Assembly (NCBI RefSeq): GCF_014699035.1
Contig: NZ_JACXAA010000007.1
Location: 186,001 to 250,000, forward strand
Direction: 5' to 3'
DNA length: 64,000 bases
From: Spirosoma validum
GTDB lineage: Bacteria; Bacteroidota; Bacteroidia; Cytophagales; Spirosomataceae
Below the pieces are notes generated by a model that was not told the origin of the DNA, ran no database searches, and saw nothing but the letters and a program-made list of their open reading frames with translations. Within the stretch, counting starts at the first letter, position 1; each line of letters begins with the position of its first letter. The position numbers were made by a program, and so were the translations under genes. Below, piece by piece: positions 1 through 64,000 of the stretch.

Positions 1-25
1 ACGCTAGTCTACTTCATAGTCCTTT

Positions 26-937
26 TTAGCGATTATTGGCCAGCCAGGTTTCGGCTGGCTGTATAACCTTCTCTTGTAAAGAAGCAATTAGACTATTAAC
101 GTCGTTATAATGACAGGTTTTCAGCATCCAGGGATACGGCCTATAATCCTCAAACATGGAGAATTCGGTCTCCGAAGCCAAGCGCAAAGGTTGAATGGGT
201 AATGAAGGCAGGTGCGGTACAATAGCCATTAACTCTTGTGGTATACTTTTGGCATCGGTAATGTCAGCGATGACAAACTTGGCCATGTGCGCCAGCGTGG
301 AAACTGTTTCGGTCAGGTTGCGACTTTGCGGACCTTCGAAGTCAAAGAGGATGGGTAGATAGTTTTTCTGACGAAGAGCTTCCTTAATAGCGTCTAAAAC
401 ACCTTTACGTTCACCAGTGAATCGTCCCAGGATCAGAACAGCTTTTGACGTGATGGTATCAATAACGTTACGGATCTCTATATTACTCAACATCAGGTAA
501 ATAAATTGAGCGACCTGGATGTTATCGACTGTGATCACTGCTTCACGGGAAGGGGTAATAATTAGATTTGACTGTTCTCTTGGCTTTCCTTTCAAGCCCC
601 AGACTGCGAGACCATATATCTTGCAGCCTGTCAGAATAGCCCCCTCTATTCTGGTATTGGCGAAAAGTGTACTTTTTAGATTAGCCCCTGAGAGGTCGGC
701 ACCTTCAAAGTTAGTCTCATGAAAATTTGCCTCGTGGAGATTAACCCCACGAAGGTTAGCACCAGAAAAGTTAGTCCTATAGAAGTAACTACCCCGAAGG
801 TTTGCCCCGCTGAGGTCAGCTTCATGAAAGTCTGCTTCTCTTAAGTCAGGTGTAAGAACTTCAGAGTGCTCCTCCCTCCATTTATTCCAAACCTGACTTC
901 CCTGTTTCAGAATATCAACTAGTTTTTGATCGGCCAT
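26..937 (-). CDS. Pentapeptide-repeat protein with C-terminal TIR-like domain
   Basis: About 303 aa from the ATG at 937 (start MADQKLVDIL). A further in-frame ATG at 970 would add 11 residues; I prefer 937 because the decayed copy at 5586 aligns with that start. Residues about 34-110 are A(D/N)LXX-type pentapeptide repeats (ADLSGANLRG, GADLSGANLK), which form a right-handed beta-helix. Residues about 155-300 form an alpha/beta domain beginning AVLILGRFTGER and including FVIADIT, which resembles the TIR-like domains that follow pentapeptide repeats in other bacteria. No signal peptide, so probably cytoplasmic. It is divergent from the TIR gene at 1086. A sensor or effector role in defence or stress is inference only. 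Confidence 0.8.
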   Translation of the reverse strand: MADQKLVDILKQGSQVWNKWREEHSEVLTPDLREADFHEADLSGANLRGSYFYRTNFSGANLRGVNLHEANFHETNFEGADLSGANLKSTLFANTRIEGAILTGCKIYGLAVWGLKGKPREQSNLIITPSREAVITVDNIQVAQFIYLMLSNIEIRNVIDTITSKAVLILGRFTGERKGVLDAIKEALRQKNYLPILFDFEGPQSRNLTETVSTLAHMAKFVIADITDAKSIPQELMAIVPHLPSLPIQPLRLASETEFSMFEDYRPYPWMLKTCHYNDVNSLIASLQEKVIQPAETWLANNR

Positions 938-1085
938 GATTGTTGAAGTTAAGTGCTGATAATAAGCCAAAAGGTATAGCCAACTTCTATACCTTTGCCA
1001 TCTATTTTAGCAAACGGCAAGTTCGGCGTACAGAACGATTAACTATCTTGGCATCTGCGCTTTATAGAGAAACACCTTCCCCGCC

Positions 1086-1730
1086 ATGCCATCTAACTTG
1101 TTTGTGTCGTATAGTCATCTTGTGGCGCCGATTGTCAAGCTTCTTCGATTAAATAGTGAATTCGTCTTTCATGATGCAGACAGCATTCAACCGGGGGCGA
1201 GATGGCGTACTGAGATTCAGGAAGGTATACGAAAGGCGGATTTAGTTATCTTATTCTGGTGTGATCATTCCCGATGGTCTACCGAGGTGGCGGCTGAGTG
1301 GATTTTAGCAATCACACTTAATAAAAACATTGTTCCAGTACTACTAGATGATACACATTTGGTATCTGATTTATCTGAATTCCAGTGGCTTGATTTTCGT
1401 GGCTTTATCGTACACACATTCAGTATAGCAGCACCACCCAACTATAAAAATGAGAAAAAGACTAATAAGGTTAGTTGGTATTTCTGGTCTTTCTTTTTGC
1501 TGATAGTTATTGTGATTAATGGGTTTCTTTTTCACTCTAGCAGATATGGTGACTCTATTAAAGACACCTCTGTTCTTCAGGAACAACCTGCAAAAAATGA
1601 ACCAAGATACCCCTCCGACTCAGTTACAAGCCTAGACATTTCAATAACAGCCCACAGCCCCATACTTGATTCTGGTTACTATTCTTTTCTTAAGTGTCGT
1701 AATATTGATCTTGAGGTTTTTGCTGATTAA
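1086..1730 (+). CDS. TIR-domain membrane protein, probably frameshifted near its 3' end
   Basis: 214 aa. Residues 4-100 are a TIR domain: LFVSYSH at the N-terminus, the IQPGARWRTEI segment, and SRWSTEVAAEWILA containing the candidate NADase glutamate (E71). A transmembrane helix follows at about residues 128-148. The TIR fold binds or cleaves NAD+ in bacterial immunity proteins; whether this one does is inference. After about residue 190 the reading frame degenerates. Removing one C from the CCCC run at 1658-1661 would fuse it to a second hydrophobic segment and a basic tail ending at 1863. This suggests a disrupted protein of about 258 aa with two membrane spans. It is divergent from the pentapeptide gene. 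Confidence 0.75.
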   Translation: MPSNLFVSYSHLVAPIVKLLRLNSEFVFHDADSIQPGARWRTEIQEGIRKADLVILFWCDHSRWSTEVAAEWILAITLNKNIVPVLLDDTHLVSDLSEFQWLDFRGFIVHTFSIAAPPNYKNEKKTNKVSWYFWSFFLLIVIVINGFLFHSSRYGDSIKDTSVLQEQPAKNEPRYPSDSVTSLDISITAHSPILDSGYYSFLKCRNIDLEVFAD

Positions 1731-1863
1731 TAAGAAGTCGAAAAAACCTATGACCCCTACTTCTATGGACTCACCTGAAGTAAAACCACCTAGGTTTCAA
1801 TTTGGAAAAGCGGCAACAGTCCTCGAAGCCGAAATTCTACAACGTCTATCCTCACAGCAATAG
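1651..1863 (+). pseudogene. Out-of-frame 3' part of the TIR membrane gene
   Basis: In the +1 frame after the CCCC run at 1658-1661 the sequence reads YLILVTILFLSVVILILRFL, then LINKKSKKP and a hydrophilic tail ending LSSQQ before TAG at 1861. A membrane span followed by a stop-transfer cluster of lysines is what one expects as the end of the preceding TIR protein, and no convincing independent start exists (only a TTG at 1666). I read it as the frameshifted C-terminus. It could instead be a programmed frameshift or an assembly indel. Confidence 0.5.
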
Positions 1864-1925
1864 GCGTTACCTATTCTTGTACGCAATCTTACGTACATAT
1901 TCGCTATACAGATGCGGAATTAATT

Positions 1926-1954
1926 AAACAGCCCGCAATCATAACGGGCCGTTT
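1926..1954. terminator. Short hairpin between convergent genes
   Basis: GCCCG and CGGGC arms around a 9-nt loop, followed by GTTT on the plus strand. It lies between the ends of the TIR gene and the convergent gene at 1968, so it may serve both. The T-tract is weak. Confidence 0.4.
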
Positions 1955-1967
1955 GGTTAGTTGGAAG

Positions 1968-2322
1968 TTATTTCACGCGTAGTCTTGCTGTAACTAGACC
2001 ACTCCCTGGACTCCAAGTATAGGTGCCAATATTAGATTTAAGGGTTAAGCTTCCCTGGGTATCGCTATCAACTGTAAAGACAAGCGTATCTAGGCCTGTT
2101 TCTACAAACACCGTGAGCTCGGTTACTGTAGGGAATTCTCCTGCTTCAAAAAGGATCAATTTAGGACCCACTGCTGTTGTTACAACAGGCTGAGAGACCT
2201 GGGTGGTGCTCACTACTACACCCTCACCTATTACAAATTCTGCATCATGAGTGGGGGTAATGCTAAACCATGAGGTAGATTGGCCATAGGCAGCCGTGAT
2301 AATAATTTTTGTATGTTGCCAT
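1968..2322 (-). pseudogene. Small unknown protein with an N-terminal frameshift
   Basis: The intact in-frame part from a GTG at 2213 codes for 81 aa ending TARLRVK. The same frame stays open upstream to about 2320 with a natural-looking sequence (AAYGQSTSWFSITPTHDAEF) but no start codon. An ATG at 2322 gives MATYK and is one base out of frame; removing one A from the five-base run at 2306-2310 yields MATYKIIITAAYGQ continuing into the open frame. So either a single-base slip has broken a gene of about 118 aa, or a shorter version starts at the GTG. The protein looks beta-rich and matches no family I recognise. Confidence 0.5.
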
Positions 2323-2382
2323 TGTAGTCGGGTTTAAGTAAATGAGTTATCAGATTTACTACCTGTAAGTTATCTAACAAAC

Positions 2383-2406
2383 AAATACCCGTCCCAATGG
2401 GTATTT
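2383..2406 (-). terminator. Candidate terminator of the small-gene operon
   Basis: AAATACCC and GGGTATTT arms around an 8-nt loop, followed on the minus strand by TTTGTTTG. It lies about 150 bp downstream of the last gene of the minus-strand run (ends 2558). The remaining sequence between 2323 and 2557 shows no gene. Confidence 0.4.
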
Positions 2407-2557
2407 TCCCCTATTTATCAAACGGTTTCCCCTGCTAACAAAAAAGGCATTCAGTTGATGGAACCCTTTGCAAGAGTTTACTATACATGGCTATTCTGGC
2501 TACCTTAGCATTCAGTGTAAGTGATTGTGCCTTTCGAAGTGGAAAGGGAAATTACCT

Positions 2558-2770
2558 TTAATATTCAATAACAACCTGTTCAAGTTTTCTCTCAATCTCA
2601 GTATTCTCAGAGCTAAGAGAGATTTCTTCGGATTGTATACTAATATGGAATACAACTTGCGATATATCTAAATCAGGATATTTTTCTAAAATAATGTCAG
2701 TTAGTTTTTCTTTGATAGCCTCTTCGGCTTTACCGTAAAGAAATCCTTCAAATTCATTTTGGTCTAACAT
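2558..2770 (-). CDS. Small acidic hypothetical protein
   Basis: 70 aa starting MLDQNEFEGFLYGKAEEAIK. Charged and probably alpha/beta, with no signal peptide or membrane span. It overlaps the 3' end of the preceding coiled-coil gene by 17 bp and is the last member of a minus-strand run of overlapping small genes, which implies translational coupling. I do not recognise a family. The length, a good ATG and the tight overlap argue that it is real. Confidence 0.6.
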   Translation of the reverse strand: MLDQNEFEGFLYGKAEEAIKEKLTDIILEKYPDLDISQVVFHISIQSEEISLSSENTEIERKLEQVVIEY

Positions 2771-3308
2771 TTGATCTACTATTTTCAGATGGAATGTTTA
2801 ATCTGGTTTGCGTTATCGGCTTTATTGCTGGGGATGGGGCTAATGAGTTTAATTTATCAATATTTTGTTTTTGATTCTTCAACACCACTACCTCAGCGTT
2901 TAAAGACTGAACGCTTGTCTTTAAGTCTTCTATTTCTTTCTGGTCTTTTTGTGCTTCTACAAATTGCCACCCGGCTAATGCAAAACTAGCGATGCCAACA
3001 ACCGAAGCAATCCAGGTGGCCAGAAGACTCGACCTACTTGACTTAGCTGCTTTGGTTTCGGCAACCTCCGCCCTTTCCTCGGCAATCCTAGCCCGTTCGT
3101 TTGCTGCAACCAGTTCAGTCCGAACGCCTGTAAGTTCATTGTGTAACGGCGCTATGGCTTCAAGGATTGACTCGCTTATTGGTTTAATATCACCCAGGGG
3201 AGGTATATTGATCTTTGGATCGGACAGGCTACTATAATCAAAAGCCCGACTTAAATCTGGAAAGTTAAATCCAGACAAACCTTCTGGTCCTATCTTCTTT
3301 TTTGCCAT
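2754..3308 (-). CDS. Coiled-coil membrane protein of unknown function
   Basis: 184 aa from the ATG at 3308 (MAKKKIGPEGLSGFNF); an ATG at 3344 would add 12 residues that look less natural. The first 70 residues are proline- and acid-containing with no signal peptide. A coiled coil follows (ELVAANERARIAEERAEVAE), then one membrane span (ATWIASVVGIASFALAGW), then a second coiled coil (KDQKEIEDLKTSVQSLNAEV) and a low-complexity tail. This architecture fits an oligomeric inner-membrane anchor. It overlaps the next gene by 17 bp. Function unknown. Confidence 0.65.
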   Translation of the reverse strand: MAKKKIGPEGLSGFNFPDLSRAFDYSSLSDPKINIPPLGDIKPISESILEAIAPLHNELTGVRTELVAANERARIAEERAEVAETKAAKSSRSSLLATWIASVVGIASFALAGWQFVEAQKDQKEIEDLKTSVQSLNAEVVVLKNQKQNIDKLNSLAPSPAIKPITQTRLNIPSENSRSNVRPK

Positions 3309-3347
3309 TTTCCAAATATCGCCCGCCCGCCCTCCAATGGGCATTTT

Positions 3348-3596
3348 TTATATTCTCAAATCCATCAAATGCACCAGATACTTCTGGTAATGCTCTTCGG
3401 CCTGCTTCGTCGCCTGGTTGATTGAATGCCATTCCAGGTCCTGCGAGATGTGCATCAGCCGAAGTTGCACTTGCTCCAGGTCTTCAATCAGGTCCTCGAC
3501 TAGTCTTATCTCCCTTTCCAACTCCGCTCTACTTGCTTCCGAGACCCAATTGGCTTTTATTTCTCCCTCTTTCTTACCCGCCGAATCACCAGCCAA
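3348..3596 (-). CDS. Small helical hypothetical protein
   Basis: 82 aa, highly charged and predicted all-helical (ELEREIRLVEDLIEDLEQVQ), cytoplasmic. The start at 3596 overlaps the upstream membrane-protein gene by 40 bp, which is long; no better downstream start was seen. It is followed 3 bp or 39 bp later, depending on start choice, by the coiled-coil membrane gene. Likely part of the same complex or transcript. No family recognised. Confidence 0.55.
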   Translation of the reverse strand: MAGDSAGKKEGEIKANWVSEASRAELEREIRLVEDLIEDLEQVQLRLMHISQDLEWHSINQATKQAEEHYQKYLVHLMDLRI

Positions 3597-3745
3597 ATCA
3601 GCACACTGATCAACGTGATGACCATGGCAAAGGCCAATACGAATCCAATCAAACTACCCTTGTAGATTGTCCCGTAGTAGTCACCGGGCAGGGGTTCTTT
3701 CGTTGGTTGCTGTGTGTACATTGACAATAGATTTAGATCCGCCAC
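3557..3745 (-). CDS. Small single-span membrane protein
   Basis: 62 aa from a GTG start. One long hydrophobic helix (GFVLAFAMVITLISVLIWLV) is followed by a very basic end (IRRVRKREK), so the C-terminus should be cytoplasmic. The N-terminal 28 residues are polar. It lies 21 bp after the stop of the broken gene ending at 3767 and overlaps the next gene by 40 bp. Unknown function. Confidence 0.55.
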   Translation of the reverse strand: MADLNLLSMYTQQPTKEPLPGDYYGTIYKGSLIGFVLAFAMVITLISVLIWLVIRRVRKREK

Positions 3746-3766
3746 TTGTACTTTTTCGTTTATTAA

Positions 3767-4091
3767 TCACTTCCCCTCCTTCTCCCGGTTCTGCTTTAAA
3801 AACTCCCTGAACCCAGCAGCAAGGTCGTCAACACTTACCTTTTTTTGCCAATATGTTCATCGTCTGGATTAACACCGAACTTCAATTCAAACTTTTCTTC
3901 TAGTTCCTTTAGCAATTTCACGATCCCTGCCTTATTCTCCTATATTCGGTTACCCGGTCTATCATGTACTTATTCTCATAGTTTTGATCATGCAGTAGGG
4001 ACTCATTATGTAATTTATAGCTATTGGCTTTTCGTCCTTTTACGAGTAATACATACATTTCAATTTGAGCATCAGCCAAAGCTTTAATCAT
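3767..4091 (-). pseudogene. Frameshifted small gene in the minus-strand operon
   Basis: Three consecutive minus-strand segments in different frames read as one protein. The first is MIKALADAQIEMYVLLVKG to MIDRVTEYRR; then KAGIVKLLKELEEKFELKFG to HIGKK; then KVSVDDLAAGFREFLKQN to KEGK and a stop at 3767. The first frame change lies at about 3931-3946. The second coincides with a seven-base T run at 3840-3846, where one extra base would restore the frame. The ATG at 4091 overlaps the stop of the preceding gene as ATGA. Intact length would be about 108 aa, helical and charged. Family unknown. Confidence 0.6.
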
Positions 4092-4279
4092 TGCTTTACA
4101 ATGGTAAGAGTATCACATATATAACTCATTTGCTCATGCCGATTATCCACCCTTTCTGCCATGAAAATTTTCCAGCTAACTGTTGAGTTGGCATTTTCAT
4201 ACTATTCTTTTCCGGTGAGTTCGCCACTTTTCTTCAGTTCATATAGTTTCTCTAAGCTCGTTAATGTTACGTCTCGCAT
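4088..4279 (-). pseudogene. First gene of the small-gene operon, with an in-frame stop
   Basis: From the ATG at 4279 the frame reads MRDVTLTSLEKLYELKKSGE, then LTGKE, then TAG (4202-4204). It continues open as YENANSTVSWKIFMAERVDN to a TGA that overlaps the next ATG (ATGA at 4088-4091). The preserved 4-bp overlap and continuous protein-like sequence indicate a real gene of about 63 codons with one nonsense change. The N-terminal part loosely resembles a SHOCT-type short helical motif. Readthrough or an assembly error are alternatives. Confidence 0.5.
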
Positions 4280-4313
4280 GGCATGGTTTAGGGTTAATTA
4301 AAGGGAATTTTTG

Positions 4314-4694
4314 CTAATCGATTGATGAGCGAACAATTACATTCACCGATGTCATGGTTGGGTTGGCATCTTTTAACCGCTTCACAATGGTAACGAGGCC
4401 ACCGGGCTTGATCGTAGCGTGGATGTCTGCCTGCTCGGTACTAATGGGCTGGCCAGATTGATCAGAACCGACGAAGTCGGCATTGAACTTGCTATAGGTG
4501 AATGTTGAGGACGTATTCTTAATGCTAAACGAAACTATGTTAGCTCGATAGTCTCCATACAGCTTATCGGGTTCCGACCGGCTCCATTTGACGTTATTGA
4601 TAACCAGATCCTGCTTTGGGCTGCTGATGGGACTGGTATCAGAATCGCAACCAGCAAGTAGAAGAGTCAGGGCTATGTATGCATAGGATTTCAT
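4314..4694 (-). CDS. Small lipoprotein of unknown function
   Basis: 126 aa. A lipobox near residue 16 (LTLLLAGC) indicates a lipoprotein, probably outer-membrane linked. The rest looks like an immunoglobulin-like beta sandwich (IVSFSIKNTSSTFTYSKFNA) of the kind found in FxLYD/DUF-type secreted proteins. It is followed by the SHOCT-tailed secreted protein gene upstream on the same strand with 67 bp between. No specific role can be assigned. Confidence 0.7.
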   Translation of the reverse strand: MKSYAYIALTLLLAGCDSDTSPISSPKQDLVINNVKWSRSEPDKLYGDYRANIVSFSIKNTSSTFTYSKFNADFVGSDQSGQPISTEQADIHATIKPGGLVTIVKRLKDANPTMTSVNVIVRSSID

Positions 4695-4761
4695 AGCTAC
4701 TTCAAATGGGTTTAGGCTAAATTGACAACTCAGGCTCTGCTGTACATACTTATTGAATAAC

Positions 4762-5361
4762 CTACTGACTCAACAGCTTCTTTTTTTGCTGATTAAATTC
4801 ATCCTGCGTTAGTGCCCCCGCATCCAGTAGTTGTTTCAACTTAAGAAGCTCATCAGCCACGCTAATCGGTGCAGGATTTGCCTGATTCACGTTTTTACGA
4901 TACCTAACAGGTAGAATTATTTCGCTGGATTCCAGGGCATTTTCGACTTCAATCAGATAACGAACTAGCCCACCCGTACCCACAATAGCCGCTACGGTAA
5001 AACCGGATCGCTTTGTACCAATTGTTCCCATGTTTTTTACGATGACTCGTCGGTCAGCAAACGCGCTGGGCATGTACTTCTTTTTAACCTCGTCATCGTT
5101 CGAATACACGCCACCGATGCCACCGGGGCTTTCGTAGATAAAGGCAAATGCTTTATCGGGCATAGTCCCCCGTCCTATCTGCAACGTGTCACCTACTTTG
5201 ACAACCCAGCCTGAAGTGGTTTCGTAGCCGTACCTTAAATCATTAGCACTAGGTCGGCTGCCGTTCAAATCGACACGAGTGATAGGCGCAGTCCGATCCT
5301 GAGCGAACAAGCAGATTGATAAGAGCCAGAAGGATGTGGTTAAGTAAATTAATCGCTTCAT
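4762..5361 (-). CDS. Secreted protein with C-terminal SHOCT domain
   Basis: 199 aa with an N-terminal signal peptide (LTTSFWLLSICLFAQ, cleavage likely after AQ or nearby). The middle part (about 45-150) is a beta-rich domain with GDTLQIGRGTMPDKAFAFIY. The last 32 residues (ELLKLKQLLDAGALTQDEF followed by a basic end) are a clear SHOCT motif, a short helical oligomerisation domain. Same strand as the lipoprotein at 4314. Function unknown. Confidence 0.75.
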   Translation of the reverse strand: MKRLIYLTTSFWLLSICLFAQDRTAPITRVDLNGSRPSANDLRYGYETTSGWVVKVGDTLQIGRGTMPDKAFAFIYESPGGIGGVYSNDDEVKKKYMPSAFADRRVIVKNMGTIGTKRSGFTVAAIVGTGGLVRYLIEVENALESSEIILPVRYRKNVNQANPAPISVADELLKLKQLLDAGALTQDEFNQQKKKLLSQ

Positions 5362-5496
5362 GCTAATTGGTTCAATAGCTTTTGGTATTCTAATGCCACT
5401 TAGGAGTAAGCAGTTATGATCATGGTAAGCAGAGCGTTACGCTGATTGATACCAGTACTTGTTATATATGGAAACAAGGCCACCAGACTTATACAT

Positions 5497-5586
5497 GTCG
5501 GGTTTAATATCAGGACGCTCTTCCCTTCACGCATTTCAAACCTTACCTCCCTGCCGTAAAATATCAACTAGTTTCAAGCCGGCCAT
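5497..5586 (-). pseudogene. Remnant 5' end of a second pentapeptide-family gene
   Basis: The minus strand from 5586 reads MAGLKLVDILRQGGKV, stop, NA, stop, REERPDIKPD. This aligns with MADQKLVDILKQGSQVWNKW and REE of the intact gene at 26-937, with both tryptophan TGG codons replaced by TGA. Similarity also extends upstream of the start (AGTGCTTAA and neighbouring bases) to about 5635. The repeat region and C-terminal domain are absent. It is therefore a degraded, truncated duplicate. The remainder of 5362-5773 shows no other gene. Confidence 0.65.
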
Positions 5587-5773
5587 CGCTTTTAGAATTT
5601 AAGCACTGATGATCAGGCAAAAAGTACAATAAACCGCATGGACTGTATGCAACAATTTTAGGAATCGGTAAGGATTTTCGACAATCATCGACCGATTGAT
5701 AGCAAGAAATTCTGTTTTTTTTTGTTGTCCTTTCCGGTTTCCGAAACACTTAAAAGTGTTAGTGATCAAGCGT

Positions 5774-6187
5774 TTATAAACATTGATCCAGTTGCCAGTC
5801 TATGCTAAGCTGATGGATAGTTTGGCTCAGAATAGCCAAACTAGTGGGTTTGGAGATAAACCCATTTGCTCCTAAAGACAACGCCTGCTGACGGTCTTCT
5901 TCACTACGCGATGTGGTTAGAACCACAATCGGTATCTGCTCATAAGCGGAGTTGGCGCGAAGGGTCTGAAGTACTTCGAAACCATTCATAAACGGCATAT
6001 TTAGGTCCAGAATAATCAGGCAGGGATACGAGCTGGTTTGCTCAAGCAGGTTCAGCAAGGCTCTACCATTCGAAGCAAACTGAAGATGGCAATTTGGCGC
6101 GTTCTCCCGAAACGCTAACTGAATTAAATACAAGTCATCTTCATCGTCGTCAGCGATGAAAACACTTTGGGAAGGTGTATGAAGCAT
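5774..6187 (-). CDS. Single-domain (CheY-like) response regulator
   Basis: 137 aa, receiver domain only. Acidic pocket IADDDEDD near residues 11-18, phosphoacceptor D61 in LIILDLNMP, the conserved Thr in VVLTTS, and the Lys-Pro pair in GFISKP are all present, so it should be phosphorylatable. There is no output domain; such proteins pass phosphate or act by protein contact. It is divergently transcribed from a receiver-like protein lacking the phospho-Asp at 6285, with about 100 bp between. No kinase is adjacent. Confidence 0.9.
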   Translation of the reverse strand: MLHTPSQSVFIADDDEDDLYLIQLAFRENAPNCHLQFASNGRALLNLLEQTSSYPCLIILDLNMPFMNGFEVLQTLRANSAYEQIPIVVLTTSRSEEDRQQALSLGANGFISKPTSLAILSQTIHQLSIDWQLDQCL

Positions 6188-6284
6188 TGATGTAGCGTTA
6201 CGGTCATATAATAGGCAATATACTCAATTTCGCTAAACATTAATGCTCACTGTGAGTACTTACTTTTTGTACTCTTCAACGTTT

Positions 6285-6701
6285 ATGAATACTTCCGGAC
6301 AATGGGTAGCGATGCTAACCGAAGATGAAGATGATTATTTATTTTGGCAATATGGGTTTAAAGCCTGGGCAGCCCACTTCCGATTGGAATGGTTTGCCAC
6401 GGGGAACGCCTTTTTTGAGCGCCAAGCCTTACAACAAAACAGACCCGGCGCGCTGCTGCTGAATGGATTAATACCCTTGAGTGAAGAGCCCAACTGGTTA
6501 GCGAAGATTCTAAAGCACGTATGCTGCCAGGGACTGAATGTCATTATTCTGGCAGACCTGTTTCCAGATGATCAGCGCCAAATGTACATGTCGCTAGGCG
6601 CGGTCGAATGTATGATACTGCCCACTACTCAACGAGAACTAGAGCAGGCCGTTCGGAAAATAATCGCCTATACAAATTCGAACCTAACAGAGTTGGAATG
6701 A
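6285..6701 (+). CDS. Degenerate receiver (pseudo-response regulator)
   Basis: 138 aa from the ATG at 6285 (MNTSGQWVAM); an ATG at 6243 would add 14 residues. The acidic pocket is kept (LTEDEDD), but the phosphoacceptor position is Asn (N60 in ALLLNGLIPL), the switch Thr is Ala (IILADL) and the conserved Lys is lost (CMILPT). It should therefore not be phosphorylated in the usual way and may mimic or bind a receiver. Divergent partner of the intact receiver at 5774. No output domain. Confidence 0.7.
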   Translation: MNTSGQWVAMLTEDEDDYLFWQYGFKAWAAHFRLEWFATGNAFFERQALQQNRPGALLLNGLIPLSEEPNWLAKILKHVCCQGLNVIILADLFPDDQRQMYMSLGAVECMILPTTQRELEQAVRKIIAYTNSNLTELE

Positions 6702-6761
6702 GATAATGATTTGCCATTTGCGACCAAACCCGTCAATCATTAGGCGAGCATTGCTCAACCC

Positions 6762-7055
6762 TTACTCCTGTTTAAGCTGCAATCGGCTGGTAGCCTGAAC
6801 TTCATCTAAGCCGTTACCTGGCCAGGATGGAGACATGTGTTTACGCTTCTCCCTGCGTCCATGTCGTGCCCAGTAGACGAGTCTTGCTGCCAGTACTGCA
6901 ATAAGCATAGCCACTCCAAATAGCAAACAGGAAAACGAAAGAAGCAGGAAAGCGCCAGTCAATAAATCGGTTTGCTCGAACAAGCTACGGGGTGCAACGG
7001 GCAAAACAGGGTCGCCTATCCCCGGAATCAGGGTAGACTTGATAAAGGCGTTCAT
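6762..7055 (-). CDS. Small membrane protein of unknown function
   Basis: 97 aa from the ATG at 7055; a TTG at 7082 would add nine residues. One long hydrophobic region (LLTGAFLLLSFSCLLFGVAM and on) probably forms one or two membrane spans, followed by a basic stretch (ARHGRREKRKH) that would sit in the cytoplasm and a polar tail. No family recognised. It stands alone between the pseudo-receiver and sodC. Confidence 0.5.
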   Translation of the reverse strand: MNAFIKSTLIPGIGDPVLPVAPRSLFEQTDLLTGAFLLLSFSCLLFGVAMLIAVLAARLVYWARHGRREKRKHMSPSWPGNGLDEVQATSRLQLKQE

Positions 7056-7184
7056 AGGGGTTGTATCCGGTTGTAATGCCAAATTACTAACCTAGACGTT
7101 AGTTACCTAATTAAAATTAGCTTATTGATTGAAAGCACTATGCACTGGCATTCAGGATACGTAGCTAAGAGCGAAGCTTTATAG

Positions 7185-7212
7185 GCAAAAAAGCGCCCAT
7201 TCCTGAGCGCCT
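7185..7212 (-). terminator. Rho-independent terminator after sodC
   Basis: On the minus strand AGGCGCTC and GGGCGCTT can pair with two G-U pairs, followed by a T run (TTTTTT). It is located about 50 bp downstream of the sodC stop. Confidence 0.6.
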
Positions 7213-7264
7213 GATCGTTAAGCCAACCTGGCACAGATGTCTGTTGATAGGCTCTTTGTAATCT

Positions 7265-7894
7265 TTACTTACGCACAATGACACCCCCGGCAATTCGACC
7301 ACCGCTGTTACCCGACGGATCGGTTTTTTGATCATCGACGCTGGCGTGAATAATAAGTGAAGAACCGTTGCCATCAAACAACGTAGTAGGGCCGTCACTT
7401 AGCGTTATTCGATTAGTAGTCGTTTCCAGACTACCCGTACCCTGGCTATCGACAATTAGATTGGGCAAATCGCCCGCATGTGTACCATCGGGATTCTCTA
7501 AGCCATGTTTCCGACTAGCTGGGTTGTAATGTTCTCCCGACGATGAGAAGGCAGGCGATGACTTAGGATCGGCAACACCCACTTCATGAAAATGAATACC
7601 ATGGATGCCGGCCGGTAAGCCTTTTACACTTACCTTGAGCGTAACCATACCCTTGCTGTCTTCAGTTAGTTCGGCTGTACCCACACTAGCTCCACTGGTA
7701 TTAACCAATGCAACTGTAGCCGAAGGCGTAGCCACGTCGTTATGATCGGCGCAACTAATAAGCAGGCTAGCACAGCCAAATGTCAGGCCAAATCCTAAAC
7801 GAATACATTGCCTACCAAACGAATTTGATTGCTGAATAGTTAGTTGACTTATGTCTGGCTGAGTTTTGCGTGAATTTAGAAGAGTTTTCAACAT
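7265..7894 (-). CDS. sodC: Cu/Zn superoxide dismutase, lipoprotein, lacking the disulfide cysteines
   Basis: 209 aa. An N-terminal hydrophobic segment with a lipobox-like end (ASLLISC) suggests export and lipid anchoring. The catalytic domain (about 60-209) has the Cu/Zn ligands in GIHFHEVG, GEHYNP, SRKHG, GTHAGDLPN and LIIHASVDD, and the active-site loop GNSGGRIAGG with the conserved Arg. It should convert superoxide to peroxide and oxygen in the envelope. The two cysteines that normally form the intramolecular disulfide are both replaced (SSPAFSSSGEH; GRIAGGVI), a paired loss consistent with a disulfide-free variant. Single gene with its own terminator. Confidence 0.9.
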   Translation of the reverse strand: MLKTLLNSRKTQPDISQLTIQQSNSFGRQCIRLGFGLTFGCASLLISCADHNDVATPSATVALVNTSGASVGTAELTEDSKGMVTLKVSVKGLPAGIHGIHFHEVGVADPKSSPAFSSSGEHYNPASRKHGLENPDGTHAGDLPNLIVDSQGTGSLETTTNRITLSDGPTTLFDGNGSSLIIHASVDDQKTDPSGNSGGRIAGGVIVRK

Positions 7895-8158
7895 ACAAAT
7901 GATATAAATTTAGTAGTTCGATAGGAAAAGTAGAAAGTGAAGAAATTTGTTTAGAACAGTTATATAAAATAGCTCCCTCCCAGACCAACTAACTCAGCTT
8001 TAATAAAAATGAGAACGACAGTTTCTCGAAGAATCTACCGTTTAGTTAATTTCTGATATTATATAAAATCAATTAGGTGACATAATAAAACCGGTAACGT
8101 CTAAAACGATAACTAATCATATTATTCCAGCAGCATATAACCGATAACAGATATAATA

Positions 8159-8350
8159 ATGCATACTATCCAGGATGTAATCGATAAAGCGAAAGAATAT
8201 TTAATTCAGGGAATAAGTCCGGACGAAGCTATCCGCAGAGCCATTAATACGATACCAAAGCCTGCTAGTAAGCGAAATTGGCTAGGTACACAAAAACCCG
8301 CTCATACTAGCGGGCTTCGAGTGGCTAAAATAACCGTAATACATAAATGA
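8159..8350 (+). CDS. Doubtful small ORF
   Basis: 63 aa beginning MHTIQDVIDKAKEYLIQGIS. The first 35 residues look like a plausible helical peptide, but the second half is antisense to the tRNA-Ser terminator and the ORF stops just before the tRNA end. Upstream, 7895-8158 is AT-rich and holds no other gene that I can see. It may be a real small protein or chance. Confidence 0.25.
   Translation: MHTIQDVIDKAKEYLIQGISPDEAIRRAINTIPKPASKRNWLGTQKPAHTSGLRVAKITVIHK
8291..8316 (-). terminator. Terminator of tRNA-Ser
   Basis: Minus strand: CCCGCT stem with AGCGGG and a TTTTT tract immediately after. It is about 35 nt downstream of the tRNA 3' end. Confidence 0.75.
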
Positions 8351-8351
8351 G

Positions 8352-8438
8352 CAGAGAGCGAGGGATTCGAACCCCCGGTACCCTTGCGAGTACTTCTGAT
8401 TTCGAATCAGACCCGTTCGACCACTCCGGCAGCTCTCT
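8352..8438 (-). tRNA. tRNA-Ser (CGA)
   Basis: 87 nt. Acceptor AGAGAGC pairs with GCTCTCT, with discriminator G. Anticodon stem TCTGA/TCAGA encloses loop TTCGAAA, giving anticodon CGA. A long variable arm (AGTACTCGCAAGGGTACC region), typical of a class II serine tRNA, and a T arm GGGGGTTCGAATCCC are present. CCA is not encoded. Confidence 0.95.
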
Positions 8439-8470
8439 ATAGTCGTTATACCCCGATCGAAATCGGAGTG

Positions 8471-8478
8471 CAAAGATG
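8471..8478 (-). promoter_or_regulatory. Possible -7 box of the tRNA-Ser promoter
   Basis: The minus strand reads CATCTTTG, one mismatch from the Bacteroidota TANNTTTG consensus, 33 nt before the tRNA 5' end. tRNA-Val has a perfect box at a similar distance. A clear -33 element was not found. Confidence 0.35.
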
Positions 8479-8524
8479 CACGTTTGTCGGTAAAAACGCA
8501 ATTACGTCTTTACAAAAGTTTGCC

Positions 8525-9649
8525 TTATTCACTCATCTCCCCACTAATCGACTGAGCCAGAAGCTTCCTCACGTTTATGGGGTCACGCTCATGCCCTAAT
8601 ACGACCATTAATTTAGTAATGGCGGCTTCGGTTGTGATGTCAGCTCCGCTCACGACACCAATCTGTTTAAGTTCTTTACTGGTCTGGTACTGCCCCTGCG
8701 TCACACGGCCGCCCTCACACTGCGATACGTTGAATAAAACGACGCCACGGTCAATAGCCTCTTTTAGGGTATCTAGAAACCAACTGTCGGTAGGCGCATT
8801 ACCCGCCCCAAAGGTTTCAATCACGACACCACGCAGGTTCGGAATGTTCACAATAGATTCGACCACGGGCTGAGTTATCCCCGGAAAAATCTTTAGAATC
8901 GTTACGTTCGGGTCTAGTTCGGTACGGATCGTAAGTTCCTGATTGGGTTGATACGGCTGAATGAACGGGCGGTTGTAGTAGATACTAACCCCAGCATTGG
9001 CCAGATTCGGATAATTTTCAGAGGAGAAGGCGTTAAACTGCACGCTCTCCCGCTTGGTAGAACGATTACCACGTAGCAATAACGAATTAAAATACACGCA
9101 CACTTCCGATACGACGGGTTGCACACTTTTTTGAGCATTGGTGTCAGTCGATTCCACGGCGGCCGATTCCACGGCGGCCGCGATTTCAAGGGCAGTGACG
9201 AAATTTTCGCGGGCATCACTACGGGCTACCCCAATTGGTAACTGTGCGCCTGTCAGAATAACGGGTTTGTTCAGGCCCACCAGCATAAAACTCAGCGCCG
9301 ACGCCGTATACGCCATGGTATCAGTGCCGTGGAGAATGACGAAACTGTCGTACTGATCATAATACTGCTGAATGATTTGCGCCAGTTCGACCCAAACCGA
9401 TGGCTTCATGTTCGATGAGTCGATAATATCGTCCAGTGTTAGAAGAGTAATCTCGAAATCAAGACGATTGAGTTCAGGCAGGCGATCCAATACGCGCTCA
9501 AAATCGAAAGGAACAAGCTGGCCTGTTTTCTGGGGACCAGCAGTACGGTCATAAACCATACCGAACGTACCACCGGTATAAATCACCAGCACCGACGCAC
9601 GCGGTTGGGCAAAAGAATTCGGGTTAACTCGAACGGTTTTATAGGGCAC
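8525..9649 (-). CDS. ansA: Type I (cytoplasmic) L-asparaginase
   Basis: 374 aa; GTG start at 9649, the only reasonable start. Hydrolyses L-asparagine to aspartate and ammonia. The N-terminal active-site motif IYTGGTFGM (nucleophile Thr about residue 25) and the second motif LHGTDTMAYTASALSFML are present, followed by the C-terminal domain (VVIETFGAGNAPTD, VVSGADITTEAAITK). No signal peptide. Residues about 157-167 carry a tandem duplication (AAVESAAVES) encoded by a perfect 2 x 15-bp repeat at 9151-9180. A heptamer repeat lies directly upstream. Convergent or coupled partners are not obvious. Confidence 0.95.
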   Translation of the reverse strand: MPYKTVRVNPNSFAQPRASVLVIYTGGTFGMVYDRTAGPQKTGQLVPFDFERVLDRLPELNRLDFEITLLTLDDIIDSSNMKPSVWVELAQIIQQYYDQYDSFVILHGTDTMAYTASALSFMLVGLNKPVILTGAQLPIGVARSDARENFVTALEIAAAVESAAVESTDTNAQKSVQPVVSEVCVYFNSLLLRGNRSTKRESVQFNAFSSENYPNLANAGVSIYYNRPFIQPYQPNQELTIRTELDPNVTILKIFPGITQPVVESIVNIPNLRGVVIETFGAGNAPTDSWFLDTLKEAIDRGVVLFNVSQCEGGRVTQGQYQTSKELKQIGVVSGADITTEAAITKLMVVLGHERDPINVRKLLAQSISGEMSE

Positions 9650-9650
9650 T

Positions 9651-9687
<37 letters not shown>

Positions 9688-9711
9688 ACTACAAAAACAA
9701 GTTATTGCTCA

Positions 9712-10518
9712 TTATTCAGGCAGTAGGTTCGTATACAGCGCTGGCAATAACGATAGGGCATTGGCAGTGGTGTGCCGCGCTACATCGTCGATGCTGATTT
9801 GTTTAAGATCGGCGATACGTTGGGCAATAAGTCGTATGTAAGCCGGTTCGTTTCGTTTACCCCGGTGCGGCACGGGAGCCAGATACGGCGCATCGGTTTC
9901 AAGAACCAGATGTTCCAGTCCCACATGCGGGATCACTTTATCTAACCCCCCGTTTTTGAACGTACTCACTCCACCAATCCCTACCTTGAAACCCAGGTCA
10001 ATGGCTCGATTGGCTTCATCAAGCGTTCCGACGAAGCAGTGGAAAATACCGGTCAAGCCCGGAAAGGCGAGTTTTTCGATCAAATCAACGGCTTCTGCGA
10101 ACGCGTTACGTTCGTGACCTGAGCGTGTGTGCATCGAAACGGGCAGTTTTTGTTCGGCAGCCCAGCGCAACTGCGTCTCGAAAGCCACGAACTGCTGTTC
10201 GACATAGGTCATGTCCCAGTAAAAATCCAGGCCGATTTCACCAACAGCCATAACTGCATTACGATTCAAAGCATCTTCAACAGCTAACAGCTCCTCCTCA
10301 AATGTCTCGTTAACGTAGCCAGGATGTAATCCCATCATGGGTAGGCAACGATCCGGGTACTGGTCAGCGAGAGCCATCATACCGGCTATTGTTTCGCGAG
10401 CACAATTCGGCATCCAGATTTGGCTGATCTGTTGTTTGTCAGCCTGTTCGAGCATCGCGATTCGGTCGTCCTCAAACTGGGGATCGTAAATATGGGCGTG
10501 GGTATCGATTAGGGTCAT
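9712..10518 (-). CDS. tatD: TatD-family metal-dependent hydrolase
   Basis: 268 aa from the ATG at 10518 (MTLIDTHAHIYD); an upstream ATG at 10584 would read through the hairpin repeat and is unlikely. TatD-type TIM-barrel DNase: the HxH metal site in DTHAHIYD, the Glu in VGEIGLDFYWD, His in MHTRSGHE and IFHCF, and the terminal DAPYLAP motif are present. Likely a cytoplasmic 3'-5' exonuclease. Downstream of the GT2 gene, separated by a 75-bp perfect hairpin. Confidence 0.93.
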   Translation of the reverse strand: MTLIDTHAHIYDPQFEDDRIAMLEQADKQQISQIWMPNCARETIAGMMALADQYPDRCLPMMGLHPGYVNETFEEELLAVEDALNRNAVMAVGEIGLDFYWDMTYVEQQFVAFETQLRWAAEQKLPVSMHTRSGHERNAFAEAVDLIEKLAFPGLTGIFHCFVGTLDEANRAIDLGFKVGIGGVSTFKNGGLDKVIPHVGLEHLVLETDAPYLAPVPHRGKRNEPAYIRLIAQRIADLKQISIDDVARHTTANALSLLPALYTNLLPE

Positions 10519-10530
10519 ATCCGTATAGGA

Positions 10531-10605
10531 GTGAAGAATGAAGAGTGAAAAGTGAAGAATAGGCTGACGCAAAATATTCTTCACTTTTCACTCTTCATTC
10601 TTCAC
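10531..10605. repeat. 75-bp perfect inverted repeat
   Basis: Arms of 30 nt (10531-10560 and 10576-10605) are exact reverse complements around a 15-nt loop. Each arm is itself quasi-periodic (GTGAAGAAT, GAAGAGTGAA units). The distal arm touches the GT2 stop codon. Without a clear T-tract it is not an ordinary terminator; it resembles other purine-rich hairpins in this window (27108, 28045). Confidence 0.9.
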
Positions 10606-11612
10606 TAGTTATATTTTCTTCCTTTCCACTCGATCGGTGTTGGCAGGAGGTAAAAAAGCACCGCCAGTGGGCCGATGATAAGCTGGTAAATTTCAAAAGG
10701 CAACACATACGGTAACAAGCTGGTTCGGCGCAATCGGCCTAATCCAAAGGAAATTACGGTCGTCTGAACGAATAGTTTCACTACGTATAAGCTTACTGCC
10801 AAGACCGGATAAAACCAGCCGAGCAGGATCAGCAGTGGTCCAGCCAGATATTGTCCATAGAGCGAAACAACCATCCAGACAGGCAAATCTGTCGCTCCCC
10901 GCATCCATCGTTTTCGCTGATGCAAAAACTGCCGGAACGTATCAACAGGCTTTGTCTGGGCCAGTACCTGTTCATTCAGCAGGTTTCGGAAACCGTATCG
11001 TTTTTTTACAACGGCCTGGAACAGGGCATAATCTTCTACCACCGAAAATGGCAATGATTCGTACCCGCCAACGGCATCGTAAGCGGCACGACTCACAGCC
11101 ATGTTGTTGCCCATAGCTGTAACGGGGATACCCATACTGCTGACTAAATGGGTTAACGTCAGATTATATAGCCAGTCAATCGTCTGGAGTTTGTGGAACA
11201 AAGCTGGGCCTTCGGGCAGCGTAACACCTGTTACAACACCAACTTTTTGGGTGAGGTGTCGGCTTATTTCGGTAAGCCAGTTGGGCGAAACCTGCGTGTC
11301 GGCATCCGTAAAAAAAAGGGAATGGCCCCGGGCGTGCTTAACTAACTGCGCCAGCACATTGGCCTTTCCGCGTAAACCTGTAATGGCGTCGGAAATATTG
11401 ATTAATCGATAGTTAGGCTTATCAGCGATAAAGTCAGTAACAACAGCCTGAGTCTGGTCAGACGATTGATCATTACCGATCAGCACTTCTACAGCGTCGA
11501 GAGGAACGTAGTGGAGCTGAGAAATAGCCTGTAGGCAAGCCATAATGTTCGTTTCTTCGTTACGAGCCGCAATCAGAATGCTAATACTAGGCGAACGGTC
11601 AGTAACCAGCAT
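10605..11612 (-). CDS. Membrane family 2 glycosyltransferase
   Basis: 335 aa from the ATG at 11612 (MLVTDRSPSISILIAARNEE), overlapping the deacetylase stop by 14 bp. GT-A fold: ISILIAARNEE nucleotide-binding strand, FTDADTQ (DxD-type) and the processive-type HQRKRWMRG (QxxRW) motif near residue 230. Two to three C-terminal membrane spans follow. Such enzymes add sugars from nucleotide-sugar donors to lipid or polysaccharide at the inner membrane. It sits in a run with a NodB deacetylase, a second GT2 and a YbhN-like protein, suggesting one glycan or glycolipid pathway. Specific product unknown. Confidence 0.85.
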   Translation of the reverse strand: MLVTDRSPSISILIAARNEETNIMACLQAISQLHYVPLDAVEVLIGNDQSSDQTQAVVTDFIADKPNYRLINISDAITGLRGKANVLAQLVKHARGHSLFFTDADTQVSPNWLTEISRHLTQKVGVVTGVTLPEGPALFHKLQTIDWLYNLTLTHLVSSMGIPVTAMGNNMAVSRAAYDAVGGYESLPFSVVEDYALFQAVVKKRYGFRNLLNEQVLAQTKPVDTFRQFLHQRKRWMRGATDLPVWMVVSLYGQYLAGPLLILLGWFYPVLAVSLYVVKLFVQTTVISFGLGRLRRTSLLPYVLPFEIYQLIIGPLAVLFYLLPTPIEWKGRKYN

Positions 11613-12246
11613 AAATAGGCTGCGGAACGGCACGGAACGAGTAGCCACGTGCAGCAAAGTGAGCCAACATCCGAGGCAGCACGTAGCGCATCGTTGGCCA
11701 GGCTTTCACACTGTCGTGAAAAACAACGATCGAACCCGGTTTGGTATAATGAATCGTTTTGCGAAGACACACGTTGGGTGCTAGACGACGGTCAAAATCA
11801 CCGGTCAGTACGTCCCACATCACAATCGAATACTCTTCGATCACTTCGGCCACCTGCGATTTTTTTATCCGGCCATAAGGCGGTCGAAACAAAGCCGTTT
11901 CAACGCCCAATTGCTCTTGGCATTTTTGGATATTTTCCAGATAGACCTCATCATCGGTTTTCCAGCCGTTGAGGTGATTAAACGTATGATTACCCACCAT
12001 GTGGCCCGCTTCAAGCACCTGATACAGTACTTCCCGATGTTTGCGAACGTTATCGCCGATGCAGAAGAATGTAGCCTGAGCCGCAAATTTATCCAATTGC
12101 TCCAGCACAAATTCCGTTACGTCCGGAATTGGACCATCATCGAAGGTCAGGTAAATCGTTGGCTCGACCTCATCGTCAATCTTCCACCAGAACTCAGGAT
12201 AGACCGTTCGGAGCAAAAAATTCGATTTATGGAGAAAGAAAGACAC
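11599..12246 (-). CDS. NodB-type polysaccharide deacetylase
   Basis: 215 aa. Carbohydrate esterase family 4 motifs in order: TFDDGP (catalytic Asp and metal Asp), GNHTFNHL (metal His pair), RPPYGR, DVLTGDFD and VFHDS. No strong signal peptide, so it may act at or inside the membrane on an acetylated amino-sugar glycan. Overlaps the following GT2 gene by 14 bp, implying coupled expression and a shared substrate. Confidence 0.92.
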   Translation of the reverse strand: MSFFLHKSNFLLRTVYPEFWWKIDDEVEPTIYLTFDDGPIPDVTEFVLEQLDKFAAQATFFCIGDNVRKHREVLYQVLEAGHMVGNHTFNHLNGWKTDDEVYLENIQKCQEQLGVETALFRPPYGRIKKSQVAEVIEEYSIVMWDVLTGDFDRRLAPNVCLRKTIHYTKPGSIVVFHDSVKAWPTMRYVLPRMLAHFAARGYSFRAVPQPIYAGY

Positions 12247-12322
12247 TAAAGCCTATGGTTTATAATTTGTAGTTTACAGGGTCATAATTTAAAAAACTAT
12301 GAAGAGCAAACCACAAACAGGG

Positions 12323-13444
12323 TTAACGTAACGTTCGTCCTTTCCAGACATACCCTTTTCCCTGAGCCACCAGCCCGAAGAAAAGAACATAGATCGGGTA
12401 GATCAACTGTGTCAGCGGAATAATCCCCACCGACGATTTTTTTTGTAAAAAAACAAGAACTTGTCGTAAAAACAAAAACTCAGGAATTGCTTTTAGCCCT
12501 ATAACGACCAGAGTAACGTTTCCGTTTAAAAAACCGAGCCACCAGCCCCAAACAGCTATCACAGGGGCCGCATTACTCAGAAAAACAAACACCGCCAGCA
12601 ACGAAGGCAGTATGCTGTTGTAAGCCCGCCACTTACTGGCCCAGCGTTTGCGCTGATTGTAAAACGCACGCCACGAATGATGCGGCTGCGTCCGGACAAT
12701 CGCGTCTGGGTTTTTCAGAAACTGAACGCCGTAAGGATATCGGTCCGCAATTTTGTGCATCAGGAACTCATCATCGCCCGAGGCTAAGTGATCAACGCCC
12801 GCAAAACCGCCCACTTCGGCAAATACTTCGTTTACGTAACAAAGATTGGCACCGTTGCACATGGTCGGAAAACCGAGCGTCATCGTACAGGCTCCCGTAC
12901 CGATCAGGCTGGAAAACTCCACTATTTGCAACGAGTCAAAAATTGTCTGTTCGGTTGTAAAGGTTACGGGACCCGATATCAATTTTGCCCCAGTTTGTAC
13001 GTGACACGTAGCAAACGCAGTCAGCCAGCCCGGCCCAACGCGACAATCGCCATCCGTTGTCAGAATAAGATCGCCCGTCGCCAGTGCGATGCTCTGGGTA
13101 ATCGCCCGCTTTTTTGGGGAAGCGGTATGTTCATTGGATAAGGGCAAAGGGCGGAGGGCATAAGGGGCTCGCGGGACGTATTGCTGAACAATGGACAACG
13201 TAGCGTCGGTAGATGAATCGTCGGCAACGATTACCTCGAAATTCGGGTAGGTCTGCTGGCTAAGATCGTCCAGCAATTGACTAATCGTATTAGCTTCGTT
13301 CCGCACGGGAATCACTACCGTAATACGTGGACCATTGGGTACCGTTTTGGTTGTTTGCACGGTTGGCAATCGCAGCCAGGTAACCCAGAGCGTCAGGGTA
13401 AAAAGTGCGTAGAGCAGGCTAACTACCAGCAGAAAAATCGTCAT
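12323..13444 (-). CDS. Membrane family 2 glycosyltransferase
   Basis: 373 aa from the ATG at 13444, which overlaps the flippase-like stop as ATGA. N-terminal membrane span (MTIFLLVVSLLYALFTLTLW), then GT2 domain: ITVVIPVRNEA, ADDSSTD, TTDGDCRVG, the acceptor region SGDDEF and the NQRKRWASKW (QxxRW) motif. Two or three membrane spans at the C-terminus. Partner of the neighbouring GT2 and the YbhN-like protein in what is probably a glycolipid or surface glycan pathway. Confidence 0.87.
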   Translation of the reverse strand: MTIFLLVVSLLYALFTLTLWVTWLRLPTVQTTKTVPNGPRITVVIPVRNEANTISQLLDDLSQQTYPNFEVIVADDSSTDATLSIVQQYVPRAPYALRPLPLSNEHTASPKKRAITQSIALATGDLILTTDGDCRVGPGWLTAFATCHVQTGAKLISGPVTFTTEQTIFDSLQIVEFSSLIGTGACTMTLGFPTMCNGANLCYVNEVFAEVGGFAGVDHLASGDDEFLMHKIADRYPYGVQFLKNPDAIVRTQPHHSWRAFYNQRKRWASKWRAYNSILPSLLAVFVFLSNAAPVIAVWGWWLGFLNGNVTLVVIGLKAIPEFLFLRQVLVFLQKKSSVGIIPLTQLIYPIYVLFFGLVAQGKGYVWKGRTLR

Positions 13445-14466
13445 TCGGTTGTTAGTTTCAGTTTCCAGACCCAAATTAGTCCTACCAGCACCGGCGTCAG
13501 AACATTAGCGACCCAGAGGGTCAACGTAGCCGTTAGCAGCACCGACGTTGAAACGGTATCATTGGTTTGCGAAAACGGTTCAAATACCCACAATGAAGCG
13601 GCTTCCCGAACGCCGAGATCACTCAGCAGATTGAAGGCGGGGGTAATTGTTTTCACCAAGAACACCAGACCAATGCTGGAGGCAGAGAGCCCCGCCGAAA
13701 GGTGTATGCCTACCAACCGCATGACTAAATAAAACTGTACCGAGAAAACGACGTAACGTAACGCAGCCACACCTAAAGCCTGGGCAATTTCACGATCTGA
13801 ATACAACCCCGCTACGTTCCAGTAGTCAGTGAAACGACGTAGCCCGGGTCGCTTTTCGAGCCAACGAACCAGTCGCTGACGTGTCAGCCCAAACACAATG
13901 CCACCCGCGGATAAAGCCACGAGTATAACCAGCAGCCACTGCCCGGCTATGTTGTTACGTATTGGCACAACCGTTATGTGATGTGCCCATGCCACGGCTC
14001 CAAACACTAATGCTACGTAGAATTGCATTCCGCCCGACACTAACGAAGCCCCCACGGCCTCGGCTCGATGCGTACGTAACGAAAGTACGCGTCCAGCGGT
14101 ATCACCCAGCAGGGCGGGTAACGCAAACCCCAACGCAACACCCGCTAAGACGCCTTTGTACGCCTGCCAGTAGGTCGACTTTTCAATTCGTTGCAGTAAG
14201 ATCTGCCATTTCAGCGCTTCAAAGCCCCAGTTGACGGGTGTGAGTAAAAATAATCCGGCGGCCCATTGTTCGGGATGTTCGACGGCTGTAATCTGTTCGC
14301 GCACAAGGGTCCAATCGAACGGTTGTTGTTGCAGCACATACCCGATGTAGATCAGGAGTCCAGCAAAAACAGCGGTTTTTAGCCAAAAAGTGAATTTTTT
14401 ACCTGGTTTCAGCGACAAAACAGAGGAGAAAACGTTACTTTGCAAAGAGTACAACACCCCAATCAT
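13441..14466 (-). CDS. YbhN-like (UPF0104) multispan membrane protein
   Basis: About 341 aa with seven or eight hydrophobic segments and the pattern of the lysylphosphatidylglycerol-synthase-type membrane domain (LFLLTPVNWGFEALKWQILL; LPALLGDTAGR). Members are implicated in lipid or glycolipid flipping. The ATG at 14466 overlaps the ruvC ATG on the opposite strand in a shared CATG; a TTG at 14418, giving LSLKPGKKF, is a credible alternative that leaves room for promoters. ATGA overlap with the following GT2. Start uncertain. Confidence 0.75.
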   Translation of the reverse strand: MIGVLYSLQSNVFSSVLSLKPGKKFTFWLKTAVFAGLLIYIGYVLQQQPFDWTLVREQITAVEHPEQWAAGLFLLTPVNWGFEALKWQILLQRIEKSTYWQAYKGVLAGVALGFALPALLGDTAGRVLSLRTHRAEAVGASLVSGGMQFYVALVFGAVAWAHHITVVPIRNNIAGQWLLVILVALSAGGIVFGLTRQRLVRWLEKRPGLRRFTDYWNVAGLYSDREIAQALGVAALRYVVFSVQFYLVMRLVGIHLSAGLSASSIGLVFLVKTITPAFNLLSDLGVREAASLWVFEPFSQTNDTVSTSVLLTATLTLWVANVLTPVLVGLIWVWKLKLTTE

Positions 14467-15055
14467 GATTATCACGCCCAAATCCACCGACATTACCAAA
14501 GAGAAAATCATTCTCGGCGTAGACCCCGGTACGCAAATTGCCGGTTACGGTATCATCTCGGTGAAAGCAGGCGCCATGACCATGATTCAGTACGGCGTCG
14601 TTCAGTTGAGCAAATATACGACCTACCAACTGAAGCTCCAGAAACTCTACGAAACCATCCTGCGGCTGATCGACGAATACCATCCCGATGAGATGGCTAT
14701 CGAAGATCCGTTTTTTGGAAAGAACGTTCAGGCCATGCTCAAGTTGGGCCGGGCGCAGGGCGTTGTGATGGCAGCTGCATTGTCGCGCAATATTCCGATT
14801 GTGGAGTACGCCCCCCGGCGGATCAAGCAATCGGTAACGGGCAACGGAAATGCAACCAAGGATCAGGTGTCGCACATGGTCAGTCATTTGCTGAAAGAAG
14901 ACTTGGACCCCAAATTTTTCGACGCTACCGATGCGTTGGCCATTGCCGTTTGCCACCACTTTCACGAAAATGCCTTACCGGTTGCTCCCGGTAAAAAGAA
15001 CAAAAAAGGAGCCTGGGGTGCGTTTGTGAGTGAGAATACCGGCCGGGTGATGTAA
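14465..15055 (+). CDS. ruvC: Crossover junction endodeoxyribonuclease RuvC
   Basis: 196 aa from the ATG at 14465. Resolves Holliday junctions in homologous recombination with RuvAB. All catalytic acids are visible: D20 (GVDPGT), E80 (AIEDPFFG), D153 and D156 (DATDALAIAVCHH). Lys/Arg-rich DNA contact region APRRIKQSVTGNGNATKDQV present. A longer N-terminus back to 14390 is unlikely. The two-component pair starts 10 bp later, so ruvC may lead a three-gene transcript. Confidence 0.96.
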   Translation: MIITPKSTDITKEKIILGVDPGTQIAGYGIISVKAGAMTMIQYGVVQLSKYTTYQLKLQKLYETILRLIDEYHPDEMAIEDPFFGKNVQAMLKLGRAQGVVMAAALSRNIPIVEYAPRRIKQSVTGNGNATKDQVSHMVSHLLKEDLDPKFFDATDALAIAVCHHFHENALPVAPGKKNKKGAWGAFVSENTGRVM

Positions 15056-15065
15056 CCTTCTGTGT

Positions 15066-15761
15066 ATGACTAACAGCTCCAGGCCCCATCTTCTGGTCGT
15101 TGAAGACGAAATTAAAGTCGCTACGTTTATTAAAAAGGGCCTGGAAACGCAGGGATATTCGGCTGACGTAGCGCACGATGGCCGCCAGGGGAAACAGATG
15201 CTCAATACGAATGAGTATGATCTGGCGATCCTGGACGTTAATCTTCCTTTTGTCAGTGGGTTAGAGCTAGCGCAGTATATCCGTAGCCGCAACAAACCCA
15301 TCCCGATTCTGATGCTAACGGCATTGGATACGACCATCGATAAGTTGCTGGGATTTGAAGCGGGTGCTGATGATTATTTGGTAAAACCCTTTGAGTTTCT
15401 GGAACTGCTGGCTCGGGTGCGGGCCCTGCTACGTCGGATCGCTCCGCCCGAAGAAGTCGACCGGGTATTGCGCGTGGCCGACCTGGAACTGGATCGTGAT
15501 GAGCGCGTCGCCCGGCGCATGGGCAAAACCATCGATTTAACCGCCCGCGAATTTGCTCTGCTCGAATACCTCATGCGAAACGCCGGACGGGTTGTGTCAC
15601 GCGTGGATATAGCCGAACAGGTCTGGGACGTTGGCTTCGACACAGGCACGAACGTAATCGACGTGTATATCAGCTATTTACGAACAAAAATAGATAAAGA
15701 TGCGCCCGTTAAGCTTATTCACACGCTGGTCGGCATGGGTTATGTTTTGAAAGAAAAATGA
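15066..15761 (+). CDS. OmpR-family response regulator
   Basis: 231 aa. Receiver (about 8-120): EDE acidic pocket, phospho-Asp in LAILDVNLP, the Thr of LMLTAL and Lys in YLVKPFEF. DNA-binding winged helix (about 135-230): LTAREFALLEYLMRNAGRVV and the recognition helix region NVIDVYISYLRTKID. Stop overlaps the kinase start (ATGA at 15758). Similar in build to CusR/ArlR-type regulators; signal and targets unknown. Confidence 0.95.
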   Translation: MTNSSRPHLLVVEDEIKVATFIKKGLETQGYSADVAHDGRQGKQMLNTNEYDLAILDVNLPFVSGLELAQYIRSRNKPIPILMLTALDTTIDKLLGFEAGADDYLVKPFEFLELLARVRALLRRIAPPEEVDRVLRVADLELDRDERVARRMGKTIDLTAREFALLEYLMRNAGRVVSRVDIAEQVWDVGFDTGTNVIDVYISYLRTKIDKDAPVKLIHTLVGMGYVLKEK

Positions 15762-17122
15762 GCATACGTAACGGCCTGACGCTTCTGTTTACCATCATTG
15801 TGTCATCGATGCTGGTCATTTTCTGTCTATTCATCTACGCCATCACGTCTCAGCACCGCAAAAAAGATTTCCAAAACCGGCTAAAAGCTGAAGCCAATAC
15901 GTCTGCCGAACTTTTGTTTGGCCAGGAAACCATTAGCCCGACGTTGTACAAGCTGCTGGATAAGAACCAGATCACGGTGCTTCCTCACGAAGAACTGATT
16001 ATTTATAACGATCAGAACAAGATCATTTACGAAAGTGGTAGCGATTACCTGACCATTGCCCCCACGACGTTAGCGCAGGTTCGTCAGCAAAAGGAAATTT
16101 ACTGGCAGGAAGGCGACCGCGAAATCGTAGGGAGTTTGTTCGTTGACGAATCAAAACGGCTGCTGGTTTTCACATCGGCAGTAGACATTTACGGGCTTGG
16201 TAATCAACATAATCTGGCTATTGTTCTGGGAATTGGCTGGGGCTTTATGACAGTGCTAATGCTGGTCGTTGGGCGTTATTTTTCCGGTCGATCGCTGGAA
16301 CCCATTAGTCGGATTAACCAACGTATAGACGAAGTGAACGCTTCGCAATTGTCATTACGACTGCCCGAAGGACCGCACCCCGACGAATTGACACAGTTGG
16401 CCCGCCGATTCAACCGGATGCTCGACCGACTGGAAGAGGCATTCCGGATGCAGCGTGCCTTTGTCAGCCATGCGTCTCATGAGCTCCGAACTCCTTTGAC
16501 GACTATTACCGGCCAACTGGAAGTCTCATTGTTAGCTGACGAAAACCCCGACGAACTGCGCGCTACGTTACATTCCGTGCTGGAAGACGTCCGGGGACTT
16601 AATCGACTGACCAACGGGCTTTTAGGGCTCACAAAAGTCAGCATGGACGAGTCGGCGGTACCGATGAGTATCGTCAATATCGATACGTTGCTGGAGCAGG
16701 TACGCACCGAAGTTCAGCGGCTGAATCCTACGTACGCAATTCAGGTAAGCGTCGTCCCTCTCCCCTTTTCTACGCGTGGCTGGCAACTGACGGGAAATGA
16801 CGCTCTTCTACGTACTGCCTTGTTTAACCTGATGGAAAATGGGGGAAAGTTCTCACCCGACCATACCGTTTTTGTTGAGCTCACGGCCACGGGAAAAGCC
16901 ACCAGGGTAACGTTTCAGAACCACGGACCCGTTATTTCTGCCGATCAACTGCCCGATATTTTCGTTCCGTTCCGACGAGGTGATAATGCCATTGGAATAC
17001 CCGGCTCGGGCATAGGTCTTTCGCTTACGGAACGTATTATACGTTTGCACCAGGGCACGATTACCGTCGAATCAACGAATGCCATGGGCACGATCTTTAC
17101 GCTCACGTTTCCGGTGATCTAG
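15758..17122 (+). CDS. Membrane sensor histidine kinase
   Basis: 454 aa. Two membrane spans (about 8-30 and 150-172) bracket a 120-residue periplasmic sensor. HAMP domain (GRSLEPISRINQRID), then HisKA with the phospho-His near residue 240 (SHASHELRTPLTTI), then HATPase with NLMENGGKFS, GSGIGLSL and a terminal GTIFTLTFP. Cognate to the OmpR regulator it overlaps by 4 bp. The ligand cannot be told. Confidence 0.95.
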   Translation: MSIRNGLTLLFTIIVSSMLVIFCLFIYAITSQHRKKDFQNRLKAEANTSAELLFGQETISPTLYKLLDKNQITVLPHEELIIYNDQNKIIYESGSDYLTIAPTTLAQVRQQKEIYWQEGDREIVGSLFVDESKRLLVFTSAVDIYGLGNQHNLAIVLGIGWGFMTVLMLVVGRYFSGRSLEPISRINQRIDEVNASQLSLRLPEGPHPDELTQLARRFNRMLDRLEEAFRMQRAFVSHASHELRTPLTTITGQLEVSLLADENPDELRATLHSVLEDVRGLNRLTNGLLGLTKVSMDESAVPMSIVNIDTLLEQVRTEVQRLNPTYAIQVSVVPLPFSTRGWQLTGNDALLRTALFNLMENGGKFSPDHTVFVELTATGKATRVTFQNHGPVISADQLPDIFVPFRRGDNAIGIPGSGIGLSLTERIIRLHQGTITVESTNAMGTIFTLTFPVI

Positions 17123-17322
17123 AGGTCATTTTATAGCTTCCTCAGCTGTTTATCGGGCTTTTTTGATTGAGTTGGCCTTGCTTTATCCACGTTTTCTAAT
17201 CTCATTCTAATGTGCCTCTAACACGAGCCTAACGCTAAGGTCGGACCTTTGTGTTGTCAACGTAGCAGCCGATCATCGGATACGCTTGTGGCATGGATTA
17301 CACATTAATTCGCTCAATAATC

Positions 17323-17709
17323 ATGAAAACGCTCATATTCACTCTCGGCATCATAGGTTTAACGGTTTTAACGGCAAGTGCGCAGGACGACCGCAAACTA
17401 CGCAATGACGTTACGTACTCGACGCATAACTATAAACACGCCAACAAAGCGGCTACGGCTAAACGATGGACTACGGATAAGAGTCTGGAGGTTACTCCTC
17501 CCTCAACCGCTGTCAATCAACTGGCCAATTACAAGCACCAGATGCCTGGGCTAACACCTGTAGGTGGTGTTGTGCTTCCGCATACGCTCCAAACCGATGT
17601 AGCATCACGGAATTACAAAATTCAGCGCGTCAGTGAGCCAGTTCCCGAATCAACACAGGAAATTTCAGCAAAACCACAGTCAAAAGAAACATCAGCCGGT
17701 AACGAGTAA
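17323..17709 (+). CDS. Secreted hypothetical protein
   Basis: 128 aa from the ATG at 17323 (MKTLIFTLGIIGLTVLTASA), a clean signal peptide with cleavage near ASAQ. The mature part is polar, with repeated NYKH and NYK elements, and no recognised domain. Own strong terminator 20 bp downstream. It follows the kinase by 200 bp; a GACCTTTG box at 17244 could be its promoter, so it may be a target of the upstream pair, which is inference. Confidence 0.7.
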   Translation: MKTLIFTLGIIGLTVLTASAQDDRKLRNDVTYSTHNYKHANKAATAKRWTTDKSLEVTPPSTAVNQLANYKHQMPGLTPVGGVVLPHTLQTDVASRNYKIQRVSEPVPESTQEISAKPQSKETSAGNE

Positions 17710-17728
17710 TCGACCTGCCGATGTTTAC

Positions 17729-17762
17729 AACACCCCGATTCTCTGAGTCGGGGTGTTTTTTT
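17729..17762 (+). terminator. Strong rho-independent terminator
   Basis: 10-bp stem AACACCCCGA/TCGGGGTGTT with a 9-nt loop and a run of seven T. Confidence 0.93.
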
Positions 17763-17902
17763 GTGCCCACTCACTCATTCACCGACAGAATTGATGTGTT
17801 TACCTACAAGTGAAGATAGCGTGCAACGAAACCACCCCTTTTTGCGCTAATAGATTAAAACGGGATTTACTAACCCGATCTTATCTTACTAACATCAGGC
17901 TT

Positions 17903-18070
17903 ATGTTTGGCTTAGGCACCTCTGAAATTGTTCTGATTCTGTGCACCATTCTCTTATTTTTTGGTGCCAAAAAATTACCCGAATTAGCGCGTGGTCTGGG
18001 AAAAGGTATCCGGGAATTTAAGGATGCGACTCAGGACGTTAAAGACAGCATCAAGGATGTTTCGGCGTAA
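17903..18070 (+). CDS. tatA: Twin-arginine translocase subunit TatA/E
   Basis: 55 aa from the ATG at 17903 (MFGLGTSEIVLILCTILLFF). Short N-terminal membrane helix, the FGAKKLPELARGLGKGIREF hinge and amphipathic helix, and a charged tail: complete TatA features. Forms the transport pore for folded proteins with TatC (not in this window). The gene downstream codes for a likely Tat-type lipoprotein (intradiol dioxygenase), a sensible pairing. Confidence 0.93.
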   Translation: MFGLGTSEIVLILCTILLFFGAKKLPELARGLGKGIREFKDATQDVKDSIKDVSA

Positions 18071-18143
18071 GGTCTCCTTAGGCTCTGTCAATGAATCATT
18101 CATTTTCTAAAATTGTCATTCTACTACCCTCATTTCCAACCTC

Positions 18144-18896
18144 ATGGAACGTAAAGAATTTTTAAAACGCGGATTCGGTAGTTTATTAGGTATAGCTGCC
18201 ATTGCTCCTCTCGTAGGCGGATGCAGCAAAACAGAAATTGATCCAACGACAACAACAGGCACTGGAACGAGCACCTCAACGGGGTCAACGAACGGTAGTT
18301 CATCCAGCAACTGTACGGTTACCAACAGCGAAACAGAAGGGCCTTTCCCAACCAAAAGCCCAGCCAGCTACGTTCGGAAAGACATCACCGATGGTCAAAC
18401 CGGAATAGGGTTTACGATGAACATTACCATCAAAAATGCCAACAGCAGCTGTGCTGCATTAGCCGGTGCCCTGGTCGATGTCTGGCATTGCGATAAGGCA
18501 GGTAACTATTCCGAATACGGCGGCACCGGGATGCAGAGCACGAATTATACGAGTGTTCACTTCCTGCGTGGTCGTCAGACAACTGATGCGAACGGCCTGG
18601 CCGCTTTCACCTCAATTTTTCCAGGCTGGTATTCAGGACGGGCCCCTCACGTTCACGTGCATATTTACAATTCATCCGGTAAATCGTTGCTGGTCACTCA
18701 GATCGCTTTCCCGTACGATATTACCAATACGGTCTATACGACGGGGCAGTCGTATGGCTACACCAAAGGTGCTCAGGATACGCTTAATGAAAAGGACAAT
18801 GTGTTCGGGGATGGCTATACCAATGAGTTAGCGACCGTTTCAGGCAGTCTGTCGGGTGGATACACCCTGACGCACACCATTGTTGTTAGTGCCTGA
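18144..18896 (+). CDS. Intradiol ring-cleavage dioxygenase family lipoprotein
   Basis: 250 aa. N-terminus ERKEFLKRGFGSLLGIAAIA with a GGC lipobox: Tat-like lipoprotein signal with an imperfect twin-arginine (RK). A Ser/Thr/Gly linker follows. The catalytic domain has TEGPFPTKSP, VDVWHCDKAGNYSEY and FPGWYSGRAPHVHVHI, which supply the two Tyr and two His ligands of the non-haem Fe(III). Such exported members cleave catechol-type rings; the substrate is unknown. Close to tatA. Confidence 0.88.
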   Translation: MERKEFLKRGFGSLLGIAAIAPLVGGCSKTEIDPTTTTGTGTSTSTGSTNGSSSSNCTVTNSETEGPFPTKSPASYVRKDITDGQTGIGFTMNITIKNANSSCAALAGALVDVWHCDKAGNYSEYGGTGMQSTNYTSVHFLRGRQTTDANGLAAFTSIFPGWYSGRAPHVHVHIYNSSGKSLLVTQIAFPYDITNTVYTTGQSYGYTKGAQDTLNEKDNVFGDGYTNELATVSGSLSGGYTLTHTIVVSA

Positions 18897-18925
18897 GTGG
18901 GGTACATTATTGAAACATGAACTAC

Positions 18926-18953
18926 AAATTGCCTCTTTTGTGAGGCAATTTCA
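18926..18953 (+). terminator. Hairpin after the dioxygenase gene
   Basis: AAATTGCCTC and GAGGCAATTT arms around TTTTGT: a 10-bp perfect stem 30 bp after the stop. Only a short T tract follows. Confidence 0.6.
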
Positions 18954-18973
18954 GTTAATATTCTGGCTGTCGT

Positions 18974-19498
18974 ATGGTAAAAGGCATCATCCGCTTGAGT
19001 TATCGAAAAATCATCGATGCAACCTCCCAAAAACTGTGGGATAAATACGTCTTCGATGACACGTACATGGAGTTTTACATGCAGGCCCAATCGTATAACC
19101 AGGAAAATAAGTACACTACGTTTCAGGAGTTGCTGGATAACGTACCGAATGCCGATCGACTTCATAATCAAACCAGTGCAGCCGCAATCGGTTATATCCG
19201 TCAGCTGAATGGACTCATTCCTGAGGTCGCCAATACGTCCGGAAAACTATGCCTGCCGTTTACGCAATTCAAATTTGAGATTATCCAGTCGCACGTTCAG
19301 AACAAAGAAGCGCACCGCATTGCTATTATCTTCTTCAGTGAGCCACTAACCTGGCTCGACACGATCGACAACACGCTGTTGATTACCTATGGCGACCAGC
19401 GCGAGGTAATACAGGAAGGCAAAGCGATCGATACCGACATGATCATACTGCAACCGTATTTAAGTATTTCGTCATTCCAGAACGGAGGAGCCGCCTAA
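18974..19498 (+). CDS. Hypothetical protein upstream of a pirin-like gene
   Basis: 174 aa starting MVKGIIRLSYRKIIDATSQK. Soluble, mixed alpha/beta, with no signal peptide or membrane span and no motif I recognise. It ends 11 bp before the pirin-like gene, so the two are almost certainly co-transcribed. A functional link to that cupin protein is inference. Confidence 0.7.
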   Translation: MVKGIIRLSYRKIIDATSQKLWDKYVFDDTYMEFYMQAQSYNQENKYTTFQELLDNVPNADRLHNQTSAAAIGYIRQLNGLIPEVANTSGKLCLPFTQFKFEIIQSHVQNKEAHRIAIIFFSEPLTWLDTIDNTLLITYGDQREVIQEGKAIDTDMIILQPYLSISSFQNGGAA

Positions 19499-19508
19499 CG
19501 AACAGTGT

Positions 19509-20240
19509 ATGGATACGCAAACCCAGGCCCAGATTTATTTAGCTGATCAGCGCGGCACTTCCCAGATTGATCATTTCCGGAGTTATCACAATTTCAACTT
19601 TGGTCAGTACTTCGACGAAAGTCGCCAACCGTTCGGTGCCCTGCAACTCCTGAATGACGATCTGTTAAAGGCGGGGCACAGCGTCCGTATGCAGGTAGAA
19701 GGCAATACAGAAGTTGTTCTCATCCCGCTTGTTGGTGGGCTCGAGTACAAAAGCGATGTCGGTGACGGGTTTCTGGAAACGGGACAAGCGCAGATTTTTT
19801 CGTTGACCAGTGGTATGGCTTACGAAATCATCAACCCATACGAAACCGAGTGGATCAACTATGTAGTGATTTGGCTTGCGAATACATCTCCGGCTTTCTC
19901 AGCAGCCTTTCAGAAGTTTCCGTTCGACCTCCAAACGAAAAATGAGCTGTTGCCCCTTTTTGACGAAAACAACACGAAGCCAGAGCAAGTATTTTGCGGT
20001 TTTATTGGTCGGTACGACGGGCGGGAAGAAGGTATTTATAAAGTATCGGAATCACAACCCGATCAACCCGCCAGGGGAGTTTTTGTCTTTGTTTTAAGTG
20101 GGGCTTTTGAAGTACAAAACCGACTGCTCCACGAGCGGGATGGACTGGCGTTGCTGGATATACAGAATAACGTAGTGGATTTCGAAGCGCTGTCGAACGA
20201 CGCCCTTCTTTTGTTGCTGGAGGTTCCCATACATCAATAA
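19509..20240 (+). CDS. Pirin-like bicupin without the usual metal ligands
   Basis: 243 aa. The N-terminal half follows the pirin/YhaK pattern (FRSYHNFNFGQYFDESRQPF, GALQLLNDDLL, then a cupin strand series), and the second half is another cupin-like domain ending LLLEVPIHQ. The HxH and His/Glu metal ligands expected after the GLLNDD-type motif are absent (MQVEGNTEVVLIP in their place), so quercetinase activity is unlikely by the usual mechanism. Co-transcribed with the unknown gene at 18974. Confidence 0.75.
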   Translation: MDTQTQAQIYLADQRGTSQIDHFRSYHNFNFGQYFDESRQPFGALQLLNDDLLKAGHSVRMQVEGNTEVVLIPLVGGLEYKSDVGDGFLETGQAQIFSLTSGMAYEIINPYETEWINYVVIWLANTSPAFSAAFQKFPFDLQTKNELLPLFDENNTKPEQVFCGFIGRYDGREEGIYKVSESQPDQPARGVFVFVLSGAFEVQNRLLHERDGLALLDIQNNVVDFEALSNDALLLLLEVPIHQ

Positions 20241-20270
20241 TCACGTCTCACTTCAGGAATGTATTTCTGC

Positions 20271-20306
20271 AAAAATGCCAGCACATATGATTGGGCTGGC
20301 ATTTTT
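20271..20306. terminator. Bidirectional terminator
   Basis: 12-bp perfect stem AAAAATGCCAGC/GCTGGCATTTTT, between the convergent pirin-like and DUF892 genes. A or T runs on both flanks make it usable from either side. Confidence 0.9.
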
Positions 20307-20329
20307 ACTCGTTTTCGAAATTGTACTAT

Positions 20330-21037
20330 CTATATAGCGAACGTACCACCTAACGTAGCATCGTTACGAGAGTTATAGCCTGTTGTGGCTGAACCACTTA
20401 TTGTATCATTGGAGTAGCGGGTTCCGTCGGGATTCACTACGCTTTCCCGGTTGATATCATCATCGTCATTCCGATACGTATCGTTATCCTGCTCTGAAGC
20501 CGCACGACTGTTGATAAACGACTCAGCCAGCGATGTCAGTTTTTTATCCGCGTTTTTTTCCTCGTCCAGCGTCTGCTGAAGAAGACGAGCTACTTCGTCG
20601 TAGCCCAGTACTTTCGCGAACGTAACGACCGAGCCGTACGAGGCAATTTCATGGTGTTCGATTTTCTGACCAGCGATGATCAGTCCAGCATCCCGTGTTA
20701 GCGAACCCGAATCCGTATTCGATACAACACGTTGTGCATCATCGGCGAGTCCGTCAATGGCATCGCACGAGCCTTCTTCGGCCTCAATACCAATGATGCT
20801 GAATACTTGTTCCAACCGTGCTACTTGTCCTCGTGTCTCTTCCTGGTGTTGCAGGAAAGCATTCCGCACCTCGTCGGTTGTAGAAGCGTCGGCTTGTTCG
20901 CCCAATGCGTCAACAGCCTGCTTTTCGGCGTAATAAATATCTTTTAGTTCGGTAATGAACAGACCTTGCAGTCCTTCCTGCGTGTCGGTATCAGTGCCGC
21001 CAAAGAAATTTGCGATGCGTTCTCCAAATGTTGCCAT
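20330..21037 (-). CDS. DUF892 (YciF-type) ferritin-like protein
   Basis: 235 aa from the ATG at 21037 (MATFGERIANFFGG); an ATG at 21079 would add 14 less natural residues. Residues about 22-175 are a ferritin-like four-helix bundle with metal-type Glu and His (LKDIYYAEKQ, HQEETRGQVARLEQVF, GQKIEHHEIASYG, DEEKNADKKLT). The C-terminal 55 residues are an Asp/Asn/Ser-rich low-complexity tail. Related proteins accumulate under stress. Soluble. Confidence 0.85.
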   Translation of the reverse strand: MATFGERIANFFGGTDTDTQEGLQGLFITELKDIYYAEKQAVDALGEQADASTTDEVRNAFLQHQEETRGQVARLEQVFSIIGIEAEEGSCDAIDGLADDAQRVVSNTDSGSLTRDAGLIIAGQKIEHHEIASYGSVVTFAKVLGYDEVARLLQQTLDEEKNADKKLTSLAESFINSRAASEQDNDTYRNDDDDINRESVVNPDGTRYSNDTISGSATTGYNSRNDATLGGTFAI

Positions 21038-21297
21038 GGTTTCTGTGGTTTTGAAATTAGGTAGTTTGTTTTCCTTCACTCAGGCCAATTTCATGCCAAC
21101 ATCTGATACTCTGTTCTTTGTAGATCCCGCAGAAAACTTTGTGTTTATATTTTTCTACAAGTTATGTAGAGTAGGGGGACAATTCCCCATACCAGCTTTA
21201 CGAAGCTCAGACTATCATTTAACAATAAGATAATGATGGCCGTCACGCAGAAGGTTCTTCAGCTTAACCAGGCATGGGCAACAGCCGATTTCGGTGT

Positions 21298-22128
21298 CTA
21301 CATCCGGTATGATAAGTCGTATTGCAACGAACCATACAGGCGAAAAACCGATAAAACGCAGGTCGACGACGTAGCGACACCGTCGTTGACAGCCGGTTTC
21401 CAGTTAAACTTATCGGGCACCCATTCAGGCATGCTTCGGATAATTTGCTGAACGTAGCTGGCCACCGCCGGAACCTGCTGATTGGCCGATGGAACAGCGT
21501 TCACCGACGTACTGACATGAATAACCTGACCGATCTCATTGATTGTCAAGGTTGCCGTAATCTTCCGTATTCGATCGCCATCGAGCACGGTTCCTAGCTT
21601 TTGTTGTAGATACCCGGCCAGGTCGCTCGATTTACCCATGAACTTCGTTGGCTGGTAAAACGGCTCACAACGGTATGATTCCCCTTCCGGGCTGTAACAT
21701 TGGCTTTTTGTAATACGACCCGCCTTAAAATACTCCTTGCGTTTGATCGATCCGTCTTCGTAAAAAACCATAAAGGGTCCTTGCAGCAAATCATCTTTGT
21801 ATTCACAGCTTACGTACACTTTACCGGTCGGGTACATAATTTTCGTTGGTCCATACCGGATAATCCGACTAAGGCTATCCAGTTGAAAACCATTAGGAAG
21901 CATTTTCGGGGCTAACATGTAGGAATCGAGTCGAAACAACATCCCGTCTTTCCGAAAAATCCGAACGGTAAAATATTCATTTCGCTTACCGTAATACATA
22001 ATTTCCTCGTCGTATTCGGCATGGATTCGGCGCGTTACGTTATCGAGCGACCGTTGGGTAGAATCCATTTGCGCCCACACGGATGGACTGACTAGGAGAA
22101 ATAGCCACAGAAGACGGAAGACTTTCAT
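21298..22128 (-). CDS. Secreted MORN/YwqK-like protein with TonB-like C-terminus
   Basis: 276 aa. Signal peptide MKVFRLLWLFLLVSPSVWAQ. Residues about 90-150 contain MORN-type repeats (GPTKIMYPTGKVYVSCEY, GPFMVFYEDGSIKRKEYF), a YwqK-like pattern. The last 110 residues (ATLTINEIGQVIHVSTSVNA and on) resemble the TonB C-terminal domain often joined to such repeats in Bacteroidota. Periplasmic or surface role; function unknown. Confidence 0.75.
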   Translation of the reverse strand: MKVFRLLWLFLLVSPSVWAQMDSTQRSLDNVTRRIHAEYDEEIMYYGKRNEYFTVRIFRKDGMLFRLDSYMLAPKMLPNGFQLDSLSRIIRYGPTKIMYPTGKVYVSCEYKDDLLQGPFMVFYEDGSIKRKEYFKAGRITKSQCYSPEGESYRCEPFYQPTKFMGKSSDLAGYLQQKLGTVLDGDRIRKITATLTINEIGQVIHVSTSVNAVPSANQQVPAVASYVQQIIRSMPEWVPDKFNWKPAVNDGVATSSTCVLSVFRLYGSLQYDLSYRM

Positions 22129-22252
22129 GACACATATGTGCTTGTCCTAAAACTTACTTACCTAAGTGAAAAGTAAGGGAGAAATACTGCTACGTTGACA
22201 ACTGATTAGTACCGGAAATGGTTAGTTCTCTACTACGTATTTAACCGTTTTC

Positions 22253-22693
22253 ATGCAAACCATTCAACAAACCCTTCGGTTACCCGCTTACGCACGCGGC
22301 TTTCACCTGATTACCCGTACCATTGAGCGTGAGTTTGCAGACCTGCAGCAAATTCGGGTAGGGATTCTGCACGTATTCATTCAGCACACTTCCGCCAGTC
22401 TGACCATTAACGAGAACGCTGACCCGACGGTACGTGGTGACTTTGAGCGTTTTTTCAATAAAACAGCTCCTGAAAATGAACCTTATTATCAACACGATTA
22501 CGAAGGTTCCGACGATATGCCTGCCCACCTAAAAGCGGCTATGCTGGGAAACTCCGTCATGATTCCCATTACGAATGGACGGTTAAATCTGGGAACCTGG
22601 CAGGGTATTTATTTAGGTGAACACCGTAACGATGGCGGACGCCGAACGTTGGTGCTAACGGCTTGGGGAGAAATGATGAACGATGAACGATGA
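22253..22693 (+). CDS. YjbQ family (UPF0047) protein
   Basis: 146 aa, matching the family's usual size. Motifs: HVFIQHTSASLTINENADP, HDYEGSDDMPAHLKAAMLG, and GTWQGIYLGEHRNDGGRRT with conserved His/Asp/Glu that form the metal and phosphate site. Members show thiamine-phosphate-synthase-like activity in vitro. The last codons (MMNDER) lie in a GATGAAC tandem repeat at about 22675-22695. Convergent with the DUF255 gene. Confidence 0.92.
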   Translation: MQTIQQTLRLPAYARGFHLITRTIEREFADLQQIRVGILHVFIQHTSASLTINENADPTVRGDFERFFNKTAPENEPYYQHDYEGSDDMPAHLKAAMLGNSVMIPITNGRLNLGTWQGIYLGEHRNDGGRRTLVLTAWGEMMNDER

Positions 22694-22713
22694 ACGATTT
22701 TATAGCAAATAGT

Positions 22714-24750
22714 TCATCGCAACAAGCGCCATACTTCGGCAACGCTCGTGACGGGCAACTGACACGCTCGATTGTAACACACGTAAATAGCCGTTTTGCC
22801 ATCAATTGGTCCTCGCTGTTGTAAGAGTGGCAAATCACTTTTCTCCAAGGTTCCGCAGAGCACTTTGTTTGGGTAAAACTCGGCGTCTAATTCGGCTCGA
22901 AATTGTTCCGCTTCGGGGCCGATCACAGCAATTTCGGCGGTAGGTCGGGCACGTAGCGCAAATTGAGTAGCCCAGTTTGTAAGGTAGTCTGCGTTTTGTT
23001 GCACCAATGGTTGTATACGTCCCAACATCTGATCGGCGCGGTCGGCATAATCCGGTCGCTCCAATAACAGACTTAGTACGTATAGATTTTCGGCCATCAT
23101 GGAGTTTGACGATGGGATGACGTTATCGAACAGTTCTTTTCGCCGGGCAATCAGTTCTTCACCGTTCTTATCCGTGAAAAAGAACATAGGGTCTGGTCCC
23201 GTTTCAGCTGCACCTGTATCCGAGAAATTAGTTAGTACGTATTGCATCAACTGATCCGCTTCGGTCAGCCAGTTTTCGGTAAATGTAGCCTGGTAGAGCG
23301 CTAACAGTCCATCGATCACAGCAGCATAATCCTCTAAAAAACCAGCCTGCCGGGCACGACCATTTTTATAGGTATGCCACAAACGACCGTTGCGACTATC
23401 GCGCATTTTTTTCAGCAGGAAGTAAGCCAGTCGAAGGGCCAGGGTTAAAAATTCCGGTTCATTAAAAACGCGATACGCCGTCGCCAGTCCTTTCAGCATC
23501 AACCCATTCCAGGAACACAGAATCTTATCGTCCAGCCCCGGCCGGATGCGCGCGTTACGTACCTGCAACAGTTGGATATGCGTAGCGTCCAGTCGTACGT
23601 TCAACTCATCCAGCGACCAGCCCATGCGTTCGGCAAAGTCTTCATCCCGTTCCGTGCGGTGAAGAATGTTACGACCATGCTCCCAGTTACCCCCCTCCGT
23701 CAGGTTGTATAAGTCGGTAAACCAGTCGTAATCAGCGCCTAACTGCTGACGAAGTTCCTCTGTCGTGAACGTATAAAATTTACCCTCTACGCCTTCGCTA
23801 TCCGCATCGAGCGCCGAAAAAAAGCCGCCTTCGGGACTAAGCAGTTCGCGTTGCGCAAAGCCAATGGTCTGGTAAACGACGTGCCTGTACAACGGGCTTT
23901 TGGTTAAGCTGTATGCGTCTGCATAGAGTGTCAGCAGTTGTCCATTGTCATAGAGCATTTTTTCGAAATGGGGGGCAAACCAGTCAGCGTCTGTCGAATA
24001 GCGGGCAAACCCGCCCCCCAACTGATCGTAAATACCGCCCAGCGCCATACGATCGAGCGTAATCCGAACCTGATGTACGGCCGCATCGTTCCCCATCACA
24101 TCATAGTATCGCAGCAGAAATCGCCAGACGCTCGGCATCGGAAACTTCGGCGCCCGACGCATACCGCCTTTCTCATCGTCAGTCTTCACCGACACTTTTC
24201 GGTATAATACGTCGAGTGTTTCAGTAGAGAACAGCGGATCGTTCTGAGTCAGGCCATAGCGTTCGGTATCGCTCAGGTTCAGTTCTGTTGCAAAACCCTC
24301 CGCCGATTGCGTCAGATCGTTCCGGTGTTCGTCAAAAGCCGACCGGATACTGCCGAGCAGTTGAATCCAGTTTTTGGTCGGAACGTACGTAACACCATAA
24401 AAAGGTTTCGCACCCGGCATCAGAAACACATTAAGCGGCCAGCCGCCCTGTACTCCCATCGCCTGCACGGCATCCATGTAAATCGCATCCACATCCGGCC
24501 GTTCTTCACGATCGACTTTTATGCACACGAAATGTTCGTTCATGACCCGCGCTACGTCTTCCTTCTCGAACGATTCGTGTTCCATGACGTGGCACCAGTG
24601 GCAGGCCGAGTACCCGATGCTGACCAGAATGGGCTTGTCTTCATCAACCGCTTTCGTCAGCGCTTCGTCGCCCCACGGATACCAATCGACCGGATTATTC
24701 GCGTGTTGAAGCAGGTAGGGGCTGGTTTCGTATTGCAGTTGATTCGCCAT
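22714..24750 (-). CDS. DUF255/YyaL-like thioredoxin-domain protein
   Basis: 678 aa. N-terminal thioredoxin-like domain (about 1-160) with [16 protein letters not shown], the CxxC motif, and [19 protein letters not shown]. The rest is an alpha/alpha barrel of the N-acyl-glucosamine-epimerase type ([39 protein letters not shown]). Length matches bacterial homologues of spermatogenesis-associated protein 20. Redox or sugar-related role, not established. Cytoplasmic. Confidence 0.93.
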
Positions 24751-24751
24751 A

Positions 24752-24852
24752 GGGCAGAGGGATAAGGGCGGAGGGCATGGGGCGAAAAGCGGAGGGGTTA
24801 GATAGAGAATAGATCATAAACTCTTTGTCCCTACCCCTCTGCTTTGTGCCAA
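24752..24852. repeat. G-rich imperfect palindromic repeat
   Basis: The intergenic block between the DUF255 start and the T9SS protein stop. GGGCGAAAAGCGGAGGGG at about 24779 pairs imperfectly with CCCCTCTGCTTTGTGCC at about 24834. The words GGGCATGGGGCG and AGAGGG also occur in the palindrome inside the MurF-Alr gene (42217-42317), so these look like one repeat family. Confidence 0.55.
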
Positions 24853-24857
24853 AGTGC

Positions 24858-26504
24858 CTACCTGGTAATAATTATCTTTTTCGTTTGAATCTGGGTTCCG
24901 TTCTGAATTCGGAGAACATATAGCCCCGTGGGCAATGACGCTACGTCCATTGTTTCGGCTTTGCTGGTGGCTGCTTTCCTAACGACAGTTTGCCCCAGTG
25001 TGTTCAGTAAATCGACGGTAGTGGCTACGGGAGGGAGTTGTTCGAAAGCCACGGTTACATCCGTTTGCGCCGGATTGGGGGAAACCGTTACGTTCGGCAG
25101 GGCAGGTTCGGTGGCCGTTACGTTCCCCATGTCAAAACTACATAAGTAAACTTCCCGGCCCGTTAGCTCAATGGTCTGCTGCCAGGACTTGTAGCGCACA
25201 GTCAGGCTCGTTTTCTGACCGTCAGTCGCGTAGGAATTATGGGCAGCTACCAAAATTTTATTTCCCTTAACAACGCCCCGCCAAACGGGCAGTTGTTTGT
25301 CCAGCAGATCACGGGCCGACGTTTCGATAACCAGCTCGTAACTCCCCTGAAACATATCAGCAAATTTGGATAACCGATAGAGTCCATGCGTAAAGTGTTC
25401 GTAGACGGCATAAACCTCGTTACGCTCTGCCCCGAACGTTGGGTTCTCCCAAAGCCACAAGCCAGAAGCGCCCGAGAAAAACGGAAAAATTGCCGTGGCT
25501 TCGGCCATGAATGGCTGAATAAACCGAAGGGGGGTGTTCGACGAATCATGATACCGCATCCAGACCCAGGGTACCACGGGCTTGTTGCTCCAGGCTCGAT
25601 TGACCTCTACGTGAAACAATAGATACGGCAGATAATCTTCGGCCAGAGGACTCGGGTAGTCGTAGAAATAGTAAGCCGAAGGTGACAAAGCATCCAACTG
25701 ATCGTAGTAGGGACCGCCAACGCCGTTACCATCCTGTTTCTTCACTAAATAATTGACCCGATCAAGATTCGATGTCCAGTCGGCCCAGCTAAACGTTGGA
25801 ATATTTAAGTACGTATTCAGGATGGGCGTATCCGCGTAACTACTGACGCTAACATTACTAAGATCAGCCCGCTGGCGAACGTAGCGCATGCCTTCCGCGT
25901 ATAGATTCCGCATATCTCTTTTGTAGGCTGCCACAAAGTCGGCGTCCGACAGCTGCCGATACGTTTCGGGTACACGCGTATCCTGCTTAAGCCTCAGAAT
26001 GCGCGGGTCGGTTTCCTGAATGCGCTCAATGTCTAAGGCCAGTCGTCCCATTGGTAATACGTACTGCCCGGCCGCATTTTTCTGACCGCTGGAGATATCC
26101 GCCAGAAAACTCTCCCACTTGGCATAATAGGCATTCATGTCGTTTGCCCACGGACTTTCGATGGTTTCCCAGGGCTGATTCAGCCCGGTAGCAAAGCCAT
26201 AATACACAAAAGCGCGCTGCTTCGGCTGGACCAGGGAGCCATACTCATTATCTTTTATAGTCACCAGGTGACTGAACCCGTGACGTAACGGACTGGCCTG
26301 CGAATCTGTGAACCGAGGGCCACCATAGATGACTGGAAAAGGAAGCGTAAAGTCAGGAAATTTACTCCATTCAATCTGATTAGGCTGACTAACGGGTGTG
26401 AATGTCAGTCGATCAGCACATTGTTGCTGGGCGCTTACGGTTGGAAAACGACCGAAGCCTGTTCCCATTAACCACCAAAAGAAAAGTCGGAAAGAAACGC
26501 GCAT
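24858..26504 (-). CDS. Secreted glycosidase-like protein with T9SS sorting domain
   Basis: 548 aa from the ATG at 26504; a TTG at 26522 is also in frame. Signal peptide, cleaved near VSAQ. The bulk (about 30-460) looks like a TIM-barrel glycosidase-type or hyaluronidase-like fold with acidic and aromatic motifs (LALDIERIQETDP, VVPWVWMRYHD, GASGLWLWENP), but I cannot fix the family. The last 75 residues (VTVSPNPAQTDVTVAFEQL and on to GLYVLRI, KKIIITR) are a type A T9SS C-terminal sorting domain, so the protein is exported to the cell surface or medium. Confidence 0.8.
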   Translation of the reverse strand: MRVSFRLFFWWLMGTGFGRFPTVSAQQQCADRLTFTPVSQPNQIEWSKFPDFTLPFPVIYGGPRFTDSQASPLRHGFSHLVTIKDNEYGSLVQPKQRAFVYYGFATGLNQPWETIESPWANDMNAYYAKWESFLADISSGQKNAAGQYVLPMGRLALDIERIQETDPRILRLKQDTRVPETYRQLSDADFVAAYKRDMRNLYAEGMRYVRQRADLSNVSVSSYADTPILNTYLNIPTFSWADWTSNLDRVNYLVKKQDGNGVGGPYYDQLDALSPSAYYFYDYPSPLAEDYLPYLLFHVEVNRAWSNKPVVPWVWMRYHDSSNTPLRFIQPFMAEATAIFPFFSGASGLWLWENPTFGAERNEVYAVYEHFTHGLYRLSKFADMFQGSYELVIETSARDLLDKQLPVWRGVVKGNKILVAAHNSYATDGQKTSLTVRYKSWQQTIELTGREVYLCSFDMGNVTATEPALPNVTVSPNPAQTDVTVAFEQLPPVATTVDLLNTLGQTVVRKAATSKAETMDVASLPTGLYVLRIQNGTQIQTKKIIITR

Positions 26505-26606
26505 TGCTTGAAGTTTGATCAAAACTACGGAATTTAGGGGCGCAAAGCGGCCTATTGGTCAAACGAATAACGAACCACTCGTCGTTACTATCCTAAATAC
26601 GAACGC

Positions 26607-27095
26607 ATGAACCAGTCCTATAGAATCCTGAATTCGTTTCGAATTATGCTCATTACCAGTCTCTTTTTGTGCGTTCTGACGAGCTGTAAGAAAGATGACA
26701 ATTCCGCTAATCCGACCCCAACGGAGGCTACGCAAACGGATCTTTTGGTTGCGAATAGTTGGCATACGACCAGCATCACAACGACCGATGGGCAGGAAAT
26801 CAATAAAAGTCGGCTCGATTTGTTTAGCCAAAGTCTTTTCACGCTAAACATGCAGTTTCGGAACAACGGTAGGGTCAACGCACTCGATCCGCTGCAAGCC
26901 AATTCAGTGATCAACGGGGGGACCTGGAAACTAGCGGCCGATAACAAGTCAATCGACGTCGACGTAACGGGATTCCAGGGCAACTTTCCGATTGTCCAGC
27001 TGACGAAGAGCCGATTGATTTTACGGCAGGACAATAAAGCCTCAGTGGACGGAAAGAAAACGGATATCTATATGGTTTTTGATCCGGTTCTGTAA
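26607..27095 (+). CDS. Lipocalin-like lipoprotein
   Basis: 162 aa. Lipobox at residues 24-28 (LCVLTSCKK). The mature part has the opening of the short lipocalin-like family common in Bacteroidota (LVANSWHTTSITTTDG, GGTWKLAADNKSIDV). Probably outer-membrane anchored with a small beta-barrel. Function unknown. An internal ATG at 26646 is a possible start. Hairpin terminator downstream. Confidence 0.75.
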   Translation: MNQSYRILNSFRIMLITSLFLCVLTSCKKDDNSANPTPTEATQTDLLVANSWHTTSITTTDGQEINKSRLDLFSQSLFTLNMQFRNNGRVNALDPLQANSVINGGTWKLAADNKSIDVDVTGFQGNFPIVQLTKSRLILRQDNKASVDGKKTDIYMVFDPVL

Positions 27096-27107
27096 CGTTG
27101 TAATAAG

Positions 27108-27180
27108 TGAATGGTGAAATGGGTGAGTAAAGGTCTGCGCTAGCTATTCACTGACTCACTCATTTCACCATTCATTTTTT
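27108..27180 (+). terminator. Long hairpin with T-tract
   Basis: 21-nt arms 27108-27128 and 27154-27174 with a single G-U pair, 25-nt loop, followed by six T. A terminator for the lipoprotein gene built from the same GTGAA-type words as the hairpin at 10531. Confidence 0.8.
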
Positions 27181-27187
27181 AGTTCCT

Positions 27188-28087
27188 ATGACATTTGAAA
27201 CGGAGCCAGGATTCCACATCAGGGGCGATGCCTGGGGCGATCCGGCAAATCCGCCAGTTTTATTACTACACGGTGGCGGACAAACTCGCCACTCGTGGGG
27301 CGATACAGCGCAGGTGCTGGCCGAAGCCGGCTGGTACGCCATCGCGCTGGATGCACGCGGACACGGCGATAGCGACTGGTCAGCAGCCGGGCATTATGGC
27401 ATCGAGTATTTAGCCCGCGACCTACGGGTTGTAGCAGGCCAGCTTACGCAAAAACCTGCCATTGTTGGGGCCTCGATGGGTGGCATGATGGCGCTAATTG
27501 CGGAAGGTGAGCGCCCCGCTAACCGAGATTCGATCTGTTCAGCCATCGTGCTGGTCGATATTGCACCCCGTTCGGAGCAAAAAGGAATCGAACGAATTTT
27601 TGCGTTTATGAGCGGCAATCAGCATGGATTCGCTACGCTGGATGAAGCTGCCGAAGCCGTCGCAGCTTATCTCCCCCATCGGTCACGTCCTTCTGACCAC
27701 AGTCGGTTAGAGAAAAATTTACGACTACGGGAGAGACCAAACGGCGAAGCGCGTTATTACTGGCACTGGGACCCAACCATGCTGACCTTGTGGCGCCAAA
27801 ACTCAACCCCTGATCAGGCCATACGTAACGAAGAACGACTCTACGCGGCCGCCCGTTCGCTTACCGTCCCAACGCTGATCGTGCGTGGGGGCATGAGCGA
27901 CGTCGTGAGTGATAAAGTCGTCGCCGAATTTCTGGATGCCGTTCCCCACGTACAGAGCGTAAACGTAGCGGAGGCAGGTCACATGGTCGCAGGCGATTCA
28001 AATCATGCCTTTACGAAGGCAGTGATTGAGTTTTTGAGGGAGGAAGGAGAAAAGGGAAGAAGGGGCGGAAAGGATAAAGGTACATAG
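27188..28087 (+). CDS. Alpha/beta hydrolase
   Basis: 299 aa. Oxyanion loop HGGGQTRHSWG, substrate-entry DARGHGDSDW, nucleophile elbow VGASMGGMM (Ser about residue 96), acid in VRGGMSDVV and catalytic His in EAGHMVAGD. Soluble esterase/lipase or haloalkane-type fold; substrate unknown. The last 15 residues (EEGEKGRRGGKDKGT) are encoded by the first arm of a palindromic repeat, so the natural C-terminus was probably shorter. It ends 53 bp before the UMF1 gene. Confidence 0.9.
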   Translation: MTFETEPGFHIRGDAWGDPANPPVLLLHGGGQTRHSWGDTAQVLAEAGWYAIALDARGHGDSDWSAAGHYGIEYLARDLRVVAGQLTQKPAIVGASMGGMMALIAEGERPANRDSICSAIVLVDIAPRSEQKGIERIFAFMSGNQHGFATLDEAAEAVAAYLPHRSRPSDHSRLEKNLRLRERPNGEARYYWHWDPTMLTLWRQNSTPDQAIRNEERLYAAARSLTVPTLIVRGGMSDVVSDKVVAEFLDAVPHVQSVNVAEAGHMVAGDSNHAFTKAVIEFLREEGEKGRRGGKDKGT

Positions 28088-28140
28088 CCGATTTCCATCT
28101 TTCCTCTATTCCCTTTTCTCCCCTTCTTCCCTTTTCTCCT
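28045..28140. repeat. Purine/pyrimidine inverted repeat spanning a stop and a start
   Basis: Perfect 21-nt arms at 28045-28065 (AGGAGAAAAGGGAAGAAGGG and one G) and 28120-28140, separated by 54 bp. The first arm codes for the end of the hydrolase and the second abuts the UMF1 start codon. Confidence 0.85.
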
Positions 28141-29469
28141 ATGAAAAATAACCCCCGTATCCTCACCGCCTGGACGTTTTACGACTGGGCCAATTCCGTC
28201 CATGCGCTCGTCATTGTCTCCAGTATTTTTCCGGTTTATTTTTCGGCAACAGCGCTGAACGAAACTGGTGGACCAGTGATCAATTTTCTGGGCATTTCCA
28301 TTAAAAACTCCGTTCTGTTTTCCTATACCATCTCGGCCGCTTTCTTATTTACGGCAATCCTCTCCCCCATCTGCTCGGCCATCGCCGATTATAGTGGACA
28401 GAAAAAGCTGTTTATGAAAGTGTTTTGTTACACCGGCGCTATCAGTTGCAGCTTACTCTATTTTTTCGTTCAGGAAACCACTACGTTTGCCGTTATCTGT
28501 TTCTGGCTCAGCCTGATTGGCTGGAGTGGTAGCATCGTCTTCTACAATTCTTACCTCCCCGACATTGCCACCGAAGATCAATATGACCGGGTCAGCGCAC
28601 GGGGGTTTTCGATGGGCTATATCGGGAGCGTATTGCTCATGGTTTTCAATCTATTGGTCATCCTGAAGCGGGAATGGTTTGGTAACATCTCCGAAGCGAT
28701 GGCCTCACGCATTGCCTTCCTGACAGTTGGCTTGTGGTGGATTGGGTTCGCCCAGATACCGTTTAGCCGGCTGCCCGACGGCACGAGAAAAGTAACGAAC
28801 CAGACCGATCCTGACCGGGGCGGCAATTATTTGCTGAACGGATTTAAGGAACTACGCCATGTTTGGGCAGAACTACAGAAACACCTCCTGACCAAACGCT
28901 TTCTGATGGCTTTTTTCGTGTACAACATGGCCGCGCAAACCGTGATGTACGTGGCTACGATTTTCGGCAGCGATGAATTAAAACTACCGGGTCAAAGCCT
29001 GATTATTACCATTTTGTTAATTCAACTAGTGGCTATTCCAGGTGCTTACGGCTTCTCGCGACTTTCAGAACGATTCGGGAATACGTACTCACTCATGACC
29101 GCCGTAGCGATCTGGATTGGTGTTTGCGCTGGCGCCTACTACGTCCAAACCGAAGCGCAGTTTTTCGGGTTGGCAGGTGTTGTGGGTCTGGTAATGGGGG
29201 GCATTCAATCTTTGTCACGCTCAACGTATTCCAAACTCATTCCGGCCACGACCGATACAGCTTCCTACTTCAGTTTCTACGATGTCACCGACAAAACGTC
29301 GACTGTATTTGGTACGTTGGTTTATGGCCTGATCGAGCAATTAACAGGCAACATGCGTAACAGCGTCCTGGCGCTGCTGGTGTTATTTGTGGTCGGATTT
29401 GTGCTTTTACTACGAATTCCCTCGCAAAAAATTTACCGCACTCGTTTAGAAACAGAGGAAGTTTCGTAA
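28141..29469 (+). CDS. UMF1-family MFS transporter
   Basis: 442 aa with about 12 membrane spans. The N-terminal motif TAWTFYDWANSVHALVIVSS is characteristic of the UMF1/Atg22-like subgroup of the major facilitator superfamily. A long cytoplasmic loop follows span 6 (RLPDGTRKVTNQTDPDRGGN). Probable metabolite exporter; substrate not known. Directly follows the hairpin with its ATG at the second arm's edge, so translation of this gene could be affected by that structure. Confidence 0.92.
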   Translation: MKNNPRILTAWTFYDWANSVHALVIVSSIFPVYFSATALNETGGPVINFLGISIKNSVLFSYTISAAFLFTAILSPICSAIADYSGQKKLFMKVFCYTGAISCSLLYFFVQETTTFAVICFWLSLIGWSGSIVFYNSYLPDIATEDQYDRVSARGFSMGYIGSVLLMVFNLLVILKREWFGNISEAMASRIAFLTVGLWWIGFAQIPFSRLPDGTRKVTNQTDPDRGGNYLLNGFKELRHVWAELQKHLLTKRFLMAFFVYNMAAQTVMYVATIFGSDELKLPGQSLIITILLIQLVAIPGAYGFSRLSERFGNTYSLMTAVAIWIGVCAGAYYVQTEAQFFGLAGVVGLVMGGIQSLSRSTYSKLIPATTDTASYFSFYDVTDKTSTVFGTLVYGLIEQLTGNMRNSVLALLVLFVVGFVLLLRIPSQKIYRTRLETEEVS

Positions 29470-29474
29470 GTTTG
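29467..29474 (+). promoter_or_regulatory. -7 box of the tRNA-Val promoter
   Basis: TAAGTTTG matches TANNTTTG exactly, 36 bp before the tRNA 5' end and overlapping the UMF1 stop codon. A weak -33 candidate (GTTTAG) lies about 20 bp upstream. Confidence 0.5.
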
Positions 29475-29510
29475 CACCGGTCCGACGCATCGGCCAATTC
29501 AGGAGAACAA

Positions 29511-29585
29511 AGGAGGTTAGCTCAGTTGGTTCAGAGCGCTGCTTTGACAGAGCAGAGGTCAGCGGTTCGAGCCCGCTACTTCCTA
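29511..29585 (+). tRNA. tRNA-Val (GAC)
   Basis: 75 nt. Acceptor AGGAGGT pairs with ACTTCCT, with discriminator A. D arm TAGCTCAGTTGGTTCAGAGC; anticodon stem CTGCT/AGCAG with loop TTGACAG, giving anticodon GAC. T arm AGCGGTTCGAGCCCGCT. CCA not encoded. Folds as a full cloverleaf. Confidence 0.95.
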
Positions 29586-29587
29586 CT

Positions 29588-29628
29588 AAAAGGGATAGAT
29601 CACCTTCAATTGTGGTCTATTCCTTTTT
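29588..29628 (+). terminator. Terminator of tRNA-Val
   Basis: GGGATAGATCAC and GTGGTCTATTCC arms with one or two G-U pairs, followed by TTTTT. Just 3 nt downstream of the tRNA. Confidence 0.8.
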
Positions 29629-29686
29629 CTGTTTATGGGTAGTTCTTTACATCTGGTTCGTTTTACGGGTAAGCCTGTCGCTACTT

Positions 29687-30760
29687 ATGGACAAAGCCCT
29701 GTATCAGCTGAACCCAATGACACAAACCAATCCACCGGCCTATTTACTACGAGCAGACGAAGGGCCAAAAGTAACATTCAATGGAGCCGAAATTACCCTG
29801 ATTGCCTCGCGTGATCAATCAGGAGACGTAGTGGAAGTTGTTGATGTAGTAGCGCCGAATGGATTTAGTCTACCTGCTCATAGGCACACGAAAACGCACA
29901 AGAGTCTCTATGTAGAATCGGGTGAATTACTCTTGTCTTTTCCGGATAAAACGTATCATCTTAAGGCCGGCGATTTTGGTCATATTCCCAAAGGCGTAGC
30001 CCATCAAATCGAGTGTATTACCCCGGCTACCAGAACGCTGTATTTTTCGGGAGTGGGTGGTTTATCGTCGCTATTCAGGGAATTGTCTGAGAACGAAAAA
30101 ACGGAAAGAGAGTCGGTCTATACCGTTTCCGAAAATGTAGATTTCCAACTCGTTGATGGGTTTGATCGCGTGTTGCCCGCGGAGGAGGTTTCAACTATTA
30201 AGCGTCCAGATGGTCCCCTGCCCTACGTCATCCGCAAAGGCGGTGGCGAACATTTAATCGTTGAAGATCAGTTGCAAACCTTTTTAGTCAGACAAAACAA
30301 CTCCGAAGGGCAGTATCTGGTTGTCCTGACGGAAGGACCGGCTGGCCATGCCATTATCCAGCATTATCACAAACGTCATACGGAATGTTTCTATGCGCTG
30401 GAAGGACAAATGACCATGTGGAATGAGGGGCAGATTACTGCCCTGAAACCCGGCGATTTTTTGCATGTTCCGCCCTACATAAAGCATTCGTATCGTCTGG
30501 ATAGCCCGTATACCAAATTTATTGGACTGCTAAGTCCTGGCTTGTTCGAGCCATTCTTCGATGCTTTGTGTACGCCCTATCCTGAACACACGTTACCCGA
30601 AAAACCAGGTCCTGCCCGCATTGATCGGGTTTTGAAAAATTACGGCAAGCTGGATTTGTATTTTGTATCGCCCCCACCCGATACATCCATGAATCCGGTT
30701 CAGGCGACTATGGTTCGCTTTTCCTTTTGGCTGGCCGGTAAACTCGCGTCGAAAAACTAG
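29687..30760 (+). CDS. Bicupin, quercetin 2,3-dioxygenase-like
   Basis: 357 aa from the ATG at 29687; an ATG at 29717 (MTQTNPPAYLL) is equally possible, while the GTG at 29612 lies in the tRNA terminator. Two cupin domains: LPAHRHTKTHKSLYVESGEL with PKGVAHQIE (about 40-125), and IQHYHKRHTECFYALEGQM with PPYIKHSYRL (about 210-285). Each has the HxH, Glu and His metal ligands, so a mononuclear metal oxygenase is plausible. Cytoplasmic. The following gene starts about 100 bp downstream. Confidence 0.88.
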   Translation: MDKALYQLNPMTQTNPPAYLLRADEGPKVTFNGAEITLIASRDQSGDVVEVVDVVAPNGFSLPAHRHTKTHKSLYVESGELLLSFPDKTYHLKAGDFGHIPKGVAHQIECITPATRTLYFSGVGGLSSLFRELSENEKTERESVYTVSENVDFQLVDGFDRVLPAEEVSTIKRPDGPLPYVIRKGGGEHLIVEDQLQTFLVRQNNSEGQYLVVLTEGPAGHAIIQHYHKRHTECFYALEGQMTMWNEGQITALKPGDFLHVPPYIKHSYRLDSPYTKFIGLLSPGLFEPFFDALCTPYPEHTLPEKPGPARIDRVLKNYGKLDLYFVSPPPDTSMNPVQATMVRFSFWLAGKLASKN

Positions 30761-30863
30761 TAAGCTTTTCGGATCACCAGTTGCAACTAACCTGATTAGG
30801 TAAACGGTTGCTTGTGCTTTTATAGACAGACCCATCGGTCTATTGCTAAACTCTGACCAACAC

Positions 30864-32210
30864 ATGACAACCACGCGCAGAAATTTCATACGCAATTCGG
30901 CGATGACCGCCATAGGAGCCGGGCTGATTAGCCTTCCCTCTATTGAAGCAATCGCCAGTCAGCGAAAACGAGTTGCTCCCAGTGATAAGCTCCGACTTGG
31001 CATAATTGGCTGCAATGGGATGGGCTGGTCCGACCTACGCTCTCATTTGATGATGAGCGACGTCGAATGCGTTGCTATAGCCGATGTCGATCAGAGTGTG
31101 CTGGACAAACGAGCCGCTGACGTTGAGACCATCCAGCACAAACGGCCTCAGCTTTTCAAAGATTATCGGAAGATGCTGGAAAATAAGGACATCGATGCGG
31201 TGATTATCGGAACCCCGGATCATTGGCACTGCATGGCGTTGATCGATTCGCTGTCGGCGGGCAAGCACGTCTATTGCGAAAAGCCCCTAGCGAATAGCAT
31301 CGAAGAATGTAATCTGATGCTCAATGCGGCCCGCAAGCAGACTAAAATGATTCAGATCGGACAATGGCAACGTAGCGGTTCTCACTACGCCAAAGCCATT
31401 GAATACGTTCGTTCGGGGAAACTAGGAAACATTCGCATGGTGAAAGTCTGGGCGTATCAGGGCTGGATGAAGCCTGTGCCGGTTAAGCCCGATAGTGCTC
31501 CCCCGGCTGGCGTTAACTACGATATGTGGCTGGGCCCAGCGCCGAAACGTCCGTTCAACCCAAACCGGTTTCATTTCAATTTTCGCTGGTTCTGGGACTA
31601 TGCCGGTGGACTGATGACCGACTGGGGCGTTCATGAAATCGACATTGCGCTCTTTGCCATGAACGCCAAAGCGCCTAAATCAGTGATGGCTTCGGGCGGC
31701 AAACTCGCCTACCCAGATGATGCCTCCGAAACACCCGATACGTTGCAGACCGTATATGAATACGAGGGCTTCAACATGCTCTGGGAACACGCTACGGGTA
31801 TCGACGGGGGCAATTACGGACGTACCGAAGGAATTGCCTTCATCGGCAATAACGCTACGCTGGTGCTCAATCGGGACGGCTGGGAATTACTACCTGAGAC
31901 CGAAGCCAAAAATGGCATCAAAGTCTATAAAGTGGAGGATATTCCCAAACAGGTACGTAATGGCGACTACTTGGGCGAACACACGAAAAACTTTGTCCAG
32001 GCCATCAAAGCCAATGATGCCAGTATGCTTAAATGCGGTATAGAGACAGGAAGCATTGCCGCTATTAACGCCCATATGGGTAATATCGCTTACAAAACCG
32101 GCCGGAAGGTGTACTGGGATGCTGCCGCGAAAGGCTTTAAAAATGACCCACAGGCCAACGCCATGATCGCGGCTCATTATCACAACGGCTGGAAGTTACC
32201 CGTCGTTTAA
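30864..32210 (+). CDS. Gfo/Idh/MocA-family oxidoreductase with Tat signal
   Basis: 448 aa from the ATG at 30864. Twin-arginine signal TTRRNFIRNSAMTAIGAG. NAD(P)-binding Rossmann domain (RLGIIGCNGMGWSDL, VECVAIADVD), the catalytic lysine region in GKHVYCEKPLANS, and the C-terminal sugar-oxidoreductase domain (WFWDYAGGLMTDWGVHEIDI). Probably oxidises a carbohydrate in the periplasm with tightly bound cofactor, as usual for Tat-exported members. Downstream palindromic terminator. Confidence 0.95.
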   Translation: MTTTRRNFIRNSAMTAIGAGLISLPSIEAIASQRKRVAPSDKLRLGIIGCNGMGWSDLRSHLMMSDVECVAIADVDQSVLDKRAADVETIQHKRPQLFKDYRKMLENKDIDAVIIGTPDHWHCMALIDSLSAGKHVYCEKPLANSIEECNLMLNAARKQTKMIQIGQWQRSGSHYAKAIEYVRSGKLGNIRMVKVWAYQGWMKPVPVKPDSAPPAGVNYDMWLGPAPKRPFNPNRFHFNFRWFWDYAGGLMTDWGVHEIDIALFAMNAKAPKSVMASGGKLAYPDDASETPDTLQTVYEYEGFNMLWEHATGIDGGNYGRTEGIAFIGNNATLVLNRDGWELLPETEAKNGIKVYKVEDIPKQVRNGDYLGEHTKNFVQAIKANDASMLKCGIETGSIAAINAHMGNIAYKTGRKVYWDAAAKGFKNDPQANAMIAAHYHNGWKLPVV

Positions 32211-32214
32211 ACGT

Positions 32215-32258
32215 ACGTAGCGTGGACGGTCACGTCCGCGTGGCCGTCCACGCTACGT
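32215..32258. terminator. 15-bp perfect palindrome between convergent genes
   Basis: Arms ACGTAGCGTGGACGG (32215-32229) and CCGTCCACGCTACGT (32244-32258) around a 14-nt loop. Sits between the convergent oxidoreductase and the propeller gene, whose stop codon abuts the second arm. No T run; each arm contains the recurrent ACGTAGC word. Confidence 0.75.
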
Positions 32259-33190
32259 TACTGAGCAGGTAAAAACACATTAACTGCCGGATGCATGGTA
32301 TATAATCGAAACGTTGCTCCGTCATTGACTAGAATTCCGCTCGACTTATTTCCCCCCACAATCGGATTGCCCGCGTATTTTTTCCAGTGAATCAGATCGT
32401 TTGATACCGCCACGTTGGTCGACCACTCGTGCCAGTCGGTGAAGGCGGACGCATGATAATACGCATAATATTTTCCTTTGTAGCGAATGACCTGATTCAT
32501 CGCGATGGCGTGTTTGTCATACGTTTCCGGGCCTTTCGTCAGCACGGGCTCATCCTGTACGTTTGTCCAGACTTTTCGATCTTTGGACGTGGCGAGCCAA
32601 ACGGCCTGGTCTTTCCGCTCGTAGAATAAATACCAGGTATTCTTTTCTTTCCAGGCTGTCGGCGTTCCATAAGGTCCTTTGCTGATCGGCTGGCCGTTGA
32701 TGTATCGAACGTCGAGCGGCCCCTGCTCCTTCCAGGTAATGCGATCCGTTGACGTGAGCAGATGCGCTACGTCGTCTTTTCCCTCCGCAAACATGTAATA
32801 CGTATCGCCGTCTTTAACTACCGTCATGTCTTCAACCCAGCCGGTAGTATAAATAGGATTTTCCTGATACCGTGTCCAGTTAAATCCATCCGTCGACGTA
32901 GCGTAACCAAGGACTCTGATCTTGTCTTTGCCATCCTGGTACCCCGTATACCACAGGTGATACGTATCGTTTTCGTGCAAAATATACCCCCGCTCCCGAA
33001 TCCTCTGGTCCCACGTATCAGCGCCCGTACCCGAAAAAACCGGATTGTTTTTGTAAGGAGTGAACTGAACAAGTTCGGCCGGAAAGTCAGGATCAGGTTT
33101 GGTCTGTAAGGCTTTTGTATCCTGTGAAATCTGTGTTTGAGAAAACAACCCTGTCAGCAAAAGAGCAAAGAACGTTGTCGTTATATTCAC
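32258..33190 (-). CDS. Secreted five-bladed beta-propeller, glycoside hydrolase-like
   Basis: 310 aa with signal peptide (ITTTFFALLLTGLFSQ). Repeated propeller blades of the GH43/GH32/GH62-type: YILHENDTYHLWYTGYQDG, LGYATSTDGFNWTRYQENPI, GWVEDMTVVKDGDTYYMFAE, YLFYERKDQAVWLATSKD. Acidic residues sit at inner-strand positions (EDM, DKHAIAMNQ), but I cannot assign a family. Likely acts on a plant or environmental glycan in the periplasm. Confidence 0.8.
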   Translation of the reverse strand: MNITTTFFALLLTGLFSQTQISQDTKALQTKPDPDFPAELVQFTPYKNNPVFSGTGADTWDQRIRERGYILHENDTYHLWYTGYQDGKDKIRVLGYATSTDGFNWTRYQENPIYTTGWVEDMTVVKDGDTYYMFAEGKDDVAHLLTSTDRITWKEQGPLDVRYINGQPISKGPYGTPTAWKEKNTWYLFYERKDQAVWLATSKDRKVWTNVQDEPVLTKGPETYDKHAIAMNQVIRYKGKYYAYYHASAFTDWHEWSTNVAVSNDLIHWKKYAGNPIVGGNKSSGILVNDGATFRLYTMHPAVNVFLPAQ

Positions 33191-33208
33191 GGTCGGAAAT
33201 GGTTCGCG

Positions 33209-33427
33209 TTAGGCTTTCATTTTTAAGTACAACTCTTCAACTTTCTGTCGGGCCCAGGGTGTTTTTCGTAGAAACGTCAGGCTGGATTTGATACTTGGAT
33301 TGTCGGTAAAACAGCGAATGTTAACGTCGATGCCCATCTGCTTCCAGCCGTAGGCATCGACCAGTTCATTTAAAATCATTTCGAGGGTTTTACCGTGTAA
33401 GGGGTTATTGGGCTGTGCATCGGCCAT
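33209..33427 (-). CDS. VF530/DUF2132 family protein
   Basis: 72 aa, the family's usual size. Conserved [40 protein letters not shown] and [17 protein letters not shown] small helical protein proposed to bind DNA; role unknown. Encoded just upstream of, and on the same strand as, the propeller gene, 18 bp away. Confidence 0.9.
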
Positions 33428-33525
33428 AATGAATAGACAGGTTGATCATCGCAAGTTATCTTATTTGACGTTAGCTCAGGTAGGACGCAAACAAAATAGA
33501 ACCAGGTATACCCGTAAGCTTATTT

Positions 33526-34449
33526 ATGCCAACCACGTATCATAAACGATTTGGTTTGTTCCGTAACCCCGCCGTCCGGCGCGAACTGCAATCCCTTGAT
33601 CCAGTTGTGGACCATCAACGTATTGTGCATTTACTGACCGCCTATGAATTTCCGTTCGATATGACCCGAGCTCTCGAGCTCGCGCTGTTTCATACCTACG
33701 CCAGTCCGCGTGTATCGGGTTTGCTGGTACGTACCGGTGAGTTTGAACGGCACGGTCAGAAGCGCTATGACGACACGAGTCGATTGATTGGTGAGTTCAT
33801 GGAATCGGGGTACGATAGTGAGAAGGGACAACGCGCCATTCTGCACATGAATCACATTCATAGTCATTATCACATCGATAACGCTGATTATCTGTTTGTG
33901 CTCGCTACGTTTGTCTTTTACCCCATCGACTGGATCAACCGCTACGGCTGGCGAAAGATGATTCCTTCGGAAGAACTGGCCTTGTTTTACTTTTTTCGGG
34001 AAGTTGGCCGGCGTATGCATTTACATAGCCTTCCTGATACGTTGGTGGAGTTACGCGCGTTCACGAATGCCTACGAAGAGCGCTATTTTCGCTATACGGA
34101 AAGCAACCAACGTATTGCCGACGCCACGGTGAAGATTGTTCAGGGCTGGTTTCCGCGATTGCTGCATCCGCTGGTACGGCCCACCTTTGCCGCGTTGATC
34201 AACGATAAACTACGTCTGGCTTTTGGTTATCAGCGCCCGCCCGGCTGGTTCACCGCGATGACAGAAGGTGCCTTGTGGGTTCGCAAGTGGCCATTACGCT
34301 GGATTACCTTCAAGCCTTATCCGACACGAATCGACAACACGTCGTTCCGGTATTATCCCGATGGTCCGCCCGATATTGAAGCTGTGGGGCCAACAAACGT
34401 ACTAAAGCAACTCGGCAGCCATCCTGAAAAAAAATTGAAAAATTTTTAA
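33526..34449 (+). CDS. Oxygenase MpaB-family (DUF2236) protein
   Basis: 307 aa. Resembles the DUF2236/MpaB family, with conserved TGEFERHGQKRYDDTSRLIG, MNHIHSHYHIDNADYLFVLA, TFVFYPIDWINRYGWRKM and SFRYYPDGPPDIE. The His-rich middle segment probably binds haem. It sits at the edge of the family and the reaction is unknown. No signal peptide. Divergent from VF530 with about 100 bp between. Confidence 0.8.
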   Translation: MPTTYHKRFGLFRNPAVRRELQSLDPVVDHQRIVHLLTAYEFPFDMTRALELALFHTYASPRVSGLLVRTGEFERHGQKRYDDTSRLIGEFMESGYDSEKGQRAILHMNHIHSHYHIDNADYLFVLATFVFYPIDWINRYGWRKMIPSEELALFYFFREVGRRMHLHSLPDTLVELRAFTNAYEERYFRYTESNQRIADATVKIVQGWFPRLLHPLVRPTFAALINDKLRLAFGYQRPPGWFTAMTEGALWVRKWPLRWITFKPYPTRIDNTSFRYYPDGPPDIEAVGPTNVLKQLGSHPEKKLKNF

Positions 34450-34531
34450 ACAACGTAGCGTCTTATTCAGGTATGTCATCGTCTTTCGCTCGAATTATTT
34501 AGTAGTACCATTACATATCAGAGCGAAACAT

Positions 34532-34570
34532 AAAAGCCAGGTGACCGAGGTCGTCTGGCTTTCTTTTTTA
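34532..34570 (+). terminator. Terminator after the MpaB-like gene
   Basis: AAAGCCAG/CTGGCTTT stem, 13-nt loop and TTTCTTTTTT tract. Confidence 0.85.
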
Positions 34571-34627
34571 TTCGTGCACAGTTCCCAATTTACGATTTGG
34601 TCAATCATAAATTTTGTCGCAAAACGG

Positions 34628-36262
34628 CTAATGCGGATCGGCTAAGGGCGTGACGGCCGAAGCGGTCTTCTGTCCTTTGCGTTTCCATGTCCGGCGGTTC
34701 AGGACAATGTTGCGCAGTTCGTAGTGGATTCCCTGCACTTTCGCCGTTTCGCGGTAATCGTGTAACATGTTGTAAATATCGTGGTCAATGAACGGTGCTT
34801 TCGTTCCATCGATCACCACTTCATCGCCCGGTTCCAGGCTACCCAGTACTTCTTTCAGTTGCGGTTTGCTCAGAAAATAAAGGTCTTTCTCGAATTCGAT
34901 AAGTACCTGACGACCGTTACGGGCCACTCGAAACGTCGACTGAAAATTGGTGTAGAGCACGTAAATGATGCCCACGACCGAACCCAGGGCAATTCCGATC
35001 AGCAGGTCCGTAAACACAATACCCGCTACGGTCACGATGAAGGGTACAAACTGGCTCCAGCCATCCTGATACGTCTTTTTGAAAATGGCAGGCTTCGCTA
35101 ATTTGTAGCCAACCATAATCAACACAGCCGCCAGACACGACAGCGGAACCAGGTTAAGCAGTGCCCCGCCCAGGAAAATAGCCAGCAGCAGATAAACGCC
35201 ATGCACGATGGCTGATATCCGGGTTCTGGCCCCACCATACACATTGGCCGACGTCCGTACCACCACCGACGTAACGGGTAAGCCGCCAATCAAACCCGAC
35301 AGCATGTTGCCAACGCCCTGCGCAATCAGTTCCTGATTTGTGGATGATACTCGCTTCTGCGAATCGAGCCGGTCTGAAGCTTCAAGATTCAGCAGGGTTT
35401 CGAGGCTGGCCACAAGCGCAATGGTAGCCGCAATGCCGTAAACCCGCAGATCTTTCAGAATACTGAAATCCGGGAAATCGAAGATGGAGAATACACCCTT
35501 GCCGGGTGCGATGGTCGGGATCTGCACCATATGCTGGTGAGCCGTATCGCCTAAATACCAGTCTGGAACGGCCACTCGGTAGAATTCATTCAGCGCCACA
35601 CCAATGATCACGACCACTAAGGCCGCCGGAAAGTTTTTAAAGAATTTACTCGTACTACGTCCCGCAACCCGTTCCCAGCTAATTAGAAAGACCATCGAAA
35701 TTAGACTGATGACGACCGCACCGGGGCTGGCGGTTTCGATCGCGCGGTAGATTTCGGAAATTGTATTTTCCCCATCGGCCAGTTGCTGGAATTCAAACTC
35801 CCCTTCATAATCATTATCACGACCTAAGGCGTGCGGAATCTGTTTCAGGATGATAACAATACCGATGGCAACCAGCATGCCTTTAATCACACTATCGGGA
35901 AAGAAACTGCTAAATCGTCCGGCTTTGATAAGACCCAGTATGAACTGAATTACCCCAGCTAACACAACGGCCACCAAAAATGCTTCGTAAGACCCTATTT
36001 TTGCAATGGAGTCGGCTACGATAACGGCTAAGCCAGCCGCCGGACCGCTTACGCTGACTTCGGAGCCTGACAGCAACCCGACAACTATGCCGCCAATCAT
36101 ACCGGCGACAAGGCCAGAAAATAAAGGCGCACCCGAGGCCAGGGCTATACCCAGGCAAAGTGGTAAAGCCACTAAAAAAACCGATAAGCCAGCCGGTAAA
36201 TCCTGGCTTAAGTACCGCGTTTTATAGTTGGTAAGGGTTCGGATTGGATTAACACGTTGCAT
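34628..36262 (-). CDS. SulP-family anion transporter with STAS domain
   Basis: 544 aa. About 10-14 membrane spans with the SulP signatures LPLCLGIALASGAPLFSGL, SVSGPAAGLAVI and GNMLSGLIGGLPVTSVVVRTS. The C-terminal STAS-like domain (about 440-530) has DLYFLSKPQLKEVLGSL and VVIDGTKAPFIDHDIYNML. Bicarbonate or sulfate uptake is likely; the substrate cannot be told. A SulP protein with a carbonic anhydrase partner is common, but none is adjacent here. Confidence 0.94.
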   Translation of the reverse strand: MQRVNPIRTLTNYKTRYLSQDLPAGLSVFLVALPLCLGIALASGAPLFSGLVAGMIGGIVVGLLSGSEVSVSGPAAGLAVIVADSIAKIGSYEAFLVAVVLAGVIQFILGLIKAGRFSSFFPDSVIKGMLVAIGIVIILKQIPHALGRDNDYEGEFEFQQLADGENTISEIYRAIETASPGAVVISLISMVFLISWERVAGRSTSKFFKNFPAALVVVIIGVALNEFYRVAVPDWYLGDTAHQHMVQIPTIAPGKGVFSIFDFPDFSILKDLRVYGIAATIALVASLETLLNLEASDRLDSQKRVSSTNQELIAQGVGNMLSGLIGGLPVTSVVVRTSANVYGGARTRISAIVHGVYLLLAIFLGGALLNLVPLSCLAAVLIMVGYKLAKPAIFKKTYQDGWSQFVPFIVTVAGIVFTDLLIGIALGSVVGIIYVLYTNFQSTFRVARNGRQVLIEFEKDLYFLSKPQLKEVLGSLEPGDEVVIDGTKAPFIDHDIYNMLHDYRETAKVQGIHYELRNIVLNRRTWKRKGQKTASAVTPLADPH

Positions 36263-36444
36263 AAAAAGGGTTTATTAATAAAAATGCCTGAATACGTTTC
36301 GGTTTTAATTGAGAAACAAATGTTGGTCGTGCCTTAAACAACTGTCGTTTAGCTAGTAATGGATATCCTGGCTCTGCTGTAGCGCAAAGAGATCGCAGTT
36401 AGTTTGCTAAATTAAAAAGAGATTAAAACATAATTAATACTGCT

Positions 36445-37668
36445 TTGTCAACTTTCTTTTCTTCAACCGAGCGCCAGTTTATTCGCACGCATCTGACTGA
36501 CGATGTTCGCGCGTTATCGCTGCGTAAATCCCCTGACGGAGTAGACCTTAAAAAGATAATTGCTCAGATCGTTGCCCGGCAAAAAGCAAAAGACAAATTG
36601 CCAACGTGGTATGCCAACGATGACCTGGTTTTTCCGCCCCCACTGTCTGTAGAACAAGCTTCATCAGAGCAAACAGCTCAGTACAAAGCCTCCCTGGTTC
36701 AGGGCGATTTATTACTTGACCTCACCGGCGGGATGGGCGTTGATACGTGGGCGTTTGCGAAGCGTGTCAACCAGGTCGTATACGTAGAGCGGAATCCGGA
36801 GTTGGTCGAGTTGGCGGCTCACAATTTACCGTTGCTGGGAGCAGCAAACGTATTGGTTCATGCGGGCGACGGGCTGGAACTTGTTGAAACCAATACTGTC
36901 GTTAAACCGGATGTGCCAGCCGACTGGCTTTACCTCGATCCACACCGACGTGATGAACAGGGCGGTAAAGTCGTACGACTGAACGACTGCGAACCCGATT
37001 TATCGAGGCCTCAAACGGTTTCGAGTTTATTCGATAAAGCCAACCGAATTTTAATAAAGACGTCTCCGTTACTTGACATCGATGCCACCGTCCGACAGTT
37101 GACAGGCGCGGTTGAAGCCGTTCACATTGTGGCTATGCAGGGTGAGGTAAAAGAAATTTTGTTTGTGCTCGGGAAGCAGCCCACTGCCCAGGAAAACGTT
37201 CAGATAAACGCGGTCAACTTACTGCCGAATCAACGTATTGAGCTAGGCTTCCGGTGGATTGAAGAACGCACGGCAAGTGTTACGTTTGGCGATCCGTTAC
37301 GTTACGTCTACGAACCAAACGCAGCGGTTCTGAAAGCAGGAGCCTTTCGTCTAATAGCCGACCGATTTAGTCTAACGAAATTGGCACCAAACAGTCATCT
37401 ATATACTAGCGATATGTTACGTACTGATTTTCCGGGCCGGATTTTTGCTGTACAGGAAGTCATTAAACCCGACAGTAAACTGCTGAAAAAGGCAGTACCG
37501 ACCCTGAAAGCGAACCTCACAGTCCGTAATTTCCCGCAATCGGTAGCTGAGTTGCGAAAAAAATTAAACCTGCGCGAAGGCGGTGATGTCTATATTTTCG
37601 CAACAACGCTGCTACATGGCGATAAACGTCTGCTGATCACTCAAAAGGTTGCTGTAGCGAAAAGTTGA
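36445..37668 (+). CDS. SAM-dependent methyltransferase with THUMP-like domain
   Basis: 407 aa from a TTG start at 36445. Class I methyltransferase core: LLLDLTGGMGVDTWAFAKRV (motif I), VYVERNPELVELAAHNLPLL, and the YLDPHRRDEQGGKV catalytic-loop region in place of DPPY. A C-terminal THUMP-like domain follows (about 290-400). This family occurs throughout Bacteroidota; the substrate is presumed to be RNA. Soluble. Confidence 0.9.
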   Translation: MSTFFSSTERQFIRTHLTDDVRALSLRKSPDGVDLKKIIAQIVARQKAKDKLPTWYANDDLVFPPPLSVEQASSEQTAQYKASLVQGDLLLDLTGGMGVDTWAFAKRVNQVVYVERNPELVELAAHNLPLLGAANVLVHAGDGLELVETNTVVKPDVPADWLYLDPHRRDEQGGKVVRLNDCEPDLSRPQTVSSLFDKANRILIKTSPLLDIDATVRQLTGAVEAVHIVAMQGEVKEILFVLGKQPTAQENVQINAVNLLPNQRIELGFRWIEERTASVTFGDPLRYVYEPNAAVLKAGAFRLIADRFSLTKLAPNSHLYTSDMLRTDFPGRIFAVQEVIKPDSKLLKKAVPTLKANLTVRNFPQSVAELRKKLNLREGGDVYIFATTLLHGDKRLLITQKVAVAKS

Positions 37669-37803
37669 AAAGGAAAACGTATGCATGTCCAGTCCTTTTT
37701 ATTCCCTTTCCCTTCACTCGTATGTCGCAAGATTAAATTCTGGCAATTCATTTTAAGAACCAATTATAAATCAGTTATTTACCCGATTAATTCACATACA
37801 CCC

Positions 37804-38487
37804 ATGAAAACCGTAACACAATTCATTTTTGCTTTTTATCTGTTCGTATTCCCGTGCGCTACGTATGCGCAGACCGTTTATGCGGGCGAAAGCACGATTG
37901 ACAAAGCTAAAGTATCAGGCCTTTATTTAACGATTCAGGGCGAAGGCAAACAGATTGAAAAAGACTGGGAAAGTCAGTTGCAGAAATACGGGCGCGTTTC
38001 GTCTTCGCGTGGTACGTATCGTGTGACCAATGCCAGCATACCCGCCATTTCACCGGAGCCGATCAATTTAGCGAGTACGGTAAAAACCTCAAAAACCTCC
38101 GCGACTATTTTCGTGGCTTACGACTTAGGTAGTGGAAACTACGTAACAACGGGCGGTAACGGCTACTCAGCGGCCGAAGGAATGTTAAAAGATTTTGCTG
38201 GCAATTCGCTGTACAGCCAGGAGGTGCGTACGGCCGAAAGTAGCTTTGACGACGCCCAGAAGAGTCACCAGAAGATTGTTCGTAAAGGTGAACAGCTTCA
38301 GCGGTCCATTGAGCAAAATGCGAAAGAGAAGGAGCGGCTGCTGAAACGCATCGACGATAATGCCAAAGAGTTAGAACAGCTTCAGAAAGACATTGAAACC
38401 AACAAAACAGATCAGGAAAACGCGCAAACTGAACTCGATAGCCGCAAAAGCAATGTTGAAGCGGTAAAGGCGAAACGAAATAATTAA
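37804..38487 (+). CDS. Secreted coiled-coil protein
   Basis: 227 aa from the ATG at 37804, which gives a clean signal peptide (FAFYLFVFPCATYAQ); the ATG at 37681 would add 41 unlikely residues. The first half is beta-rich (GLYLTIQGEGKQIEKDWESQ, IFVAYDLGSGNYV) and residues about 140-220 are a long coiled coil (SIEQNAKEKERLLKRIDDNA). Function unknown; the build fits a periplasmic structural or scaffold protein. Confidence 0.75.
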   Translation: MKTVTQFIFAFYLFVFPCATYAQTVYAGESTIDKAKVSGLYLTIQGEGKQIEKDWESQLQKYGRVSSSRGTYRVTNASIPAISPEPINLASTVKTSKTSATIFVAYDLGSGNYVTTGGNGYSAAEGMLKDFAGNSLYSQEVRTAESSFDDAQKSHQKIVRKGEQLQRSIEQNAKEKERLLKRIDDNAKELEQLQKDIETNKTDQENAQTELDSRKSNVEAVKAKRNN

Positions 38488-38537
38488 GAAGATCAGTCAG
38501 TAATCATTGACAAAGTTTTAACGTTTGTCAATGCCTG

Positions 38538-38590
38538 AAAAAATTACCTGAAAATACCTGTCATCAGCCAGGTATTTTCAGGTAATTTTT
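38538..38590. terminator. Long bidirectional terminator
   Basis: Near-perfect 22-nt arms based on ACCTGAAAATACCTG/CAGGTATTTTCAGGT with A and T runs at the ends, loop TCATCAGC. Between the convergent secreted coiled-coil gene and the CHRD gene. Confidence 0.9.
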
Positions 38591-38594
38591 TGTG

Positions 38595-39050
38595 TTAGAA
38601 CTCAATTTGCCCTCTGATTTCTCCGGCTGGATTGGCAGGTGTGTGCATATTGAAATAATACTGTCCGTTCAGTAAATTATCTTCAGTGAGCGATGTGCCA
38701 TCAACAACGGTTGAATTAGAGAATGTGCCTGAAGTCGTCTTGGATATCAAACTAAAAAAATCATGTTTGATAGGCGCATTAACGCCCCTTGGAGCTGGCC
38801 CATGAATATGTGCACCCGTAGCATTTCCAGTCAGATTACTCCAGGTAAGTGTATAACTCAATACATGCGTACTCTTATCATAAACGACATCGGCAGTACC
38901 ACTACCCGGAACATTTTTGACGGGAACTTCCTGTTCTCCCGTGAGTGGTATGCCCCTTCTGGAAACTATACTCGGTCCGGAATGGTCCTGGCAGGAAGCA
39001 AGAAACATAGAAATGGCAACCGCTGTCAGTAGCTGTTTTGAGATTTGCAT
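38595..39050 (-). CDS. CHRD-domain lipoprotein
   Basis: 151 aa from the ATG at 39050 (MQISKQLLTAVAISMFLASC), giving a lipobox. The mature part is a single CHRD domain: LTGEQEVPVKNVPGSGTADV, LSYTLTWSNLTGNATGAHIH, GQYYFNMHTPANPAGEIRGQ. CHRD domains bind ligands or metal in secreted proteins; the role here is unknown. 39051-39428 holds no gene that I can see; it is AT-rich leader sequence. Confidence 0.9.
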   Translation of the reverse strand: MQISKQLLTAVAISMFLASCQDHSGPSIVSRRGIPLTGEQEVPVKNVPGSGTADVVYDKSTHVLSYTLTWSNLTGNATGAHIHGPAPRGVNAPIKHDFFSLISKTTSGTFSNSTVVDGTSLTEDNLLNGQYYFNMHTPANPAGEIRGQIEF

Positions 39051-39428
39051 GATCGTAGAGTTGTAGGTCAATAGTGAATGTTCTAATAAAATCGTCAAAA
39101 AACTCGCCTAATGTACAGATTTTCAGCAACTATTGACGATCATACATGATAGGTAGACGGCATTTTATTTAACGGCAATTTAGGCCTGAGCGAGAAATTG
39201 AGGAACCCGCTTCGGTTAATCGTCAAGTGCTTCGTTAACAAACCAGTGGCTTTCTTTGCAAAATCCTGCCTTTGTTTCCCAATTAGTCAGTAGGGATAAA
39301 ACGCTCAGTAACTCCATTTCCACTTTCGATAACAATAAGCTGAAAATAGCGATCAGAACAGCCAGCTCAGAGTTATTTAGCTATTGACTTCATAATTTTG
39401 ATTATTTTGCCACATAACAATCCAAACA

Positions 39429-41456
39429 ATGGTGACGTCGGAGGCTCCCTTCTATGACGAGAATGCAACCCTCGTCGAGCGATTAACCTTTACCTTACAG
39501 GCGGCTGAGATCGGTACGTGGGATTACAATCTGGAAACAGGGGTTGCGGAATGGTCATCCATCTGTAAAGAATTGTTCGGTCTCTCATCCGACGCCGTTG
39601 TAACGCCAGCTATTTTATTGGATCGGGTCCACCCCGAGGACCGGGAAATGGTTAACCGGGCGAACAAAAAAGCGATAAGTCCTGATACGGATGGTAACCA
39701 TAACATCACCTTTCGAACCCTGGCCAACAACGGAGTATATCGTTGGGTGCAGGCCAAGGGCAGAACGTATAAAAGTGACAGTGGTGCCGTACAACGCTTT
39801 GCGGGCATCGTCCAGGACGTTTCTTCCAGTGTTGAGGCCCGTCAGCAGCTCCAGGCCAGTCAGGAACGTTTTCGAACACTTATTGAAGAAGCGCCTGTTG
39901 CCACTTGCCTGTTCGTGGGTCGTGATCTGATCATCGACATAGCGAATAACATCATGATCAGCTTCTGGGGAAAAGATCGATCGATATTAGGCAAACCGGT
40001 TGCGGAGGCCGTACCCGAACTAATAGGGCAACCATTTCTCCAAATTCTGGATGAGGTTTTCACGAGTGGGCAAACGTATAAATCGCAGAATACACCAGTG
40101 CAATTGCCGGTTAACGGCGTACTCAGTACGTATTACGTTGACTTCACGTACAAACCGGTACGGAACGCCCAGGGGGATGTCTATGCGGTGCTGGAAACGG
40201 CGATCGACGTAACGGAGCAGGTCATTTCGCGAAAAACTATTGAAGCCAGTGAAACAAAATTACGGTCTGTAATTGCTACTGCACCGGCAGCTATGGGCTT
40301 GTTTATTGGTCGGGATCTGATTGTGGAAATGCCAAATCAGGCCTTTATTGATATCGTTGGCAAAGGCCCCAACATTGCCGGTAAATCGCTGCGGGAGGTG
40401 ATGCCCGAATTGATCACGGAAAATCAACCCTTTCTTCAAATTCTGGACGACGTCTACACCTTAGGAAAAACGTTTCAGACGTTCGGGGCGCAGGTCAAGA
40501 TTGTCCAGAATGGGGTGATGACCCACAATTATTACAACTTTACTTATTCTCCACTGTTCGATGCGGACGGCCATGTGTACGCCATCCTCGACATTGCCAT
40601 CGATGTAACCGAAGCCATAAGAGCCCGGCAGGAAACCGAAGAAAGTGAAGCCCGCTATCGGGCGTTGTCAGAAGAACTGGAAAACCGGGTACGGCAGCGA
40701 ACCCAGGAGGTTCTCCAGATTAATCAGGATCTTAAACGCTCGAATGAAAACCTACAGCAGTTCGCTTATGTTGCCTCGCACGATTTACAGGAGCCACTCC
40801 GTAAAATTCAATCGTTCAGTACGTTACTGAATGATCAATTTGGCGATGAACTGGGCGATGCTGGTAAAGATTTGCTTCGCCGAATGTCGGCTGCGGGTGC
40901 CCGAATGTCTACGTTAATCAAAGACCTTCTCACATATTCCCGCGTAGCAACCCGTCAGCAAATCTTTGGTCTTGTCTCGCTGGATAAAATTATGGCCAAC
41001 GTATTGACTACTCTGGAATGGGATATTCAACAGCGCGGGGCACGTATCGACATCAATGAGTTACCCGTTATCAAAGGCGACGAATCGCAGTTGGGTCAGT
41101 TATTTCAAAACTTACTCTCCAATGCGTTGAAGTTCACGCCTGGCAGCGAAACCCCGCAGATTCAGATTATGTGTTTCCCTCGGGACATAAGCGAGCTTCC
41201 CGCTGAGATACAGCTTTCGAGTCACGCTTCACGTTTCTATCAGATCAGTGTCAGCGACCAGGGAGTGGGTTTTGATGTCAAATATCTCGATCGGATCTTT
41301 CAGGTATTTCAACGCCTGCATGCCAGGAACGAATTTCCGGGAACGGGTGTGGGGCTTGCCATTTGCCAGCGCGTGGTCGAAAACCATGGCGGAGGCATTA
41401 CGGCCAACAGCAAGCCCGGCGAAGGCGCTACGTTTCACGTATTTTTACCCGCCTGA
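39429..41456 (+). CDS. Soluble three-PAS histidine kinase
   Basis: 675 aa, no membrane span. Three PAS domains at about 15-135 (GTWDYNLETGVAEWS, HPEDREM), 145-265 and 275-400 (the last two near-duplicates: GKPVAEAVPELIGQPFLQIL and GKSLREVMPELI). A coiled-coil linker leads to HisKA with the phospho-His near residue 450 (YVASHDLQEPLRKIQ) and HATPase (NLLSNALKFTPGS, GTGVGLAICQRVV). Cytoplasmic sensor; signal unknown; no cognate regulator adjacent. Confidence 0.94.
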   Translation: MVTSEAPFYDENATLVERLTFTLQAAEIGTWDYNLETGVAEWSSICKELFGLSSDAVVTPAILLDRVHPEDREMVNRANKKAISPDTDGNHNITFRTLANNGVYRWVQAKGRTYKSDSGAVQRFAGIVQDVSSSVEARQQLQASQERFRTLIEEAPVATCLFVGRDLIIDIANNIMISFWGKDRSILGKPVAEAVPELIGQPFLQILDEVFTSGQTYKSQNTPVQLPVNGVLSTYYVDFTYKPVRNAQGDVYAVLETAIDVTEQVISRKTIEASETKLRSVIATAPAAMGLFIGRDLIVEMPNQAFIDIVGKGPNIAGKSLREVMPELITENQPFLQILDDVYTLGKTFQTFGAQVKIVQNGVMTHNYYNFTYSPLFDADGHVYAILDIAIDVTEAIRARQETEESEARYRALSEELENRVRQRTQEVLQINQDLKRSNENLQQFAYVASHDLQEPLRKIQSFSTLLNDQFGDELGDAGKDLLRRMSAAGARMSTLIKDLLTYSRVATRQQIFGLVSLDKIMANVLTTLEWDIQQRGARIDINELPVIKGDESQLGQLFQNLLSNALKFTPGSETPQIQIMCFPRDISELPAEIQLSSHASRFYQISVSDQGVGFDVKYLDRIFQVFQRLHARNEFPGTGVGLAICQRVVENHGGGITANSKPGEGATFHVFLPA

Positions 41457-41478
41457 TGCTGACACTTCCTTCGCCCTA

Positions 41479-44037
41479 TCAGTTACCCTCTTTGAAAAAC
41501 ACCCGTTTTACGCGTTCGCTAACGCCCGTCAGAATTTCGTAGGGGATCGTACCGATACGTTGAGCCAGTTCGATGATGGGTAACTCTCTGCCAAAAATCA
41601 CGACTTCGTCACCTTCACTGGCGGATGCCTGCGTTACGTCGATCATGGTCATGTCCATGCACACATTCCCCACCGTTGGGCAGCGTGTACCGTTTACCCA
41701 AACCTCCCCAACTCCATTGCCCAGTCGACGGTCATAGCCGTCAGCATAACCAATGGCTAGCGTAGCAATACGGGCGTCGTGGTCGAGCCAGCCCCGTCGG
41801 CTATAGCCAACCGATTCACCTGCCTGAACGGTTTTAATCTGGCTGATCACCGTCCGTAACGTACCAACCGTTTGTAGGGAGTTTGGATCAATACCACTCG
41901 CTTCAACGCCATACAGACCAATGCCCAAGCGAACCATATCGAGCCTGTAGTCAGTAAATCGCACGATGCCCGCTGAATTGAGCAGATGGCGGGTCGGTCG
42001 GTAGCCTAATCCCGTTTCGAGCGTAGCCGTACTGCGAAGAAACGTATCATACTGCTGCTGCGAAAATGAGTTAAACTGTGCTTCATCGGCCCCCACCAGA
42101 TGACTGAACACGGTCGATACGCGCAACAACGGATGTTGATTCAGATACGCAACAACTTCTGGAATTTCTTCTTCCAGAAACCCCAGTCGATGCATGCCGG
42201 TGTCGATTTTTAGATGCAGAGGGTATAGGGCATGGGGCGTAGGGTAAGGAGTTGTTAATGAGGAACTAGCGGGAGTAGACGCTCCTTCGCCCCACGCTCC
42301 ATGCCCTTTGCCCTCTTCCACAAACCTACCCCACTCCCGTAGTAACCGCATGCTGTAAATCTCTGGTTCGAGCTTGTATTCCAGCAACGTAGCGAAGGTT
42401 TCGGGACGGTCCGGCGATCCGGTTGGGTTCATAACCATAATCGGCAGATCAACGCCATGCTGGCGTAGCACTACCCCTTCATCGGCATAGGCAACAGCCA
42501 GATAATCGACCCGGTGAAACTGTAGTAGCTGAGCAACTTCGGCGCTGCCACTTCCGTAAGCGAAGGCTTTCACCATCACCATAATTTTCGTATCTGCCCC
42601 AACTTTTTCGCGGTAGTAATTCAGGTTATGCGTCAGGGCATCAAGATTAATTTCGAGAACGGTGCCGTGTACTTTTCGTTCCAGTCGATGCACAATTCGT
42701 TCGAACGAAAAGGGTCTTGCACCCTTGACCAGCAAGGTGCTATCGCGTAGATCACTAAATGGGAACTGCCCCAAAAACTCCTCCGTGGTGCTGTAGAACA
42801 GACTGTTCCCGGCAAACCATTGCGCATTCCGGCTGACGACCGGCCCAATCCCAATAAACTGCTCAACGTGATTACTACGTATCAACTCACCAACCTGTTC
42901 ATACAAATCAGCTTCGGGCTGGCCCGACTGCAGGACATCGGACAGAATAACCACCCGACGATTTCGGGTATTCTGTTGGTTCAGGAAACGTAACGCGAGC
43001 TGCAAGCCAACAACGTCGTTATTATACGAATCATCAATAAGCACACAGTTGTTAATGCCCTCTTTCTGTTCAAGCCGCATTGAAACCGGTCGTAGTCGAT
43101 TCAGCCGGATTTGTAAGTCTTCGCTACTCCAGGAACGTAACGTCAACATTGTAACTACACAATGCAGCAGATTCTCTATGGATGCTGGATCGGTGAACGG
43201 CACTTGCAACCGATACATGCCTGTTGGTCCGCTTATGGTAAGGTGGTTCTGAGCCAGCGTAGCCTGATACGTAGCAGCCTTGCCCGTTAACGACCACGTA
43301 ATGAACCGCATGTCCGGATTAACCGCTTTCAGCAGCAGATTGACCTCATCATCGACTTCAGCATAATCGGTACAGTAAATCAGCGTTTTAGCGTGAATAA
43401 ACAGCCGCAACTTTTCGGCTATTTTCTGCTTTCGGGTTCGGAATCCTTCGTCGTGTGCCGTGCCTATGTTGGTAAAAATGCCAAGCGTTGGCCGGATGAT
43501 GGCTTCAAGTGCCTGCATCTCGTGAGCTTTGGAGATACCGGCCTCGAAAATCCCGAGCGTGTGGTTTTTCGTTAACGTATGCACCGACAGGGGTACGCCC
43601 AACTGCGAGTTGTAACTCTTGGGGCTTTTCGCAATCACAAACTCATCGGCCAGCAACTGGACCAGCCATTCTTTTACAATGGTTTTGCCGTTACTGCCCG
43701 TAATACCAATGATTGGATTATGAAACTGCCGCCGTTGTTGAGCAGCCAGCGTTTGCAAGGTTTGAAGACTACTATCGACCTCAATAAACTGGGCATCAGC
43801 GTAGCGCGCCAACTCCTCCCGGCGGTCCGGCGGTCCGGTTAGGGCCGACCGTTCAACAACAAACTGTCGAATTCCCTTTTGGTATAGTTCACCGATGAAC
43901 GCATGCCCATCGTGATGATCGCCCTGAATGGCAAAAAAAACGCTGTCGGCTACTTGTCCATCACCACCGCCAGCCGTTACCTGCCGGGAATCGGTAATCC
44001 ACTGCTTAGTAATCAATTGGTTATCCTTCGTAATCAT
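41479..44037 (-). CDS. MurF-Alr fusion: UDP-MurNAc-tripeptide D-Ala-D-Ala ligase and alanine racemase
   Basis: 852 aa, a fusion known in Bacteroidota. The N-terminal ~450 residues are a Mur ligase: IIGITGSNGKTIVKEW (P-loop), IFEAGISKAHEMQAL, and LIDDSYNNDVVGLQLAL. The C-terminal ~400 are alanine racemase: PLP-Lys in VMVKAFAYGSG (about 488), substrate-binding HLKIDTGMHRLGF and catalytic Tyr in GESVGYSRRGW. Supplies D-Ala and adds D-Ala-D-Ala to the peptidoglycan precursor. Residues about 573-607 are an extra Gly/Ser/Pro-rich loop encoded by a palindrome (42217-42317). Confidence 0.95.
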   Translation of the reverse strand: MITKDNQLITKQWITDSRQVTAGGGDGQVADSVFFAIQGDHHDGHAFIGELYQKGIRQFVVERSALTGPPDRREELARYADAQFIEVDSSLQTLQTLAAQQRRQFHNPIIGITGSNGKTIVKEWLVQLLADEFVIAKSPKSYNSQLGVPLSVHTLTKNHTLGIFEAGISKAHEMQALEAIIRPTLGIFTNIGTAHDEGFRTRKQKIAEKLRLFIHAKTLIYCTDYAEVDDEVNLLLKAVNPDMRFITWSLTGKAATYQATLAQNHLTISGPTGMYRLQVPFTDPASIENLLHCVVTMLTLRSWSSEDLQIRLNRLRPVSMRLEQKEGINNCVLIDDSYNNDVVGLQLALRFLNQQNTRNRRVVILSDVLQSGQPEADLYEQVGELIRSNHVEQFIGIGPVVSRNAQWFAGNSLFYSTTEEFLGQFPFSDLRDSTLLVKGARPFSFERIVHRLERKVHGTVLEINLDALTHNLNYYREKVGADTKIMVMVKAFAYGSGSAEVAQLLQFHRVDYLAVAYADEGVVLRQHGVDLPIMVMNPTGSPDRPETFATLLEYKLEPEIYSMRLLREWGRFVEEGKGHGAWGEGASTPASSSLTTPYPTPHALYPLHLKIDTGMHRLGFLEEEIPEVVAYLNQHPLLRVSTVFSHLVGADEAQFNSFSQQQYDTFLRSTATLETGLGYRPTRHLLNSAGIVRFTDYRLDMVRLGIGLYGVEASGIDPNSLQTVGTLRTVISQIKTVQAGESVGYSRRGWLDHDARIATLAIGYADGYDRRLGNGVGEVWVNGTRCPTVGNVCMDMTMIDVTQASASEGDEVVIFGRELPIIELAQRIGTIPYEILTGVSERVKRVFFKEGN
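42217..42317. repeat. Palindromic repeat inside the murF-alr coding sequence
   Basis: Imperfect inverted repeat: GCAGAGGGTATAGGGCATGG on the left and CCATGCCCTTTGCCCTCTTC on the right, with TAAGGAG/CTCC inner parts. It lies in the alanine racemase domain and stays in frame, coding for residues such as EEGKGHGAWGEGASTPASSS that normal racemases lack at this place. Confidence 0.75.
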
Positions 44038-44078
44038 ACGTACTTACTACGTCGTGATTTGATTTGCCCGACGACTGT

Positions 44079-45197
44079 TTACATCCAGCCTCGCCGACGG
44101 AAGTAGATAATCATACCCACCGTCACGAGCGCCATAATCCCCCATACTACGTAGTACCCATACTGTTTGTGGAGTTCAGGCATGTTATCGAAATTCATAC
44201 CATAAACGCCGACGATAAAGGTAAGAGGCATAAAAATGGCCGAAAAAATCGTCAGCGTTTTCATAACCGAGTTCATTCGGTTGCTCACGATCGAATAATA
44301 AACGTCCATCAGGCCCGCAATAAGTTCTCGGTACGACTCCAGGGTTTCAATCACCTGATTCATGTGATCGGCAAGGTCGCGCAGGTACGGAAACGTGTTG
44401 TGCTGAATCAGGTCGGATTCTTCACGCAGCAACGTACTGATAATGTCACGCACCGGCGAAACTGCCCGGCGAATAAAGGCCAGTTCGCGCTTGAGCGTGT
44501 AAAGCGTACCTAACGTTTGCTGATTAGCCCGCTCCTGCACAATCTGCTCTTCCACTTCATCCATCTTCTCGCCAATACGTTCGGTAATCAGTAAGTAATG
44601 GTCGACAATGACATCAATCAGGGCGTACAAAAGATAGTCAGCTCCGTTACGTCGGGTTTTGCCCGATGAGGCTTTAATCCGTTCGATGACCGGCTCGAAA
44701 ATATCCTTCGTTCGTTCTTCCTGAAACGAAATCAAATAGTTTTTGCCCAGCACCATACTGATGTGTTCGATATCAATTTCCTGCCGCTGACGACTATGAT
44801 GCAACATTTTGAGGGTAACAAAAACGACCGAATCGGTTGGTTCAACAACGCCATTTCCGGTTGGACTCTCATCGTAAATGTCGATTTTGGGCTTTTGTTC
44901 CGTATTGAGAACATCTTCCAGCAACAGCGGGTGCAGGTGGTACTGCTGTCCCAGAGCCGCCACGACTTTCGGTTCGTGAATGCCATCGACGTCAAGCCAG
45001 TTGACGTAGGGCGTACTCGAAGCGGGTAAACGACAGGCGCTCAGTTTACTGGTATCGTCAATACGGTAGTCGGTTGCATTGTATTCAATACGTTTAATTT
45101 TCGTGGCATGTTCGATTTCCGCACCAACGTAGGTGAGCGTACCGGGCGAAGTGCCGAGTAGTTTCTCGGCCGAGTGATTACGTCGGTGTTTCGACAT
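44079..45197 (-). CDS. corA: CorA-family magnesium/cobalt transporter
   Basis: 372 aa. N-terminal cytoplasmic funnel domain (about 30-300) with long helices (ELAFIRRAVSPVRDIISTLL), then two membrane spans, the first ending in the YGMNF signature (IVGVYGMNFDNMPE), and a basic tail (YFRRRGW). Pentameric Mg2+ channel. Ends 42 bp before the MurF-Alr start on the same strand. A TATCTTTG box at 45242 may be the promoter. Confidence 0.95.
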   Translation of the reverse strand: MSKHRRNHSAEKLLGTSPGTLTYVGAEIEHATKIKRIEYNATDYRIDDTSKLSACRLPASSTPYVNWLDVDGIHEPKVVAALGQQYHLHPLLLEDVLNTEQKPKIDIYDESPTGNGVVEPTDSVVFVTLKMLHHSRQRQEIDIEHISMVLGKNYLISFQEERTKDIFEPVIERIKASSGKTRRNGADYLLYALIDVIVDHYLLITERIGEKMDEVEEQIVQERANQQTLGTLYTLKRELAFIRRAVSPVRDIISTLLREESDLIQHNTFPYLRDLADHMNQVIETLESYRELIAGLMDVYYSIVSNRMNSVMKTLTIFSAIFMPLTFIVGVYGMNFDNMPELHKQYGYYVVWGIMALVTVGMIIYFRRRGWM

Positions 45198-45241
45198 GAT
45201 TTACCAGACAGGCGATCCAACGAATAGATCTTTTTTCGGGT

Positions 45242-45249
45242 CAAAGATA
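45242..45249 (-). promoter_or_regulatory. -7 box upstream of corA
   Basis: Minus strand TATCTTTG matches TANNTTTG, 45 bp before the corA ATG. A -33 box was not evident. Confidence 0.45.
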
Positions 45250-45300
45250 AACCAACTACTGCTTGTGTTGTCGAATGTTCAAAATTCGTAGTTTAACACC

Positions 45301-46467
45301 ATGTTTCGCCCGGGTCTGTTCATCGTTCTTGCTGTCTTTCTGCTAAATGCGTGCAGCAGTGGCAAAACAGCGCTTAAACGGGGCCATTTTGATCTTGCCG
45401 TAAAGAAAGCGTCGCAACGGCTTCAGCAACGACCCGGCCTCAGCAAACGCGGCCTGCCATTGGCTACGCAGGTTTTGCAGCAGGCCTTTGTGCAAGCGTA
45501 CCAACACCATCAAACGACTATCCAGCGACTTTCAGCGCCAGCCAGTACAGATGCGTTTCGCTGGGAAGCAGTTTACAGGGAATACAGCGCCTTACAAACC
45601 TTAACGGATAATGCGCGAACCTGTGTTACCTGCGCCGACTGGCTAGCGACCTATCCAGTTTCATATACGGATCGTCAGAACGATACGCGTGAGTTGGCAG
45701 CTGCTGATCGGTACCAGGCTGCGGAAGAGGCATTTTCGTATCGGGAGGAGGATCGTCTGGCGGCCAAGGATGCTTATCTGAATTACCTGAAAGCCATTGA
45801 GTGGGTACCCGACTACCGACAAGCCCGCGCTAAAGCGGCAGATGCCTTTCCCTTCGCTATTTTGCGGGTAGTTGTCGAGCCACTGACTCCATCCGTCGAA
45901 CTCGACCGCGCCGACAATCAGGAATTACAACGACTGCTTCTACGACAGGTTGGTCAAAATACGGCGCCGTCAACATTTGTGAGGCTTTATCCACCAGACG
46001 AAACCGCGGGTGATGGCTATCCTATTCATCAGGCCATCCAAATGGTTATCGCCGACTATACACCCTACCGTGAAAACACGTCATCCTCGCCTACAACGGT
46101 TTATAGCAATCAGGCTTACAAAGTCGGCGAGAAGAAGATCAACGACTCAACCAAGGTCGACGTTATGGAAAAAGTGAAAGGCACACTCACTACGTATCGT
46201 CGGGAGATTCAGGCGGGCCTGGACCTGCGAATGCGGTCAATCGACACAAAAACCGGTAAAATTTTGTGGGAAGAATCGGTCGTAGAAAACCGAAACTGGC
46301 AAACCGAGTGGCAAACCTTTAGTGGCGATGATCGGGCTCTGAACGGCCATACGCTGGCTAGTGCGAATCTGTTTCCACCTTCGCGCTGGCAACTCTACGA
46401 GAGTATGCGCGACGAATTAGCGGATGATGTAGCCCGGCGGTTGCGAACGAAGTTTTCCCGGGACTGA
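45301..46467 (+). CDS. Lipoprotein with tetratricopeptide-like N-terminus
   Basis: 388 aa. Lipobox VFLLNACSSG. The first ~180 residues are helical and TPR-like (KRGHFDLAVKKASQRLQQRP; AKDAYLNYLKAIEWVPDYR), followed by a beta-rich domain (ILRVVVEPLTPSVELDRADN; LDLRMRSIDTKTGKILWEES). Recalls outer-membrane lipoproteins of Bacteroidota with unknown function. Stands alone; divergent from corA. Confidence 0.75.
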   Translation: MFRPGLFIVLAVFLLNACSSGKTALKRGHFDLAVKKASQRLQQRPGLSKRGLPLATQVLQQAFVQAYQHHQTTIQRLSAPASTDAFRWEAVYREYSALQTLTDNARTCVTCADWLATYPVSYTDRQNDTRELAAADRYQAAEEAFSYREEDRLAAKDAYLNYLKAIEWVPDYRQARAKAADAFPFAILRVVVEPLTPSVELDRADNQELQRLLLRQVGQNTAPSTFVRLYPPDETAGDGYPIHQAIQMVIADYTPYRENTSSSPTTVYSNQAYKVGEKKINDSTKVDVMEKVKGTLTTYRREIQAGLDLRMRSIDTKTGKILWEESVVENRNWQTEWQTFSGDDRALNGHTLASANLFPPSRWQLYESMRDELADDVARRLRTKFSRD

Positions 46468-46609
46468 CAAACAATTCAGGTGGGCTTCATGGCAGTTGGG
46501 TAATTGTTATTTCCTATCCATGCAATTACTATTTCCTTTGCGGACGATGTTCATTAACTTTACTACGTAATCAGACCGTGTGGTTCCTAATCGTAAAGCA
46601 ATCGCTATC

Positions 46610-47146
46610 ATGAAACGAATCGTCTTCTGGATCCTCTTCGCCTGGCTCGGGCACGATACGTTGCCCGCTCAGGCCGGCGACGTTCCGGGGTCAGCTCCGG
46701 CTGCGGCTTCCCGATTGTTTTATCTTCAGCGAAGTAAAGACGCAAATACGGTCGTGTATCAGGCTAATGTTCTGGCCGATCAAAAATTATCTCCGCAGAA
46801 GCCGGTTGATGTGTTTTGGATTCGGTACGCCGAACAGGGCCAGCGGGAGGAACTGTCTTCGATCCAATGGCAATTAGCTTACGGCTATCAACACCGCGCC
46901 TGTGCTGATAAGCCTGATTCGTATGAACTTCGGCTCAATGCGTATCCCAAACGTCCACTCAAGGTTGTTCATTCGCAGGGTAAAACTGTCGCAATGATCG
47001 TCATCAACGGACAGAATGCCCATCTGCAAAAAATATTCATCCAGTTAGCCAGCTCGTTTCACCTGGTCCCCAAAGTAGCCTACATTGAGCTTTTCGGCGT
47101 CGATCCTGATAGTGGCCAATCGGTTTACGAACGTATTCCCATCTAG
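46610..47146 (+). CDS. DUF4833-domain secreted protein
   Basis: 178 aa from the ATG at 46610 (MKRIVFWILFAWLGHDTLPA), a signal peptide; the GTG or ATG upstream at 46580 is less likely. The mature part matches DUF4833: LFYLQRSKDANTVVYQANVL, KPVDVFWIRYAEQGQREELS, LNAYPKRPLKVVHSQGKT. Periplasmic; function unknown. Confidence 0.85.
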   Translation: MKRIVFWILFAWLGHDTLPAQAGDVPGSAPAAASRLFYLQRSKDANTVVYQANVLADQKLSPQKPVDVFWIRYAEQGQREELSSIQWQLAYGYQHRACADKPDSYELRLNAYPKRPLKVVHSQGKTVAMIVINGQNAHLQKIFIQLASSFHLVPKVAYIELFGVDPDSGQSVYERIPI

Positions 47147-47162
47147 ACAGTGATTTGTCAGT

Positions 47163-47255
47163 AAACATATCGAACCGTCGAAGCGGAGCCACAGAGCCCA
47201 CAAAGGTTTTTTCTTCATGTACTCCGTGGCTCCGCTTCGACGGTTCGATGTGTTT
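47163..47255. repeat. Large intergenic hairpin
   Basis: 30-nt arms 47163-47192 and 47226-47255 with one G-U pair, 33-nt loop. The sequence (CGAACCGTCGAAGCGGAGCC core) is GC-rich, not followed by a T run, and lies between the DUF4833 and cyclase genes. Confidence 0.9.
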
Positions 47256-47296
47256 ATCCCTATCATTCCACATCATTTCTCCCAATAAACGAACCT

Positions 47297-48184
47297 ATGC
47301 AGAAACGGGTAAAATTTGATTTTGAGCTTTACTTCACCAACGGAGGCAGTTTAAAAGGAGACGATTTTCGAATCGACATCGCGGGAGACGATATTTCGGA
47401 CCGTGAACTGGCGGATTATATCGTTGCCGATCTGCGTTTATTGATGGTGGGGAACGTAACGATTCTGAACAAACAGATCCTGACCGAACCGCACAAACGA
47501 AAACCCATCAACGAACGGGGCGATCGACAACTGCTTATCGATTTGAGCCACACGATTGAAAATGGCCTCATTACGTATAAAGGCCTGCCCGCTCCCATCA
47601 TCTGCGATTACTTAAGCCGGGAGGATTCCCGTCAGATTTATGAACCCGGAACGGAATTCCAGATTGGTAAAATTGAGATGGTGACCAACACCGGCACTTA
47701 CCTGGATTGCCCGTTTCACCGATTTGCTGATGGGCACGATTTATCCCAGGTTGGATTGGAAGCCTTTACAGATCTGGAGGGTATTGTCATTCGCGTGCCG
47801 TATACCGAGTCACTTGCCGTAACGACTGATCATCTACAAAATTACGAGATCAGGAATCGGGCGGTGCTGATTCATACCGGATGGGATGTGCACTGGAATA
47901 CGGATCTGTATTATGCCAACCATCCTTACGTAACCGCCGAAGCCGCTACGTATCTGCGCGACTGTGGGGTGAAACTAGTGGGCATCGACTCGCACAATAT
48001 TGACGATACAACTGGCCGCAGTCGTCCTGTTCATACAACACTGTTAGGTGCTAACATTCTGATTGTTGAACACCTGTGTAATTTATCAGCCGTACCTGAT
48101 GATGGGTTTACCTTCAGCGCGATTCCCCCAAAATTCAAAGGCGTTGGTACGTTTCCGGTACGTGCCCATGCCAAAATACGGTAA
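47297..48184 (+). CDS. Cyclase-family (kynurenine formamidase-like) hydrolase with N-terminal extension
   Basis: 295 aa. Residues about 75-290 are the cyclase fold: LIDLSHTIENGLITYKGLPA, TNTGTYLDCPFHRFADGHDL, GIDSHNIDDTTGRSRPVHTT. The usual metal motif HxGTHxDxPxH here reads NTGTYLDCPFH, so two His are replaced, as in a known subgroup. Residues 1-70 are a separate small alpha/beta domain (VKFDFELYFTNGGSLKGDDF) of unknown role. Soluble amidohydrolase, substrate unknown. Confidence 0.88.
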   Translation: MQKRVKFDFELYFTNGGSLKGDDFRIDIAGDDISDRELADYIVADLRLLMVGNVTILNKQILTEPHKRKPINERGDRQLLIDLSHTIENGLITYKGLPAPIICDYLSREDSRQIYEPGTEFQIGKIEMVTNTGTYLDCPFHRFADGHDLSQVGLEAFTDLEGIVIRVPYTESLAVTTDHLQNYEIRNRAVLIHTGWDVHWNTDLYYANHPYVTAEAATYLRDCGVKLVGIDSHNIDDTTGRSRPVHTTLLGANILIVEHLCNLSAVPDDGFTFSAIPPKFKGVGTFPVRAHAKIR

Positions 48185-48213
48185 GCATTCTATTCTAAAA
48201 AATAGCTTGTTAA

Positions 48214-48246
48214 ACCGCGATCAGACGTATTGATCGCGGCTTTTTG
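48214..48246 (+). terminator. Terminator after the cyclase gene
   Basis: CCGCGATCA/TGATCGCGG stem, 7-nt loop, TTTTT tract. Also usable for the convergent S41 gene. Confidence 0.88.
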
Positions 48247-48253
48247 GTTGCTT

Positions 48254-49705
48254 CTATCTAGAGTTCGTCAGGGCTGATTGTTGCGACTGGATAAGCTTTA
48301 GCGTGTAGTCCATGACACGATCTTTGTGGGTTAAGATATCATCGGCTGTAGGCTCTACGAGATAATCGGGAATGATGCCCCGGTCGGCATGGGGATAGGC
48401 CGATACGTTCGCCATGTGAAAGCCGAACATGCCGATGCCGAGGTCAATTTTCGAGTTCGGTAATTGGGTAATGGTAAAAATACCACTGCTGTTCAGCTTA
48501 TAACCGCCCCCACTTTCCTGCCCAATAAACACGGCCCGTCCAGGCTGGGCCCGTTTATCGGCATGGGCGCGGGCGGCAAACTCAGTCGTTACAGAAAAGC
48601 TATTGCCGTTGAGCAGTTCGTAAAGCTTACCGGAATAGGCGTCTTTTTGCGGTTTTGTAATGCTCAGACCTCGCTGCGCCGTAAATACGTAGCCATCTCC
48701 GCGTTTTTTCACGACCATGAATTTTGCTAGTCGGTACAGCTTCGACGTCCAGGCCGGAAATGAGTAGCGCTTTTTCTGCCGAACGCTGATGTGATCGTAA
48801 TAGCGGAACGGTTGGTTGGTCAAGTAGCTGTATAGCAAGACACCCAGCGATTCTTCTCCCCCTTCGTTATCGCGCAGGTCAAGCACCAGATTTTGCGCGC
48901 CTTTAGTCTTAATTTCCCGAAAGGACTTCTGCAGAAACTGACTGAATTTCAGGCCATTCATTTCCTTAAAGAAGGCCTCAATGGTCATCACCGCTGTCTG
49001 ATTATCAACGAACGTCAATCGTAACGGATGTTGCGGAGCGGATTTATGTTTCTCAGCGTACGCCTTAATCGCCTGTTCCGTTACGGGCTGAAGCGTTACG
49101 TTCGTTTCCTCATTACCCATTCGATACGTAACGGCAAAGGCATCGGGCGCGCCGATGAACGTAGCGTAATAGCCCGAAAAATAGCGGTTCAGATCTTCCA
49201 GCTTCCCTCCTATCCGGTTGCCATCGGCAAAGGTCATGTTCGGCAACAGCGACTGAATAAGACTGGCCGTCGATTTTCCATTGATCGTCGTTATTTCCGC
49301 GCCATCGGGTACATTACCAGCGCCATAATTGCCTACGACCCACGCTTTTTCGTCCAGAAAATAGAGTTTCAGCGGAAACAGCTTGTCGGTAAAAAATGGA
49401 TAATGCTCGTCTTTCCCGGAAACAATCCATTTGATGTGTCCGTCGCGGAGGGCGGTCAGCAGCGGCATCATCGTTACGTAGAACTCGTGCTGCGTCATGG
49501 GCCGGTTCAGGCGGGCCGACGTAGCTGTAAATAGTGAGTCGAAGGTGTGCTTTGGCGTATACCGATACATTTCCGGATGAACTTCGTTGAGCGCCGTGCG
49601 GAAACGGGCAAAATCCGTCTGAAGTTGTTCCGGCGTTAAAGTCTGTCCGATGAGTGTTACGTTCAGCATCAAACAGAGAAACGTGATAGGCAGTAATGAT
49701 TTCAT
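48254..49705 (-). CDS. S41-family peptidase, secreted
   Basis: 483 aa from the ATG at 49705 (MKSLLPITFLCLMLNVTLIG). Signal peptide, a helical N-terminal domain, PDZ-like middle (AEITTINGKSTASLIQSLLP) and the C-terminal processing-protease domain (LVLDLRDNEGGEESL; GRAVFIGQESGGGYKLN). At the usual nucleophile position (S-x-S-E of this family) I read SVTTEF, so the serine may be Thr; activity could be reduced or lost. Convergent with the cyclase gene. Confidence 0.88.
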   Translation of the reverse strand: MKSLLPITFLCLMLNVTLIGQTLTPEQLQTDFARFRTALNEVHPEMYRYTPKHTFDSLFTATSARLNRPMTQHEFYVTMMPLLTALRDGHIKWIVSGKDEHYPFFTDKLFPLKLYFLDEKAWVVGNYGAGNVPDGAEITTINGKSTASLIQSLLPNMTFADGNRIGGKLEDLNRYFSGYYATFIGAPDAFAVTYRMGNEETNVTLQPVTEQAIKAYAEKHKSAPQHPLRLTFVDNQTAVMTIEAFFKEMNGLKFSQFLQKSFREIKTKGAQNLVLDLRDNEGGEESLGVLLYSYLTNQPFRYYDHISVRQKKRYSFPAWTSKLYRLAKFMVVKKRGDGYVFTAQRGLSITKPQKDAYSGKLYELLNGNSFSVTTEFAARAHADKRAQPGRAVFIGQESGGGYKLNSSGIFTITQLPNSKIDLGIGMFGFHMANVSAYPHADRGIIPDYLVEPTADDILTHKDRVMDYTLKLIQSQQSALTNSR

Positions 49706-49804
49706 TCGTTGTTGCTTTTTGACGAAGCAAAACTGTCCCAAACGGCCCGAAGCTGAAACCAGTCGTCTACCGAAAAGTCTGGTTTGCTCACCGAAGTGTC
49801 TATT

Positions 49805-50638
49805 TTATTCGCCCAGCCAACCTTTTAATTCCCCGGCTTTTTCGCGACTGACTACAACCTCTTCCTCGAATGCCGGCCGTAGATTGATCTTCAGTTTGCC
49901 ATTGAAATACAGATGTACTTTATCGACCGCCCGTAGTTCGGCAATCACCTGCCGGTTGAGCCGGAAAAAGCGTCGCGGATCAAGCATCTGACTCAGTTCA
50001 TCCATGGTATAATCGACCAGCCATTCGTGTTCGTCGCGGGTTTTCAGAAACGACAATTTGTTACGGGAAAAGAAATACGCGACTTCCTCGGTGCTCACCG
50101 AAAACAAACGTTGTCCCTGTTTAATCAGAAAGCGATCGCGGAACGTAGCGTGGGGCAGGGGGCGCAGAGCAGGGATGGCAGGGGTTGTTGTAGCGGGGGC
50201 AGCTTGTTGCAGTTGCTGAAGCAGGTTCGACAAAGAAGCTTCCAGAGCCGTTACGTTGGTGGGAGCCGAATCAGCGAGTACGTTTTTCAACTGCTGAAGT
50301 TTATCCAGTGCCTGCCGTAGATCCGCTTCTTTGACAGGTTTGAGCAGGTAATCAATGCTGTTAACCTTGAACGCTTTGATGGCGAAGTCGTCGTAAGCCG
50401 TCGTAAAAACAACGGGACTCGCCACGGCTACCCGGTTGAAAATATCGAAACTCTGCCCGTCTGCCAGTTCAATGTCCATGAAAATAAGGTCCGGCCTTGG
50501 GTTCGTCCGCAGCCAGTCGACCGATTCCTCAACGCTCACGGTCATTCCAACAACGTGAGCCGTTGGCATTACGTCGGCCAGCAGTCGCTGGAGTTTGCGG
50601 GCAGTAGGCTCCTCGTCTTCAATGATAAGAATAGTCAT
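49805..50638 (-). CDS. LytTR-family response regulator
   Basis: 277 aa. Receiver with IIEDEEPTARKLQ, phospho-Asp in LIFMDIEL and Lys in DYLLKPVKEADL; a Pro/Ala-rich linker (PAATTTPAIPALRPLP); and a LytTR DNA-binding domain (about 165-275: FLIKQGQRLFSVSTEEVAYF, RRFFRLNRQVIAEL). Overlaps the kinase gene by 20 bp. Controls unknown genes. Confidence 0.95.
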   Translation of the reverse strand: MTILIIEDEEPTARKLQRLLADVMPTAHVVGMTVSVEESVDWLRTNPRPDLIFMDIELADGQSFDIFNRVAVASPVVFTTAYDDFAIKAFKVNSIDYLLKPVKEADLRQALDKLQQLKNVLADSAPTNVTALEASLSNLLQQLQQAAPATTTPAIPALRPLPHATFRDRFLIKQGQRLFSVSTEEVAYFFSRNKLSFLKTRDEHEWLVDYTMDELSQMLDPRRFFRLNRQVIAELRAVDKVHLYFNGKLKINLRPAFEEEVVVSREKAGELKGWLGE

Positions 50639-51665
50639 AGCGATTTTCCTGAATAAGCGGCACCGTTACCTGAAAGGAGTCGTCGGTATGATGAACGACA
50701 ACATCCGGCTGGCCCAGCAATCGGTATTTAGCTTTTATATTGGTTAATCCCGTACGGTTCGACGGCACTACGTTCTGTTTCCGACGTAGCGTATTGCTCA
50801 CAATCAGCGCATTATCGTGACCAGTATAAATGCGAATCAGGAGCGGTTTTGTTGGCAACGCCGTATTATGCTTCACGGCATTTTCGACCAGTAGTTGGAG
50901 GGTTAAGGGGGGAATCAGAAAAGTTTGACAGCGCTCATCGACAGCTACGTCCAGTTCGACACTACGTCCAAAGCGCATTTGCAGCAGATGGAAATACGCC
51001 TGAATAAACTGTAATTCGCTGTCTAGCGTGGTCAGCAACTGCTCGTTCGTTTGCAAGACGTAGCGATACACCGAGGCCAGTTCCTCAATGAATCGCTCGG
51101 CCTGCTTCGGATTTTCGTTTACCAGCGACGACAGCGTACTGAGGCTGTTGAACAGGAAATGCGGGTTGATCTGCGCTTTCAGCGAATCGAGCTGACTCTG
51201 AAGGGCTTCTTTCTTTAGCTGTTCGGCTTCGTAATACGTTGTCCACCACTGCCGATACAAATAACGGGCTTCATAAATCGCAGCCAGCGGCACAACAAAT
51301 AATAAGGGAATCAACGTATTAACCCAATACGCCCGCTCGGTCATGGAATAACCCCAAAATTGCGTAACGTCGTAGATATAGACAATGGCGATCCGTTGCA
51401 AAACGGTTGTTCCGATAAACCAAACCACTTGTAGCAGAATGCGGGGTGTTGTCTGATTCAGTCGCGGAAAGCGACGACGTGCCCGGAGAATACCCAGCCG
51501 GGCCACTTCCCACACCAGCACGCACTCGACCAGACTCGCCCCAAGTGCCAGCCAGCGACTGATGTGTCTGGCGTCGTTGTCGGGCTGAAAAAAGATAAAG
51601 TTCGAGACGATTGAGATGAGCGGTACGCCTACCAGGCGCAGCCACCGGTCGTTCAGTTTGTCCAT
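50619..51665 (-). CDS. LytS-type membrane histidine kinase
   Basis: 348 aa from the ATG at 51665. Four hydrophobic segments in the first 150 residues, then the His_kinase domain with LKAQINPHFLFNSLSTLSSL (phospho-His) and a HATPase region LQLLVENAVKHNTAL with GLTNIKAKYRLL. Cognate of the overlapping LytTR regulator. Confidence 0.94.
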   Translation of the reverse strand: MDKLNDRWLRLVGVPLISIVSNFIFFQPDNDARHISRWLALGASLVECVLVWEVARLGILRARRRFPRLNQTTPRILLQVVWFIGTTVLQRIAIVYIYDVTQFWGYSMTERAYWVNTLIPLLFVVPLAAIYEARYLYRQWWTTYYEAEQLKKEALQSQLDSLKAQINPHFLFNSLSTLSSLVNENPKQAERFIEELASVYRYVLQTNEQLLTTLDSELQFIQAYFHLLQMRFGRSVELDVAVDERCQTFLIPPLTLQLLVENAVKHNTALPTKPLLIRIYTGHDNALIVSNTLRRKQNVVPSNRTGLTNIKAKYRLLGQPDVVVHHTDDSFQVTVPLIQENRYDYSYH

Positions 51666-51775
51666 GTGTTGTAAAGATGACAAAACGACTTGTGAAGCGA
51701 AAGAACTGGCCTACCGAACTGTCGGAAAAGCGACCTTAAACAATCGGACAAGGCTACTCAAGTCACGGCCCTGCT

Positions 51776-51783
51776 TATCTTTG
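51776..51783 (+). promoter_or_regulatory. -7 box upstream of the chitinase gene
   Basis: TATCTTTG, a perfect TANNTTTG match, 29 bp before the ATG at 51812. No clear -33 element. Confidence 0.45.
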
Positions 51784-51811
51784 TGGGGCAACCACCTCTA
51801 TTTTCTCGTCG

Positions 51812-52960
51812 ATGAAACGATCCGTTTATTGCCTCGCGTTACTGCTCGCTCTTTTGTTTTCCGTTCAACCCCAAACCACTTCGGCGCAATCGGCCAAACC
51901 ATACGTTGTCATTGGCTACGTAACAGGTAACGGCTGGACGAAGGAGCAGATTGACGCTCAAAAACTTACGCACATCAATTATGCCTTTGCGGTCCCGGCC
52001 CAGAATGGCGAGCTGGCTCCCTTAAAGCCAAAAGACGAGGCTAATCTGGCGGCACTTACGTCGTTACGGTCTTCCAATAAAGATCTGAAAATTCTGATCT
52101 CGGTTGGTGGCTGGGGTGGCTGCAAATACTTTTCCGATGCGGCTCTGACAGATGCGTCCCGCAAAAAATTTGCGAACAGCGCGGTCGACATGCTGAAAAA
52201 ACACAAACTTGACGGGGTCGATATTGACTGGGAATACCCGGCTCAGGTTGGTGCCGGCAATATTTTTCGTCCTGAAGATAAGCAGAATTACACGCTGTTC
52301 CTGAAAGCGATCCGTGACCAACTGGATGCGCAAGGCAAAATTGACAAACGTACCGGAGCTAACCATTATTTGCTGACATCGGCTACGGGTGGCGATACCG
52401 CTTTTGTCAATCACACAGAACTGGGAAATGCGCAGAAATACCTTGACTACGTGAATATCATGACCTATGATCTGTACCACGGCAATGACAAGCAAACGGG
52501 CCACCATAGTCCGCTGTATCAGTCCGATAAAGAACCCCACGCCCGTACGGGCAGCGTTTCAGCCGTAGAAGGGCATATTAAAGCGGGCGTACCGGCTAAC
52601 AAAATCGTGTTAGGCCTCCCTTTTTATGGTCGCGGCTGGGCTGATGCAAAGGATGAGAATAATGGTTTATACCAACCCGCTCCCGGCAAACATTACTTTA
52701 TCAGCTACGACGAGCTGATGGCGAAATACATCAATAAAAACGGCTTTACCCGCTACTGGGACGATACGGCCAAATCGCCTTATTTGTGGAATCCGACCAC
52801 GCACATGTTTATCTCCTACGCTGATCCCGAGTCACTCAAAAACAGAGTCAACTACGTGAAGTCGAAGAAGTTGGCGGGTGTAATGTTCTGGGAGTATGTC
52901 TATGATCTGCAACAAAAGGACGTACTGCTGAATGCGCTGGATCAGGCCTTAGCGAACTAG
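51812..52960 (+). CDS. GH18 chitinase, secreted
   Basis: 382 aa with signal peptide (LALLLALLFSVQPQTTSAQ). TIM-barrel GH18: ISVGGWGG (SxGG), the catalytic DGVDIDWEYP (DxxDxDxE, about 133-142), NIMTYDLYHG and VLGLPFYGRGW, and the terminal AGVMFWEYVYDL. Hydrolyses chitin or related N-acetylglucosamine polymers with retention of configuration. No binding module or T9SS domain. Monocistronic. Confidence 0.96.
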   Translation: MKRSVYCLALLLALLFSVQPQTTSAQSAKPYVVIGYVTGNGWTKEQIDAQKLTHINYAFAVPAQNGELAPLKPKDEANLAALTSLRSSNKDLKILISVGGWGGCKYFSDAALTDASRKKFANSAVDMLKKHKLDGVDIDWEYPAQVGAGNIFRPEDKQNYTLFLKAIRDQLDAQGKIDKRTGANHYLLTSATGGDTAFVNHTELGNAQKYLDYVNIMTYDLYHGNDKQTGHHSPLYQSDKEPHARTGSVSAVEGHIKAGVPANKIVLGLPFYGRGWADAKDENNGLYQPAPGKHYFISYDELMAKYINKNGFTRYWDDTAKSPYLWNPTTHMFISYADPESLKNRVNYVKSKKLAGVMFWEYVYDLQQKDVLLNALDQALAN

Positions 52961-52980
52961 TTTCTTTCCTCAGGAATTCT

Positions 52981-53020
52981 ACTGGCGGCCAGCGACACGT
53001 TTTGTTCGCTGGCCGCCAGT
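52981..53020. terminator. GC-rich palindrome between convergent genes
   Basis: 15-bp perfect arms ACTGGCGGCCAGCGA/TCGCTGGCCGCCAGT, loop of 10 nt. Lies between the chitinase and mreB stops. No T-tract. Confidence 0.75.
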
Positions 53021-53042
53021 GTATCTCGCCTTGCAAACGGCC

Positions 53043-54068
53043 CTAGCTAATCAGGACAGATTTATACCTTTCCATATCTTTGATTACCTCACCCGTGCCT
53101 TTCACAACAGCTTTCAGCGGATCGTCAGCGATATGAATCGGCAGTTTGGTTTTCATCGCCAGACGTTTGTCGAGCCCGTGCAACAGCGCCCCTCCTCCCG
53201 TCAGATGGATACCATTGGTATAAATATCAGCTGATAACTCCGGGGGCGCCATTTCGAGCGCTTTCATGGTAGCCTCTTCAATTTTAGAGATCGATTTATC
53301 GATTGAGTAAGCGATTTCCCCATACGTAACCTTGATTTCTTTGGGAATTCCCGTCATCAGGTCACGCCCCCGAATTTCATAATCAGACGGTGGGTTTTCT
53401 AACTCCGATAGCGCCGAACCGACAGCCATTTTGATTTGTTCAGCCGAGCGTTCACCAATCAGCAGATTATGTTCCCGACGCATGTAATCGACAATATCAC
53501 GCGTGAATACGTCGCCCGCGATACGTATCGACTGTTCACAGACAATGCCCGACAGCGCGATGACAGCAATTTCAGTGGTTCCCCCGCCTATGTCCACGAT
53601 CATCGTGCCGTTAGGCTGCGTAATGTCAATACCAATTCCGATCGCGGCTGCCAGCGGTTCGTGCATCATATAGACTTCTTTCGCGCCAGCGTGTTCGCAG
53701 GAATCCTTAACAGCTCTCTTTTCCACTTCTGTAATTCCGGAAGGAATACTGACGACCATGCGGTGCGAAGGAGCAAAGAGTCGATTGGTGGGCGTAATCA
53801 TCTTCACCAGTCCACGTATCATCAGTTCAGCAGCTGTAAAGTCAGCAATGACACCATCTTTCAACGGCCGAATCGTTTTACTATTCTCGTTTGTCTTTTC
53901 GTGCATTTGCATGGCCTTATGACCAATGGCCAGCACCTTACCACTGATTTTGTCCATGGCAATAATCGAAGGCTCATCTACCACAATTTGATCCTTGTGA
54001 ATAATCAGGGTGTTTGCGGTGCCTAGATCAATGGCAATGTCGCTGGTAAAAAAATTAAAAAATTTCAT
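53043..54068 (-). CDS. mreB: Rod shape-determining protein MreB
   Basis: 341 aa. Actin-like ATPase: IAIDLGTANTLI (phosphate 1), IVDIGGGTTEIAVIALSG (phosphate 2), GAKEVYMMHEPLAAAIG and LTGGGALLHGLD (adenosine). N-terminal amphipathic start MKFFNFF. Directs cell-wall synthesis at the membrane. mreC/mreD are not next to it. An intergenic stretch of 410 bp (54069-54478) upstream shows no convincing gene and probably carries its promoter. Confidence 0.97.
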   Translation of the reverse strand: MKFFNFFTSDIAIDLGTANTLIIHKDQIVVDEPSIIAMDKISGKVLAIGHKAMQMHEKTNENSKTIRPLKDGVIADFTAAELMIRGLVKMITPTNRLFAPSHRMVVSIPSGITEVEKRAVKDSCEHAGAKEVYMMHEPLAAAIGIGIDITQPNGTMIVDIGGGTTEIAVIALSGIVCEQSIRIAGDVFTRDIVDYMRREHNLLIGERSAEQIKMAVGSALSELENPPSDYEIRGRDLMTGIPKEIKVTYGEIAYSIDKSISKIEEATMKALEMAPPELSADIYTNGIHLTGGGALLHGLDKRLAMKTKLPIHIADDPLKAVVKGTGEVIKDMERYKSVLIS

Positions 54069-54478
54069 TTGAAGTTGGAGTCGGGCGTATTAATAAAAAT
54101 AGACGTTTAAGCAGAGGTTACCGCCATTGAGGATACTGTGACAGTTGTCGAGTTTGCTGTCTGGCAACCCTTATAAGACAATTTTCCAGTTAAATTACGG
54201 CTAACCGGTGACAAAACGACACCAAAATCCGTGCCGATACGCTTACGAATACGGTATATAGCCAGCCTTAATATTTTGGACTTATCTACTTAACGCTGGT
54301 GAAGCTAATTCGATGTCAGATCAATATTTTTTATTTCACTTCTTCTTTGAACAGTTGATTCTAAACAATCTCAGCTTGGTGGTTTTGGCTATTTTGAACT
54401 TTGTCTTTCCCAGCGTGTTACACACGGGTTATGTGTTCAAGTTTATACAGCCAGCCCCCGCCTGCGGGAGTTTGTTGT

Positions 54479-54682
54479 TCACCGCTCTGCTAACCGATCT
54501 TTCAGTTGCTTTAACTTAGTGCGGCTGGCACCAGCACTCATTCCACTACGTAGGTGTCGAATCTGGGTGGCAATAAAGCCGGGCAAATCGTTGATAATTT
54601 CACTGGCACTCAACCGGAAAGGTGGTTGAGGTAACTCTAAATTCTCAAAATACCGGATTAACTCTGAATCTTCGTCGCTCAT
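54479..54682 (-). CDS. Small hypothetical protein
   Basis: 67 aa starting MSDEDSELIRYFENLELPQP and continuing with charged helices to KDRLAER. Soluble, helical. Resembles short proteins of other Cytophagales that share the SDEDxELIxYFxN opening, but I cannot name a domain. Lies alone. Confidence 0.6.
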   Translation of the reverse strand: MSDEDSELIRYFENLELPQPPFRLSASEIINDLPGFIATQIRHLRSGMSAGASRTKLKQLKDRLAER

Positions 54683-54831
54683 TGGGTAAAGCTAGGCTTT
54701 TTATTAGGATAATCTAATAAGTAGAACAGATAAGGACAGCGAACCCACTCAGTCACAGCTGTCTTCAGCTAGTTTCATTAGTCTAACCTGTACGTTTAAC
54801 AATTATTCATCTAACTAACCAATTTATACAT

Positions 54832-55044
54832 ATGTCTCCCAACACGTTAGTCATCGTTACTGGCTATGGGTCTATTAGCCCAAAGCCCTGGAAGAAAGCC
54901 TACTTAAATACCAGTATTGACAAGGCAAATCAACGGTTTATGAGCGAGCACCCTGGAGCACGAGACGTTACGATCGTCAGCGTCAAGTTTGATGATGAAT
55001 TGACAATCGGCTCGAACGGCGTCATTTCATCCACCTACAATTAG
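54832..55044 (+). CDS. Small hypothetical protein
   Basis: 70 aa starting MSPNTLVIVTGYGSISPKPW. Beta-rich with a charged middle; no known motif. Own hairpin terminator downstream at about 55140. The leader (54683-54831) has no other gene. Confidence 0.5.
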   Translation: MSPNTLVIVTGYGSISPKPWKKAYLNTSIDKANQRFMSEHPGARDVTIVSVKFDDELTIGSNGVISSTYN

Positions 55045-55139
55045 ATCTATTTTAAGTCAGTGTTTCTTTATAGCAGCCCTGGAATTACCACTGTTGGTAA
55101 AGTATGGCCGAATAACTGGCTATTTCGGCTAAAAGTCAG

Positions 55140-55193
55140 CCGCGTCAGGGCGCTACGTTCGGCATTTATTGCCCTATCTGACGCGGGGTTTTA
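55140..55193 (+). terminator. Terminator after the small gene
   Basis: CCGCGTCAGGGC pairs with GCCCTATCTGACGCGG with a short bulge; TTTT follows. Confidence 0.7.
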
Positions 55194-55222
55194 TTGAATG
55201 TCCACTTTTCTTAGTGACTTTA

Positions 55223-55723
55223 TCAGCTCACTTTTAGGTTCATCAACTTTACGCACAAAGGGATCAGTCCGAATGACACAGCGATAAATAAGCCGACACG
55301 CACGTAATTCAAATTTTTCCAGAGCACTGTTCGGTTCAATAAATCAGCATGTTTCTCTGCTACGTTGGCTATTCGTTGAAACTCAATAATGTTAGGAGCG
55401 AAATACAGCAGGGTCCACACCCGAACAACGAAGTGGATGGCAAACAAGACCAAAAGCCAGTTCCGTATGCCCTCCAGTTTCCAGCAAAAAATGATCGCCA
55501 GAATGAACGTAATCTCGTGAATCGAGTGCAACGCTATCCAGAACGCTTTGAAGTCAAGCCCATATTTCCCTTTGAACAGTTGTAGAGAGTCCGGAGGTGA
55601 AGCCGTCCATTTAGGAACGATAACGGCGGTTTCAAACAACTGAGCACCGTTCATCAAAAAATAAATCAGTGTCGTAATAAACAGCCAGAGTTCGGCTCTC
55701 GACAGGTAAGTTGTAGTGATCAT
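55223..55723 (-). CDS. Four-span membrane protein in an operon with marR
   Basis: 166 aa with four predicted spans (ELWLFITTLIYFLMNGAQLF, FWIALHSIHEITFILAIIFC, WLLVLFAIHFVVRVWTLLYF, VGLFIAVSFGLIPLCVKL). No family certain. The gene begins 23 bp after the MarR stop, so it is probably repressed by it. Exporter or sensor roles are possible. Confidence 0.8.
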   Translation of the reverse strand: MITTTYLSRAELWLFITTLIYFLMNGAQLFETAVIVPKWTASPPDSLQLFKGKYGLDFKAFWIALHSIHEITFILAIIFCWKLEGIRNWLLVLFAIHFVVRVWTLLYFAPNIIEFQRIANVAEKHADLLNRTVLWKNLNYVRVGLFIAVSFGLIPLCVKLMNLKVS

Positions 55724-55746
55724 GTTCTTCGTAGGTTATGGGTTGC

Positions 55747-56223
55747 TTAGGGATTGTCTGTGTCCTGCAAAGTCCGGGTAACGTCGTTCATTACGTCGAT
55801 TGTTGCTACCAAATACGTTTTGATCAACGTCAGCTCGTCGTCGGAAAATGTTGACAGGAGATTGACCATTTTATGCTGCAAATCGGCAAAAATTCCACCT
55901 AACAGTGTCATAGCCTGTTCGGTATTGGGCACGATCATAATTTTCCGTCTATCCTCTCCGTCAAATACTCGTTTTGCCAAATTCTTTTTTTCAAGCCGAT
56001 CCACCAAGCCCGTAATTGCTCCCGTGGTTAATCCTGTCAGTTTAGCCAGATCACCGGCTGTCATCGCCCCTTTCTGCATCAACAGTCCCAGATACTTATG
56101 ATCTGTTCCTGACAAACCCGCCTTTTGGGCAATGGCTTCGTGCATCAGAATTGTCGTATCTGAAAATCGCCTGCCTAAATCACTGATCGAAGCGATCGTT
56201 TGGTTGTCTAATTTATTACCCAT
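55747..56223 (-). CDS. MarR-family transcriptional regulator
   Basis: 158 aa. Winged helix about 30-125 with KYLGLLMQKGAMTAGDLAKL, TGLTTGAITGLVDRLEKKNL (recognition helix) and the wing DGEDRRKIMI. Responds to a small ligand and controls its own operon with the membrane gene; an inverted-repeat operator overlaps the promoter and start (56222-56262). Divergent from the OsmC side. Confidence 0.93.
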   Translation of the reverse strand: MGNKLDNQTIASISDLGRRFSDTTILMHEAIAQKAGLSGTDHKYLGLLMQKGAMTAGDLAKLTGLTTGAITGLVDRLEKKNLAKRVFDGEDRRKIMIVPNTEQAMTLLGGIFADLQHKMVNLLSTFSDDELTLIKTYLVATIDVMNDVTRTLQDTDNP

Positions 56224-56265
56224 TTGTCTTATTTACTAAAAATCTTAGTTACTAAGACAAATGTA
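56222..56265 (-). promoter_or_regulatory. Promoter and operator of the marR operon
   Basis: ATTTGTCTTA (56222-56231) and TAAGACAAAT (56253-56262) are perfect inverted arms, with the inner palindrome CTTAGTTACTAAG (56244-56256). On the minus strand TACATTTG (56265-56258) fits TANNTTTG and overlaps the outer arm, so a bound MarR dimer would block the promoter. Confidence 0.65.
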
Positions 56266-56337
56266 TAAAAAATAACTTCCTAAATGAATTGTTGTCAACA
56301 ATTTCGTTTTTGGCTCAGCAAGAAAGCCTTTGATACG

Positions 56338-56736
56338 TTACGTCGTTAGCGTAATGCTGAGTCCTTTTCGCAAAGTGTTATGTATTTCTGCAACGCGATC
56401 GATATGGTTGATTAAGTCCTCAATTTCTTCTGATGATGCATCGGCTGTTACGTTCGCTTTGTACGTAAAATTGGAACCAGGCTCCCCTTCTGCGCCGAAT
56501 TCTCCGGTAACCAGAATTTCCACACCCGATACGTTCATGTTGCGTTTACCTGCTTCCCGATAAATATCATTGCAGAAGCAGGTGGCCAGTGAAAGCAACA
56601 GTAATTCTCCCCCATTGATTGATGAGCCGAAACCAGACGGTTTCACAGAAATCTGCATCTCTTTAGCCGAGTCATTGGTCTGTACGACAACTTCATGGCG
56701 ATTTAACTCGCTCTTTATACTGGCAGACATTTTCAT
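56338..56736 (-). CDS. OsmC/Ohr-family protein
   Basis: 132 aa. OsmC fold with the redox-type pattern ELLLLSLATCFCNDIYREAG (the CF/C region holding the cysteine) and a basic end. Probably a peroxide-reducing or detoxifying enzyme. 12 bp separate it from the broken VOC gene. Confidence 0.88.
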   Translation of the reverse strand: MKMSASIKSELNRHEVVVQTNDSAKEMQISVKPSGFGSSINGGELLLLSLATCFCNDIYREAGKRNMNVSGVEILVTGEFGAEGEPGSNFTYKANVTADASSEEIEDLINHIDRVAEIHNTLRKGLSITLTT

Positions 56737-56747
56737 GGTAGAGAGGA

Positions 56748-56906
56748 TTATGGTTCCAGCTCGAAATAGGCTGAATTATCGGCATCAGGTCGCTGAAAGT
56801 AAGGCTCGATGCCCAGCTATTCACTATACTAGTTTCGGGCCTCTTTTACGTCAGAAACCCAAAAATTGACCGCAGCCATGCCACGTAGCGCCTGTGATTT
56901 TTCCAT
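56748..56906 (-). pseudogene. Broken VOC (glyoxalase-like) gene
   Basis: The minus strand reads MEKSQALRGMAAVNFWVSDV, then KEARN, TAG (56829-56831), YSE, TAG (56817-56819), LGIEPYFQRPDADNSAYFEL, EP and TAA. This is the N-terminal beta-alpha-beta unit of a VOC-superfamily protein with two in-frame stops (one at a normal Trp position, AARNWYSELLG in family members), ending after about 52 codons, less than half the usual length. Confidence 0.8.
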
Positions 56907-56954
56907 ATTGTTTGGTTGTTTAAACGTATCGATTTGCCTTCGTTGTAACTTAAT

Positions 56955-57683
56955 TTACAGCGTTTCCTCTATGACTTCCTGGGTATCCGTGTCGATAACC
57001 AGTATGCCTTCCTGCGTATCATCGAGTTGTCCAAGTAATACGCCTTTGTTGTTCCAGATGGATGAATTTCCGGCGCTCTCAAAATTATCACAATGCCCCA
57101 CGCAGTTGGCCATCAATACGGTCATTGAATAAGTCTTCGCTATGTCCGATAATGTTTGAGCCGCTTTTTCAACGCCGTTGAGCGTCTTCGCTACGCTGGC
57201 AATGTAGATGTTTGCTCCTTGCAGAAATCCATTCGTCGGGTGTTCAGGAACCGATAATTCGTAACAGATTGCCAGGGCAATTTTACATGTGCCCTCCTCC
57301 AGAAAAACGGAGTGATTACCAGCCGTAAAATACGGGTTTTCGTCGGCGTGTAAATGTTGTTTGGAATAGATTTGACGTGGCCGGTTTGGTTGAAAAATGA
57401 GCAGGCTGATCCGAACCCCGGAATCGCTTCGTGTCGGCATGCCTACGCCAATTGTAATGTTCTTTGTGTCACTAATCGACTGAAAATCATCGAATCGGCG
57501 ATCATCCTGATTTGTCGCTAATTCGTTGGCCAGTTCAGGTTCGTAACCAGTTATCGATAATTCGGGGAAAATAAGTGTACCCGTTCCCCTGGAAGCAGCT
57601 AGCTCGATGAGCTTTTTGTGCTTTTCAATATTCCGCTCGATATCCCCTTTGATCGGCTTGAGCTGGGCTACAGCGATTTTCAT
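56955..57683 (-). CDS. Carbon-nitrogen hydrolase (nitrilase superfamily)
   Basis: 242 aa, the family's normal size. Catalytic triad Glu41 (IFPELSI), Lys108 (IYSKQHLHADE) and Cys140 (ALAICYELSVPEHP), with a second glutamate in SVPEHPT. Amidase-type branch, cytoplasmic. On the minus strand next to the VOC remnant and OsmC genes. Confidence 0.92.
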   Translation of the reverse strand: MKIAVAQLKPIKGDIERNIEKHKKLIELAASRGTGTLIFPELSITGYEPELANELATNQDDRRFDDFQSISDTKNITIGVGMPTRSDSGVRISLLIFQPNRPRQIYSKQHLHADENPYFTAGNHSVFLEEGTCKIALAICYELSVPEHPTNGFLQGANIYIASVAKTLNGVEKAAQTLSDIAKTYSMTVLMANCVGHCDNFESAGNSSIWNNKGVLLGQLDDTQEGILVIDTDTQEVIEETL

Positions 57684-57843
57684 TACGTCAGCTAGTTTGC
57701 GTTACAATAGGCACCTATGTTATTCCGTCTAGAACAAAGCTCTAAAATAGCAAAGCAGGCAAACAGAAGCTTTCTTTTCTTCTATCTGCCTGCTTAACCG
57801 ACTAACTTTTTATTATCCGCTACAAGGCTCTATCATGCCGGTG

Positions 57844-57949
57844 GCGTCAGATACTCACATCTGATGCTATGAGGTTTCTCAAAACCGAATCTCAACTTGT
57901 TTACTCGGTTTTGAGAAACCTCGCAGTGTCGGGTTTAAGAACCCGACAC
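57844..57949. repeat. Three consecutive inverted repeats
   Basis: GCGTCAGAT/ATCTGATGC (57844-57867), GAGGTTTCTCAAAACCGA with TCGGTTTTGAGAAACCTC (57871-57922, perfect 18 bp) and GTGTCGGGT/ACCCGACAC (57926-57949). A 311-bp stretch without a gene between the amidase and SusD genes is mostly this element. The plan looks like a dispersed repeat rather than a terminator. Confidence 0.75.
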
Positions 57950-57994
57950 CACGGCTACAGCGACTAGTTTTCATTAAAAACCCCTATTATCCGA

Positions 57995-59572
57995 TTAATA
58001 ACCCGAATTCTGAACGTAATTTTCATTGACGGCCATTTGCTGAATCGGAATGGGAAATAACAGATACTTCGGGTCGCTCGTGTAATTCTTCTCGTAAAAC
58101 GGTTGCAGGAACTTGCCGAAACGTATCAAATCCTGCCGTCTCCAGTTCTCAATGTACAATTCCCGACCGCGTTCATCCAACAGAACATCCAGATTGACCG
58201 ACGTTAGGGCGCTGGCTCCCCGTGAGGAATGGGTTCGAATGGCGTTGACCAGCGACAAAGCCGTATTACCGTAACTACCCGCACTCGTTGGCGTACCACC
58301 CCGTAAAATCGCTTCCGCTTTCATCAGCAACACATCGGGCAGTCGGAAATACACGTAGTCATTGTCAATCAGACGGCTGCCATCGTTGGCGTAATCGATT
58401 GGATACTTGATCGGCCTGATCCCCGGCAGTTCCAGATTGCTGCCGGTTTCGATAATTTTCACCTCTTTCGAAAAAATCAGGTTGTTACCGGGTCTGTCTT
58501 TCAACGGAGCGTCCGTCGTTAAATTATACTGCTGACCAATCAGAAAACCCGTATTGATGCGATTGCCCGGATTAGGCAGCCCCCCTGTAGTCTTGTAAGC
58601 CGTTCCCAGCCGCTTATCCGTTGCTTCATACTTGTCGTAGAAAGTCGGCAGGATCACCCACCCATTGTTACCATTCGGATTTTGGTTGGGATGAAGGAAC
58701 GTAACCCATCGGTTCCGCAGGTTTGCGTTAGGCGATACGCCCCCCACGTTCTCCTGGGTCCAGATGTTTTCCTTGCCAATTGTGGTATTCGCGGGTGCGA
58801 AATTGTCGTAATAATTAGCGGTGAACGAATACTTATTGCTGTTGATAATCTCATCGGCCAGACTGATCACCTTATTCATGTCCTCGGCCGCAAAGGTTGG
58901 TGTGGCCCGGTTCGCATAAGCCCCTTTGTTGAGGTATAGTTTCATCAGAAAAACCCGGGCCGCATCTTTATTGGCCAGTCCGGCAGGACCATCGGGCAGA
59001 TTCGCCTGGATAGCCGTTACTTCGCTGATGATGTAGTTCAGGGCATCCAGTCCTTTTCGGACTTTAGCTGCCTGCACCACACTTTCTCCCGGCTCACGAT
59101 ACGGCACCTGATCATATAAATCCAGTAGCCAGAACATGCAGAAGGCTCGTAAGAACCGAGCTTCGGCAGACTGTTGAGGGGTTGGATTGAACCGCAGCAT
59201 GTCGGTGGCCGCAAAAATCCCCCCGCTCATGTTGTTGAACGTATTGATGATGCGAATGTGGTTGCCATCCCAGCGGTGCTGGTGCAATTGCCGCCACGTA
59301 CCGTTATCATCCCAGTCCGGACCCCGAGTTGGACCCATCATGGCATCGGTTGTCATTTCACAGAGCGCATTCAGCTGCGAATTATTCTGAAAGGGCTCCC
59401 GTATCGAGTTGTAAACGCCCGTTAACAAAGCCGCCGTATTGGCCGACGTTGACGTACTGATCTGGCCGGCGGTGAGATCTCCCTGGAACTTCTCTTCCAA
59501 ATCCGTACAACCACCAAGACCTAAGACCAGACCGAACGTACTAAGAATGAATACGTTATTTTTTATTGACAT
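57995..59572 (-). CDS. SusD/RagB-family outer-membrane lipoprotein
   Basis: 525 aa from the ATG at 59572 (MSIKNNVFILSTFGLVLGLG), with lipobox GGC. TPR-type SusD fold: FLRAFCMFWLLDLYDQVPYR, and the C-terminal RELYIENWRRQDLIRFGKFL with YLLFPIPIQQMAVNENYVQN. Lid protein of the adjacent SusC channel, binding glycan or peptide. 13 bp after the SusC gene. Confidence 0.96.
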   Translation of the reverse strand: MSIKNNVFILSTFGLVLGLGGCTDLEEKFQGDLTAGQISTSTSANTAALLTGVYNSIREPFQNNSQLNALCEMTTDAMMGPTRGPDWDDNGTWRQLHQHRWDGNHIRIINTFNNMSGGIFAATDMLRFNPTPQQSAEARFLRAFCMFWLLDLYDQVPYREPGESVVQAAKVRKGLDALNYIISEVTAIQANLPDGPAGLANKDAARVFLMKLYLNKGAYANRATPTFAAEDMNKVISLADEIINSNKYSFTANYYDNFAPANTTIGKENIWTQENVGGVSPNANLRNRWVTFLHPNQNPNGNNGWVILPTFYDKYEATDKRLGTAYKTTGGLPNPGNRINTGFLIGQQYNLTTDAPLKDRPGNNLIFSKEVKIIETGSNLELPGIRPIKYPIDYANDGSRLIDNDYVYFRLPDVLLMKAEAILRGGTPTSAGSYGNTALSLVNAIRTHSSRGASALTSVNLDVLLDERGRELYIENWRRQDLIRFGKFLQPFYEKNYTSDPKYLLFPIPIQQMAVNENYVQNSGY

Positions 59573-59585
59573 TATCGTAAGAGTT

Positions 59586-62500
59586 TTATAAAGAGAAGTT
59601 GACGCCAAAAGTTATTGTGCGAGCCGGTGGATAAGCGGCATAATCGATGCCCACCGACGGAACACTGTTTATGGCTTTATTCACGTTGACTTCGGGATCA
59701 AATCCGGTGTACTTGGTGAGGACAAACAGGTTCTGACCCGTTACGTAAACAGCCGCTCCCCGAATAACCTTAGCGATATTACCGAGTGCATACGACAGGG
59801 TTGCGTTCGTCATTTTCAGGTAATCGCCTTTCTCAATGTACCGGGAAGAGGGGGTTACCGGGTTGGCAATCGACTCTTTAACCGGCTCTTTAAACAGCGA
59901 AAGAGCGATATTCCGCCCGCCGTTGATTAAGCCGACGCTGATGACAGCATTATTGGTATTGTTGTAGATATCCTGTCCGAACGCGCCGTTCATATTAGCG
60001 ATCAGCGACAGCTTTTTATACCGGAGCGTCGTGCTGAGACCTACCAAAGTGCTTGGATTGGGATTTCCAACGTAAAAGAACGTATTCCCCGCATCTTCAT
60101 ACGTCGCCAGGCCGGTAGCTTCACTCATCCCCAGATACCGCCGGGTGTAAAACGCATTGATCGGTAAGCCATTTTGAATCACTTCCACCGACACCCCGCT
60201 CAGACCCGGACCATTCAACGCACCCGTCAGAATGGGGGCAGTTAAGCCGGAGACACTATTCTTGATGAAGGTAGCATTGACCCCCAAATCCCAGCTGAAG
60301 TTGTCTTTTTTGACAATACCGGCATCGACTGCAACTTCCAGACCTTTGTTTTCAATACGTCCATCCAGATTGATCCACCGAATAACCGATCCCGGAGGAG
60401 CGGGCTGAATCGGCGGGCTGGGGAACAACAGGTCTGTGGTTGTTTTATTGAAATAATCGACCGTTGCCGTAACCCGATTATTCAGCGCTGTCAGGTCAAA
60501 ACCGATGTTAAACTGCTTATCGGACTGCCATTTCAAATCGGGGTTGGGGTTATTCGTCTGCCCAAGACCGCCATTATCGGTGAACGAATACCGTGCCTGC
60601 GAAGAGCCCGATGGGAATTCCTGATTACCGGTTTTACCCCAGCCACCGCGCAGTTTAAGCGAATTGATGGCGCTCACCTGAAAGAATTTCTCATTACTGA
60701 TATTCCAGGCCGCGGAGAAAGACGGGAAATAACCGTATTTGTTATTCGCACCAAATTTGGTGGAACCGTCGGCACGTAGCGTTGCCGTTACCAGATAGCG
60801 ATCTTTGTAATTACCGATTGCCCGGCCAAAATACGATTGCAGTTCGGCGGTGGGGTCAACAAATGACGAAACGGTGCGGCCCGTTGTGTTCGAATACTGG
60901 ATATAATCGGTATAGTCCAACCCATAATTACCAAAGCCGGAAGCTGGTCCCAACGCGCTCATCGTAGACCCCTTGTTGGCAAAGCTCATGTACTCAAATC
61001 CGACTAACGCATTCAGATTGAAGTCTGGCGAAAGATCTTTATTAAAATTCAACGTGTGGGTAAATTGCTGGGTGCTCAGCTCGTTATTACCGATACTGGC
61101 CCAGCCTCTGCCCTGGGTAGCGTTGATGTTAATGTCCTGATGAATGGAAGACCGCCGACCACCCGCACTGTAATTGACGCTATACAGCATCCGATACTCC
61201 AGCCAATCCGTAAACTTAAAATAGGGAGAAATGCTGGCCAGAATCGTGGTAACTTTCGACTGGTCGTTGTATAACTCCGACATAGCCAGCGGATTGATGA
61301 CCGCGCCCGCTTTTATGTTCAAACTACCGTTGGCTTTCCGCAGGGAGTCGGTGGGGTTCCACTGCAACGCGTGCCCGATCAGACTACCATTCGAACCGGC
61401 GTCGTTGGTGATGGCGGCAATATCTTCAATGTACTGGCTGGAGTTCACATTAATGTCTAATCCCAGCTTTTTGCTGTCCAGGAACTTCAGATTGCCCGCG
61501 AAATTGGCCGTGTATTTTTTGAAACCGGTTTTATTGATAATCCCTTCCTGGTTTAGATAGCCAGCGGATATCCGGTATTTGCTGCTTTCGTTTCCGCCAC
61601 TGACGGCAAGAGTATAATTCTGCTGCAAGCCGTTTCGCAGAATCGCATCAAAAGCATCGACGCTCCCACCCCGGTCATTCAAGGCGCTGACGCCATAGTA
61701 TTTTATCGCTTCCCGGTATTGCTCGGCGTTCAATACGTTTATTTTCCGGAAGATGGACGCCACGCCCATGTTGAGTCCGACGTCAATTTTCGCCTGCCCG
61801 GCCTGGCCTCGTTTGGTATTGATAATGACAACTCCGTAGGCGGCCCGAGAACCGTAAATGGCCGTAGCCGACGCGTCTTTCAATACGTCAATACTCGCAA
61901 TGTCTGCCGGATTCAAAAAGTTCAGTGGGTTACCGCCGGGCGTATTCCCCAAACCATTGGCATTTAAACCAGGCCGGGCCGATCGGTTATCCAGGGGAAC
62001 GCCATCCACTACGTACAAAGGCTGACCACTACCCGTTATGGCCGAATTACCCCGGATCTTAACGGTTGCGGCTCCTCCCGGCTGACCACTGTTATTGAGG
62101 ATCTGCACGCCCGAAACCTTACCCTGAATAAGCTGATCGGGCGAGGTGAAATTACCCTTGTTAAAATCTTTAGCCGTTACGGACGTAACAGCGCCAGTAA
62201 GATCTTTTTTTCGGGCGGTACCGTAGCCCACAACGACAACCTCGTCGAGCGACTTTGTTTCGGGTTTTAACGTAACATTCACCGCCGTCTGGTTATTCAT
62301 CGCTACATCCTGTGCTACGTAGCCAACGAAGCTGAAGGTTAATGTTGAGGTCCCGTCGGGCACGGCTAATCGGAAGGCCCCATCTTTGTCCGTTACCGTA
62401 CCTCTTTGCGTTCCTTTTACAACAACGGATACCCCCGGCAAACCAACGCCCAGCTCATCGGTAACCGTACCGGAAATTGTTCGATCAGCCGATTGGTCTA

Positions 62501-62675
62501 CGGCATTTAGTCCGGCAAGTGTTGAGGTGGCAGTCGTCACCAGCGTACGACCCAGGGTGTTCCTGAGATTCGGGTCCGTTGGCGAACCGTAACTAGTTGT
62601 CAATGAAAATAGCGCAAACTGAGCACAACCGACTATACTGAGTGGTCGCCAGTTTTTCAATAAAGATTTGTGCAT
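59586..62675 (-). CDS. SusC/RagA-family TonB-dependent receptor
   Basis: 1029 aa. N-terminal signal, then a carboxypeptidase-regulatory-like domain (ISGTVTDELGVGLPGVSVVV), the SusC plug signature (VVVGYGTARKKDLTGAVTSV), NFLNPADIASIDVLKDASAT and a 22-strand barrel ending ARTITFGVNFSL. Imports an oligomer with its SusD; no enzyme genes lie beside it in this window, so the ligand class is open. The divergent S9-type gene may hint at peptides. Confidence 0.96.
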   Translation of the reverse strand: MHKSLLKNWRPLSIVGCAQFALFSLTTSYGSPTDPNLRNTLGRTLVTTATSTLAGLNAVDQSADRTISGTVTDELGVGLPGVSVVVKGTQRGTVTDKDGAFRLAVPDGTSTLTFSFVGYVAQDVAMNNQTAVNVTLKPETKSLDEVVVVGYGTARKKDLTGAVTSVTAKDFNKGNFTSPDQLIQGKVSGVQILNNSGQPGGAATVKIRGNSAITGSGQPLYVVDGVPLDNRSARPGLNANGLGNTPGGNPLNFLNPADIASIDVLKDASATAIYGSRAAYGVVIINTKRGQAGQAKIDVGLNMGVASIFRKINVLNAEQYREAIKYYGVSALNDRGGSVDAFDAILRNGLQQNYTLAVSGGNESSKYRISAGYLNQEGIINKTGFKKYTANFAGNLKFLDSKKLGLDINVNSSQYIEDIAAITNDAGSNGSLIGHALQWNPTDSLRKANGSLNIKAGAVINPLAMSELYNDQSKVTTILASISPYFKFTDWLEYRMLYSVNYSAGGRRSSIHQDININATQGRGWASIGNNELSTQQFTHTLNFNKDLSPDFNLNALVGFEYMSFANKGSTMSALGPASGFGNYGLDYTDYIQYSNTTGRTVSSFVDPTAELQSYFGRAIGNYKDRYLVTATLRADGSTKFGANNKYGYFPSFSAAWNISNEKFFQVSAINSLKLRGGWGKTGNQEFPSGSSQARYSFTDNGGLGQTNNPNPDLKWQSDKQFNIGFDLTALNNRVTATVDYFNKTTTDLLFPSPPIQPAPPGSVIRWINLDGRIENKGLEVAVDAGIVKKDNFSWDLGVNATFIKNSVSGLTAPILTGALNGPGLSGVSVEVIQNGLPINAFYTRRYLGMSEATGLATYEDAGNTFFYVGNPNPSTLVGLSTTLRYKKLSLIANMNGAFGQDIYNNTNNAVISVGLINGGRNIALSLFKEPVKESIANPVTPSSRYIEKGDYLKMTNATLSYALGNIAKVIRGAAVYVTGQNLFVLTKYTGFDPEVNVNKAINSVPSVGIDYAAYPPARTITFGVNFSL

Positions 62676-62997
62676 AAAGGATTAGGGTTAAAGATTCGAT
62701 AGTTGGGGACGCCGATACTTTCCTCATCCGTCAGGAATTGCAAACGCGTCAGCGCTACCAACCCATCACTTTTTGAAGATAAAATTGTCAGTTACCCTTA
62801 TTTAGTAAGAGCAGGGAAAATTAATTTCAACCTCTTTTTTTAGAAAAAATATTTTTAATAGCTTCAACCAGAAAGGACTCTTGGGCTTAGCGCGTATCGT
62901 TTGGCGTCAATATGCCTTCTATACAAGTCGACATCCGCACAGGGTTAGCTTCTACCCTTATTATTAAAGTATTTTCATTCGTAACATCCTACAACGC

Positions 62998-64000
62998 ATG
63001 CGCTATCATCCGCTTACTCTTCTGTTTATCAGCTTACTATTGAGCCTGTCCGGCAATGTATTATCACAGGGTCGTTCGGAAGATTACAGACGTGCGGAAG
63101 CCTTAAAAACAAATCTGAAAGACAAGGTGTATAATGCCCCGTTGCAGGTGAACTGGACGCCCAGTGGCAAGCGATGCTGGTACGTTATTCAGACCGCGTG
63201 GGGAAAAGAGTTCGTTGTCGTTGACCCAAAGCAGAAAACCCGGCAACTTGCTTTTGATCATGAGCAGCTGGCGCAGAAACTATCGCAGGCGACAGGCAAA
63301 AAAATAGAACCTTACGCATTGCCGTTTACTTCCGTTACGTACGGGAAAGACGATGAAGAGCTTGAATTTGCAGCCGAAGGGTTCACCTGGCAGTATTCAC
63401 CGGGCACGATAGCTTTCCGCAAGAAAGGCCCTTTTCGGGCTGAACCAACAGACCGTCGGTACTGGGGTGCCAGTGGCAACGAGCTAAGCGAAAAACCTGT
63501 TTTTTCTCCCGACAGCAACTGGACGGCCTACATCAAAAACTATAACCTTTACGTCCGTTCGCAAAAGACAAAGGAAGAACGGCAAGTAAGCTATGACGGC
63601 TCGGAGGGTGAATATTACGCCGGAATAATCTACTGGTCGCCAGACTCGAAGAAACTCGTGACCAACAAAGTCAGGCCAAACGCGAAACACCTGATTTATT
63701 TCGTTCGCTCATCGCCCGATGATCAGCTTCAGCCCAAACTTGAAAACCGCGAATACCTCAAACCAGGTGATGCCTTGCCGGTACGTCGCCCGCAGCTTTT
63801 CCTGCTTAACGAAGGCAAACAAATTCCGGTAGATGATGCGCTGTTCAGCCAACAATTTAGCCTGTCGCGGTTGGAGTGGCGTAAAGACAATCGCGCTTTT
63901 ACATTTGAATACAACCAACGCGGCCATCAGGTCTATCGCGTGCTGGAAGTGAACGCCACAACCGGGGTGGTTCGATCACTGATTGAGGAGCAGAGCAAAA
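62998..64000 (+). CDS. Dipeptidyl-peptidase-IV-like (S9) protein, N-terminal part
   Basis: At least 334 codons, open to the window edge. Signal peptide LLFISLLLSLSGNVLSQG. The visible part is the S9B beta-propeller (KPVFSPDSNWTAYIKNYNLY, EGEYYAGIIYWSPDSKKLVT, DALPVRRPQLFLLNEG); the catalytic alpha/beta hydrolase domain lies beyond 64000. Periplasmic exopeptidase likely. Divergent from susC across 322 bp (62676-62997), AT-rich leader that must hold both promoters and shows no gene. Confidence 0.9.
   Translation, partial: MRYHPLTLLFISLLLSLSGNVLSQGRSEDYRRAEALKTNLKDKVYNAPLQVNWTPSGKRCWYVIQTAWGKEFVVVDPKQKTRQLAFDHEQLAQKLSQATGKKIEPYALPFTSVTYGKDDEELEFAAEGFTWQYSPGTIAFRKKGPFRAEPTDRRYWGASGNELSEKPVFSPDSNWTAYIKNYNLYVRSQKTKEERQVSYDGSEGEYYAGIIYWSPDSKKLVTNKVRPNAKHLIYFVRSSPDDQLQPKLENREYLKPGDALPVRRPQLFLLNEGKQIPVDDALFSQQFSLSRLEWRKDNRAFTFEYNQRGHQVYRVLEVNATTGVVRSLIEEQSK

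Follow-up and report, generated by a model that had tools for sequence, protein, structure and literature searches.

Different, often self-complementary heptanucleotide arrays occupy the same enzyme loops across the genus Spirosoma

The alanine racemase (Alr) part of a MurF-Alr fusion protein of Spirosoma validum carries an in-frame palindromic array of degenerate 7-nt units (heptads). More surprising than the insert itself is what occupies the corresponding loops of Alr, LigA, PyrC and a YheT-like hydrolase across the genus: 7-nt arrays that are often self-complementary and differ between species, suggesting DNA that repeatedly rewrites itself within functional genes. We favour, with modest confidence, the reading that the heptad hairpins have grown and been rewritten in place by 7-nt slippage and fold-back template switching, filtered for reading frame and for tolerance of the loop. 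No description of heptameric or palindromic repeats of this kind in Spirosoma or its family was found among the papers listed in searches of the open-access PMC literature.

Results

A heptad array in the alanine racemase domain

The features identified in the window, by which we mean the whole 64,000-nt stretch of the S. validum genome (G000) analysed here, are listed in Table 1. Database comparison matched the Alr part of MurF-Alr to 49 distinct PDB sequences, mostly alanine racemases, and the named relatives that match MurF-Alr best belong to the genus Spirosoma. The array is 34 codons long and lies directly upstream of the conserved HLKIDTG strand. As the original prediction had it, an imperfect inverted repeat lies here in frame, and the arms, the open reading frame (ORF) and shuffling all bear this out. 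The 27-nt arms stand 45 nt apart, are 85% complementary and consist of runs of degenerate 7-nt units with a G-run, of the type NNRGGGC. The self-comparison score of the element is 11 at lag 7 and no more than 5 at lags 4-6 and 8-12. In 300 shuffles, made by an ad hoc block swap that keeps neighbouring-base pairs, neither the palindrome score nor the lag-7 score of the element was ever matched, and both scores were matched in only 2 of 1,590 other windows, both representing the 7-nt palindrome at ~10530. A TRF scan of the window did not report the array because its units are too degenerate.

Table 1. Heptad arrays and host genes in the window
Feature	Position	Strand	Basis
MurF-Alr fusion gene, 852 aa, carrier of the insert	41479..44037	-	ORF
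In-frame palindromic heptad array, 101 bp, coding for residues 574-607 EEGKGHGAWGEGASTPASSSLTTPYPTPHALYPL	42216..42316	-	sequence
G-rich arm, plus-strand units AGAGGGT ATAGGGC ATGGGGC GTAGGG	42218..42244	+	inverted-repeat search
Hairpin loop (spacer) between the Alr arms, 45 nt	42245..42289	+	inverted-repeat search
C-rich arm, 85% complementary to the G-rich arm	42290..42316	+	inverted-repeat search
Second heptad array, without spanning ORF, sharing GGGCATGGGGC with the Alr element	24751..24783	+	sequence
Third G-heptad array, one-armed, in frame in a glycosyltransferase-like gene, coding for PYALRPLPL	13141..13165	+	pattern search, ORF
Glycosyltransferase-like ORF hosting the third array	12323-13474	-	translation
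Heptad palindrome of another motif (RTGAARA units), palindrome score 32	10530..10606		palindrome search

The insert had been put at about 30 extra residues, which holds for the span of the element but not for its excess over relatives. From LLREW to HLKIDTG the loop measures 43 aa in S. validum, whereas the compared relatives other than Spirosoma, Fibrisoma montanum and Fibrella rubiginis have 16-28 aa, so the excess is only roughly 15-27 residues. Within the genus, the length of the loop varies from 11 to 41 aa (median 17; 30 species). Against the racemase 4y2w, which we take to have a barrel fold around this position, the aligned parts are separated by 12 residues (after 114, before 127) compared with 37 here (after query residue 99, before 137), and the insert therefore appears to lie in the loop preceding a barrel strand. 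The alignment to solved racemases also suggests that this loop would be at the protein surface.

A word common to the Alr element and an intergenic repeat had been reported as well, and GGGCATGGGGC is indeed present, letter for letter, at 24773 and 42228; a weaker C-rich stretch follows the intergenic array at ~24831-24843, as judged by eye. By itself, the common word is weak evidence for a relationship between the repeats. With up to two mismatches allowed, the 12-mer RGGGCATGGGGC matches the window 13 times where 7.1 matches are expected, and a count of 13 is attained in 6 of 100 shuffles. A 12-base word so barely above chance is what would be seen if the element were a coincidence or artefact, that is, a G-rich low-complexity loop that happens to be palindromic. 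Yet no shuffle reaches the scores of the element, the genome-wide pattern described below has 88 matches against 2 for its control, and like arrays recur at this position in many species whose genomes were sequenced independently; we give this explanation hardly any credence. A chance origin of the Alr element is ruled out by the shuffles and the genome-wide counts.

Arrays elsewhere in the genome and the family

We searched whole genomes for three consecutive units (GGGCNNRGGGYNNRGGG), using the same pattern reversed as the control. The S. validum genome has 88 matches and the control 2; matches are listed up to C37:350671, with contig C37 past 400,000, C38 and C39 covered in part. The pattern is patchy in the genus. 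At least one match is present in 32 of 36 genomes, and more than 30 in only seven (G000, G006, G007, G015, G017, G024 and G030, with 33-88 matches); G010 and G028, the sisters of G007, have 2 and 1, respectively. Of 121 genomes sampled from the family, 66 contain the pattern, with a maximum of 239 matches in one; these counts are complete.

We delimited 61 unit clusters, drawn from two 400-kb contig stretches taken whole (800 kb) and from 38 pattern-picked loci, of which L152 yielded no cluster; one of the 61 (C11 67103) is a 9-nt palindrome picked up by the loose search. About 15 of the 61 lie in frame inside genes, so the search of other genes in the genome bears out the suggestion that the repeat recurs there. 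These were classed by an ad hoc ORF and codon score, that is, by spanning ORFs with coding-like flanks, although the left flank of the oxidase (L163) scores about zero and the arrays of the acyltransferase (L165) and the dehydrogenase (L182) lie near gene ends. The hosts include Alr, which alone was checked against databases, and, presumably, the glycosyltransferase at window position 13141, a GlgE-like maltosyltransferase and an NAD-dependent DNA ligase. From their translations, we take the others to be a GlcD-like oxidase, two membrane acyltransferase-like proteins, a dihydroorotase, a VCBS-repeat protein (twice), a YheT-like hydrolase, a metal-receptor-like protein, an IcmF-like mutase, UvrA and a xanthine-dehydrogenase-like protein with the array near its end. 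An opposing arm (score of at least 10) accompanies 37 of the 46 clusters outside genes and 5 of the 15 inside (Fisher p 0.001, hand count). No second arm was detected in 10 of the 15 in-gene arrays; in some of these a weak one is visible by eye.

The loci draw on a common vocabulary of units (GGCAGAG, GGCATGG, GGCATAG, GGGTAAG and others), and the order of units is weakly common. Three consecutive units are shared by 6 locus pairs against 1.1 expected (2 of 500 shuffles are as high), and no locus pair shares four (57 loci, longest arm of each). Arms are more alike within a locus than between loci (median similarity 0.83 versus 0.76; fully identical in 8 of 32 versus 0.8% of 992), a crude comparison that is only mildly informative. 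Given the slight excess of common unit order, copying between loci is possible for some sequence, but hardly for whole elements.

The element had been likened to the in-frame palindromic elements of Rickettsia. Those are described as ~150 bp long and in frame in many unrelated genes, with families that code for a conserved peptide (PMC10969869). The 101-bp Alr palindrome and the in-gene clusters, 5 of them two-armed, resemble them, and recurrence throughout the genome and in frame in other genes stands. What is not borne out is the picture of one repeat family in an otherwise empty site: many orthologues have arrays of their own, and the Spirosoma copies have in common a unit vocabulary and the hairpin form, with little common unit order and no conserved sequence or peptide. 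A simple family of the Rickettsia type is ruled out by how little sequence the copies share.

Mobile palindromes in a wider sense would be ready-made families that are inserted by a transposition route and tolerated in frame, with tolerant sites hit repeatedly. The in-frame copies in some 15 unrelated genes, the presence of several palindrome families per genome and the slight excess of common unit order all agree with such insertion, whereas the heptad copies lack constant sequence and are commonly one-armed in genes by the detection used, which argues against it.

The same loops hold different motifs in related species

We compared Alr in 30 of the 36 genus genomes (cut loci), PyrC and YheT in 30 of 30 cut loci each, and LigA in 29 of 30 (L215 is broken at the site), in each case from the 36 genomes. 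The comparison with other Spirosoma Alr sequences, proposed as a check on the insert, gave a divided answer: some species have plain short loops, but many have their own, different palindromic 7-nt arrays. Palindromic or heptad Alr loops of their own are found in G006, G003, G008, G023, G022, G001, G017 and G030, and others have a short, plain loop. Outside the genus, the Alr loop of Fibrisoma montanum and Fibrella rubiginis contains purine-rich repeats followed by a pyrimidine-rich second half. In LigA, PyrC and the YheT-like hydrolase, too, one site holds palindromic 7-nt arrays of other motifs in some species and plain short loops in others.

The YheT-like loop illustrates this. Its units are GGGCNNR in G000 and G015, ATGATGA-like in G006, G017 and others, ATGGATA in G008, G023, G022, G001 and G033, GTGAAGA in G003 and AAGAGTG in G012. 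They are GGAGTTA in G007 and G010, with G028 assigned to this group by the length of an interrupted match alone, its loop being unread. Two further motif types occur in G004/G005 and in G030. AT-rich units without G-runs are thus among the occupants, and the array is absent in nine genomes of the tree, which was built from 30 genomes with at least three of the four proteins (G033 was dropped). On this tree the motif labels, set by eye after the sequences had been seen, require at least 12 changes (minimum possible 8; shuffled mean 18.8; none of 200 shuffles as low). As 12 is well below the shuffled mean, the labels also track kinship. Motifs nevertheless differ within well-supported groups, G015 clustering with G022 and G001 (100% support) and G003 with G008 (96%).

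Period 7 is the sole best period in 39 of 58 loops of at least 22 aa at the four sites, rows that come from related species and are non-independent, compared with 119 of 2,812 control windows of the same genes; among shorter loops the count is 13 of 61. The lag-7 score of the site exceeds that of every control window of its own gene in 10 of 30 species for Alr, 11 of 29 for LigA, 11 of 30 for PyrC and 19 of 30 for YheT. The first half is purine-richer in 38 of the 39 long period-7 loops, and in 2.0 Mb of fetched stretches the 5' arm is purine-rich in 8 of 8 period-7 palindromes. In the same 2.0 Mb, 175 palindromes have arms of at least 18 nt; their best period is 7, 8 or 9 in 8, 7 and 8 cases, and 145 are without a clear period. 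Since these periods are about equally common, the 7-nt preference that is plain at the coding sites is absent for palindromes at large.

Changes between close relatives

The YheT-like loops of the sister species G022 and G001 differ by 7 aa, equal to 21 nt or three units, in one arm. In G011 an expanded left arm faces a short right arm, and G031 and G029 are minimal on both sides. In the Alr of G030, native codons from the flank upstream of the insert recur in inverted form in the far arm (GGGGCACTTTGTGG...), as read by eye and in the predicted fold, which is what a template switch is expected to leave. At the S. validum Alr site itself no mutational step is visible, because that genome is without a close sister (best Alr DNA identity 74%).

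Three sister pairs, each viewed from both sides, provided 36 hairpin rows with flanks in synteny. The totals exclude 55 hairpins that lack synteny within the fetched stretches, 6 for which the partner is empty and 4 whose arms are mostly different. Hairpin loops are inverted at three distinct loci in sister genomes (G010 49387 and G028 2270 counting as one place). In 13 hairpins with mostly conserved arms, each taken a single time, pairing is kept in 9 of 10 cases where both arms have changed (23 of 28 when viewed from both sides); changes in one arm only number 31 in these hairpins, or 53 when viewed from both sides. The loop inversions and paired changes are mostly in hairpins of non-heptad types.

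Paired arm changes could also reflect selection. Hairpins might be retained for function, as mRNA-stabilising or terminating stem-loops, as G-quadruplexes or as useful peptide loops, with the structure kept and the sequence free. Hairpins do persist at orthologous intergenic sites despite different arms, and the G-runs could form quadruplexes, as in the Xanthomonas and Nostoc repeats (PMC4692102). Inside genes, however, the second arm is often missing, several species have a short, array-free loop at the same site, AT-rich units lacking G-runs occupy that site too, and a terminator would presumably be impossible in the middle of an essential gene. We consider retention for function improbable. 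G-quadruplexes as a general cause are ruled out by the AT-rich units.

Other differences between relatives fit insertion. G005 has two ~80-bp palindromes of another family (GGACTTTCGCT...) at places where G004 is cleanly empty, and one of them is accompanied by a probable 7-bp direct repeat, AGGATAA. These clean empty sites mean that insertion of ready-made palindromes also occurs in the genus, and they lend support to mobile insertion as the source of the heptad hairpins. At two intergenic G-heptad sites of G015, an unrelated hairpin stands in G022 and almost nothing in G001; G007 and G010 differ likewise, with unrelated hairpins at two sites, one of which is hairpin-free in G028. Insertion and loss of palindromes at tolerant sites would also account for such orthologous sites. 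No clear target-site duplication, as would mark a MITE, was found at the two heptad sites of G015 in comparison with its sisters. The gradual lengthening of one site by 7-nt increments speaks against insertion, as does the position of Y1-transposase genes, none of whose 4 loci (~3.2 kb each) has a flanking heptad hairpin within ~1.5 kb. On balance, mobile insertion seems to us doubtful, if conceivable, for the heptad hairpins. An origin from REP/RAYT elements is ruled out by the same four loci. One C-heptad array lies 1.3 kb from a Y1_Tnp gene, and the Y1_Tnp gene of L150 is flanked on both sides by a palindrome of another kind.

Discussion

Growth and rewriting in place is favoured by the unit steps, the inverted native copy and the inversions and paired changes between close pairs, and also by the different motifs within one loop, the 7-nt period and purine-first polarity of the long loops, and a unit vocabulary that loci share with little common order. 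It is disfavoured by the excess of one-sided arm changes (31) over double paired ones (9), and weakened further in that inversions and paired changes come mostly from other hairpin types, so that heptad hairpins would have to share the route of those types, as we suppose by analogy, and in that period 7 is no commoner than 8 or 9 among palindromes at large. Under growth in place, replication slippage would multiply a purine-rich 7-nt unit, and fold-back synthesis, by snap-back or template switch, would copy the array inverted a short distance away and create a hairpin with a purine-rich 5' arm; such an enzymatic route of array growth is what we infer. Further slippage, template switching and replacement might then change the units while the arms stay matched, with the loop sometimes inverting. 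In genes, the survivors would be those that keep the frame (for example ±3 units, or 21 nt), are free of stops and lie in a tolerant loop, and this filter would explain why the Alr, LigA, PyrC and YheT loops are repeatedly occupied by different motifs. The encoded peptide is probably neutral.

A stronger version of rewriting would give the Spirosoma family a dedicated or systematic process of 7-nt 'writing', linked to a polymerase, that lays down lineage-specific purine-first arrays together with their inverted copies. It would do so at fixed hot spots, loops of essential enzymes among them, and the sites would be inherited while their sequence is exchanged. The near-equal counts of periods 7, 8 and 9 among palindromes lower its odds, and we think it quite improbable. 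If it were true, the recurrence of heptads with unrelated motifs in Spirosoma, Nostoc and Xanthomonas would suggest that bacteria have a mechanical 7-nt step in common.

The four proteins, in about 30 species each, form a natural series from which the steps of hairpin origin and rewriting can be followed. They bear on how palindromes originate and keep their arms matched, on the reasons for the frequency of 7-nt units among bacteria and on the acquisition of loops by enzymes. They also carry a warning for annotation, as length polymorphism of conserved enzymes in this group may reflect repeat turnover and not adaptation.

In effect, the closest analogue remains the palindromic elements of Rickettsia; in make-up, it is the heptads of the Nostoc trnL intron and of Xanthomonas and Nostoc genomes. 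The P6b stem of the Nostoc trnL intron is described as consisting of degenerate heptads (Class I TDNGATT, Class II NNTGAGT) in which one class can replace the other while the stem is kept, and its length varies by 7-nt units (PMC4476775). The Spirosoma arrays agree with that account in their degenerate tandem 7-nt units, stem, replacement of unit class and 7-nt length steps. Unlike P6b, one RNA stem of an intron in cyanobacteria, they occupy dozens of loci in Bacteroidota, some in frame in protein genes, with at least six motif types at one coding site as judged by eye. The G-rich heptads GGGAATC and GGGGA(C/T)T of Xanthomonas and Nostoc are dispersed in the genome and mostly intergenic (68% in Nostoc PCC 7120), and in Xanthomonas 7-11% are intragenic and 70-75 convergent pairs form inverted repeats (PMC4692102). 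Intragenic heptad copies as such are therefore already on record there, and dispersed G-rich 7-nt units in convergent arrays that pair into stems are common to both systems. That account has one motif type per organism and, in the sections consulted, does not report motif replacement at orthologous coding sites; in Spirosoma, several motifs occur per site. On inspection, the Spirosoma units are NNRGGGC and others, and not TDNGATT, NNTGAGT or GGGNATC.

Template-switch mutation at inverted repeats has been described to homogenise arms, invert spacers and create hairpins in one event (PMC8794818, PMC8604942). The cases in those descriptions concern RNA genes and yeast genes, whereas here the process would be combined with genome-wide 7-nt arrays. 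Inverted repeats inside functional protein genes are also described from the mitochondria of Nematomorpha (PMC6649704). According to that description both arms of the nematomorph palindromes code for conserved residues, whereas the Spirosoma palindrome is built of repeats and adds variable loop residues.

Variation between sister genomes

Comparison of sister Spirosoma species (G010 with G028, and G005 with G004) revealed inverted hairpin loops at three distinct loci (see table). We also found two palindromes of about 80 bp (GGACTTTCGCT...AGCGAAAGTCC) in G005 that are cleanly absent from its sister G004, one of them with a probable duplication of AGGATAA. These palindromes are a MITE-like family.

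At the exact position of a heptad hairpin of the Spirosoma genome G015, contig C63 of G022 carries an extra gene and an adjoining palindrome, and G001 is almost empty at this site (loci L361, L190 and L362). The extra gene looks like a Uma2-type endonuclease.

Other repeat families

The RTGAARA heptads, which form a near-perfect palindrome in the window, are a family separate from the G-rich heptads (NNRGGGC); two further heptad arrays are plain tandem repeats. Purine-rich palindromes in the window and elsewhere in the S. validum genome have an apparent unit spacing of about 9 nt (GGGARRARA by eye). Across all genome stretches examined, 9 was the best period for 8 of the 175 classed palindromes.

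A different G-rich repeat, GGGCCGGGGGTGAGGGG with close variants, recurs in G002, G003, G008 and G012, and accounts for much of the listed matches to the three-unit heptad search pattern in these genomes.

A REP-like palindrome, GGTACCACGGACTTTAGTCCGTT with variants, is scattered through the S. validum genome. One of four Y1-transposase genes (locus L150) has copies on both sides, and this gene and its palindromes may constitute a REP/RAYT pair distinct from the heptads.

Coordinates of the repeats and inversions (C37 and C11 are S. validum contigs)
Feature	Location	Details
Hairpin-loop inversions, G010 vs G028	G010 49387, 79267	offsets in stretches examined
Hairpin-loop inversion, G005 vs G004	G005 144822	offset in stretch examined
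~80-bp palindromes	G005 C1 about 2147177-2147255, 2209148-2209223	offsets 132177, 194148
RTGAARA-heptad palindrome	window 10530-10606	units AGTGAAGAATGAAGAGTGAAAAGTGAAGAATA; loop GGCTGACGCAAAA
ATGATGA tandem heptads	window 9651-9687	5.3 copies
GATGAAC tandem heptads	window 22675-22698	3.4 copies
Purine-rich ~9-nt-unit palindrome	window 28045-28140	
Purine-rich ~9-nt-unit palindromes	C37 103112, 290852, 307312, 327884, 397657	
Purine-rich ~9-nt-unit palindromes	C11 91170, 108623	
REP-like palindromes beside Y1-transposase gene	L150 1375-1433, 2082-2148	
Palindromes similar to those of L150	C37 46271, 142356, 262988	
Palindromes similar to those of L150	C11 13256, 34812, 54706
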